Below, in pieces: positions 1 to 38,666 of a stretch of 38,666 nucleotides of DNA. The stretch is taken from the NCBI GenBank assembly GCA_013334575.1, contig JAAXXG010000006.1, forward strand, positions 3,185 through 41,850. The letters run 5' to 3'. This DNA comes from Candidatus Moraniibacteriota bacterium (GTDB taxonomy: Bacteria; Patescibacteriota; Minisyncoccia; Moranbacterales; UBA1568). The position numbers were made by a program, and so were the translations under genes. Under the pieces are notes generated by a model. The model did no database searches, was not told the origin of the DNA, and saw nothing but the letters and a program-made list of their open reading frames with translations. Each line of letters opens with the position of its first letter. Positions within the stretch are counted from its first letter, which is position 1.

Positions 1-2
1 CT

Positions 3-254
3 ATCGAAAGCCAATTCGTTATGGAGGACATGCACAACTTCGGGGCGTATTACGATAAGACGCTCATGGCTTGGTACGAAAACTTCGAGCGGCACTGGCC
101 TGAACTGCGCGAAAAATATGGCGAGCGGTTCCACCGCATGTGGAACTATTACCTTCTTTCCTGTGCCGGGTCCTTCCGGGCGCGCAATATCCAGCTGTGG
201 CAGATCGTCCTCTCGAAGAAAGGTATTACCGGCGGATATGAGTCGGTCCGGTGA
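3..254 (+). CDS. cfa: Cyclopropane-fatty-acyl-phospholipid synthase, C-terminal fragment (5' end outside window)
   Basis: Open from the window edge; ends ...IESQFVMEDMHNFGAYYDKTLMAWYENFERHWPEL...FHRMWNYYLLSCAGSFRARNIQLWQIVLSK, the typical CFA synthase C-terminus. Confidence 0.9.
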   Translation: MESQFVMEDMHNFGAYYDKTLMAWYENFERHWPELREKYGERFHRMWNYYLLSCAGSFRARNIQLWQIVLSKKGITGGYESVR

Positions 255-265
255 CCGACATGCCC

Positions 266-306
266 GCCGGAAAACAAAGAACGCCCCGATGAGGGGCGTT
301 CTTTGT
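266..306. terminator. Bidirectional rho-independent terminator between convergent cfa and VKOR genes
   Basis: aaacaaagaacgccccgatgaggggcgttctttgtt: long GC stem flanked by A/T tracts. Confidence 0.8.
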
Positions 307-774
307 TCAGACGGACGGTTGTTCCGAAGGATGTTCCGGTCCCGTATCGTTTCCGAGGAACGAGAACGAGAGGCCGAAGATCGAGACAATGAAGGCGGTG
401 CACAGCAGGCAGAGCGGGCAGTATGCGTGGATCAGGAAGGTCTCGCGATAGATGACGATGCCGTTGAAGCCGATGCCGAGAGCCGAGAGGACGGCCAGGA
501 TACGGGCGGTCGATGAAGGACTCTTTCGGAGTCCGCGGATGGCGAGCGCGAACAGTATCGGATAGACGACAAGGGCGATCCAAGGGAAGGGGGCGCCGAA
601 GAACAGCGCGTACGGGCTTGAGAGGGCGTTCGAGCAGGACATGGTCGGGGAGAAATTGCATATGCTGCTCACCTCACCCGGACCGAAGTGGATGAGATAG
701 GCCTCGTAGCTCAGATAGGCCGCGTTGACGATACCGAGCGCGGCGAGAACGGCGATGACAAGAAATCGTTTCAT
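307..774 (-). CDS. Vitamin K epoxide reductase (VKOR) family membrane protein
   Basis: Four hydrophobic segments, conserved Cys pair (C38/C47 region) and CPLCLLC motif. Confidence 0.88.
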   Translation of the reverse strand: MKRFLVIAVLAALGIVNAAYLSYEAYLIHFGPGEVSSICNFSPTMSCSNALSSPYALFFGAPFPWIALVVYPILFALAIRGLRKSPSSTARILAVLSALGIGFNGIVIYRETFLIHAYCPLCLLCTAFIVSIFGLSFSFLGNDTGPEHPSEQPSV

Positions 775-902
775 AGGCGTTTTCGTGCGCCTATCATAGC
801 AGGAAGCGGATGGTATGGCTATGACGCCTCCCGGACTGTACAGGACGGTGGTTCCGTCCTATTATGAGCGGACTCCCGTTCCGGGACATTGCGGCACCGT
901 CT

Positions 903-3065
903 ATGAAAAACAGCGAACCCGTAAACGGTACCCGTCGGCCGTATCGCCGGATCGCGATCGAGGTCGCATCTGTGGTTGTTCTGGCGCTTTTCGCGTTAGC
1001 ACTGAGCCTTATCGGCGTGTTTCTGTTCGGAACGCCCGATCCGCGGACCCTGCCGGAATTGTCGCTCGCGCAGACGTCGTGTCTGTACGACCGTACCGGA
1101 ACGCACGAGCTGTACTGCCTTCACGGAGAGGAAAACCGGAAAGTGCTCGTGCACGGCGATATTCCGGATGTCGTCCGTCGAGCGACGGTCGCAGCCGAGG
1201 ACGAGTCGTTCTATCGGCATCACGGGATCGATGCCGCAGGGACGGTTCGGGCGCTTCTCGTGAACCTGAAGGCTGGAAAGATCGAACAGGGCGGCTCGAC
1301 CATCACGCAGCAGCTTGCGCGCAACGCCTACTATACCCGCGAGCGGACCGTGAAGCGGAAACTGCTCGAGAGTCTGATGGCGCTGAAGATAGAACTTTTC
1401 TTCTCGAAGGACGAGATTCTCGACATGTACCTCAACCGCGTGCCGTACGGAGCCAATGCGTACGGAATCGCCGCTGCCGCCGAGACCTATTTCGGTAAGC
1501 CGGCTGCGGATCTCACCCCGGACGAGGCCGCGCTCCTGGCCTCGCTCACCAAGGCTCCGAGCGCTTATTCTCCGTATGTCGCCTCGAAAGGTACGTCGCT
1601 GTCCCAGCGCGATACGGTCCTGTCGCGGATGGCCGAGGCCGGATATCTGACCGAGGAGGATCTTAAGGCCGCGAAATCCGCGGATACCGTTTCGAAGGTC
1701 CGGCCGTTCTTGCAACCGATCCAGGCGCCTCACTTCGTTTTCTACATATTGGAAGGCTTGGAGAAGACCTATGGGCGCGACGCGCTTGAGGCGGGAGGAT
1801 GGAAGATCCTGACGACGCTCGATTGGGAGAAACAGCGGTTGGCCGAACAATCCGTCAGGGAAGGGGTCGTGCGGAACCGTTCGGCGAATGCCTCGAACGC
1901 GGCGCTGACGGCTATCGATCCGAAGACGGGAGAAGTGCTTGCGATGGTAGGCAGTCGTGATTTTCATGACACGTCGATCGATGGCGAGGTGAACGTCGCG
2001 CTGCGGCCGAGACAGCCCGGATCGTCATTCAAACCGATCGTCTACGCGGCGGCATTCGAGAAGGGATTTCAGCCGGAAACGCTCCTGGTCGACAAGCCGA
2101 TCGATTTCGGACCGGACGGGACCGGGAAGGAGTACGTGCCGCAGAACTACGACGGTCAGTTCCGGGGAGTCCTCTCCATGCGGGAGACGCTCGCACAGTC
2201 CCTTAATGTTCCCGCGGTCGAGACACTCTATCTTGCCGGGATCGGTCGGACGATCGATTTCGCGCGACGTTTGGGAATTACCACGCTTGGAAATCCCGAT
2301 CGGTACGGACTCGCGCTCGTGCTCGGCGGCGGAGAGGTAAGGTTACTCGACATGGTGACCGCGTTCGGCGTCTTCGCGAGGGAAGGGGTCCGAGCCGAGA
2401 CGCACGGCGTACTGCGTATCATCGGTCCCGACGGCGCGCGCGTTGATGCCGACGGCCCGGCCCCGGCATCCGTGCTCGATCCGGAGGTGGCACGCAAGGT
2501 CGCCTCGATCATGTCGGACGACTCCGCCCGGGCGCCGGTTTTCGGCGCGCGCGGGCCGTTGACCCTTCCGGATCGGCCCGTCGCGGCCAAGACGGGGACG
2601 ACGCAGGATTTTCATGATGCCTGGACGGTCGGATATACGCCGTCCTTGGTGGCGGGTGTCTGGGTCGGCAACAACGATAACGCGCCGATGAAGGCGGGAT
2701 CCGACGGCGTGTATGTGGCCGCGCCCATCTGGCACGCATTCATGGCGGCTGCGACGTCCGGTGCGCCGGTCGAGGCTTTTACACCATATTCGAAGGTCGA
2801 GTCCGACAAGTTGCTGCTTACCGGTCTTCGGGACGAGAGTGCCATCGAATATTTCGATCTTCATAGTGGAAAGAAACTGTCTCCGGAAAAGGCGGCGAAG
2901 AAGGATCCTTCCCGGGTCCGCGTGTCGTATGGTGACGGCGGGAAGTGCATCCTCTCGTACGTGAACAAGGACGACCCGCTCGGCCCGACGCCACCGGACC
3001 TGTCCGACCCCATGATCCCACGCTGGGAGGCTCCGGCACCGGAAGATTTTTCGAAGGGGGAATAA
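903..3065 (+). CDS. Penicillin-binding protein 1A-type transglycosylase/transpeptidase (start 864 also possible)
   Basis: N-terminal TM; GT51 motifs EDESFYRHHGID, GGSTITQQLARN, KRKLLESLMALKIE; transpeptidase motifs RQPGSSFKPIVYAAAFE, KTGTTQDFHDAW. Confidence 0.93.
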   Translation: MKNSEPVNGTRRPYRRIAIEVASVVVLALFALALSLIGVFLFGTPDPRTLPELSLAQTSCLYDRTGTHELYCLHGEENRKVLVHGDIPDVVRRATVAAEDESFYRHHGIDAAGTVRALLVNLKAGKIEQGGSTITQQLARNAYYTRERTVKRKLLESLMALKIELFFSKDEILDMYLNRVPYGANAYGIAAAAETYFGKPAADLTPDEAALLASLTKAPSAYSPYVASKGTSLSQRDTVLSRMAEAGYLTEEDLKAAKSADTVSKVRPFLQPIQAPHFVFYILEGLEKTYGRDALEAGGWKILTTLDWEKQRLAEQSVREGVVRNRSANASNAALTAIDPKTGEVLAMVGSRDFHDTSIDGEVNVALRPRQPGSSFKPIVYAAAFEKGFQPETLLVDKPIDFGPDGTGKEYVPQNYDGQFRGVLSMRETLAQSLNVPAVETLYLAGIGRTIDFARRLGITTLGNPDRYGLALVLGGGEVRLLDMVTAFGVFAREGVRAETHGVLRIIGPDGARVDADGPAPASVLDPEVARKVASIMSDDSARAPVFGARGPLTLPDRPVAAKTGTTQDFHDAWTVGYTPSLVAGVWVGNNDNAPMKAGSDGVYVAAPIWHAFMAAATSGAPVEAFTPYSKVESDKLLLTGLRDESAIEYFDLHSGKKLSPEKAAKKDPSRVRVSYGDGGKCILSYVNKDDPLGPTPPDLSDPMIPRWEAPAPEDFSKGE
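2996..3046 (+). repeat. 51-bp direct repeat, copy 1 (inside PBP1A C-terminal codons)
   Basis: ggacctgtccgaccccatgatcccacgctgggaggctccggcaccggaaga, identical to 4952-5002. Confidence 0.95.
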
Positions 3066-3087
3066 GAAGAAACGAGATATTCCATAG

Positions 3088-3124
3088 GAAAAGGCCGGAT
3101 GCGTTGCACCTCCGGCCTTTTTTG
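3088..3124. terminator. Rho-independent terminator after PBP1A
   Basis: aaaaggccggatgcgttgcacctccggccttttttgg. Confidence 0.8.
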
Positions 3125-3127
3125 GTT

Positions 3128-4003
3128 TCAGGATCCTTCATGCGGGAACTGCCCCCGTGCTACCAGGTTGATCGAAGGGAAGTGTGCTTGCGACGAGAGC
3201 GCGAGGACGATTGCGTCTGCGACCGTTGACGGAGGGGCGAATCCCGTATCTTTTCGACCGTATCCACGGCATATCTCGCGGACCGATTCCTGAACACCCG
3301 GTGCGTCGTAGAGGCCGGTATCGATGGCTCCGGGACGGATGTCCGTTACGAAGATATTTTCCGGAGCGAGTTCGAGCATCGCCGCGTTCGCAAATCGACC
3401 GAGAGCTCCTTTCGAGGCGTTGTGAACACTGCCTCGAACGACGCCGCGTATGGCGGACATTGACGATATGATACAGATCCGGGTCTCTGCCTGCTTTCGG
3501 AATCTCGGCAGGAGCGATTGAAGCAGTATAATCGTATTCGGTACGACCGATAGCTCCGCTTCGATAAGAATTCGCGGGACGGATGAGATAGGCAGGTATG
3601 GGTTGTCGTTTGGGATGCATACCGATCCGGCACCGAGTCCGACCGACTGGACCCAGTAGAGCGGAAGATTATCCGGAATTTTTTCGGTAAGAGCGTGAAT
3701 CTGATCGGTGTCGCCAAGGTCGACGGGGGAAACGGCAATGTCCGCATTCGGGACGAGCGATAGGATCCATCGCGCAATGGCATCGAGTTTCTCTTTTGAC
3801 CTTGAGACGATATGGACTGACGCGCCGGCCCGTGCGCAGGCAAGCGCGGTGGCTGCTCCGACGTTCGCCTTGTACTCCGATCCGTCGTTCTCGACAATCG
3901 AAAGGTGGGTCGGTGTTCCGGTGATGGTGTCGTGGAAGATGTGACGGACGAGCTTCATGCCGACGCCGGTTACGAGTACGCGGATTCCTGTCAGTGTGTT
4001 CAT
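3128..4003 (-). CDS. Atypical short-chain dehydrogenase/reductase (SDR)
   Basis: VTGVG...NVGAATALACARAGASVHIVSRS, ISSMSAIRGVVRGSVHNASKGALGRFANAAMLELAP, RPGAIDTGLY; AGGAG ahead of the start codon. Confidence 0.82.
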   Translation of the reverse strand: MNTLTGIRVLVTGVGMKLVRHIFHDTITGTPTHLSIVENDGSEYKANVGAATALACARAGASVHIVSRSKEKLDAIARWILSLVPNADIAVSPVDLGDTDQIHALTEKIPDNLPLYWVQSVGLGAGSVCIPNDNPYLPISSVPRILIEAELSVVPNTIILLQSLLPRFRKQAETRICIISSMSAIRGVVRGSVHNASKGALGRFANAAMLELAPENIFVTDIRPGAIDTGLYDAPGVQESVREICRGYGRKDTGFAPPSTVADAIVLALSSQAHFPSINLVARGQFPHEGS

Positions 4004-4162
4004 GAGAGTATCTCCTGGTTTTTATTGGAAAGGGACCGATTATTCTAGTTCTTCGAATTAGTATCGTCAACAAAAGTGACTAGTAAACAATAGTGCTGAT
4101 ATATGGTAATGACAATTATCTTTATTAAAAGCCATTTACAAGAGATAAATCATTTGATATAT

Positions 4163-4182
4163 TGTCGTCAGAAATATCGACA
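4163..4182 (+). promoter_or_regulatory. Putative TrmB-like regulator operator, site 1
   Basis: TGTCGTCAGAAATATCGACA; TGTCG/CGACA dyad; near-identical sites upstream of the two paralogous regulators. Confidence 0.65.
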
Positions 4183-4195
4183 TTATACGGATCAT

Positions 4196-4936
4196 ATGCA
4201 GGAGCGGGAAATCAGAAGGGTGTTAAAGGGGTGTGGTTTGGACGAAAAGGAAGCGGCGCTTTATCTTGCGGCGCTCAATCTTGGAGAGGCGGGAATGTCG
4301 GAACTTGCGGCGGAAGCCGGCTTGAAGCGCGGTACCGCCTATCTGATCTTCGAGTCGCTCGAGAGGAAGGGGCTCATGGGGAGTTTTAGGATGCGTTCCG
4401 GATTGCGTTTTGTCGCGACGGAGCCGGAGGCGATACTTTCCGGGGCGGAACATCGTCTGAACGAATTGCGGGGAATCATGCCGGAACTGATCGCTCTCTC
4501 GAAGAAGGATGAGGATGAGCCGAGAGTGACCTTCTATCGCGGCGAGGCCGGTTATATCGCTGCCATAGGGGATTCGCTTCGGAAACCGGGTTCGGTTCTT
4601 CGGCATGTCGGATCCATCACGGAAGCGCATCTGGTCTATGGGGATTACGATACGTCGGTTTATGTTCCGGAGCGGATAAGGAAGAATATCTCTATCCGTT
4701 GCCTGTACACCGCTGACACGTCGCGTGCCATTCGCGAACGGGACCATGTCTCGGAGCGCCGAGAGATCAAGTATCTTCCCGCGGGGTATCCGCTAAAGAC
4801 GGCTATGCTTATCTATGACGGTCATGTCGTCATTACCGGGGCCGCGAAGGAGCTCGTGACGGTTGTCATCGAGAGTCCCGCACTTGCCGAGAGCGAGCGG
4901 CTCAGATTCGATCTTCTGTGGTCGTTACTTCCGTGA
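4196..4936 (+). CDS. TrmB-like (sugar-specific family) HTH transcriptional regulator, paralogue 1
   Basis: N-terminal wHTH LKGCGLDEKEAALYLAALNLGEAGMSELAAEAGLKRGTAYLIFESLERKGL; alignable by eye to 7459-8196 and 9045-9770. Confidence 0.82.
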   Translation: MQEREIRRVLKGCGLDEKEAALYLAALNLGEAGMSELAAEAGLKRGTAYLIFESLERKGLMGSFRMRSGLRFVATEPEAILSGAEHRLNELRGIMPELIALSKKDEDEPRVTFYRGEAGYIAAIGDSLRKPGSVLRHVGSITEAHLVYGDYDTSVYVPERIRKNISIRCLYTADTSRAIRERDHVSERREIKYLPAGYPLKTAMLIYDGHVVITGAAKELVTVVIESPALAESERLRFDLLWSLLP

Positions 4937-4951
4937 TGGAAGGTGTATCGG

Positions 4952-5002
4952 GGACCTGTCCGACCCCATGATCCCACGCTGGGAGGCTCCGGCACCGGAA
5001 GA
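4952..5002 (+). repeat. 51-bp direct repeat, copy 2
   Basis: Identical to 2996-3046. Confidence 0.95.
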
Positions 5003-5022
5003 ACAGGCGAAAAAGCCGTAAG
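4954..5022 (+). pseudogene. Orphan PBP1A C-terminal tail remnant
   Basis: Same reading phase as PBP1A: D-L-S-D-P-M-I-P-R-W-E-A-P-A-P-E-E-Q-A-K-K-P-stop, with an alternative tail to ...EDFSKGE-stop of the intact gene. Confidence 0.7.
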
Positions 5023-5181
5023 GCGGGATCCCATGGCGCCGGAGTTCGGAAAGATGTATGGTGTCCGTATGATCGGTCCCGTTCTTCGCGTGACGGAAGA
5101 TGCGGAAGTTCCGTCTTTGTTGATTGTCATAATCGGGAGCGTTTCGGGAATCCGTTCCCGATCCGATTCCCGCACAATCGT

Positions 5182-5361
5182 ATGAAGAAGACGCTTATCC
5201 GCGGGGTGGACAAGGAGAGGGAGGCACAGGAACATTTTCACCTTACCCGGCCGCCGCGACTCGAGGGAAAGGTGAAGAACGCGATGATGAATCCGAAGCG
5301 GAAGAAGCCGGTAAAGACGGACCGGAAGGGTGAGGCGGGGAGTGGCCTGGAAGGGGAATAG
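5182..5361 (+). CDS. Small basic hypothetical protein (59 aa)
   Basis: Manual ORF below the track cutoff: MKKTLIRGVDKEREAQEHFHLTRPPRLEGKVKNAMMNPKRKKPVKTDRKGEAGSGLEGE. Confidence 0.35.
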   Translation: MKKTLIRGVDKEREAQEHFHLTRPPRLEGKVKNAMMNPKRKKPVKTDRKGEAGSGLEGE

Positions 5362-5393
5362 GTGTCGCGAACGCCTTATTTCGGAAGAGTCGT

Positions 5394-5846
5394 ATGTTCG
5401 AGATAAGATCCGATTTCATGCGGTTTCAGCGAATCGCCAGGTTCGTCGTACTTTCGTTTTCGTTGAACCTTGTCTGGGAGATGTCTCAGTCATTTCTGTA
5501 TGCGCCGCATTTTTCGGGCTCCTTAGAGTTTATCCGTATACATGTCGTGGCCGCGTCCGTCGACGTCGCGTTCCTTTCTTTCATCGTGTGGATCGGATGT
5601 GCCGTTTCCGGAATGCGCCTTGGAAACGGCCTGATTCGCATGGCCGCGACTGCCCTGGTCGGATTCACGGTCGCGGTCGTCATCGAACGTGTCGCATTGG
5701 CGGCAGGGATGTGGTCATACGGCATATACATGCCTCTTTTGCCGTTTTTCGGCGTCGGCCTGGCACCGATCCTGCAGATGACCGTCATCCCCGCTATCCT
5801 GTCCCGGGTGTGGTTCGGGGTGGAACGGGATTCCGCATCGGTTTGA
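5394..5846 (+). CDS. Hypothetical integral membrane protein
   Basis: About four hydrophobic helices; SLNLVWEMSQSFLYAPHF...GMWSYGIYMPLLPFFGVGLAPILQM. Confidence 0.7.
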   Translation: MFEIRSDFMRFQRIARFVVLSFSLNLVWEMSQSFLYAPHFSGSLEFIRIHVVAASVDVAFLSFIVWIGCAVSGMRLGNGLIRMAATALVGFTVAVVIERVALAAGMWSYGIYMPLLPFFGVGLAPILQMTVIPAILSRVWFGVERDSASV

Positions 5847-5933
5847 CGGGGGCATAGCTTTCCGATACCATCGGACCCGGTTAGGGGAGTATCTGAACAA
5901 TCAACTGTAAATAACCTGGAGGAGGGTATTGCC

Positions 5934-6284
5934 ATGGAAGGAGGCAGGTATTTCGGGAAGTGTGAAGTGGAAGTCGTCGTCGTTCGTACGGATAATGCGA
6001 CGGGCGCGAATACGGTCGTTATCCGGATCAAAGGATGCGAATGCTCCATGCTTGAGTTTTTCTCCGCGGACCATTCTTCGGCTTGTGATCTGCATATGTA
6101 TGTGGGCCGGGTCTGGCTCGCTAGCATAGAGGTGATCATGTCGCCGGAGGCACTTCCTTCAGTGCTGTCGGAGGTGAGACTGCTTTTTGAAGGGGGTGGT
6201 CCGATGAGAATGGTGTCCGACCGGCAGCTGGCGGAATCGATCGTTCGCGCGTCATCCGGACTCCGTGTATCGGAGGAGGTGTGA
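5934..6284 (+). CDS. Hypothetical protein (116 aa)
   Basis: Strong SD (ggaggaggg) ahead of ATG; overlaps/adjoins next ORF. Confidence 0.6.
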   Translation: MEGGRYFGKCEVEVVVVRTDNATGANTVVIRIKGCECSMLEFFSADHSSACDLHMYVGRVWLASIEVIMSPEALPSVLSEVRLLFEGGGPMRMVSDRQLAESIVRASSGLRVSEEV

Positions 6285-6285
6285 T

Positions 6286-6873
6286 GTGAAGATCAATCTA
6301 GCGGTCACGAAGCGAAGCCGAGCGGAAGAAGCGCTCTGTACCTTCGTCGGACTGATAAGGTCGCGGAAGCTGCTTTCGTCCGATGAACATGAATTTCTGC
6401 CGAACGAGTTCGGAGCGATCCATATCCTTCGCTTCCTGATGGACGATATCGCACGAGTCGCGGCATTTTTCGCGGAGTCGGAGTCAATGGTAGGAGGCGG
6501 ATATATCGGATCCGCGGTGGGGTATTTCCGCAGGAAGTCGGGGTTGTTTACCAGAACGGAACTGAGAGAGGTGTCGAAAGATCTCCTGCGCGAAGCATGT
6601 CGGGCCGGATCATTCCTTCATCTCGATCCGTTCGGTTCCGCATATCCCTGGACCGAGCCGTATTTGAAGGAGGGACCGCTTCGGGAAGAGTTGCGAAACA
6701 TCGCAAAGCAGGAAGGCGCCCGTGTCCGATTAGTGAAGAAGACGCGGCATTTCGGGACGTATGCGCTTATCGTGCGGATCCACTCCGAACGGGGAAACCG
6801 GTCGCTCGATATCCCGTTCCGGAAGATCGGAAAGTGGTATTTCCCATCCGCGGGGCAGTGGAACGTGAGATGA
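6286..6873 (+). CDS. Hypothetical protein (about 195 aa), probable GTG start
   Basis: GGAGGAG upstream of GTG; VKINLAVTKRSRAEEALCTFVGLIRSRKLL...; coupled to the preceding ORF. Confidence 0.6.
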   Translation: MKINLAVTKRSRAEEALCTFVGLIRSRKLLSSDEHEFLPNEFGAIHILRFLMDDIARVAAFFAESESMVGGGYIGSAVGYFRRKSGLFTRTELREVSKDLLREACRAGSFLHLDPFGSAYPWTEPYLKEGPLREELRNIAKQEGARVRLVKKTRHFGTYALIVRIHSERGNRSLDIPFRKIGKWYFPSAGQWNVR

Positions 6874-7119
6874 AAAAGCGGTATGAGTCGTAACGACACA
6901 TGCCGCTTTTCCGTTTCCTGCGCTTTTGAAAGATCCCATTTCCGCCGGAAGTTGTGGAAAAACGGGGTTTGGCGTATCATGGACCGGTAACGGCAAGCAA
7001 TCATGCGGGTTTCCCGCGCCGGCGACGTCGGAAGCCGCGTGATACCTGCCGTTTGATAATAAACCGGTAACGGATGTTCCGTTCCCGATCCGGATTCCGG
7101 ATCGTACGGCGATAAAGGT

Positions 7120-7401
7120 ATGGCGAAGATGACGAAGTCGCAGCTCATGACGGTCGTGGCCGAGAAGTCCGGCCTTACGAAGAAGGAAGTGGTCGCGGTC
7201 GTCGAGGCGATCACCGCGGTCGCGTACAAGGAGGTCAAGAAGAACGGGGAGTTCGTGCTCCCGGGCTTCGGAAAGATGGTGAAGACGAAGCGCAAGGCTC
7301 GCATGGGCGTGAACCCGGCGACCGGCGAGAAAATCAAGATCGCGGCCAAGACCGTGGTCAAGTTCCGCCTCGCGAAGGCCGCGAAGGACGCGGTCCTCTA
7401 A
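7120..7401 (+). CDS. hup: HU-family DNA-binding protein
   Basis: MTKSQLMTVVAEKSGLTKKEVVAVVEAI...GEFVLPGFGKMVKTKRKARMGVNPATGEKIKIAAKTVVKFRLAKAAKDAV. Confidence 0.95.
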   Translation: MAKMTKSQLMTVVAEKSGLTKKEVVAVVEAITAVAYKEVKKNGEFVLPGFGKMVKTKRKARMGVNPATGEKIKIAAKTVVKFRLAKAAKDAVL

Positions 7402-7423
7402 GGTATCAGAAACGATTCGCCGT

Positions 7424-7455
7424 CACGAAAAACCCCGCGAAAGCGGGGTTTCGTG
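7424..7455. terminator. Bidirectional terminator between hup and TrmB-like paralogue 2
   Basis: cacgaaaaaccccgcgaaagcggggtttcgtg. Confidence 0.85.
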
Positions 7456-7458
7456 TAT

Positions 7459-8196
7459 CTATTCGAGATCCTTTCCCGCATCCCAGACGAAGTCAAAGAT
7501 GGGTCGAAGCGATCGGGCGAGCTTCTCTGATTCGATGAGGACGAGGAATGGAACGTCCTGAAGAGAAGATATGGAAATCTTATTTTCCGTTATGACGATG
7601 TCCGTGTCGAAGGGGCGAGGAAACATCCGCACCGTCTGCCCGACATCTTGGAGCTGTTTTCCGTATGCTATATCCGTTAGAGATTCGGGGATCATGTGCC
7701 GGACATTCGCGGTGTAGTGGCGTTTTTCGTATCCGGAAATCCAACGGCTAACGGTTCCGGGAAAGTTGCGTTCGATTTCGGCATAAGAGGATATGCAGAA
7801 CGATTCTTTCGCGTAGTTGAGGCTTTCGTAGACGTTGAGTATGCCGTCCCGGTCGGCAATATAGTGAATTTTAGGTGCGGCTCCGCCCTTGTTTCCCATT
7901 GTCTGCAGATAGGGGATCATGTCGGCAAAATTCCTCAAATCGGTTTTTTTTCTGATCAGGATGACGGAGGGATCGACAGCCTGATATTGGCGGACTTTTT
8001 TTCCGGGAGAAAGCGTTATCAGGCCTTTTTCCGCAAGTTCTTCCAGAATAAGGTAGGCGGTCGGCCGCTTGATGCCGGAACGCTTCGCGACGGACGTGGC
8101 GCCTGTTTTTCCGGATTCTAGGAGGGCAAGATAAATCAGGGCTTCCTTTTCAGAAAAACCGACCGATAAGAGAAGTTTAGAGAGGTCCGTATCCAT
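7459..8196 (-). CDS. TrmB-like HTH transcriptional regulator, paralogue 2
   Basis: MDTDLSKLLLSVGFSEKEALIYLALLESGKTGATSVAKRSGIKRPTAYLILEELAEKGLI. Confidence 0.82.
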   Translation of the reverse strand: MDTDLSKLLLSVGFSEKEALIYLALLESGKTGATSVAKRSGIKRPTAYLILEELAEKGLITLSPGKKVRQYQAVDPSVILIRKKTDLRNFADMIPYLQTMGNKGGAAPKIHYIADRDGILNVYESLNYAKESFCISSYAEIERNFPGTVSRWISGYEKRHYTANVRHMIPESLTDIAYGKQLQDVGQTVRMFPRPFDTDIVITENKISISSLQDVPFLVLIESEKLARSLRPIFDFVWDAGKDLE

Positions 8197-8225
8197 GCTT
8201 CTATGGTAACATTTCCAGAATAAAA

Positions 8226-8245
8226 AGTCAATAATTCTGACGACA
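8226..8245 (-). promoter_or_regulatory. Putative TrmB-like regulator operator, site 2
   Basis: Minus strand TGTCGTCAGAATTATTGACT, 17/20 identical to site 1. Confidence 0.6.
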
Positions 8246-8300
8246 TAATAAATACGTTGCTTTATTAAAGCATAAAATAATAGTATTAATAGCAATATTA

Positions 8301-8329
8301 TGGACACGAATGAAAAATCTTGCTATGAT
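8301..8329 (+). promoter_or_regulatory. Putative sigma-70 promoter for 8386-8904 (TGGACA-N17-TATGAT)
   Basis: tggaca cgaatgaaaaatcttgc tatgat, with a perfect palindrome just downstream. Confidence 0.6.
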
Positions 8330-8334
8330 ATCCG

Positions 8335-8351
8335 GTTATCGAATCGATAAC
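8335..8351. promoter_or_regulatory. Perfect 8-1-8 palindrome at the expected transcription start (candidate operator)
   Basis: GTTATCGA A TCGATAAC. Confidence 0.5.
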
Positions 8352-8385
8352 ATGTTCATTTTCAACCATACTATCGGAGGCTATC

Positions 8386-8904
8386 ATGAAAAGGTTTCTT
8401 ATGAGTTTAATTGCTCGGGGGAGCGACTCCGGGCTGTTCGGTCTCGCAATTGGCATTTCGGTCGCAGCGTTGGTTCTTTCCGGAATAATTCTTCCGTCGA
8501 TCATACTGTCTGCTTCGATAAATCAGTTTGCTCCCTTGCTGACGCAAGATCGTTTGTTTCTCATTTTCACTTCGTCAGGTCTGGTATTCGGTATATGTGC
8601 CATATTGTTTGTGAAAGGCAAAGAATGGTCGCCTTTGTTTCCGTGGCATCTAACCAGCTGTCTCAAGAAGATCAGGAAGGAATTGACGGATGAAACGATG
8701 GTCCGTATCGTAGATGGTCTGCTTGCCGGCCATCCGGATTATATGCACCAATGGGTTACGGACTTCGATCGATTTCAGTGGAAGATGCCGATATTGAGGC
8801 GCATCGAGGCGGAGATCGATGATGCTCGGTCAAGAGCCGAAGAGCTTCGCGAAGAGACGCGTGTGCTTGCGGAGAATCTCGGTCTCGACTTTGAAAATGG
8901 ATAG
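8386..8904 (+). CDS. Hypothetical protein, two N-terminal TM segments plus C-terminal helical domain
   Basis: SD ggaggc; MKRFLMSLIARGSDSGLFGLAIGISVAALVLSGIILPSIIL...; charged C-terminus. Confidence 0.65.
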   Translation: MKRFLMSLIARGSDSGLFGLAIGISVAALVLSGIILPSIILSASINQFAPLLTQDRLFLIFTSSGLVFGICAILFVKGKEWSPLFPWHLTSCLKKIRKELTDETMVRIVDGLLAGHPDYMHQWVTDFDRFQWKMPILRRIEAEIDDARSRAEELREETRVLAENLGLDFENG

Positions 8905-8935
8905 AGAGTACGCCAATGTCGGGAAGAAAATGCAG

Positions 8936-8966
8936 AGACCATGGATACCCACATCCATGGTCTTTT
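8936..8966 (+). terminator. Rho-independent terminator
   Basis: agaccatggat acccac atccatggtct tttatt. Confidence 0.8.
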
Positions 8967-8997
8967 ATTATTCGGACCGTTGCCGTATCGGGAAAAG

Positions 8998-9027
8998 GAA
9001 AAACCCCGCGTAAGCGGGGTTTCGTGT
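8998..9027. terminator. Terminator of TrmB-like paralogue 3, near-identical to 7424-7455
   Basis: aaaaaccccgcgtaagcggggtttcgtgtt. Confidence 0.8.
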
Positions 9028-9044
9028 TTTTGTCAGTACCGTGG

Positions 9045-9770
9045 CTATTCGAGCGAATCCCAGTGGACGGAGAAGATGCTCCTGAGGGTGTCGTGAATCT
9101 TGCGGCTTTCGATGAGGACGCCGGTCATCTCTTCCCAGGAGAGGATGGCGATCGAATGCGTGCCGAAGATGAGGATGTCCGATTCGAGCTTGAGCGTGCC
9201 GGAGGGATCGAGCCGGGTCAGGTGAAAGTCCGGCTGGTCGCCCCGGTGGTACTTCTTCGTGCCCGGGGTCTCCGGAAGGATTGCCTGGGTGAAGATCCGA
9301 AGCTCCTTGCGCTTCGGGCGATAGGCGTCGTCGAACCAGTCGCCTTCGGCTTGGAACGACCCTTCGGAGAGCCAGGCGTGGATACGGCTGCCGGGATACT
9401 TGAGCGTTTCCCGATAGAGGTCCTTGATACCTTCCAGCCCTTCGAAGTAAAGCACTTTCGGCTTGCGGTCGATGAAATTGGCGATGGCGAGGAGCGAGGG
9501 GAGGATAGACTGGGCGATACGGGCCGATTCGGCGGTCATTTCCTCAAGTTTTCGGGGGTCTTCGGCACGATAAAGAGTCTTGTTTCCGTTTCGGACCGTC
9601 TTTATGAGTCCGCGCTCGCGGAGGCTGTCCATGAGGCCATAGACGGTAGTGCGCTTCATCCGAGCCTTCTGTGATATGCGGGCGACGGACGCTTCGCCGA
9701 GCTCGAGTGCCGAAAGGTATATCCGGGCCTCGTTTTCCGAAAGTCCGAGTCTTTTGAGCTGGGGAATCAT
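9045..9770 (-). CDS. TrmB-like HTH transcriptional regulator, paralogue 3
   Basis: MIPQLKRLGLSENEARIYLSALELGEASVARISQKARMKRTTVYGLMDSLRERGLI; shared C-terminal layout with the other two. Confidence 0.82.
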   Translation of the reverse strand: MIPQLKRLGLSENEARIYLSALELGEASVARISQKARMKRTTVYGLMDSLRERGLIKTVRNGNKTLYRAEDPRKLEEMTAESARIAQSILPSLLAIANFIDRKPKVLYFEGLEGIKDLYRETLKYPGSRIHAWLSEGSFQAEGDWFDDAYRPKRKELRIFTQAILPETPGTKKYHRGDQPDFHLTRLDPSGTLKLESDILIFGTHSIAILSWEEMTGVLIESRKIHDTLRSIFSVHWDSLE

Positions 9771-9781
9771 AGTGGAAAATT

Positions 9782-9799
9782 TGTCGTCATATTCCGACA
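9782..9799 (+). promoter_or_regulatory. Putative TrmB-like regulator operator, site 3
   Basis: TGTCGTCATATTCCGACA. Confidence 0.62.
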
Positions 9800-9970
9800 A
9801 AATAATGATAGCCTGTGATTCATAAAAAATCAATTTTATAAGCCAAAAATAAGCAATAGAAAAAAGAGGATATTTAAATTCGTTATTTTCGAACGAAAGA
9901 ACCGACAAACGGTTTACGATTCAGGCAGTTGTTTACGAGAAATATTCATCAACTGCAACAAGGAGGGGAC

Positions 9971-10747
9971 ATGTCGGTAACATCGGCGCAATTTAGCGCA
10001 CAACAGGATTTCTGGGCGAACGGAGAGCATCGTCCGGATAAAGTGGGAGACTTTCTGAATCGGAAAGAAGTCATCCGCATGCTTGCCGCTGACGGGCTTC
10101 CGGGAGCGAAGATTCTTGATGCCGGATGTGGCACGGGGTATGTCGCGGAGATGCTCGGGAGGCGCGGCGCGCATGTCTGGGGTATCGACGAGTGCATCCC
10201 GTTTATCGATGCGGCGACGAATTCGACGGCGAATGATGTTGTGCGGTTCCAGTCCGGAAGGATCGAAAAACTTCCGTATGGGAGCGAATGCTTCGATCAC
10301 GTCATTGCCGTCAGCGTCCTGCAATATATGTACAAAGGGTGTATCGGGGAATTCTTCCGTCACGTCGCTCGCGTTCTCAGGAAAAACGGGACTGTGATCG
10401 TCTCGATGACGCATCCCGACTTGTATCGTTTGTGTTACAGGGATCACGAAGGGGATACGCAGGATAAGCCGGCCTGGATTCACTTTTCGGGGCGTAGCGG
10501 GAGCGACGGGGTGGATATGGTGGATACCTATACCCAGCACTACTTCAACGCATCCGGAAATGGCTCCGTTCTTCAAGGGGTGCGGGCCTATTCCGGGAAG
10601 GATATCGTGGACATGGCCGAATGTGCCGGTCTCAAGATGGTTTCTTCCAGGAGTATCGAATATCCGAAGTCGCTCGTAGAAAAGTATCCCCAGTGGGGAA
10701 GCGTATGGGGCTATCCCTCGTATCTGATCCTCGAGTTTCAGAAGTAA
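9971..10747 (+). CDS. Class I SAM-dependent methyltransferase
   Basis: SD aaggagggg; ILDAGCGTGYVAEMLGRRGAHVWGID, FDHVIAVSVLQYM, RHVARVLRKNGTVIVSMTHPD. Confidence 0.85.
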   Translation: MSVTSAQFSAQQDFWANGEHRPDKVGDFLNRKEVIRMLAADGLPGAKILDAGCGTGYVAEMLGRRGAHVWGIDECIPFIDAATNSTANDVVRFQSGRIEKLPYGSECFDHVIAVSVLQYMYKGCIGEFFRHVARVLRKNGTVIVSMTHPDLYRLCYRDHEGDTQDKPAWIHFSGRSGSDGVDMVDTYTQHYFNASGNGSVLQGVRAYSGKDIVDMAECAGLKMVSSRSIEYPKSLVEKYPQWGSVWGYPSYLILEFQK

Positions 10748-10767
10748 GGTTGACGTTTACGGTTACG

Positions 10768-10801
10768 AAAAAGCCCGATTTTATAGAAGTCGGGCTTTTT
10801 A
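10768..10801. terminator. Rho-independent terminator
   Basis: aaaaagcccgattttatagaagtcgggcttttt. Confidence 0.8.
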
Positions 10802-11129
10802 CTTCGGTGTCCATTCGGTGTCGAATACGACGACCGGAAGGTGCTCCCGTCCGCCGCGATGCGCACCGTTGGACCAGTTCGGGAACTCCCTCCGGGAGTA
10901 TCCGGGAGAAATCAGTCTGATCGGCTTGCGGTCGAGTGTTGATTCGATGTTCGGAATCCCATTGATATTCGTTGCGCGGACCAGGAGGGTGCTTTTTACT
11001 GTTTCTCAGGCAGAACTTCTTTCCTTCCCGGATTTTTGACGCGATACCTCGGTCGAGGTGGACCTTGACCGTCTTTCGGCCTGATCGGATCATTTCGAAT
11101 GCGATTCCAAATATGCCGAGCGTAAGCAT
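10799..11129 (-). pseudogene. ASCH-like domain protein interrupted by a +1 frameshift near 11006
   Basis: Frame 1: MLTLGIFGIAFEMIRSGRKTVKVHLDRGIASKIREGKKFCL; next frame: ETVKSTLLVRATNINGIPNIESTLDRKPIRLISPGYSRREFPNWSNGAHRGGREHLPVVVFDTEWTPK-stop. Confidence 0.5.
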
Positions 11130-11321
11130 GGGTGGCCTTCGTTTGCAGTGGTAATGGATTTATTTCGTGCGAAGGGGGAAACATTCGATTCGGAATACGC
11201 ATGTATCCGTCGTCGGATGTTGGGGGGCGGATCCTATCCGGTACCTTGACGCGTGGCCGGGTCGGGGATAGGATGGTGCGAATGTCGTTTATCAATCAAT
11301 AAGACAAGGAGTCGGACAACC

Positions 11322-11816
11322 ATGACACATAGTATACGAATCAAGCCGCTTAGCCCGATTGCCGCGGTAGTGGACCTCATCTTTTCGTGCGTCGCGGTCC
11401 CGCTTTCCATCCCCCTTACCCATCCCTGGAACCGAGTGCAATTGCTGCACGGGCAGTGGGAGTGGTTGCAGGACGACCTCAGCCTGACGGTCGTCGTTCC
11501 AGGTGATACCGATGCGCTGAAGGGAAATCATCCGATCCGTTCCCATGTCCGGTTTCTCGGCGGATGGAAGAAGTACGTCCTCCTCGAGGCGTCCGTTCCC
11601 TGGCATGTCGGGTGGATCATTCCGGACGGGAAAGGGGGGAAGATATGCGAAGTCTCCCGCCTCGTCATCCGCCATCGGGTGAAGATGCTGATCGGTCCGT
11701 ACGAAACGGGATTCATCGCCATCGCTGCGGAAAGCGGGAAACAGACGCGTCCGTCCGTGGTCGGCTACGGTCGCCTGGGGGAGAGTGATCTGCATCGGAA
11801 CATCGCGTTGCTTTGA
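11322..11816 (+). CDS. Hypothetical protein
   Basis: SD aaggag; MTHSIRIKPLSPIAAVVDLIFSCVAVPLSIPL... Confidence 0.6.
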   Translation: MTHSIRIKPLSPIAAVVDLIFSCVAVPLSIPLTHPWNRVQLLHGQWEWLQDDLSLTVVVPGDTDALKGNHPIRSHVRFLGGWKKYVLLEASVPWHVGWIIPDGKGGKICEVSRLVIRHRVKMLIGPYETGFIAIAAESGKQTRPSVVGYGRLGESDLHRNIALL

Positions 11817-11823
11817 ACCGCAA

Positions 11824-11868
11824 AACCTGCGGGCAGAAAATCTGCTCCCGCGGGTTTTCTGTTTTTAC
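11824..11868 (+). terminator. Rho-independent terminator
   Basis: aacctgcgggcagaaaatctgctcccgcgggttttctgttttt. Confidence 0.65.
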
Positions 11869-12080
11869 ATTCCTTATACGGAGGAATATGCCGCAAGCGG
11901 ATTTCTTGATTTGAAAAAAGTCGCCCGAAACGATGGTCATTGAGATACGGCTTGAAGGGTATTTGCAGAAATATCGTGGAGCTGATACCATCAGGAGCTG
12001 CGATTTTTCGTGGCGCTTTCTTAACAAACGACGTCGATTTTTTCGGCGTACTATTTCATTCAACTTCCTGGAGAACGATC

Positions 12081-12788
12081 ATGATCAGAACCAACAAGTA
12101 TCCCGTGCCGAACCTGATCCGTCCATCACATGTGCTGGTGAGCGTATTCGACAAAACGGGACTGGAAGTCCTGGTGGAGGCCGTCTTGCGTGCGAATCCG
12201 CAGGCGATGTTCTATTCGACCGGCGGAACCGAGACGAAACTGCTGAAGATCCTCGGTTCGAGGGCAGGCACGAACTACATGTCCGTCGAGACTTTCACGG
12301 GCTGCCCGGAAATGGAGGGCGGACTGGTGAAGACGCTGCATCCGAAGATTCATGCCGGATTGCTTGCAGAAAGGGGAAACCCGAACCATGAGCGCTATCT
12401 CAGCGAAGATATGGCGCAGTTCGGCCAGGGCCCGGGCGTGTACTTCGATATCTTTGTCGGGGGTTTGTATCCGTTCGATAAGGTCGTGCAGGAAGAGGGT
12501 TCGACTGCCGAGACGGCCAGGTGCAACATTGACATCGGTGGCCCGACCATGACCATGGCGGCGGCCAAGAACTGGCACAGCGTGGCGGTGTTGACTCAAG
12601 TGGAACAGTACGAGGAACTCGCCAGAAAACTTGCGGCGAATGGTGGCTTTATCTCTGCTGCTTCGCGGTTCCGGTTGGCAGTCGAAGCCATAAGTGTCGT
12701 TTCGGATTTTCGCTTCGGTAACTGGGCCTATTTTTCCCATCTCGACTTTCAGCGTGACGTTCTCCCGACGATCGAACTCGTGCCCTGA
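12081..12788 (+). CDS. Stand-alone IMP cyclohydrolase (N-terminal PurH/MGS-like domain only)
   Basis: HVLVSVFDKTGLEVLVEA..FYSTGGTETKLLKIL..VETFTGCPEMEGGLVKTLHPKIHAGLLAERGNPNH..NIDIGGPTMTMAAAKNWHSVAVL; ends after about 235 aa with no AICAR transformylase domain. Confidence 0.85.
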   Translation: MIRTNKYPVPNLIRPSHVLVSVFDKTGLEVLVEAVLRANPQAMFYSTGGTETKLLKILGSRAGTNYMSVETFTGCPEMEGGLVKTLHPKIHAGLLAERGNPNHERYLSEDMAQFGQGPGVYFDIFVGGLYPFDKVVQEEGSTAETARCNIDIGGPTMTMAAAKNWHSVAVLTQVEQYEELARKLAANGGFISAASRFRLAVEAISVVSDFRFGNWAYFSHLDFQRDVLPTIELVP

Positions 12789-12804
12789 AGGCCGTTCAAA
12801 AGGA

Positions 12805-12850
12805 TATCAAAGCCGTATGGTTAATCCATATGGCTTTGATTTTTTTTTTG
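12805..12850 (+). terminator. Strong rho-independent terminator
   Basis: atcaaagccgtatggttaatccatatggctttgattttttttttg. Confidence 0.9.
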
Positions 12851-12883
12851 CGATATATATTAGGTGGAGCGGGTTTGGTGAGC

Positions 12884-13882
12884 CTACCTCACCGTATTCG
12901 TAGGATTTCCGTCCGCGAAGGCGTTGAGGTTTTCGGCGGTGGTGTCGAGGATGCGGTCGATCGCTTCGCGGCTGTAGAAGCCGATATGAGGCGTGAAGAC
13001 CACGTTGTCATGATGGAGGAGGTCCCGATTCTCCGCGGCGTGCTCCGCCTTCCGGGCGCTGCAACTTCGGTGGAGGCACTGGTTTTCCTCGCGGATATGT
13101 TCCTCGCCTTCGATGACATCGAGTCCGGCGCCGGCGAGGATGCCGCGGTCGAGGCCTTCGATGAGCGCACGGTTGTCCACGATGCCGCCACGCGAGGTGT
13201 TGATGAGAAGGCTTCCCTGCTTCATCTTGGAGATCTTGTCGCGGTCCATGAAGTGTCGCGTCGACTCGAGGAGGGGAATATGGAGGGTGACGATGTCCGA
13301 TTCGGCCAACACTTCGTGAAGCGGCGCATAACGGAAGTGAAGAATCTCGGAGAGGAACGTGTCGTGATGCGTATCGAAGGCGAGTACGTGCATGCCGAAG
13401 CCCTTCGCGATTCGGATGACATGGAGCCCGATATGTCCCGTCCCGATGACGCCGAGCGTCTTGTCCTTGAGGTCGAATCCCATGAGACCCTCGATGGAAT
13501 AGTCGCCCTTCCGGCCGCGCGCGTACGATTTGTGGACGTTCCGCGAGAGGGCGAGGATGAGCGCGAACGTATGTTCCGCGACCGTATTCTCGCCGTACGA
13601 GGGGACGTTCATGACCGCGATATCGCGTTTTCGGCACGCGTCGAGGTCGATATGGTCGAAACCGGTCGAGCGCGTCGCGACCGCCCGAAGGACGGGGAGT
13701 CGGGACAGGAGATCCGCGGACACCTCGGAATAGATGAAGACGGAAATCGCCTCGCAGTCCTTGGCAAGCTCGACGTTCTTTTCGGAGAGCGGTTCAGGGA
13801 AGAACCGGAGATCGTTGCCGGAGAGCGCGACTGAGAGTCGGTCGCTGTCGGTCGGGGTCGTCTCGAAGCAGGCGATGCGCAT
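12884..13882 (-). CDS. D-isomer-specific 2-hydroxyacid dehydrogenase (D-lactate dehydrogenase-like)
   Basis: TRSTGFDHIDLDAC, KTLGVIGTGHIGLHVIRIAKGFGM, LLINTSRGGIVDNRALIEGL, AGAGLDV, FTPHIGFYSREA. Confidence 0.92.
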   Translation of the reverse strand: MRIACFETTPTDSDRLSVALSGNDLRFFPEPLSEKNVELAKDCEAISVFIYSEVSADLLSRLPVLRAVATRSTGFDHIDLDACRKRDIAVMNVPSYGENTVAEHTFALILALSRNVHKSYARGRKGDYSIEGLMGFDLKDKTLGVIGTGHIGLHVIRIAKGFGMHVLAFDTHHDTFLSEILHFRYAPLHEVLAESDIVTLHIPLLESTRHFMDRDKISKMKQGSLLINTSRGGIVDNRALIEGLDRGILAGAGLDVIEGEEHIREENQCLHRSCSARKAEHAAENRDLLHHDNVVFTPHIGFYSREAIDRILDTTAENLNAFADGNPTNTVR

Positions 13883-13940
13883 AGGCGGATAATAAATGGC
13901 TCCGATGCCAGTATAGCACCGGAGCCATTCATGGCGGCAC

Positions 13941-14726
13941 TTACCGCTCCCGTATCCGTTCCGAATCGACCCGGAGACGCTTTCCGGTTCGCTCCGCATC
14001 TTTCTCGTCATGGTTCGGGCGGAGATTCGGGCGCGTATCGGGAAGGATTTCCTCGGCCTCGAACGTGTTCCGGTCGACGAGGTTGCCGATGATCTTCACT
14101 CGCTCACCGGATTCGACTTTCGCTTCCGGAAAGACGACGGTGGTATCGTCCGTCACGACGGTCCAGGTTCGGTTACCGGGATCCTGCAGTTCGAACTCGC
14201 CGAGGTCTCCCGAAAGGACGGTCCCCGCGAGGAAGCCTTCCTTTTCCTGGGTCCAGAATTCGTCCGATCCGCGACGCATGCCCGCATACGGAGGGATGCC
14301 GCGCCGGAACGCCTCGTCCGAGCGTTCGTTCACGTGCAGAGCGTGGAGGGCGCCGGCGCCGGCGACGATGAAAAGGAGGATGCCGAGGGCGACGACGGTC
14401 ACCCGGTGTCGATACCCGTGTTTCGTGTTGCGGAATTCCGCTACCGCCATCGCGACGAATGCTGCCAGGAATACGATCCACAGAAGCGGTACGAGCCGGA
14501 TGACGGCCGGCGACAGGAGGCGTCGCGGACCGAAGGAGAGGATGTGGGGATCGATCGCGAGGATTGGGAGCACGGCGATGGAGAGCGAGAGTGCGCCGAG
14601 TGCCGCGGTCACGGCGAATCCGATCCAGGTCAGGGCACGGCGGACGGTGAACTTCCACCCGGCTTCGGGTCGGATATCCTCGGTCCTGATGCGCTCGAGC
14701 GTCTTCTTGGAGATGTCTTCGGTCAT
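13941..14726 (-). CDS. Membrane protein, candidate anti-sigma partner or sigma-operon protein
   Basis: About three TM segments; starts 11 nt after the ECF sigma ORF, same strand; C-terminal OB-like region (VKIIGNLVDRNTFEAEEI). Confidence 0.6.
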   Translation of the reverse strand: MTEDISKKTLERIRTEDIRPEAGWKFTVRRALTWIGFAVTAALGALSLSIAVLPILAIDPHILSFGPRRLLSPAVIRLVPLLWIVFLAAFVAMAVAEFRNTKHGYRHRVTVVALGILLFIVAGAGALHALHVNERSDEAFRRGIPPYAGMRRGSDEFWTQEKEGFLAGTVLSGDLGEFELQDPGNRTWTVVTDDTTVVFPEAKVESGERVKIIGNLVDRNTFEAEEILPDTRPNLRPNHDEKDAERTGKRLRVDSERIRER

Positions 14727-14736
14727 ACGGGTCGTA

Positions 14737-15351
14737 TTAGGACGGGGACTCTGCGAGGCGGTCGAGAAGGATCTTGCGGCCGCGACGGATAAGGGTGGCG
14801 ACGGTTCCTTTCGGGAGGCGAAGGATGTCCATGATCTCCTCGTAGGACTTCTCTTCCAGAAATCGGAGGATGAGCGCTTCGCGGTAGGTTTCCGGAAGGT
14901 TCCGTACCGCTTCGTTCAGCCGGGCCAGATCGTGTTTTCTTGCGGTCTCGTCTTCGATATCGGTGGCGTCCCGCAGGATCTGGGAGAGGTCATGCTCGTC
15001 GATGGAGACCGCGGTCCGAATCTTCTTCTTTCGTGCGGTATCGATGGTCTGGTTGTGGACGATACGGTAGATCCAGCTCGAGAACTTCGCGTCGTGGTCG
15101 AAATCGTTGAGGTTCCGGTATGCCTTGATGAAGGCCTCCTGAAGGATATCCTCGGCATCATCACGGTCGAAGGACGATATCCGGCGTATATAGCGCAGAA
15201 GAGGCGCCTCGTAGCGCTCCATGAGCACCCCGAACAGGTTCGCGTCCTGCTTCGCGAGTCCTATGATCTCGATATCTGTCCGGTCCTGGTACGCGGAGGG
15301 GTCCATGGGTTTCGTAAGGGCGGATTCGGTACCCGTGCCGTTTCCGATCAT
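14737..15351 (-). CDS. RNA polymerase sigma-70 factor, ECF subfamily (start 15306 possible)
   Basis: DDAEDILQEAFIKAYRNLNDFDHDAKFSSWIYRIVHNQTIDTARKKK; LPETYREALILRFLEEKSYEEIMDILRLPKGTVATLIRRGRKIL. Confidence 0.93.
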   Translation of the reverse strand: MIGNGTGTESALTKPMDPSAYQDRTDIEIIGLAKQDANLFGVLMERYEAPLLRYIRRISSFDRDDAEDILQEAFIKAYRNLNDFDHDAKFSSWIYRIVHNQTIDTARKKKIRTAVSIDEHDLSQILRDATDIEDETARKHDLARLNEAVRNLPETYREALILRFLEEKSYEEIMDILRLPKGTVATLIRRGRKILLDRLAESPS

Positions 15352-15397
15352 ACGTATGTCCGGAGGGACGGTTTTCAGTCCTGCCTGTTTTCGGCTC

Positions 15398-16921
15398 CTA
15401 TTTTTCCCAAAGAAAAAGGTTTTTTCCGGTCATCTCATTCGGGATGGGGAGTCCGAGGAGCGAAAGGACGGTCGGGGCGAGGTCGGCGAGTCCGCCACGC
15501 TCGACCGTTCCCGGAGCCGTGACGATGATCGGAACGGGGTTGGTGGTATGGGCGGTGTGAGGCTCTCCGGTTTCCGGGTCGACGTTCAGTTCCGCGTTCC
15601 CATGATCAGCCGTCACGATCGCGACGCCGCCTTTCCCGAGAATCGCCTCTATGACCCGGCGGAGTTCCCGGTCAAGCGCCTCGAGCGACTCGATGATCTT
15701 CGGAACGTTACCGGTGTGACCGATCATGTCCGCGTTCGCGAAGTTCACGAAGAGAAAGTCCGTGTCTTTTTCGACGGCCTCGATGGCGCGGTCGGCGACC
15801 TCGCGGGCGCGCATTTCCGGCGCCTCGTCATGGGTCCGGACGTCCTTGCGGCTCTCGACGAGGATGTCTTCCTCGCCCTCTTCCGGGAGTTCGCGGCCTC
15901 CGTTGAGATAGTAGGTGGAATGGGCGTATTTCTCTGTTTCGGCCACATGCGTCTGCCGGAGTCCGGCCCGGGAAATCTCGCGGGAGAGCGTGGTTGCCGG
16001 AACGATCTGCGGGAACGCCACGATCGAGGGGAGCTTTTCGTCGTACGAGGTCATGGTGACGAAACACAGGTTCTTTTCCCTGGCGTGTTCCACGGTTCTG
16101 GCCGAGAGTTGCCGCGAACGGTCGCTTCGGAAGTTAAAGAAGAGAATCCCGTCGTTTTCCCTGACACGGTACGCCTCCCCATTTTCGTCGAGGAAGACGA
16201 CCGGTTCCAGGTGTTCGTCGACGATGCCTTCCTCGTAGAGTTCCTGCAGGAGTTCGGAGGGGCGTTTTTCGCGGACGACCCGCTCGGCCTCTCCATGGAA
16301 TATCGCTCGTTCCGCCTTCTCGGTACGGTCCCAGTTCTTGTCGCGATCCATCGCGTAGAATCGGCCCGAAGCGGTCGCGATGAAGCCGATGCCGAGGTCG
16401 TCTATCACGTCCTCCAGCTCGCGGAGGTAGGCCGATCCGCTCCTCGGGCCGGTATCGCGGCCGTCGGTGAAGGCATGGATGGCGATCTTGGTGATCCCGT
16501 ATCCCTTCGCGGCCGCAAGGAACGCGGAAAGGTGATCGGTATGGCTGTGGATTCCGCCTGGGGAGACGAGTCCTTTCACGTGCAGGGTGGAATCGTATTT
16601 CCGTACGTGGTCGAAGAGGGTCCGGAACGCTTCGTTTTCGGCGAAACCGTTCCCGCCTGCGGCCTTTCCGATCCGGACGAGATCGGTATCGATCACGGAT
16701 CCGGCACCGATGGTCATATGTCCGACTTCGCTGTTCCCCATCTGTCCTTCGGGGAGGCCGACGAACGAGGCGCTCGCGTCGAGGAGGGTGTTCGGATACG
16801 AGGCAAGGAGGGAATCGAAGAACGGCGTGTCGGCTGAGGCGATCGCGTTATGCTCGGCCTCGTCGCGGAAGCCCCAGCCGTCGAGGATGATGAGGGCGAC
16901 AGGGCGGTATGGATCGGTCAT
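15398..16921 (-). CDS. gpmI: 2,3-bisphosphoglycerate-independent phosphoglycerate mutase
   Basis: LIILDGWGFRDEAEHNAIASADTPFFDSLLASYP; MGNSEVGHMTIGAG; HAFTDGRDTGPRSG; NADMIGHTG; TADHGNAE. Confidence 0.96.
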   Translation of the reverse strand: MTDPYRPVALIILDGWGFRDEAEHNAIASADTPFFDSLLASYPNTLLDASASFVGLPEGQMGNSEVGHMTIGAGSVIDTDLVRIGKAAGGNGFAENEAFRTLFDHVRKYDSTLHVKGLVSPGGIHSHTDHLSAFLAAAKGYGITKIAIHAFTDGRDTGPRSGSAYLRELEDVIDDLGIGFIATASGRFYAMDRDKNWDRTEKAERAIFHGEAERVVREKRPSELLQELYEEGIVDEHLEPVVFLDENGEAYRVRENDGILFFNFRSDRSRQLSARTVEHAREKNLCFVTMTSYDEKLPSIVAFPQIVPATTLSREISRAGLRQTHVAETEKYAHSTYYLNGGRELPEEGEEDILVESRKDVRTHDEAPEMRAREVADRAIEAVEKDTDFLFVNFANADMIGHTGNVPKIIESLEALDRELRRVIEAILGKGGVAIVTADHGNAELNVDPETGEPHTAHTTNPVPIIVTAPGTVERGGLADLAPTVLSLLGLPIPNEMTGKNLFLWEK

Positions 16922-16987
16922 ACGGTTTCCGGAAAAGGGTACCGTATCACTGTACGCCTCCCGGTTCCGGCGGACAAGGTCCGGGAA

Positions 16988-18031
16988 TCATTTCGCTCGG
17001 AAGAGCGCAAGAAACGATGTCAGACGGATGTCCGCAGCCGGCGACGTGACGAGGTATCGGACGACCCGGTCTCGCAGGGTCTCGGTTCGGGGTGGACAGA
17101 CGGCTTCGAGAGCGGCGATATCCCCGTATGTGGGCGCGGGATGCGTCGTGTCCTGTCCGCCCATCATCGGATACATGATCGCCTGCGGATCATCCGAGAC
17201 GTGGTCATCGATACCGAGCGCATGGCCGAGTTCGTGCGCCAGCACCAGTCGCAGGTCCTGGACGGTCTCGAACTGATAGATGGTGATCGACCGTTCTTCG
17301 GGATCGTAGAGTCCTTCGATGAACGGTTCCGGCGTTCCGTATTTTTCCCGGTATTCGGCGACGTCCCCTTGGATATCCGAGGTCTTTGCGTTGAAATCGG
17401 CCGCGGCGGCATTGACTTCCGCGGCGACGGCGTCGATTCGTGCCGACTCTTTCTCGATCGCATCCCGTTCCTTTTCGATCGCCTTCCGGCGTTTTTCAAG
17501 CGAATCGTATTCGTCGGGAGAGGCTCCGCCGGAACGGTTCGCCTCCGCGACGTCCGCGTTATAGGCGGCAAGGGTCTTCTGAAAAGTGTCGATACGTGCC
17601 GTAAGCTCCGAAGAATCGCGCGTAAAAGCCGTTCGTAGACGTTCGTACCGGGCTTTCAGGTCTTCCGATACGTCCTCGTATCTCGCGATGCTCTCCTTGA
17701 GCTTCCGGGAATCATAGGTCATGATCTGCCGCTCGTCGAACTCGGTCGTCACGACGAAATCGGACTGCGGGTCGTATTCGAAGAGCCGTTTCCCGAGCCG
17801 GTTCTCCCAGACCGTCTCCGCCTCGAATACGGTCCGGAGGAAGGTCCGTCGGTCGACCGGAAAGCGGGAATCCACGTCGCCGAGCTTCCACTTGAGCGGA
17901 ACATCGCATCCGGGGCGTTCTTCCGGAAGCGTGAAAAACCGTGGCGACACGAAGGCTACCTCCGCGATCAGTATCGATCCGAGAAGGATGAGACGGATAA
18001 TCCGAGTGACGGAGTCTGTCGGAGAAATCAT
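16988..18031 (-). CDS. Membrane-anchored matrixin-like zinc metalloprotease with central coiled coil
   Basis: N-terminal TM; LVLAHELGHALGIDDHVSDDPQAIMYPMMG (HExGHxxGxxH plus Met-turn); heptad-like region. Confidence 0.82.
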   Translation of the reverse strand: MISPTDSVTRIIRLILLGSILIAEVAFVSPRFFTLPEERPGCDVPLKWKLGDVDSRFPVDRRTFLRTVFEAETVWENRLGKRLFEYDPQSDFVVTTEFDERQIMTYDSRKLKESIARYEDVSEDLKARYERLRTAFTRDSSELTARIDTFQKTLAAYNADVAEANRSGGASPDEYDSLEKRRKAIEKERDAIEKESARIDAVAAEVNAAAADFNAKTSDIQGDVAEYREKYGTPEPFIEGLYDPEERSITIYQFETVQDLRLVLAHELGHALGIDDHVSDDPQAIMYPMMGGQDTTHPAPTYGDIAALEAVCPPRTETLRDRVVRYLVTSPAADIRLTSFLALFRAK

Positions 18032-18169
18032 GGTTCCACTGTACGGCACCCGAAGGGAACATTCAAGATATCGTACCGGATTTGACATGAAATATCCGGT
18101 CAGATATCATCCGGACGTTTTCCAGAAAGTCTTATTTAACAGAATTCCGAAAAATAGGGGGGAAGAGAT

Positions 18170-18523
18170 ATGAGCGGAAATCACCCGAAGCACGGTGGGT
18201 CACGAAGGACGACGGTCGCGAAGAGAAGCGGATTGCCGGAAATGTCCGGACAGGTGCGATTTCATTATCACAGCGAATTCATCACCCGTTTGAGATCGAT
18301 TCCGGGCGGAATCCATGACGAGGTGGTTACGGCGCTGAAAGAGTGGAAGTCGCGAGTCGTGCATGGGAATAAGTCTCGGCCGGTCGCGAACCTTCTCAAG
18401 GGGGTATGTTCGGGACGATTCGTCGGGATGTTGGCCTATCCGGTGAAAGGTACTTATTATCTGATCTTTAAGACAGAGGGCGACGGTAAGGTGTTAATTC
18501 GTGATATCGTTTCTTGTTCCTGA
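18170..18523 (+). CDS. Possible RelE/ParE-superfamily-like small protein (no adjacent antitoxin seen)
   Basis: FHYHSEFITRLRSIPGGIHDEVVTALKEWKS...LLKGVCSGRFVGMLAYPVKGTYYLIFKTEGDGKVLIRDI; SD agggggga. Confidence 0.4.
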   Translation: MSGNHPKHGGSRRTTVAKRSGLPEMSGQVRFHYHSEFITRLRSIPGGIHDEVVTALKEWKSRVVHGNKSRPVANLLKGVCSGRFVGMLAYPVKGTYYLIFKTEGDGKVLIRDIVSCS

Positions 18524-18570
18524 CGGGAAACCACGAAGAGAAAGCGAGCCTCATTTCTTGTCGGTTCGTA

Positions 18571-18619
18571 GTGCTCGGGCTGGATCCTTGATCCAGCCCT
18601 TGATTTTTTGTTTTTTACG
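18571..18619 (+). terminator. Rho-independent terminator
   Basis: gggctggatccttgatccagcccttgattttttgtttttt. Confidence 0.8.
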
Positions 18620-18716
18620 TGCTATACTGTAACTGTATGAAGAGAGCGGAAGGACCGGGTGAACCGGTCCTTTTTCTTCTGAAAATTCATACATAAGGCT
18701 TGAAAAAGCCAAAAAT

Positions 18717-19367
18717 ATGAAAAACGGACAGAAGCGAACGTCGGAAAAAAACACGGTAGACATGCGAAAGAACCTTTCCGACGAGAGTACGGTATGCCTT
18801 TCGGTCCTTATGGCCGTCGCCGGACTTTTCTCTGTTCTTCTGTTTTCCGCAGCGCGAGGCTCTCTTTATGGGATCGATACTGCCGCAGCCAGTGTTCAGG
18901 CTCCTTCCCCGAGGGTTCGGACGGTGTTTGAACGTCGGATAGACCGGATGGTCGAGGGACATCCCATCGAGGCCATGGTGCCGTATATCGCGGGCGAGGA
19001 TCCGGAAACCGCCAAATACCTGGTCTCGATCGCCAAGCATGAGTCGAACTGGGGGCTTCATTCTCCGAAGGACGCGTATGGGCAGACCTGTTACAACTAC
19101 TGGGGGTTTCGTGGGAGCGGTGAGAACGTGACTCCGAGCGGGTATTCCTGTTTTGGCAGTCCGAAGGAGGCGGTCGCCGTCGTCGGGTCCCGTATCTCCT
19201 ATCTCGTGCATGATCTCGAGCTGGACACGCCGGAGGAACTGATCGTCTGGAAATGCGGATCCACCTGTGCCGGCCATTCCGGAAGCGATGTGCGTCATTG
19301 GATCGGGAACGTAAGCCTGTATTCGGACCGGATAGAGCGGGTTGCCGGTGCCGAGGCGAGCCGGTAG
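18717..19367 (+). CDS. Membrane-anchored lysozyme-like/transglycosylase-like protein
   Basis: N-terminal TM; YLVSIAKHESNWGLHSPKDAYGQTCYNYWGFRGSG (catalytic Glu context of lysozyme fold). Confidence 0.7.
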   Translation: MKNGQKRTSEKNTVDMRKNLSDESTVCLSVLMAVAGLFSVLLFSAARGSLYGIDTAAASVQAPSPRVRTVFERRIDRMVEGHPIEAMVPYIAGEDPETAKYLVSIAKHESNWGLHSPKDAYGQTCYNYWGFRGSGENVTPSGYSCFGSPKEAVAVVGSRISYLVHDLELDTPEELIVWKCGSTCAGHSGSDVRHWIGNVSLYSDRIERVAGAEASR

Positions 19368-19382
19368 CGGAACAAGGAAGGG

Positions 19383-19422
19383 ATGACAGACGACCCGGAG
19401 ACGTATCCGGGTCGTTTTCTCG
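19383..19422 (+). terminator. Rho-independent terminator
   Basis: acgacccggagacgtatccgggtcgttttctcgtttt. Confidence 0.75.
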
Positions 19423-19469
19423 TTTTCGGACGGGTGCGAATACCGGAAAATCGCGCAACGGAGCGACGT

Positions 19470-19525
19470 TTGCGGGGTTTTTGCTCTTGTGCTATCATCT
19501 CCTCTGCGACCACAACATATTGTTG
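19470..19525 (+). promoter_or_regulatory. Putative nrdD promoter (TTGCGG-N17-TATCAT) with palindrome CAACA-TAT-TGTTG (19513-19525)
   Basis: Read directly; the palindrome sits at the expected start site and resembles an NrdR-type half-site arrangement only loosely. Confidence 0.45.
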
Positions 19526-19557
19526 AAAAAACCGATAATCAGACAATAAACCGGGGT

Positions 19558-21708
19558 ATGGCTCAAGCGTCGAGAGGGAAGGTTGCGAAGAAGGCGGCGG
19601 GGAAGGCGAAGTCTGCGGTTAAGCGGTCTGCCGCGAAGGTCTCGAAGCCGGCGAAGAAGCCGTCGGCGTCCGGATTTCGCCGGATCGTGAAGCGCGATGG
19701 GCGGACGGTTCCGTTCGAGGAGGGGAAGATCGTCTCGGCGGTGGCGAAGGCCTTCGAGGCGACGGGGGAAGGGAGTGCCGCCGAGGCGAAGCGTGTCGCG
19801 GCGAAGACGGCCAGTCTCCTGCGGAAGGCGTTCAAGGGAGGGCTCATGCCGTCGGTCGAGGACGTGCAGGATACGGTCGAGAAGGTGCTCATGATCCTCG
19901 ACTTCGAGGAGACTGCCAAGTCCTATATCCTCTACCGCGAGGAGCGTCGAAAGCTCCGCGACATCGAGAAGTCGCTCGACGACTCGTCCGACCTGGTCGA
20001 CAAGTATCTCTCGGAGATGGACTGGCGGGTCAAGGAGAACGCGAATATGGCGTATTCGCTCCAGGGCCTCAATAACTACATCGCCTCCATCGTCAGTTCC
20101 CGCTACTGGATGAACCGGGTGTATCCGGCGGAAATCCGCAAGGCGCACGAGGGCGGAGACGTCCATCTTCATGACCTCCAGCTCATCTCGGCATATTGTT
20201 GCGGATGGGACCTGCACGACCTCATTCATCGCGGCTTCACCGGGGTTCCGGGGAAGATCTCGTCCGGTCCGGCCAAGCACTTCAGCGCGCTTCTCGGCCA
20301 GATGGTGAACTTCATCTATACCCTTCAGGGCGAGGTGGCCGGTGCTCAGGCCTTCTCGAACTTCGACACGCTTCTCGCGCCGTTCGTTCGTTACGACAAG
20401 CTTTCCTATAAGCAGGTCAAGCAGGAGATCCAGTCGTTCGTGTTCAACATGAACGTCTCGACCCGCGTCGGGTTCCAGACCCCCTTCTCCAATATCACGC
20501 TCGACATCACCGCGCCGAAGGCACTCGCGGGTCAGGCGGTCGTGATCGGGGGCGAGCCGAAGCCCGAGACCTACGGCGACTTTCAGGACGAGATGAACAT
20601 GATCAACCGCGCGTTCGCGGAGGTCATGATGGAAGGGGATTCGAGCGGGCGCGTCTTTACCTTCCCGATTCCGACCTACAACATCACCAAGGACTTCGAC
20701 TGGGAGGACGAGCGGTTCAGACCTATATGGGAGATGACCGCCAAATACGGCATTCCCTACTTCGCGAACTTCGTGAACTCGGACATGGACCCGGAGGACG
20801 CCCGTTCCATGTGCTGCCGGCTCCGGCTCGATAACCGCGAACTGCATAAGCGCGGCGGCGGGCTCTTCGGCGCGGCTCCGCTCACGGGCTCGGTCGGCGT
20901 GGCGACGATCAACATGCCGCGCATCGGCTATCTCGCCAAGGATCAGCAGGACTTCTTCGACCGGCTCGGTCGGAATATGGACCTCGCCAAGGAGAGTCTC
21001 GAGATCAAGCGCAAGCTCGTCGAACAGCTTACCGACCGCGGGCTCTATCCGTATACGCGGTTCTATCTGGCGCCGATCAAGCAGCGTCGCGGCGAGTACT
21101 GGGCGAACCACTTCTCGACCATCGGCCTTATCGGCATGAACGAGGCGATCGTAAACCTCCTCGGGACCGATATCACGACGAAGAAGGGGCAGGTGTTCGC
21201 CGAGAAGGTGCTTATGTGGATGCGCAAGCGCATCATCGGCTACCAGAAGGAGACCGGGAACCTCTATAACCTCGAGGCGACGCCGGGAGAGGGGACCTCG
21301 CACCGGCTGGCGGCGATCGACCGCGAGAAATTCGGCGATATCCGTTTCGCGAACGAGGAGGCGGTCCGTCGGCATGGCGCGCAGCCGTACTACACGAACT
21401 CATCGCAGCTCCCCGTCGGCTTTACGGACGATATCTTCGAGGCGCTCGATCTGCAGGACAGACTCCAGACGAAATATACCGGTGGGACGGTGCTGCACGG
21501 CTTTCTCGGCGAGCGTATCTGGGACGTGGACGCGACCAAGAACCTGGTACGCCGCATTGCCGAGCAGTACAAGCTCCCGTATTTCACGCTCACTCCGACC
21601 TTCAGTGTCTGTCCGGTTCATGGGTACATCGCCGGTGAGCACCATGTCTGCCCGCAGTGCGTCGCGGACGCGGGACGCAGCGAATATGCGGTCATAGGGG
21701 AGGAGTAG
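19558..21708 (+). CDS. nrdD: Anaerobic (class III) ribonucleoside-triphosphate reductase, catalytic body without the glycyl-radical domain
   Basis: ATP-cone (FRRIVKRDGRTVPFEEGKIVSAVAKAFEATG), NMNVSTRVGFQTPFSNITLD, FPIPTYNITKDF, CCRLRLDNRE, GSVGVATINMPRIGY, TPTFSVCPVHGYIAGEHHVCPQC, then TAG. Confidence 0.93.
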   Translation: MAQASRGKVAKKAAGKAKSAVKRSAAKVSKPAKKPSASGFRRIVKRDGRTVPFEEGKIVSAVAKAFEATGEGSAAEAKRVAAKTASLLRKAFKGGLMPSVEDVQDTVEKVLMILDFEETAKSYILYREERRKLRDIEKSLDDSSDLVDKYLSEMDWRVKENANMAYSLQGLNNYIASIVSSRYWMNRVYPAEIRKAHEGGDVHLHDLQLISAYCCGWDLHDLIHRGFTGVPGKISSGPAKHFSALLGQMVNFIYTLQGEVAGAQAFSNFDTLLAPFVRYDKLSYKQVKQEIQSFVFNMNVSTRVGFQTPFSNITLDITAPKALAGQAVVIGGEPKPETYGDFQDEMNMINRAFAEVMMEGDSSGRVFTFPIPTYNITKDFDWEDERFRPIWEMTAKYGIPYFANFVNSDMDPEDARSMCCRLRLDNRELHKRGGGLFGAAPLTGSVGVATINMPRIGYLAKDQQDFFDRLGRNMDLAKESLEIKRKLVEQLTDRGLYPYTRFYLAPIKQRRGEYWANHFSTIGLIGMNEAIVNLLGTDITTKKGQVFAEKVLMWMRKRIIGYQKETGNLYNLEATPGEGTSHRLAAIDREKFGDIRFANEEAVRRHGAQPYYTNSSQLPVGFTDDIFEALDLQDRLQTKYTGGTVLHGFLGERIWDVDATKNLVRRIAEQYKLPYFTLTPTFSVCPVHGYIAGEHHVCPQCVADAGRSEYAVIGEE

Positions 21709-21714
21709 TGTCCG

Positions 21715-22029
21715 ATGGGGCCTGTCATCGTCATAAATCGTAAGAAAATAATACACAAACCTATGCAGACGCACATCTGCCACGACTGCGGGAAGAAGCT
21801 CGGGAAGGGTGACAAGTACATGCCGTACGAGGCCGGAGGGAAGTCCTTCGTGAAGTGCGAAGCCTGCCATCAGGCGGATCCCGTCCTCCGGAATTTCCAG
21901 GAGGCCGAGGTGTACTCGCGCATCGTGGGGTATATCCGTCCCATCAAGCAGTGGAACAAGGCGAAGCGCCAGGAATTCGGGGACCGGACCACTTTCGTTC
22001 CCTCGATGGCCGCGTCCTGCGATTGCTAA
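21715..22029 (+). CDS. Separate glycyl-radical domain subunit of class III RNR, with Cys-rich N-terminus
   Basis: EAEVYSRIVGYIRPIKQWNKAKRQEFGDRTTF is the NrdD glycyl-radical C-terminus; CHDC..CEAC; SD GGGGAGGAG at 21697-21705 overlaps the end of nrdD. Confidence 0.9.
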   Translation: MGPVIVINRKKIIHKPMQTHICHDCGKKLGKGDKYMPYEAGGKSFVKCEACHQADPVLRNFQEAEVYSRIVGYIRPIKQWNKAKRQEFGDRTTFVPSMAASCDC

Positions 22030-22095
22030 GTATCCCGCCCCTTTCGGAAGCCCGCGTCGCGATATCTTTCCGGCGCGGGTTCTCCGCGAACGAGT

Positions 22096-22797
22096 ATGCT
22101 GCTTGCCGGATACCAGAAGATGACGCTGATCGACTATCCCGGAAAGATTGCCTCGACGGTCTTCACCGTGGGATGCAATTTCCGCTGCCCGTTCTGTCAC
22201 AATCCCGAGCTCGTGGACCTTGCCGGGGTGGAGACCGCGGCGTTCCGCGGCAAGGACCGGGAATTTCTCGATTTCCTTGCGAAACGGAAAGGGAAGCTCG
22301 ACGGAGTCTGCATTACGGGAGGGGAGCCGACCGTCCAGCCGGATATCGTCCCGTTCATGCGGGCGATCAGGTCGATGGGCTTTTCCGTGAAGCTCGATTC
22401 CAACGGTACTCGGCCCGAGGTGCTGGGGGAGATTTTTCGCGAAGGACTTGCCGACTACGTGGCGATGGACATCAAGAACGGAATAGACCGTTATGCGGAA
22501 ACCGTCCGGGTGCCCGTGGACGAGTCGAAGATCCGGGAGAGTATCCGTCTTATCATGGAAAGCGGGATCCCGTACGAGTTCCGGACGACCGTCGTACCCG
22601 GTATACATACGGACGACGATTTCGACGGTATCGCCGATCTTATCGAGGGCGCCGATGCCTACTATCTTCAGGAGTTCCGTGACGTGAAGATCCTCGCGCC
22701 GGAACTGGTCGCGCTTGCCCGGGGGGCGTCCGTCGACCTCGATCGGGCCGCCGAGCGTATGCGCCGGTCGGTCGGGACGGTCGGGATACGGAAATGA
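22096..22797 (+). CDS. nrdG: Anaerobic RNR-activating protein (radical SAM)
   Basis: GYQKMTLIDYPGKIASTVFTVGCNFRCPFCHNPELVD; CITGGEPTVQPDI. Confidence 0.92.
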   Translation: MLLAGYQKMTLIDYPGKIASTVFTVGCNFRCPFCHNPELVDLAGVETAAFRGKDREFLDFLAKRKGKLDGVCITGGEPTVQPDIVPFMRAIRSMGFSVKLDSNGTRPEVLGEIFREGLADYVAMDIKNGIDRYAETVRVPVDESKIRESIRLIMESGIPYEFRTTVVPGIHTDDDFDGIADLIEGADAYYLQEFRDVKILAPELVALARGASVDLDRAAERMRRSVGTVGIRK

Positions 22798-22840
22798 TCC
22801 TCCGACGAACAGCCGACATCGTGTGGCTTATGACGAAAAC

Positions 22841-22872
22841 GAAAAGACGCCCCATGAGGCGTCTTTTCGTTC
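22841..22872. terminator. Bidirectional terminator
   Basis: gaaaagacgccccatgaggcgtcttttcgtt. Confidence 0.8.
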
Positions 22873-22887
22873 GGAGACGGGACGTTA

Positions 22888-23049
22888 TCACAACAGTCCC
22901 ATGTTCCCGAAGAGAGTCAGGGTGATGACCGGCATGAGTGCCAGGAGGAAGGCGAACGCCATTTCCTCGGCCTCACGGGCCTTCCGACAGGCATCGCACG
23001 AGACCGCCTGGTGCACCTGCCCCGACGTCACCATGGAATCCCTTTCCAT
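22888..23049 (-). CDS. Small membrane protein with CxxC motif (53 aa; start 23034 possible)
   Basis: Manual ORF: MERDSMVTSGQVHQAVSCDACRKAREAEEMAFAFLLALMPVITLTLFGNMGLL; bounded by terminators on both sides. Confidence 0.5.
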   Translation of the reverse strand: MERDSMVTSGQVHQAVSCDACRKAREAEEMAFAFLLALMPVITLTLFGNMGLL

Positions 23050-23092
23050 AGGTTTTGTCTTACGGATTACGATTTTTTCGGCTCTTCAAAGG

Positions 23093-23130
23093 AAAAACGG
23101 GTTCCCCCGCGAGGGGCACCCGTTTCTCAC
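23093..23130. terminator. Terminator-like hairpin
   Basis: aaaacgggttcccccgcgaggggcacccgtttctc. Confidence 0.55.
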
Positions 23131-23304
23131 TTCATCCATAGTATACATGATTTTTTTCTTGAAGTCAAATCGATGTGCCGTTCATATGGTCCGTCTCCGC
23201 TTTGACAATCCGGTATTTCTGATTCATACTGGAACCGACTGGAAAGGCCCTGGAGCCTTTTTTCTTATCTTCGCCGGCCACGTGTCGGATAACCGGAAAA
23301 CCCT

Positions 23305-25095
23305 ATGCAGCATACGCGCAATATCGCCATCATCGCGCACGTCGACCATGGCAAGACGACGCTTACCGACGGACTTCTCAAGCAGACCGGGTTCGCCCAG
23401 GAGGGGTTCTCGATGGATACCAACGCGCTCGAGAAGGAGCGTGGCATTACTATCTACGCCAAGAACGCCTCTCTCGTCTACAAGGACACCAAGATCAATA
23501 TCGTCGACACGCCGGGACACGCCGACTTCGGGAGCGAGGTGGAGCGGGTGCTCCGCTCGATCGACGACGTGATCCTCGTCGTGGATGCGCAGGAGGGGCC
23601 GATGCCGCAGACGCGCTTCGTGCTCAAGAAGTCGCTCGAACTCGGCCTCAAACCGATCGTCGTCCTCAACAAGATCGACAAGCCGGCGGCTCGGCCGAAC
23701 GAGGTCGCCGAGGAGGTCTTCGAGCTTTTCCTTGACCTCGGGGCCAGCGACGAGCAGCTCGCGTTCCCGGTCCTCTATGCGATCGCCCGTGACGGGGTCG
23801 CCATGCGCTCGCTCGACGAGACGGGCAAGGACCTCTCGCCGATCCTCGATACCATCCTGGAGCGTGTGCCGGAGGCGTCGCATGATGCGGACGCGCCGCT
23901 TCGCTCGCAGCCGTTCAATCTCGGGTACGATAACTTCCTCGGTCGCCTCGCGGTGGTCCGTATCTACGAGGGACGAGTGAAGACGGGGCAGTCGGTCCTC
24001 GTCCGGAACGCTGCCGGCAAGTCGGAGTCGGGTCGTATCGTGAAGATCTTCGCTTTCAAGGGGCTTGACCGCGAGGAGGTCACTGAAGCCGAAGCGGGGG
24101 ATATCGTCCTCTTGGCCGGTCTGCCGGAGGTCGAGATCGGTGATACCGTCTGCGTGGCCGCGGATCAGGGCGTCCTTCCGGCGATCTCGATCGACGAGCC
24201 GACGATCTCGCTCTTCTTCCTGGTGAACGACAGTCCGTTCGCCGGTCGCGAGGGGAAGTTCGTGACGAACCAGCAGGTCCGTGAGCGGCTCGAGAAGGAA
24301 CTCGAGATCAACGTCGGTCTCCGGATCGACTTCTCGGAGAATGACCGGTACAAGGTGTACGGACGTGGCGAGCTCCATATCGCGATCCTTCTTGAGAATA
24401 TGCGTCGCGAGGGGTACGAGGCACAGGTCTCGCAGCCGCACGTGATCGTGAAGGAGGTGGACGGAGTGAAGAGCGAACCGTTCGAGGAGGTGATCATCGA
24501 GTGTCCGATGGAGAGTTCCGGAACCGTCATCGAGAAGCTCGGCCGCCGAAAGGGGATCATGATGGAGATGCGGGAAGGGTCCGGCGGGTACCAGCGGCTC
24601 GTCTTCCAGGCGCCGACCCGCGGCCTTCTGGGATATCGGAACGAGTTCGTCGTCGACACCCGCGGCGAGGGGATCTTCTCGAGCCGGTTCATCGGATTCG
24701 AACCGTACGTGGGAGAGATCGCGCACCGCGATGAGGGCTCGATGATCTCGATGATCGCCGGCAAGACCGCCGCCTTCGCGCTCGACAACCTGCAGACCCG
24801 TGGGACGCTCTATATCGGGGCCGGGGTGGAGGTGTATGAGGGGATGGTCGTCGGAAATACCGCCAAGGGTGCCGACATGACCGTGAACCCGGTGAAGGGA
24901 AAGAACCTGACGAACATGCGCGCTTCCGGCGCCGACGAGGCGATCAAGCTGACACCGCCGTGGGAGCTTACCATCGAGCGCGGGCTCGAGATCATGTCCG
25001 ACGATGAGTATCTGGAAGTGACGCCGGGAAGCGTCCGCCTTCGCAAGCAGATCCTTTCCGAGACCGACCGTACCAAGGCGGGGAGGAAGAAATAG
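23305..25095 (+). CDS. typA: Translational GTPase TypA/BipA
   Basis: [94 protein letters not shown]. Confidence 0.97.
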
Positions 25096-25114
25096 CCGGG
25101 AAGATCGGTTTCCG

Positions 25115-25150
25115 TTCGAAAAACGCCCCGAGGAGGGCGTTTTTCGGTTT
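25115..25150 (+). terminator. Rho-independent terminator after typA
   Basis: gaaaaacgccccgaggagggcgtttttcggttt. Confidence 0.85.
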
Positions 25151-25171
25151 CGTTCCGCGGGGAGCCTTTGT

Positions 25172-26341
25172 CTACTTGTATCGCAGCGCTTCCAGGGCGT
25201 CGGTCTTGGCGGCTTTGCGGGCCGGGATGATGCCGGTGAGAAATCCGACGAAGGCTCCGAAGACGACGATCGAGGAGAGGAACCAGAGCGGACTGTAGAA
25301 GAGGTCGGCTTTCTGGCCGCCGAAGTTCGTCGCGATGAGGTTGAAGACCGCGTTTATGGCCTCTCCGCCAAGGAGCCCGAGCAGGATGCCGACGAGGCTG
25401 CCCAGAAGTCCCATGAGGGTCGATTCCATCACGAACATGAGAGAGATGGAACCCGGCGAGGCACCGATCGACTTCATGATACCGATCTCCTCGGTCCGTT
25501 CTAGAAGAGTGATGGTCATGGTATTGAACATGCCGATCGCCGATACCACGAGTGCGATGACGCCGAAAGACATGAGAAGCAGCTGGATCGCCTGGAAGAC
25601 CTTGTTCGCCTGATCGACCGTCTCGGAGATGGACGAGGCCGCGAGACCGAGCCCTCGCACTCCTTCGCGAAGTGCGGGAAGCGCGTCGGTCGACATACCC
25701 TTCACTTTTATGAGCGTAGCCGGCGGAAGCGGGACGTTCAGGGATCCGGGCGCAAGGTAGAACAGGTTCTCGTCGCTTTGGACGATGCCGGTTATCAGGA
25801 ATCCTCCGTCCGGAGACAGGGGTTTCCCGTCGGACGCGAGGCCGAACAGCGTGACGGCGACGGTTTCTCCGACGAGGTCCGCCGGTTCGCGGCCGAACGC
25901 CTTGGCGACACCGGCGGTGACGACGGTCTCTTGTCGGTCCGATGCGGGCCGTCCGGAGGAGAACTTCGCACCCTCCAGGTCGAGATACTTCGGGAGTGCG
26001 ACAACGGCGCCCGTATCGAGGGTGACGGAACCGACCTTGATCTGACCACGAACCTCGTTGACCGGAACGACCGTCTCGACGTCGGGAAGCGAGGAAAGGA
26101 GGGATGCGGTGCCGGCGTCGAGCTTCGGTGCGTCCTGCGAATCCGCCGTGACGTCGAGGGTCGAAAGGGCGTCGGAAGTGGTGATCTTTTGCAGGAGCGT
26201 CCGTTGGAGTCCGTAGCCGAAGGAGACGAGGAAGACGATCGCGGCGATACCGACGCCCATGCCGAGAATCGTCAGGAAGGTCCGGAGGGCTCGGGCCTTG
26301 AACATGCGGAGCGAGAGTCGGAGGAGGTCTGTGGGCAGCAT
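25172..26341 (-). CDS. ABC transporter permease, MacB/FtsX type
   Basis: MLPTDLLRLSLRMFKARALRTFLTILGMGVGIAAIVFLVSFGYGLQ; FGVIALVVSAIGMFNTMTITLLERTEEIGIMKSIGAS. Confidence 0.92.
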   Translation of the reverse strand: MLPTDLLRLSLRMFKARALRTFLTILGMGVGIAAIVFLVSFGYGLQRTLLQKITTSDALSTLDVTADSQDAPKLDAGTASLLSSLPDVETVVPVNEVRGQIKVGSVTLDTGAVVALPKYLDLEGAKFSSGRPASDRQETVVTAGVAKAFGREPADLVGETVAVTLFGLASDGKPLSPDGGFLITGIVQSDENLFYLAPGSLNVPLPPATLIKVKGMSTDALPALREGVRGLGLAASSISETVDQANKVFQAIQLLLMSFGVIALVVSAIGMFNTMTITLLERTEEIGIMKSIGASPGSISLMFVMESTLMGLLGSLVGILLGLLGGEAINAVFNLIATNFGGQKADLFYSPLWFLSSIVVFGAFVGFLTGIIPARKAAKTDALEALRYK

Positions 26342-26348
26342 GGCCGTA

Positions 26349-27659
26349 TCAGGAATATTTGAGCAGCATGACGATTTCCACATCGCGTGCGATCTTTTCC
26401 GCCGTCTGACTGTGGAGTCCGACGCCGTCCTGTCGGACCGGTGCGTCGAGCCGTTTCTTCAGTTCCGCCTGGCCGATCTTGCTCTCGATACGTAACGAAA
26501 GGATATTCCGAAGCCGCAGGGATTGTTTCTCGTCGAGTCGCAGATGGAATGCCCTGACGAGGTAGTCCGCGAATCCGGAAACGGATTCCGGAGATCCGGC
26601 CTTGAGGGACTCCGTCTGTTCGAGGATGCGGTCCATGCGTTCGGTGAAGTGTTCAGCCCTGGTCTTGTTCCAGCCGCCCCCGCCTCTGTCGTAATCAAGG
26701 TCGAGCCGTTCGCACAGCGTCTTGGATTCGATGTTTCGGAAGAGGACTTCCCGGACGAGGGTTTCCGCGATCGAGACCTGTTCCTCGTTGAGGTCGGAGA
26801 GAAGGTGATTGAGAAGCTGTTTCGCCTTGTACGGGACGAGAAGCATGTTGACCTGCTGCGGAAGAAGGCTTTTGAACGAGGACATGAGAATCGAGAGCTC
26901 CCGCATTTCGGGAGTCTCTTCGACGGGGCGAGTCTCTTCCTCTTTCTTGGCCTCGACGGGGCGTTTGTCCTTGTTGACCTCCTCCTTGATGACGCGGCCG
27001 TCGCGCATGTGGATGACCCGGTCCGCGTAGGCGAGGTGTTCCGGGTTGTGCGTGACCATGATGATGGTCTGTTCGTCCACTTCGTTGAGCTCCTTGAGGA
27101 TCTGCAACACGTTACGCGCGGATTCGGAATCGAGGTTGCCGACCGGTTCGTCGGCAAGGACGATCTGCGGCTTGTTGACAAGGGCGCGTGCGATCGCGAC
27201 GCGCTGCTTCTGGCCGCCGGAGAGCTGGCTGGGATACTTGTCGGCCTGCTCGACGATGCCGAACCGGCGCAGTGACTGGATACCGTCTTTCTCCCGCTCG
27301 GATCGGCTCTGACTGCGGAATGCGCGCGGGAGGCAGACGTTATCGAGGATAGTGAGAGACGGGATGAGGTAGAAGGCCTGGAAGATGAGTCCGATACCGG
27401 TCTGGTGGAGTTCGAGCGTCTCCTTCCTGGTCATCTTCGAAAAGGCCTTTCCGTTGATGGAGATGTCGCCGTAGGTCGGTTTCTGGAGTCCGGCGATCGA
27501 GTAGAGAAGTGTCGATTTTCCGCAGCCGGAAGGCCCGTATATGATGACGTATTCCTTCGGATAGATGCGCAGGTTCGTCTCCTCGAGGGCTCGGGATTCG
27601 TTCGATTTTCCCTGATTGTAGATGACACGAAGGTTGTCGATCGAGATGAGCGGTTCCAT
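26349..27659 (-). CDS. ABC transporter ATP-binding protein with about 200-aa C-terminal extension
   Basis: [56 protein letters not shown]; true start [16 protein letters not shown]. Confidence 0.92.
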
Positions 27660-27752
27660 GCGGTTCCGTTTCCGTTTTCTTCCCGTATCATAGCATACTT
27701 CCGCGGTTTTCCCTTTCGCGATAGAATGGCCGGGAACCGTTATGACCCTTCC

Positions 27753-28967
27753 ATGTCTCAGAGGATGCTTCCTGTCTTCATTTTCTTCTTTCTCTCGGCT
27801 TTCCTGTGGCCGGTATTGCCGACGGTCGCCGAGGAGGTGAAGGTGATCGAAGTCATCGGGCGGCAGGATTGCGCGCATTGTCGGGAGGAGGAGGCGTTCC
27901 TGCGAGATCTGGCGGACCGGCGTGGCGATATCGAGATCGTGACGTACGATGCGTATTCTCCGGAAGGGAAAGTGCTGTTCGATAAGGTGGTCGAGACGGA
28001 AGGGTTGTCGCGATCCACGCCGATTACGGCGGTCGGTGGCGTGGTCCTGCAAGGATTCGGGTCTCCGGAGACGACCGGGCGGCACATCGTCGAACTGCTC
28101 GACTCTCCGGTCTCGGACGCGATGGGTTTCCGTGAGATCCTCGATCGCGGCGGAGTGCGTGCGGAGCGGTCCGAAAGCGGAGCCTGCGAGGATGGGACGG
28201 TCTGCAGGGCGCCTGGAAGCGATCCGACCTACGTATCCGTCCCGTTTCTCGGTGTCGTCGACATTTCGACCTATTCGCTGCCGGTCCTTTCGGCCGTACT
28301 CGGATTCGTCGACGGCTTCAATCCGTGCGCGATGTGGGTCCTGGTCACGTTCCTGCTCGTCCTGGTCCAGTTCGGTGACCGACGGAAAGTCCTGCTTGTG
28401 GCGGGGCTCTTCGTCCTCGCCGAGACGGTCATGTACTATCTCATCCTCAATGTCTGGCTCACGGCCTGGGATTTCATCGGTCTTGACCGGATCGTGACGC
28501 CGTTTGTCGGAATCGTCGCGATCGGGGGCGGAATCTTCTTCTTGTACGAATGGTATCGGAGTGATGGGACCTGTCTTGTGACGGACGCGCATAAGCGGGC
28601 CGGTATCGCGAGCAGGATCAGGAGCCTCGCGTCGCAGCCGTTCACGTGGGTGACGGCCGCGGGGGTCGTCGCGCTCGCGCTGTCGGTGAACGTCATCGAG
28701 TTCGCCTGCTCGATCGGGATTCCACAGACGTTCACGAAGATTCTCGAGATGAACGAGGTCGGATTCCTCGGGACGCAGGGATTCATGTTCATCTATATCC
28801 TCTCCTACATGCTCGACGATCTGGTCGTGTTCGGGCTTGCGCTCTGGGGGGCGAAAAGGCTGCAGACGATGCACGGGTATGCGAAATGGTGCAACCTGTT
28901 CGGCGGTGCGCTCATGATCGTGCTCGGTCTCCTGCTGGTCTTCCGACCCGAGAAACTGCTCTTTTGA
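27753..28967 (+). CDS. Thioredoxin-like domain fused to CcdA/DsbD-like membrane domain
   Basis: Signal/TM, EVIGRQDCAHCREEEAFL (CxxC), then about 6 TM with GFNPCAMWVLVTFL and NVIEFACSIGIPQ. Confidence 0.83.
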   Translation: MSQRMLPVFIFFFLSAFLWPVLPTVAEEVKVIEVIGRQDCAHCREEEAFLRDLADRRGDIEIVTYDAYSPEGKVLFDKVVETEGLSRSTPITAVGGVVLQGFGSPETTGRHIVELLDSPVSDAMGFREILDRGGVRAERSESGACEDGTVCRAPGSDPTYVSVPFLGVVDISTYSLPVLSAVLGFVDGFNPCAMWVLVTFLLVLVQFGDRRKVLLVAGLFVLAETVMYYLILNVWLTAWDFIGLDRIVTPFVGIVAIGGGIFFLYEWYRSDGTCLVTDAHKRAGIASRIRSLASQPFTWVTAAGVVALALSVNVIEFACSIGIPQTFTKILEMNEVGFLGTQGFMFIYILSYMLDDLVVFGLALWGAKRLQTMHGYAKWCNLFGGALMIVLGLLLVFRPEKLLF

Positions 28968-29010
28968 AGGGCTGATAACCGGAATCCGTGTCAGATGATT
29001 TTGTGACGAT

Positions 29011-30567
29011 ATGGCCGATACGCTCTCACTTCTGCGGATGTGGCGCGCGAAGAAGGCGGCGCGCGAAGGCGTCGAACCGTTTCGCGTACTCACGAACGCC
29101 GCGCTCGAAGGGATCGCGGTACGGATGCCGCGCACTCCGGACGAGCTCATGGAGGTGAAGGGGATCAAGGATGCGAAATGTCGGCTGTACGGGAAGGAGA
29201 TCCTGGAGATCGTCTCGCGGGCGGTTCCCGCGTCGCAGGCCGTTGTGGCGGATGTTCCTTTCCCGGACGAGGTTCCGTTTCCGGATGGTCCGGAGTCGTC
29301 CGGACCGGAGGAAGATGCCGTGTCCGTCTCACGGTTCCTCGATGGACTCAATACCGAACTTTCCGGTATGGCGGCCCGAATCCGTGGCGAGGTCTCGTCG
29401 GTCGACGAGCGCGACCGCGTGGTGTATTTTTCGCTGAAGGATCCGGAGGACGGAAGCATGATGAACTGCCTCATCTTCCGCTTCCAGTACGACGTGTCCG
29501 GCGTGCGGATCAAGGAAGGGGACGAGGTGATCGTCGAGGGTGTCCCGGAGATCTGGAAGCCGATGGGCCGGCTGTCGCTCAAGGTCGGACTGATCGAGGT
29601 TGCCGGCGAGGGGGCGCTCAAGAAAGCCTACGATGCGCTCTATCGGAAACTCGAAGCGGAAGGAGTGTTTGCCGAAGCGAGGAAGCGGCCGTTGCCGCAG
29701 TTCCCCGAGCGTATCGCGCTCATCACGTCGGAACAGGGTGCGGCCATCGGCGATTTCCTTACGAATATCGGAAGTCTCGGTATCCGGATCGACCTCTACC
29801 CGTCGAGCGTGGAAGGCAAGCGTGCGGTGTTCGAGGTACTCGATGCCATACGCCGGGTGCGGGCGCGGGCCGACCGGTATGATCTGTTGGTCGTCGTGCG
29901 TGGCGGTGGAAGTATCGAGAGCCTGCAGGCCTTCAATACCGAGTCGCTTGTTCGGGAAATCGCCCTCTGTGAGATGCCGGTCATCGCGGGTATCGGACAC
30001 GAGAAGGACATTACCCTTTCGGCGCTCGCGGCGGATCGGATGGTTTCGACCCCGACGGCCGCGGCACGGACGATCCGCGAGCCGTTCGAGCGCGCACGGC
30101 AGTCGCTCGCGCACCACGAGCGGATCCTGCTCGATTCGTTCGGGGCGACGCTTTCCGCGGCTTCCGACCATGTCGAGGAAAGTGTCGGGACTTTTCTCGG
30201 CTTCCTCGAAGGTGTTTCGATTCGATTCGAACGCGCGCGAAGCGCACTTTCCGTCAGGGCCGGGCTCGTCGAATTCCGGATCCGGGAATCGCGTTCTCGC
30301 GTCGATGCGATGTTGCGGGAGATCTCAAACGGGTGGAAGGATGCCGGAAGGGATGTCCGCGAACGGCTTGTCCGGGCCGAATCGGCGCTTCGGCAGTATG
30401 ATCCGAACCGGGTCCTGGCGCTCGGGTACGGGCTTGTCAGGCTTGCAAACGGAGCGTTGCTGCGGAAATCGACCGATACGAAGGTGGGTGATAGACTGGA
30501 TATACGGCTGTCGGAAGGGCGAATCGTGGCCGAAGTAAGGGAATTCAAAGCGGAAAACGAAAAGTGA
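29011..30567 (+). CDS. xseA: Exodeoxyribonuclease VII large subunit with N-terminal HRDC domain
   Basis: HRDC: LLRMWRAKKAAREGVEPFRVLTNAALEGIAVRMPRTPDELMEVKGIKDAKCRLYGKEILEIV; XseA: FSLKDPEDGSMMNCLIFR, RIALITSEQGAAIGDFL, VVVRGGGSIESLQAFN, PVIAGIGHEKDITLSALAADRMVSTPTAAA. Confidence 0.93.
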   Translation: MADTLSLLRMWRAKKAAREGVEPFRVLTNAALEGIAVRMPRTPDELMEVKGIKDAKCRLYGKEILEIVSRAVPASQAVVADVPFPDEVPFPDGPESSGPEEDAVSVSRFLDGLNTELSGMAARIRGEVSSVDERDRVVYFSLKDPEDGSMMNCLIFRFQYDVSGVRIKEGDEVIVEGVPEIWKPMGRLSLKVGLIEVAGEGALKKAYDALYRKLEAEGVFAEARKRPLPQFPERIALITSEQGAAIGDFLTNIGSLGIRIDLYPSSVEGKRAVFEVLDAIRRVRARADRYDLLVVVRGGGSIESLQAFNTESLVREIALCEMPVIAGIGHEKDITLSALAADRMVSTPTAAARTIREPFERARQSLAHHERILLDSFGATLSAASDHVEESVGTFLGFLEGVSIRFERARSALSVRAGLVEFRIRESRSRVDAMLREISNGWKDAGRDVRERLVRAESALRQYDPNRVLALGYGLVRLANGALLRKSTDTKVGDRLDIRLSEGRIVAEVREFKAENEK

Positions 30568-30571
30568 CCGT

Positions 30572-30666
30572 TGTCATCCCGAGCTTGTCGAGGGATCTGC
30601 ATAATGGTGGAGTGGGATGATGTATCACAACAGATTCCTCGGCTCGAAGACTCGCTCGGAATGACA
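30572..30666. repeat. Dispersed palindromic repeat, TGTCATcCCGA...TCGGAATGACA type
   Basis: tgtcatcccgagcttgtcgagggatctgc...agattcctcggctcgaagactcgctcggaatgaca between xseA and xseB. Confidence 0.85.
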
Positions 30667-30709
30667 GGTCTTCAAATGGAGAAAATCATTCAGTAATAAC
30701 CCAAATCGT

Positions 30710-30919
30710 ATGCCGGAAAAGAAGCAATCGCTTGGAGAATCGCTGAAGGCGCTCGAAGGAATCGTGGCCTGGTTTGAGGATCAGCAGCAGGTCGATGTGG
30801 AGGAGGGGCTTGCCAAGGTGAAGGAGGGAGCCGTTCTTATAAAGGCTTCCCGCGAGAAGCTCAAGGAGGCTGAGAACGAGTTCGAGGTCGTGCGGAAGGA
30901 GCTGGAGGGGGAGGAATAG
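30710..30919 (+). CDS. xseB: Exodeoxyribonuclease VII small subunit
   Basis: SLGESLKALEGIVAWFEDQQQVDVEEGLAKVKEGAVLIKASREKLKEAENEFEVV. Confidence 0.88.
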   Translation: MPEKKQSLGESLKALEGIVAWFEDQQQVDVEEGLAKVKEGAVLIKASREKLKEAENEFEVVRKELEGEE

Positions 30920-31038
30920 AAATAGGGGGTGAGAAGTGCGAAGTGAGCGGCGGGGCATGAAACGGAGGAGGATGGGAGAGGCGAGTCTTCCATTCGCAAC
31001 GGTCTCGAGGACTCAGGCATCCTTCATTCGTTCGGGAC

Positions 31039-31078
31039 ACTTTCCTCCCCCCGCCGGGGAGGAAAGTTTTCTTCTTTT
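31039..31078 (+). terminator. Rho-independent terminator after xseB
   Basis: actttcctcccc ccgcc ggggaggaaagt tttcttctttt. Confidence 0.85.
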
Positions 31079-31155
31079 CTTACTTCTCGCTTCCTGCTCC
31101 CCGCTTCCATCTCGGGGTGGTATACTGTAACCGAAACCGAAAGAAACACCGGAAT

Positions 31156-32880
31156 ATGTCGCAGCATTCGAAAGACGTCTCGATCGTGGTCGGCGGTTCG
31201 GCGGGCCAGGGGGTGCAGACCGTCGAGGCGGCCCTCATGAAGATCCTGAAGGATGCCGGATACGGCGTCTTCGCCTGCAAGGAGTATATGTCCCGCGTCC
31301 GCGGGGGAAGTAATTCCGTCGAGATCCGCGTCTCCTCGACCCGGTCTCCGCGTCGCGCGTACGTACGAAGGATCGACTTCCTGTTCGCGATGGACGCCGC
31401 CGCGGTGCCGCACCTCGGGTGGCGGATCGGGCCCGATACGCTCGTCTTTGCGGAGGCGGGGCAAGCCGGAGACGTCGCGCCCGGACGTCGTATCGATACG
31501 CCGATTCTCTCGTTCGCGAACGAGGCGGGAGGAAGTCCGCTCTATGCGAACTCGGTCGTTCTCGGTGTGGTCCTCGGGATTCTGAACGTGCCGTTCTCGG
31601 GAGCGGAATCGTATCTGCGGCGGGCGTTTTCCCGAAAGGGCGACGATATCGTCGCAAAGAACATCGACGCGGCCCGAAAGGGGTACGAGTTCGGGAAGCA
31701 TACGTCGTTCGTGGAGGATATCGCCGTGGCATTGTCGCCGTCGGAGGACCGGAAAGACGATCTTCTGCTCGACGGGACGACCGCGCTCGGTATCGGGGCC
31801 GTCGCGGGCGGGTGCGATTTCATCTCGTCGTACCCCATGTCGCCCGCGACCGGCGTTCTTGCCTTCCTCGCGAAGGAGGCGAAGCGGTTCGGCATCGTCG
31901 TCGATCAGGCCGAAGACGAGATATCGGCGATTAATGCGGGTCTCGGTGCCTCGTACGCCGGTGCGCGGGCGATGGTGACGACCTCGGGCGGCGGATTCGA
32001 TCTCATGCAGGAGGGCGTGAGTCTTTCGGGTATCATCGAGACGCCGATCGTGATCCATATCGGGCAGCGTCCGGGCCCGGCGACAGGATTGCCGACCCGT
32101 ACCGAACAGGGCGATCTCAATCTCGCGCTTCATGCCGGACACGGCGAGTTCGTCCGGGCGATCTATGCGCCGGGAACGGTCCCGGAAGCGGTCGGTGTCA
32201 TGCAGCACGCCTTCGAGACGGCGGACCGGTACCAGGTGCCGGCGTTCGTGCTGTCCGATCAGTATTTCCTCGATTCCGTCGCGACGGTCGACGAAGGGGA
32301 TCTTCCCCGGATTCCGGTCGCGCGTCATATTTCGGAAACGGACGAGGGATATCTCCGTTACGCCCTGACCGAGGACGGTCTGTCGTCGCGGGGTGTCCCG
32401 GGATATGGCAAGGGTCTGGTCTGCGTCGATTCCGACGAACACGACGAGAACGGCCGCATCACGGAAAGCTTCGAGGTTCGTCGGGTCATGATGGAAAAGC
32501 GCTGGAAGCGGCTTGAGGCGATGCGTGAATCGGCGATCCTTCCGTCTCCGTCGGACAATCTGGACGCCGCGGAAACGGCGGTCGTCTGTTGGGGCTCGAA
32601 CCGGGGGGCGGTCGAGGAAGCGCTCGGAAGGCTCGGAAGCGTAAAGCTCGGCGGATTGCATTTCAGCCAGGTCTTCCCGATCAATCCGAAGGTGAAGAAA
32701 ATGCTGAAAGGAAAGGAAATCGTCGTCGTCGAGAACAACCATACGGGGCAGTTCGCGGACCTGCTCGCGCGCGAACTCGGAGTAAAGGTCTCGCGCCGGA
32801 TCCTGAAATCGACCGGGGAGCCGTTCTCGGTCGAGGAGCTGATGGATGAACTGAAGCTCGAATCCAAAACTAAAAACTAA
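31156..32880 (+). CDS. korA: 2-oxoacid:ferredoxin oxidoreductase, gamma-alpha fused subunit
   Basis: IVVGGSAGQGVQTVEAALMKILKDAGYGVFACKEYMSRVRGGSNSVEIRV; GCDFISSYPMSPATGVLAFLAKEAKRFGIVVDQAEDEISAINAGLGASYAGARAMVTTSGGGFDLMQEG. Confidence 0.9.
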   Translation: MSQHSKDVSIVVGGSAGQGVQTVEAALMKILKDAGYGVFACKEYMSRVRGGSNSVEIRVSSTRSPRRAYVRRIDFLFAMDAAAVPHLGWRIGPDTLVFAEAGQAGDVAPGRRIDTPILSFANEAGGSPLYANSVVLGVVLGILNVPFSGAESYLRRAFSRKGDDIVAKNIDAARKGYEFGKHTSFVEDIAVALSPSEDRKDDLLLDGTTALGIGAVAGGCDFISSYPMSPATGVLAFLAKEAKRFGIVVDQAEDEISAINAGLGASYAGARAMVTTSGGGFDLMQEGVSLSGIIETPIVIHIGQRPGPATGLPTRTEQGDLNLALHAGHGEFVRAIYAPGTVPEAVGVMQHAFETADRYQVPAFVLSDQYFLDSVATVDEGDLPRIPVARHISETDEGYLRYALTEDGLSSRGVPGYGKGLVCVDSDEHDENGRITESFEVRRVMMEKRWKRLEAMRESAILPSPSDNLDAAETAVVCWGSNRGAVEEALGRLGSVKLGGLHFSQVFPINPKVKKMLKGKEIVVVENNHTGQFADLLARELGVKVSRRILKSTGEPFSVEELMDELKLESKTKN

Positions 32881-32978
32881 CAACTAACAACGAACAACTG
32901 ATAACTGACACAAATTGACGCAAGAAATAGGGCCGAATCTTTCTTCGTCGTAAGTTGTCCGTTGTTGGTTGTCTGTTC
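32867..32978. repeat. AACTGAC-like heptad repeat with inverted arm
   Basis: aaaactaaaaactaacaactaacaacgaacaactgataactgaca ... taagttgtccgttgttggttgtctgttc; overlaps the korA stop codon. Confidence 0.7.
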
Positions 32979-32984
32979 AAACGC

Positions 32985-33833
32985 ATGAAACCATTCGACA
33001 TGCCGGAAGGAACCGATATCGCCTGGTGCCCCGGTTGCGGGAACTACCCGCTGCTCACCATTCTCAAGAACGCTCTCCGGGAGTTGGGCAAGGACCCCGA
33101 GGAGGTGGTGATCGCCTCGGGTATCGGTCAGGCGGCCAAGATGCCGCAATACGTGGACGCGCACATGTTCAACGGCCTGCACGGCCGTTCGATCCCGGCG
33201 GCGATGGGTATCAAGCTCGCGAATCGGAACCTGACCGTCATCGCGGAATCCGGAGACGGCGATATCTATGGCGAGGGCGGGAACCATCTCCTGCACGTGG
33301 CGCGCCGCAATCCCGATATCACCGTCCTCGTACACAACAACATGGTGTACGGCCTGACGAAGGGGCAGGCCTCGCCGACCTCGGAGGAGGGGATGAAGAA
33401 CCCGATCCAGCCCGACGGGGTCGTCGTGGAGCCGTTCAACCCTATCGCCGTAGCGGTGTCGATGGATATCCCGTTCGTCGGAAGGGCGAACGTCGGCGAT
33501 CCGGCGCAGGCCAAGGAGGTCATCAAGGAGGCGATCTCGTTCCGTGGATTCTCGATGGTCGATATCTTCGCGCCGTGCGTGGTGTTCAACAGGCAGAACA
33601 CCTATCAGTGGTTCAAGGAGCATACCCGTCCGGTTCCGGATGATCACGATCCGAGCGACCGTGTCGCGGCGTTCCGTCTCGCGCTCGAGACCGACATGAT
33701 GCCGCTCGGCGTCCTGTACCGTAACGATTCGCGCGAACTGTACGAGGACCGGCTCGGTATCACCGGGACCCCGCTTCACGAGCGCGAGGTCTCCGAATCC
33801 GCTTTTTCCGAGATGCTCGCGGGGTATCGGTAG
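32985..33833 (+). CDS. korB: 2-oxoacid:ferredoxin oxidoreductase, beta (TPP-binding) subunit
   Basis: IAWCPGCGNYPLLTILKNAL; IASGIGQAAKMPQY; GLHGRSIPAAMGIKLANRNLTVIAESGDGDIYGEGGNHLLHVARRNPDITVLVHNNMVYGLTKGQASPTS. Confidence 0.93.
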   Translation: MKPFDMPEGTDIAWCPGCGNYPLLTILKNALRELGKDPEEVVIASGIGQAAKMPQYVDAHMFNGLHGRSIPAAMGIKLANRNLTVIAESGDGDIYGEGGNHLLHVARRNPDITVLVHNNMVYGLTKGQASPTSEEGMKNPIQPDGVVVEPFNPIAVAVSMDIPFVGRANVGDPAQAKEVIKEAISFRGFSMVDIFAPCVVFNRQNTYQWFKEHTRPVPDDHDPSDRVAAFRLALETDMMPLGVLYRNDSRELYEDRLGITGTPLHEREVSESAFSEMLAGYR

Positions 33834-33865
33834 CACGTCTGACTCGAATATCCAACTTGGCCGCT

Positions 33866-33985
33866 TGTCATTCCGGCCTATGTCCCAGCATTCGCGGGAC
33901 AAGAGCCGGAATCCATGTTCTGCATATTTTCTGATTATGGATCCCGGATCAACGAGCATTCGCTCGTCAAGAGTCCGGGATGACA
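33866..33985. repeat. Dispersed TGTCATTCCGGC...CCGGGATGACA repeat
   Basis: tgtcattccggcctatgtcccagcattcgcgggacaagagccggaatcc...ggatcccggatcaacgagcattcgctcgtcaagagtccgggatgaca. Confidence 0.8.
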
Positions 33986-34007
33986 TGAAATAGAGGCTTT
34001 GTTCCGA

Positions 34008-34038
34008 AACCGAAAACCGGGCATGGCCCGGTTTTGTG
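34008..34038. terminator. Terminator-like hairpin
   Basis: cgaaaaccgggcatggcccggttttgtg. Confidence 0.7.
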
Positions 34039-34082
34039 TATTTGCATAATTACATAATTGTTTACGTGAACGATTACGTATA

Positions 34083-34391
34083 TCACGCGAAGCCGAGGCG
34101 GATCTTCGTCTCCTCGGTCATGCGGTCGGGGGTCCAGGGCGGGTCGAAGGTGAGTTCGATCTTCACGTCATTCACTTCCGGCAGTTCGAGAAGCCGGTCC
34201 TCGATATCCTTCTGCATCACGGGGAAGAGGGGGCAGCCCATGGTGGTGAGGGTCATCGTGACGGTCGCGACCCCCTTGTCGTCGATCGAAACTCCGTAGA
34301 TGAGGCCGAGATCCACGACGGAGACACCGAGCTCGGGATCGAGCACCTCCCCGATCTTCTTCATCGCGGATTCATGGAGGGAGTTCTTCAT
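34083..34391 (-). CDS. MIP18/DUF59-family Fe-S assembly factor (SufT-like)
   Basis: KIGEVLDPELGVSVVDLGLIYGVSIDDKGVATVTMTLTTMGCPLFPVMQKDIEDRL...VKIELTFDPPWTPDRM. Confidence 0.9.
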   Translation of the reverse strand: MKNSLHESAMKKIGEVLDPELGVSVVDLGLIYGVSIDDKGVATVTMTLTTMGCPLFPVMQKDIEDRLLELPEVNDVKIELTFDPPWTPDRMTEETKIRLGFA

Positions 34392-34408
34392 GTTCATAAA
34401 TTTCGTTT

Positions 34409-34539
34409 TGTCATTCCGACCCGAAGTCCTGCGTATGCGGGAGAGGGCGAAGCAAGAGGAGAAATCCGCGTTCTTGTTCGCGCAGGTCCCTCGATTCGAG
34501 GACTCCCCGGCATGCGCCAGGCTTCGGCTCAGGATGACA
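34409..34539. repeat. Dispersed TGTCATTCCGA...GGATGACA repeat
   Basis: Bounded by tgtcattccgacccgaag and cttcggctcaggatgaca. Confidence 0.7.
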
Positions 34540-34629
34540 AAGGGGAGCAGGATGAAATCATGCGGACCTTCATGGTATACAAAAAGCCTCCTTTTTGCAA
34601 AGAAGGCTTCCGTTTTCTGTCTGTGCCGT

Positions 34630-34881
34630 CTACTCGCCTGTATCGATAGCCCCGACGGGGCAGCCGTTCTTCGCGTTCTCGATCGCCTCCTTCGGATCGG
34701 AGTCCGCGCTCGCGAGAATCGTCGACTTTCCTTCGCCGTCGAGACCGAAGGTGTTCGGAGCGGTGGCGGTGCAGGCGCCGCAGCCGATGCATAGGTCGCG
34801 GTTCACCGAGACCGTCTGACCGCTCGCGAGCGTGACCGGTCCGCTCGGCTTCGAGGCATCCTTGAAATCCATAGAATTCAT
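34630..34881 (-). CDS. 4Fe-4S ferredoxin
   Basis: VNRDLCIGCGACTATAPNTFGLDGEGKSTIL...ENAKNGCPVGAIDTGE. Confidence 0.9.
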   Translation of the reverse strand: MNSMDFKDASKPSGPVTLASGQTVSVNRDLCIGCGACTATAPNTFGLDGEGKSTILASADSDPKEAIENAKNGCPVGAIDTGE

Positions 34882-34976
34882 CTTAGAGGTTATCGCCGTC
34901 ATGATAGCGCAGTCTGGCTTCTTCGGCCAGAAGGGAACGCTCCCGAATATGATACGAGATCTGTCGTGGAGGGTAT

Positions 34977-35354
34977 TCAGGCCGTGATTTTGTCGGTAGT
35001 GAGGGCCTTTTTCAGGGTTTCGAGGGAAAGAAGGGCGCACTTGAGGCGGTTCGGGGAGAGTTCGACGCCGAGCAGGGCGAGGATGTCGTCGGTGTTCATG
35101 TCGAGTGCCGCGGCGACAGGCTTTCCTTTTACGGCTTCGGAGAGAAGGGAGGCCGAGGCCTGGGAGATGGCGCAGCCCTCGCCTTCGAAACGGATATCCT
35201 CGATGATCCCGTCCCGGATCAGGAGATCCGCCGAAAGCGAATCGCCGCAGGTCTGATTCTTCGCCTCGGAATGACGGGTCGGATGGTCGAGATGCCCGCG
35301 GTTGCGCGGGTGGCGGGAGTGGTCGAGGATAATCGCCTGGTAGAGGGAGGACAT
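34977..35354 (-). CDS. sufU: Fe-S scaffold protein SufU/IscU family
   Basis: LYQAIILDHSRHPRNRGHL; NQTCGDSLSADLLI; FEGEGCAISQASASLLSEAVKGK; RLKCALLSLETLKKAL. Confidence 0.92.
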   Translation of the reverse strand: MSSLYQAIILDHSRHPRNRGHLDHPTRHSEAKNQTCGDSLSADLLIRDGIIEDIRFEGEGCAISQASASLLSEAVKGKPVAAALDMNTDDILALLGVELSPNRLKCALLSLETLKKALTTDKITA

Positions 35355-35492
35355 ATGCCAGTGAACAGATAGCAATTAACAGTAAACAAAAAACGGGGAG
35401 TCGAGGAAATTTCCTGCTCCCCTGACCGAGGAGAGCTGTCGAGTCTTCGAGACTCTTGACCCGCGTATGCCGGGTGAGGGGTGGGAGATGAG

Positions 35493-36704
35493 CTACTTCT
35501 TAAACAGATTAACCGCTCCTTTCAACCCCTCGATGAGGCGGTCGATATCCGTTTCCGTATTGTACACCGAGAAGCTTGCGCGGGCGGAGGCGGGAATACC
35601 GAGTTCGCGGTGGAGCGGTGAGGCGCAGTGTTCTCCTGCCCGGATGCAGATATCGCGTTCACCGAGAACCTGCGCGATATCGTGCGGGTGAATGCCATCC
35701 ATCGTGAAGGAGATGATGCCGTTTTCCCGCGTCGCGGGCCCGAGGATGCGGATCGAATCCCCGAATGTCTCCGTGAGACGCTTCGCGGCCTTCGTCGCAA
35801 GCGCGATTTCGTGCGAATGGATCGCGTCCGTCCCGATTTCCTCAACGAAGCCGATCGCCGCCTCAAGGCCGAGGACCGCGGCGATATCCGGCGTTCCGGC
35901 CTCGAAGCGCTGAGGGGCGTCCATATAGACCGGGGTTTCCGATGTCGAATCGAGAATCATGCCGCCTCCCACCTGATACGGTTCAAGCGTCCGAAGCAGG
36001 GCGGTTTTCCCGTAGAGGAGGCCGACTCCGGTCGGTCCGTACATCTTGTGGCCTGAGAGCGCGAGGAAGTCGCAGTCCCATTCGCGCGCGTCGACCGCCA
36101 TATGTCCTGCGGCCTGCGCGGCATCGACGACCGTGATGATACCTGGATTGATCGCCTTTGCGGCGCGGATGAGCGCAGTGACGTCGTTCACGGATCCGAG
36201 TACGTTCGAGACCGCGGAAAACGCGAAGATCTTCGTGCGGCCGTCGATATGTTCCCGGAGCGAATCCGGGTTGAGACGTCCTTCGATATCGAAGGGGACG
36301 ATGCGGAGTTCGGTTCCCGAGCGTTTCGCAAGCCGCTTCCATGGGAGGAAGTTCGAGTGGTGCTCGAGCGCGGTGACGACGATGACGTCGCCTTCCGTGA
36401 CGCGGTCCGCGAGCGAGTACTCGAGGAGGTTGATCCCTTCGGTCGTGTTGCGGGTGAAGACGATTTCCTCCGGATCGGCGCCGACGAACCGGGCGGCACG
36501 TTCGCGGACCGTCTCGAAGCGCGCGGAGGTCTCCTCGGCGGTACGGTAGAGACCGCGACCGACGTTGGCGGACAGGTCGCGATAATAGCCGGAGACGGCC
36601 TCGATGGCCGTATCCGGCTTGAGGGCTGTCGCGCCGGAATCGAGATAGACGAGTCCTGGGCGGGCGACGAAAATGGGGAAGCGGTTCTTGATGGAATTGT
36701 CCAT
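35493..36704 (-). CDS. sufS: Cysteine desulfurase SufS
   Basis: YLDSGATALKPDTAIEAVSGYY; FTRNTTEGINLLEYSL; ALEHHSNFLPWKRLAKRSG; VDAAQAAGHMAVDAREWDCDFLALSGHKMYGPTGVGLLYG; RAGEHCASPLHRELG. Confidence 0.96.
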   Translation of the reverse strand: MDNSIKNRFPIFVARPGLVYLDSGATALKPDTAIEAVSGYYRDLSANVGRGLYRTAEETSARFETVRERAARFVGADPEEIVFTRNTTEGINLLEYSLADRVTEGDVIVVTALEHHSNFLPWKRLAKRSGTELRIVPFDIEGRLNPDSLREHIDGRTKIFAFSAVSNVLGSVNDVTALIRAAKAINPGIITVVDAAQAAGHMAVDAREWDCDFLALSGHKMYGPTGVGLLYGKTALLRTLEPYQVGGGMILDSTSETPVYMDAPQRFEAGTPDIAAVLGLEAAIGFVEEIGTDAIHSHEIALATKAAKRLTETFGDSIRILGPATRENGIISFTMDGIHPHDIAQVLGERDICIRAGEHCASPLHRELGIPASARASFSVYNTETDIDRLIEGLKGAVNLFKK

Positions 36705-36712
36705 ATGATTCG

Positions 36713-37288
36713 TTACCGTTTAAGGAACCTGTCGATATCGCCGGACAGTCCGTCGAAGTCTATCGAATCGAAGTCGCTCGTGTCTATCCGGTGAATCGGA
36801 ATCCCGAGTTCGGGGCGGAAATCCGATTCGAAAAGCAGGTCGGGAAAGTTCCTGTTCCGGATAAGTTCGGGATCCCGATGCCCCGGATGTCTTTCGGCAG
36901 AGGATGCCCTTTCCCGGAAGCGTCGTTCGATGACGGAACGATCGGCGGAACAGTGAATGTAGAAGGCCTCGGCATCGTATTCCGAAAGTATCCGTTTCAG
37001 TCGGTCCTCGCTCCAAGGGGGATAGAAATGCGCTTCGCAGACGGCAACGGTTTTTGCCGCGAGACACCTTTCCATGATGTGATAGAGCAGTTCGAAACTT
37101 GCCCCTCCTATCTTTTTCCGTTCCGCCGTCTTCGGTTTCGGCACGTCGATATGGTCGAAGAGGACTTCCTTCAGGGAGTCCGCGGAAAACACCGGAAGCC
37201 CGAATCCGTTTCCGATCAGTTTCGCGAGGGATGATTTCCCGGAGGCGGGAGTTCCGGAAATCAGGATTATTTTTGCCTTATCGTTCAT
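36713..37288 (-). CDS. P-loop kinase-like AAA family protein
   Basis: IILISGTPASGKSSLAKLIGNGFGLPVFSADSLKEVLFDH; VAVCEAHFYPPWSEDRLKRILSEYDAEAFYIHCSADRSVIERRFRER. Confidence 0.82.
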   Translation of the reverse strand: MNDKAKIILISGTPASGKSSLAKLIGNGFGLPVFSADSLKEVLFDHIDVPKPKTAERKKIGGASFELLYHIMERCLAAKTVAVCEAHFYPPWSEDRLKRILSEYDAEAFYIHCSADRSVIERRFRERASSAERHPGHRDPELIRNRNFPDLLFESDFRPELGIPIHRIDTSDFDSIDFDGLSGDIDRFLKR

Positions 37289-37316
37289 ATGGGAAGAATA
37301 AAGAATAATGTTATCT

Positions 37317-37416
37317 TGTCATCCCGACCGAGTCTTCGAGTGGAGGGATCTGCATAATCGGACGTGTATATATTTATTATAGCTGAGGAGATTCCTCGGC
37401 TTCGCTCGGAATGACA
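37317..37416. repeat. Dispersed TGTCATCCCGA...TCGGAATGACA repeat
   Basis: tgtcatcccgaccgagtcttcgagtggagggatctgcataat...gaggagattcctcggcttcgctcggaatgaca. Confidence 0.85.
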
Positions 37417-37424
37417 AGCAGTGG

Positions 37425-37979
37425 TCAGTTTTCGATCGCAAGTTTAGTCATTATGTCCCGCGCATCCCTGAACAAGCCCTCGGAAAGGAGAGCGATCGCC
37501 TTGTCCGTCGGTATGCCGCGCGTGGCCAGATAGTGAAGCTGTTCCGGGTCCGGCGGAGCGATGACGGCAGCGTGGGTGCAGGCGATGTCGTCGGTGCCGA
37601 TCTCGAGTTCCGGCACGGCCGAGGCGCCCGCATCGGGGGAGAGGAGGAGAGCGTGGATATCTTGCCGGGCGTCCGATCGGACGGCATTCGGAGCGACCTC
37701 GACGAGGCTCCTTATCCGGAGAGAGGAAGCGTCGTCGAGCCGGCCGCGGACGGTGACGCGCGAGACGGTGTCCGGGGCGAGGTGACGGACGGAAATCCTC
37801 GGCTCGAAACGTTCGTTTTCCGTTCCGGAGAAGAACGCGAAGACATGTACTTCGGCACCCGGGCCCGAAAGCTCGAACGTCAGGTCGTCCGCCCGGTTTT
37901 TCGCGACGAAAACGGCTCGTTCGTTTTCCGCGAGACGGTAGGCCTGTTCGGTATCGTCGGTGATGTTTTGGACTTGCAT
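37425..37979 (-). CDS. Short SufD-like (SufBD core) protein
   Basis: EPRISVRHLAPDTVSRVTVRGRLDDASSLRIRSLVEVAPNAVRSDARQDIHALLLSPDAGASAVPELEIGTDDIACTHAAVIAPPDPEQLHYLATRGIPTDKAIALLSEGLF. Confidence 0.85.
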   Translation of the reverse strand: MQVQNITDDTEQAYRLAENERAVFVAKNRADDLTFELSGPGAEVHVFAFFSGTENERFEPRISVRHLAPDTVSRVTVRGRLDDASSLRIRSLVEVAPNAVRSDARQDIHALLLSPDAGASAVPELEIGTDDIACTHAAVIAPPDPEQLHYLATRGIPTDKAIALLSEGLFRDARDIMTKLAIEN

Positions 37980-37992
37980 ACTTTTTTACATT

Positions 37993-38133
37993 TGTCATTC
38001 CGACCGGAGTGGAGGAATCTTTCTGGATAGGCGAGAAATCCGACGTATCGCCATCAACCGCTCACTGTTCGTTTCGTGACGCTATTTTTTGCCGTAGCAG
38101 ATCCCTCGATTCGAAGACTCACTCGTGATGACA
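37993..38133. repeat. Dispersed TGTCATTCCGACC...GTGATGACA repeat
   Basis: tgtcattccgaccggagtggaggaatc...gcagatccctcgattcgaagactcactcgtgatgaca. Confidence 0.75.
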
Positions 38134-38160
38134 AGGGAATGGTTTGCATGATGTATTTCT

Positions 38161-38213
38161 AGCCGTCAGTCGTCAGTTTCTGATTGCACGTGGTCAGTTG
38201 TCAGTTGTCAGTT
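38161..38213. repeat. GTCAGTT heptad repeat overlapping the 3' end of sufB
   Basis: agccgtcagtcgtcagtttctgattgcacgtggtcagttgtcagttgtcagttt. Confidence 0.75.
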
Positions 38214-38666
38214 TCTTGTTTCCGTTCCGGTCTTTCCATCTCCAGATTGATGAGTCGCGAGAGTTCGATGGAATATTCCATCGGGATCTCCTTCGCGATC
38301 GGTTCGATGAATCCGTTAACGAGGAGTCCCTGTGCCGCGTCCGCGCCGATGCCGCGCGAAGCGAGGTAGAAGAGCTTTTCCCCGTCGATCCGTTCCACGG
38401 TCGCCTCGTGCGCGAGCCGGGCGTCCGACGCATCGGTCCGAAGCGAGGGATACGTGTCGGAGCGCGACTCGGGATCGAGGATAAGCGCGTCACAGACGCT
38501 TGAAGACGAACAACCGGAGGCGTTCTTGGCGATGCGGATATCACCGCGGAAGGATGACCGCCCGCCGTCTTTGGAAATCGATTTCGAGACGATGCGCGAG
38601 TGCGTGTCGGGTGCGAGGTGGATCATGCGCGCACCGGTGTCCTGGTGTTGGTCTTTGCCTGCGAGT
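38201..38666 (-). CDS. sufB: Fe-S assembly protein SufB, C-terminal part (5' end outside window)
   Basis: LAGKDQHQDTGARMIHLAPDTHSRIVSKSISKDGGRSSFRGDIRIAKNASGCSSSSVCDALILDPESRSDTYPSLRTDASDARLAHEATVERIDGEKLFYLASRGIGADAAQGLLVNGF. Confidence 0.95.
   Translation of the reverse strand, partial: LAGKDQHQDTGARMIHLAPDTHSRIVSKSISKDGGRSSFRGDIRIAKNASGCSSSSVCDALILDPESRSDTYPSLRTDASDARLAHEATVERIDGEKLFYLASRGIGADAAQGLLVNGFIEPIAKEIPMEYSIELSRLINLEMERPERKQETDN

Follow-up and report, generated by a model that had tools for sequence, protein, structure and literature searches.

Three inverted repeats in a 38,666-nucleotide stretch of a Candidatus Moraniibacteriota genome (the window; positions 3185–41850 of contig 7, in a genome of 1.13 Mb in 22 contigs) are probably the operators of autoregulated, TrmBL2-like local repressors, each of which would guard a different divergent gene. 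The dyads lie in the promoters of three TrmB-like regulators (R1, R2, and R3), and the motif they share recurs at regulators of this family elsewhere in the order and the phylum. What is new is the sequence of the operator, how widely it is spread in the phylum, and how strongly divergent the gene layout is; the mechanism is familiar. Relatives of R1 bear the names Candidatus Moranbacteria or Moraniibacteriota, which we take to be Patescibacteria.

Direct reading confirmed the dyads at 4163–4182, 8226–8245, and 9782–9799, where the initial annotation had placed them, upstream of genes that encode PF01978 matches. The gaps to the start codons are 11–29 nt (12–32 nt had been claimed). The statement that each regulator is divergent from a different effector also held: an SDR for R1, an orphan protein for R2, and a methyltransferase for R3. 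The predicted R1 operator, the 20-bp TGTCGTCAGAAATATCGACA (4163–4182, plus strand), starts at the final base of the −10 hexamer of the candidate promoter TTTACA-N17-TATATT (4135–4163, plus strand), of which TTTACA and TGATATA are retained in two relatives (G001 and G002). It is followed after 13 nt by the ATG at 4196 of R1 (246 aa; 4196–4936, plus strand). Divergent from R1 is an atypical SDR of 291 aa (3128–4003, minus strand), with His for the catalytic Tyr and an insertion after the first strand. The predicted R3 operator (TGTCGTCATATTCCGACA as read on the plus strand; 18 bp, 9782–9799, minus strand) is 2 bp shorter than that of R1. It lies 5 nt after the −10 element of the predicted promoter TTGATT-N17-TATCAT (9805–9833, minus strand) and 11 nt before the ATG at 9770 of R3 (241 aa; 9045–9770, minus strand). 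Across from it is a SAM methyltransferase (9971–10747, plus strand), which likely starts at ATG 9971 behind AAGGAGGGG, not at TTG 9929. The R2 dyad, TGTCGTCAGAATTATTGACT (8226–8245, minus strand; core GTCA-N7-TGAC), is operator-like and weaker than those of R1 and R3. It ends 29 nt before the ATG at 8196 of R2 (245 aa; 7459–8196, minus strand). Since its right arm, TGACT, deviates from the dyad and doubles as the best −35 hexamer, in the candidate promoter TTGACT-N17-TACCAT (8203–8231, minus strand, ending 6 nt before the ATG), the R2 site is the least certain of the three. The gene divergent from R2 (8386–8904, plus strand) encodes a 172-aa orphan protein with hydrophobic N-terminal stretches and no match in 56 relatives.

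By the Pfam cut-off, all three regulators contain an N-terminal TrmB winged-helix domain (PF01978; 37.8, 62.5, and 55.3 bits for R1, R2, and R3, gathering score 25.6). The genome holds nine TrmB genes above this cut-off, four of them on the window's contig. R1–R3 are 24–26% identical to one another, and the nearest relatives of R1, R2, and R3 are proteins of other genomes (67%, 51%, and 67% identity, respectively). In a tree built by a fast method and containing several long branches, they fall into separate old clades with different effectors. They are ancient paralogues.

In an AlphaFold2 model of R1 (mean pLDDT 84, pTM 0.54), a long linker helix joins the winged helix to an alpha/beta domain. 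A sequence search with R1 against the PDB gave no match; a fold search with the model gave TrmBL2 as the best match (E 1.5e-13), followed by TrmB, with low full-length TM-scores (0.31–0.42) and large rmsd, as with differing domain angles. The C-terminal part of the model also resembles phospholipase-D-like folds such as NucT. No match to the sugar-binding domain PF11495 was found in R1–R3 up to E 0.01. All three scored far below the cut-offs of the equivalog models for sugar-sensing TrmB/TrmBL1, and the best score against the TrmBL2 equivalog model (NCBIfam NF041141) was 18.9 bits, compared to a cut-off of 530.

The dyads are rare. TGTCGTCA-N5-7-YGACA occurred twice in the window and 0.00 times in shuffles. 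Equal frequency of the motif in unrelated DNA, which the initial annotation had named as a refutation, was not seen: genome-wide, TGTCGTCA-N4-8-YGACA matched exactly only twice, at R1 and at R3. The pattern TGTCG-N8-11-CGACA matched 13 times; 11 of these matches were inside long ORFs, with flanking GC of 48–64%, while the other two were the R1 and R3 sites, with flanking GC of 34–35% (57% in a genome sample). The lone 8-mer TGTCGTCA was mildly enriched (4 observed, mean 0.98).

An inverted-repeat EM search was run on TrmB promoters collected across the order. From 99 promoters, none of them from the source genome, it converged on the half-site TGTYGWC and a 6- or 7-nt spacer. Sixty promoters, all from other families, yielded the same motif, TGTYGWC-N6/7-GWCRACA (20–21 bp), with a log-likelihood of 63 compared to 8–23 in eight shuffled sets. 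Because a PWM scan of 343 kb sampled from the source genome, with AT-rich background, gave many GC-rich coding matches, promoters alone were compared. When the held-out model was scored on 297 gene promoters in this sample, R1 (17.4) and R3 (16.4) were above all others and R2 (12.2) was at about rank 12. Two further genes ranked near the top, a contig-4 TrmB gene (15.3) and a paralogue of R2 on contig 7 at 53.7 kb (13.5); several of the nine TrmB genes in the genome were without a scored site. These site-less genes count against the operator reading, as does the share across the order, where only 41 of 104 TrmB promoters (~40%) had a site at the threshold score. Strong sites cluster 20–50 nt upstream of the ATG: 26 of 35 begin 20–40 nt ahead of it, and the others mostly 40–60 nt ahead. 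The dyad motif is real and family-wide, and is weakest at R2.

The motif was also found in orthologous promoters of R1 and R3, an expectation that the initial annotation had raised. All seven other R1 orthologues retain the operator (e.g., TGACGTCAGAAATAACGACA, TGTTGTCAGAAATTACAACA, and TGTTGTCATAAATATCAACA), and substitutions in one arm are matched in the other; both arms are conserved and their spacing is fixed. Although ORF callers run the R1 and R3 reading frames through their dyads, the R1 operator here stands 13 nt from the ATG, compared to 15 nt in three closely related orthologues, a change of frame indicating that the R1 site is not translated sequence. As the gap varies further (2 nt is also seen), the R1 dyad lies outside the coding sequence, which strengthens its reading as an operator. 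For R3, two congeneric species (G004 and G001) have a nearly identical −35, −10, and operator. At R2 orthologues the dyad has diverged to the AT-rich form TTTATCA-N5/6-TTGACAAA. In the same phylum but beyond the order, TrmB promoters carry TGTCGTCGGAAATACCGACA, TGTTGTCAGAAATATTGACA, and similar sequences, and 15 of 29 scored at least 10 bits (0.87 expected from shuffles).

Among sampled loci, the TrmB gene was divergent from its upstream neighbor in 34 of 36 cases, compared to 37% of other genes (Fisher p = 5e-12), and 85 of 107 TrmB genes overall had this layout, all counts resting on mechanical gene calls (longest ORFs). The partners are diverse, including radical SAM proteins (10 of 67), methyltransferases, and SDRs. 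The pairing of SDR and R1 is retained in three relatives (G001, G002, and L188) and that of methyltransferase and R3 in G004 and G001, while distant orthologues of R1 and R3 have other partners. Thus, regulator and effector appear to be paired over short times and swapped over long ones. From this layout, it is likely that each regulator controls its divergent effector.

Most probably, each dyad serves as the operator for the TrmB-like regulator whose gene directly follows it. This protein, presumably a dimer whose N-terminal winged helix is joined to a C-terminal domain like that of TrmBL2, would bind TGTYGWC-N4/6/7-GWCRACA. At R1 and R3, where the site is on or just after the −10, and at R2, where it overlaps the −35, binding would obstruct RNA polymerase, so that the regulator would repress its own gene. 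With the divergent gene about 160–200 bp away, the same protein would most likely control the effector too, until a signal sensed by the C-terminal domain released it. The sites, their conservation, their placement with respect to promoter-like hexamers, and the divergent arrangement are observed; binding, dimerization, repression, the ligand, and effector control are all steps that we infer.

The initial annotation had proposed a repeated regulator/effector module with a shared operator, possibly a small cross-regulated circuit. The repeated divergent module, with a dyad in the regulator promoter, is supported; the local circuit is not. That R1, R2, and R3 bind one another's near-identical operators and form one small network is unlikely. 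The R1 and R2 sites are identical at 17 of 20 positions, TGTTGTCAGAAATATTGACA, which is the site of a KRPT-type regulator elsewhere in the phylum, is close to both, and in archaea some promoters are cross-regulated by TrmB and TrmBL1 (PMC4706686). However, operator likeness is family-wide: identity averaged 12.6 of 20 positions within a genome (nine pairs) and 13.2 between genomes, so that sites within a genome are not more alike. Moreover, R1–R3 are only 24–26% identical, have their nearest kin in other genomes, belong to different old clades, and face different effectors. The likeness of their operators reflects common descent of the DNA-binding mode. Some cross-binding, especially between R1 and R2, may nonetheless occur.

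We think it still less probable that the dyads are promoter parts in which arms such as TTGACA or TTGTCG serve as −35 boxes and the symmetry is incidental. The R2 arm is indeed the best −35 hexamer, and in one class of TrmB promoters a TTGACA arm lies 17 nt before a −10, near the ATG. But the R1 and R3 dyads are downstream of the predicted −10, dinucleotide shuffles fail to reproduce the dyad, other gene promoters in the genome score lower, and both arms are conserved at fixed spacing. A role at the RNA level, with the dyad folding into a short hairpin of the regulator mRNA's 5′ leader, is very improbable. The R1 and R3 dyads would lie where the transcript begins, directly ahead of the ATG. 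However, the dyads at R2 and many relatives are over the −35 and outside any transcript of that promoter, and short arms with spacings of 18, 20, or 21 bp suit a protein dimer.

Bacterial regulators of the TetR and MarR type are autoregulated local repressors, divergent from their target, with the operator in the common region. R1–R3 have this layout, with a divergent gene and a conserved dyad in their own promoter; unlike the TetR and MarR types, which are other protein families, one TrmB family here spans many unrelated effectors. Archaeal TrmBL2 (P. furiosus; PDB 5bpd and 5bqt) is similar in length to R1 and resembles the R1 model in its winged-helix and C-terminal layout. However, TrmBL2 is an abundant chromatin protein, identity is 15–18%, and the operators here are at single genes. 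Archaeal TrmB, TrmBL1, Tgr, and VNG1451C use palindromic operators at or after the promoter, and repress when bound downstream of it; Tgr has been proposed to be autoregulated (PMC4158304, PMC4706686). For TrmBL1, binding on the downstream side of the promoter leads to repression (PMC4706686). Their known sites (TACT-N3-AGTA, TATCAC-N5-GTGATA, and TACT-N7/8-GAGTA; PMC4158304) are unlike the TGTYGWC dyads. These proteins also carry PF11495, not detected in R1–R3, and several are global regulators. In the open-licence literature, we found no description of a TrmB operator in Patescibacteria/CPR, nor any paper that connects TrmB to Patescibacteria, Parcubacteria, or the Candidate Phyla Radiation.

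A conserved dyad with its matching regulator provides a directly testable operator for an expanded family in mostly uncultured, small-genome bacteria, and a handle on the signals behind orphan divergent genes. More speculatively, and with well under even odds, these sites may belong to a phylum-wide regulatory code. In it, the TrmB paralogues of a reduced genome, as many as about 15, would each use a variant of a single operator (differing in arm bases and in length, 18, 20, or 21 bp) and be paired with an exchangeable divergent effector, and a small number of residues in the recognition helix, such as R1 residue 46, would determine cross-talk or its avoidance. Residue 46 was associated with half-site base 6 (p = 0.02), and Thr46 with a site being present (p = 1e-4); neither value is corrected for relatedness, and both are leads only.

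Sites on the effector side were weak. A second operator there was rejected as a general rule, as 3 of 66 regions reached at least 12 bits, compared to 1.0 in shuffles, and many lower matches were TTGACA boxes. A perfect 7-bp inverted repeat, GTTATCG-AAT-CGATAAC (8335–8351), just after the −10 TATGAT of the 172-aa gene, is a possible effector-side operator; it scored 1.7 bits under the motif model and was not called as a site. In G055, the R2 orthologue faces a 173-aa gene, which proved not to be kin of the 172-aa orphan. On the methyltransferase side of the R3 locus, a CGACAAA half-site (9903–9909, plus strand; TTTGTCG on the other strand) is retained in 3 of 3 orthologous loci (10.1, 8.8, and 9.5 bits). 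For the R1 locus, one relative carries TGTCGTCTCATGATTCGACG on the SDR side.

Across the TrmB genes of the order, a threonine in the recognition helix, at the residue corresponding to position 46 of the regulator R1, was associated with the presence of the dyad, the putative operator in the promoters of these genes; proteins carrying proline at this position almost always had dyads with GTC arms. The statistics for both relationships ignore relatedness among the genes.

Comparison of the SDR divergent from R1 (3128-4003, minus strand) with its orthologues at three other sampled TrmB loci (L122, L123, and L188) revealed that histidine replaces the catalytic tyrosine (H-x-A-x-K) and that an insertion follows the first Rossmann strand, both features being present in all four proteins. 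This SDR is probably not a standard dehydrogenase. It was found in only 3 of 57 genomes, all from one genus and including that of the window.

Three genomes of the genus carry strong dyads, TGTCGTCGACACTCGACAAC and TGTCGACGACATTCGACAACA, at the TrmB-like genes of loci L146, L154, and L162. Proteins of 177-200 aa are encoded divergently from these genes and appear to correspond to the three hits to the Mu Gam-like family (PF07352) in our Pfam tally of partners. Divergent from the regulator R2 is an orphan 172-aa protein (8386-8904, plus strand) with N-terminal hydrophobic stretches, for which we detected no family match and no relative among 56 related genomes.

For R2 (8196-8231), the R2 paralogue on contig 7, and the TrmB gene of contig 4, the latter two at loci L016 and L022, the -10 element lies ~6 nt ahead of the ATG, a spacing that suggests leaderless or near-leaderless mRNAs. 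A strong bidirectional terminator-like hairpin (9000-9023) separates the 172-aa gene from the regulator gene R3. The leader of the methyltransferase gene contains an inverted repeat, GCAGTTG...CAACTGC (9917-9955), immediately ahead of AAGGAGGGG; AAACAACTGCC (other strand) is identical across three species.

Follow-up and report, generated by a model that had tools for sequence, protein, structure and literature searches.

A probable two-polypeptide class III ribonucleotide reductase with an autonomous glycyl-radical domain in Candidatus Moranbacteria

The DNA stretch analysed here, 38,666 nucleotides from a member of Candidatus Moraniibacteriota and called the window below, very probably encodes a class III ribonucleotide reductase made of two polypeptides, in which the glycyl-radical domain is an autonomous protein, probably a spare copy at first, that has become obligatory. 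The genome to which the window belongs is 99.28% complete and contains one NrdD only, a second intact nrdD, which the sequence-only reading of this locus had named as refuting evidence, having not been found in it. No class I or class II ribonucleotide reductase was found in this genome either, NrdD being the only reductase found, and therefore the two-part enzyme must work, unless the cells live on imported deoxynucleotides.

Organisation of the nrdD locus

The nrdD body (19558–21708, + strand) encodes 716 amino acids of a class III catalytic subunit that lacks the glycyl-radical loop, and ends at TAG 21706–21708. It matches Pfam NRDD (PF13597) with an E value of 4.6e-181 over positions 1–528 of the 562 in the profile, and NCBIfam PRK08270 with 1035.7 bits. 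An ATP-cone allosteric domain spans residues 42–131 (19681–19950, +; PF03477, 1.1e-22), and the finger-loop Met-Cys-Cys (MCCR; 20809–20817, +), read from the sequence, marks the region of the catalytic thiyl cysteine, as it does in the other NrdD bodies where the motif was read. The zinc motif CPVHGYIAGEHHVCPQC is retained at the C-terminus (21610–21660, +) and the stop follows soon after it, the chain ending CPVHGYIAGEHHVCPQC...GEE. This motif is present in 69 of 71 truncated and in 83 of 83 continuous NrdD bodies.

Downstream of the stop an ORF in the same frame (21715–22029) contains EVYSRIVGYIRPIKQWNKAKRQEFGDRTTF, as the sequence-only reading had pointed out, and matches NRDD profile positions 508–562 with an E value of 1.6e-12. 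Because the body covers profile positions 1–528 and the small ORF 508–562, the two ORFs jointly make up one NrdD. The small protein has its own Cys-rich region, consisting of a zinc ribbon, CHDC...CEAC (21778–21867, +), whose residues C6, C9, C32 and C35 are invariant in three alignments, and a C-terminal Cys-Asp-Cys tail (22018–22026, +); between them lies the glycyl-radical loop EVYSRIVGYIRP (21907–21942, +), with the putative radical glycine encoded at 21928–21930. The nrdG gene that had been reported to follow is found at 22096–22797 (+), linked downstream of the small gene, and encodes a radical-SAM activase of the NrdG2 type (TIGR02495, 5.3e-61, above the cut-off). An NRDD barrel, a finger-loop cysteine and a linked NrdG are therefore all found here as in class III enzymes; the glycyl-radical loop, however, is on a separate ORF and not on the same chain.

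The start of the small gene had been placed at ATG 21715, which we revise. This ATG is not conserved, and the segment 21715–21762 is non-coding in composition, with a GC content of 0.38 and a GC3 of 0.44 (small gene 0.61 and 0.86, nrdD body 0.61 and 0.84). In the relatives, a stop codon lies 3–13 codons upstream of the ATG that aligns with window position 21763, and this ATG is often preceded by an A-rich string such as aaacataaacatATG. Judging from the composition of the leader and from these upstream stops, the small protein is MQTHICHDC..., 88 amino acids long, encoded at 21763–22029 (+) and conserved in the same and the sister genus. The gene begins 54 nt past the nrdD stop, behind an AT-rich untranslated leader (21709–21762, +). 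The string GGGGAGGAG, on which translational coupling by a Shine-Dalgarno sequence had been argued, is indeed present at 21697–21705, but it consists of Gly-Glu-Glu codons and is 58 nt away from the conserved start. Nor is overlap-based coupling between nrdD and the small gene the rule: in 84 of 84 loci of the order the two genes run on one strand, the small one 3' of nrdD, separated by 9–409 nt (median 80) and never overlapping.

In the window genome both ORFs are in one frame, separated by a single stop, which could mean that the TAG is suppressed and that NrdD is one read-through protein made by recoding. We consider this extremely improbable, given that in each of the seven near relatives that have the pair the frame of the small ORF differs from that of the body, and that across the order the small ORF often lies behind several stops. 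Furthermore, the leader is without coding composition, and several other window genes end in TAG, which opposes a reassignment of this codon. A recoding element or intron also finds no backing, as no Rfam match was obtained at the locus up to E 0.1; with a gap of 54 nt, an nrdD split by an intron or intein was likewise rejected.

Elsewhere in the window, an identical direct repeat of 51 bp is found at 2996–3046 and 4952–5002, near the ends of unrelated genes, and three paralogous TrmB-type regulator-like proteins, identified by reading their translations only, are encoded within 6 kb (4103–4936, 7459–8307 and 9045–9908).

Distribution and conservation of the split

The split, together with the same small protein, is seen in the remaining five species of the genus and in both species of the sister genus in which nrdD is present. 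Because seven relatives keep the same pair, the split is not due to chance, and the idea of a separate, conserved glycyl-radical subunit rather than a mere nonsense mutation, put forward from the sequence alone together with a proposal to look for the same split in NrdD homologues, is borne out. Relatives with a continuous ORF had been named as evidence that would count against it; the seven relatives are split, and one genus of the same family has a continuous NrdD (G013, L009). The latter is what could be expected if the window carried a sequencing or assembly error, a fresh nonsense mutation or a pseudogene. The probability of such an event is nevertheless negligible, the relatives having already refuted it, as the split recurs in independent assemblies of the same and the sister genus with differing intergenic sequences, both parts are under purifying selection, and no other reductase was found in the genome.

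Specifically, pairwise dN/dS values of the small protein are approximately 0.04–0.23 within the genus of the window and mostly 0.03–0.15 in clades with a complete NrdD as well, and those of the NrdD bodies are 0.02–0.10, with dS near saturation in several comparisons. All 88 small proteins have the Gly of the RxxG[YF] motif. A class I/II catalytic subunit was absent from 18 of 57 split genomes of the order, including that of the window and one that is only 70% complete.

Three further genera show a split of another kind, type B, in which a small protein of 62–72 amino acids has CEVWTRVMGYHRPVSHFN and no zinc ribbon. Over loci L010–L022 and L090–L099 the ribbon-less loop protein is 54–72 amino acids long, with the sequence CEVWTRVMGY..RPVS.FN.GKK, and the corresponding bodies form a single, long-branched clade, which may have had a separate origin.

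At the level of the order, 131 genomes were searched with a loop alignment and 115 matched, and 80 stretches were fetched and classified; named matches place the clade in Candidatus Moranbacteria (Moraniibacteriota), Patescibacteria. Three states were found: a continuous NrdD only; a continuous NrdD with an intact loop accompanied by a small ribbon-plus-loop protein encoded between nrdD and nrdG; and a truncated NrdD with the small protein. A third type of small protein, type C, has the loop RVVGFHTP. Some truncated bodies retain remnants of the lost domain. At locus L087 the body ends ...CPKCLIEQSCEIYSRVL, with the stop at the position of the radical glycine, which resembles the oxygen-cleavage product known for pyruvate formate-lyase; together with its sister L088, which has a complete NrdD and the small protein, it forms a natural before-and-after pair. 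At L133 the truncated body ends EQSSTVYLKVVMED, and L133 and L144 both have ends of the form ...EQSSTVYLKVV....

In a tree of bodies built without the radical domain, type B forms one clade and type C another, and the type A splits occur at scattered positions. In the Moranbacteria tree at least nine changes are needed to account for loss of the internal loop, a number that is approximate because this quick tree, which lacks a firm root, has several weak forks; placing all split rows in one clade was rejected (AU p 5.8e-71). One row, L151, was labelled continuous-only in the first tree, although the small gene is present in the same genome at the end of a different contig (L152). Bodies were truncated on several occasions, and the remnants, taken with the quick tree, suggest that the change ran from spare to obligatory.

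Proposed mechanism and relation to known enzymes

We propose that the NrdD body would supply the ATP-cone, the ten-stranded barrel and the MCCR finger loop, and that NrdG would set the radical on Gly56 of the 88-amino-acid protein. This protein would dock on the body and insert its loop into the barrel beside the finger-loop cysteine, in the manner of the C-terminal domain of ordinary NrdD. Probably it was at first a spare, exchangeable copy beside a complete NrdD, able to replace a radical domain lost by oxygen cleavage, a replacement of the kind that YfiD performs for pyruvate formate-lyase. With the small protein able to act in trans, the loop of the body itself would have become dispensable and would have been lost several times, including here.

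A read-through fusion was modelled with AlphaFold, the TAG being read as Gln solely to obtain a single chain for folding. The model has a mean pLDDT of 84.4 and a pTM of 0.79, with values mostly of 82–94 in the small part and below 50 in the linker, and its best PDB matches are all NrdD. Folded alone, the small protein has a mean pLDDT of 75.7, with approximately 69–78 in the loop region. The higher pLDDT of the small part in the predicted fusion would fit docking, towards which the fusion itself biases the model. In the NrdD of Prevotella copri the radical domain is mobile and is ordered only in the active monomer, where Gly711 is placed next to Cys416 (PMC11226230), and this mobility makes action in trans plausible.

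The C-terminal tail is a recurrent feature. Cysteine occurs within the last six residues in 45 of 51 type A small proteins (at least two cysteines in 35) and in 12 of 12 of type C, compared with 13 of 74 continuous NrdD proteins. The MCCR finger loop is compatible with formate or thioredoxin as reductant (PMC9669993), and one may speculate that the Cys tail serves as a redox relay like those of class I and class II enzymes.

The comparison with YfiD/GrcA made in the sequence-only reading was apt, as here too a glycyl-radical domain is encoded apart from its enzyme. Spare-part repair of a glycyl-radical enzyme has been demonstrated only for pyruvate formate-lyase, YfiD/GrcA and T4 Y06I being the only validated spare parts, although others are considered possible for further glycyl-radical enzymes (PMC8683613). 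These proteins are likewise small, stand-alone C-terminal glycyl-radical domains, which act in trans on pyruvate formate-lyase, one encoded by a host and the other by a phage (PMC8683613). Unlike YfiD/GrcA, the small protein described here belongs to the NRDD family, has a zinc ribbon of its own, is usually encoded in an nrdD–nrdG operon and is obligatory in split lineages. We infer that it works like GrcA while being a member of the NRDD family. The extra zinc ribbon and the Cys tail, unusual in ordinary NrdD, could instead point to service for another glycyl-radical enzyme or to a regulatory or zinc-sensing role, which we regard as very improbable: the loop is NrdD-like by the NRDD profile, the only one matched above the cut-off, whereas Gly_radical, the family of the pyruvate formate-lyase C-terminus, was not matched at E values up to 1. 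Moreover, the gene is flanked by nrdD and nrdG, and in the genomes searched whose body lacks a loop, no second loop copy was found.

With ordinary NrdD (T4, Thermotoga maritima, Prevotella copri) the enzyme of the window shares the ATP-cone, the barrel, the finger-loop cysteine, a zinc-bound C-terminal glycyl-radical domain and the NrdG activase, but its loop resides on a second polypeptide, which has a further zinc ribbon and, often in such proteins, a C-terminal Cys pair. The split class II enzyme NrdJa/NrdJb (PMC4520616; C-terminus, PMC9669993) is likewise divided into two chains, the second of which bears a zinc finger; it is B12-dependent, however, and its second chain has no glycyl radical. 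In Jug phages (PMC12363816) nrdD is likewise distributed over several ORFs, but those fragments are rejoined by group I intron splicing, whereas in the window there is a 54-nt gap, no intron match and an own start for each part. NCBIfam and PHROGs hold no family model for the small protein, which gave only weak matches there to the C-terminus of whole NrdD models, and the open-access literature, a scope in which a subscription paper could be missed, yielded neither a spare part for NrdD nor a split glycyl-radical domain. The two polypeptides would offer a clean system for studying radical placement and transfer.

Stand-alone domains beyond the order and in viruses

Ribbon-plus-loop small proteins not linked to nrdD were also found in Desulfobacterales, a Smithellaceae bacterium and other Patescibacteria. 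Where the small protein is unlinked, an NrdD body is present as well in 13 of 13 genomes examined, and in 11 of these it has its own loop; the remaining two (L178, L181) yielded NrdD bodies on which no loop was found. In Desulfuromonadales, a spirochaete, Bipolaricaulota, Buchananbacteria and Magasanikbacteria the truncated body is followed by a loop-only small protein, and each genome searched contains a single loop copy. Of 381 evenly sampled Patescibacteria genomes, 78 gave a loop match, in approximately 43 of them within an open frame of less than 120 amino acids, as counted from the loop frames alone, whatever the neighbouring body.

These findings bear on whether the small protein was ever a spare. 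It could be purely a fixed fission subunit, the copies beside a complete NrdD being redundant duplicates, as it is by logic obligatory in split genomes and as the loop-only splits show that fission also occurs without a ribbon. This is unlikely, though it deserves to be taken seriously, since the small protein is under purifying selection also where the loop of NrdD is intact (dN/dS mostly 0.03–0.15), unlinked copies accompany NrdD in distant groups, and viruses carry copies without a body. The domain as an originally exchangeable copy is the reading we prefer.

In IMG/VR, the gene for the stand-alone domain occurs without a body in 72 of 80 fetched loci, each comprising at most 3.5 kb on either side. 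Thirty virus records, including ANMV-1 (38 kb) and contigs of 49–91 kb, were searched whole, and an NrdD body was found in one and in none of the other 29, many records being fragments. A viral search with the small protein of the window gave no match, but a diverse alignment used as query did. One viral contig has a terminase gene nearby. Such a virus-borne part would, by analogy, serve the reductase of the host. More broadly, NrdD glycyl-radical domains could form a widespread, undescribed exchangeable-cofactor system, by which bacteria would restore oxygen-cleaved NrdD, on which several lineages would have come to depend, and of which viruses of anaerobes would supply a copy for the host's reductase in viral DNA synthesis; we hold this to be evenly poised. 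Candidate spare parts would thus be available for an essential DNA-synthesis enzyme, with a series from spare to obligatory subunit and with virus-borne copies.

Among named phage records only ANMV-1 and one continuous NrdD were found. The ANMV-1 protein AJP62049 (L159; KP703175.1, 2854–3291) is a stand-alone protein of 144 amino acids with a CHDC...CPKC ribbon and the loop RIVGYLRPV, like the small protein of the window in ribbon and loop and unlike it in being virus-borne. It is annotated as 'anaerobic ribonucleoside triphosphate reductase', and in the original description, where it is called nrdD, it serves as the argument for a virus-encoded, oxygen-sensitive reductase (PMC4372165). No NrdD body was found in the 38-kb record, which holds the domain alone, and the published statement is therefore weakened; the annotation of small proteins named as whole reductases, that of ANMV-1 included, is to be corrected to the glycyl-radical domain only. 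A phage NrdD (L160; MT835493.1, 1599–4031), of approximately 810 amino acids, has a glutaredoxin-like domain (TCPNCKM...) past the glycyl loop.
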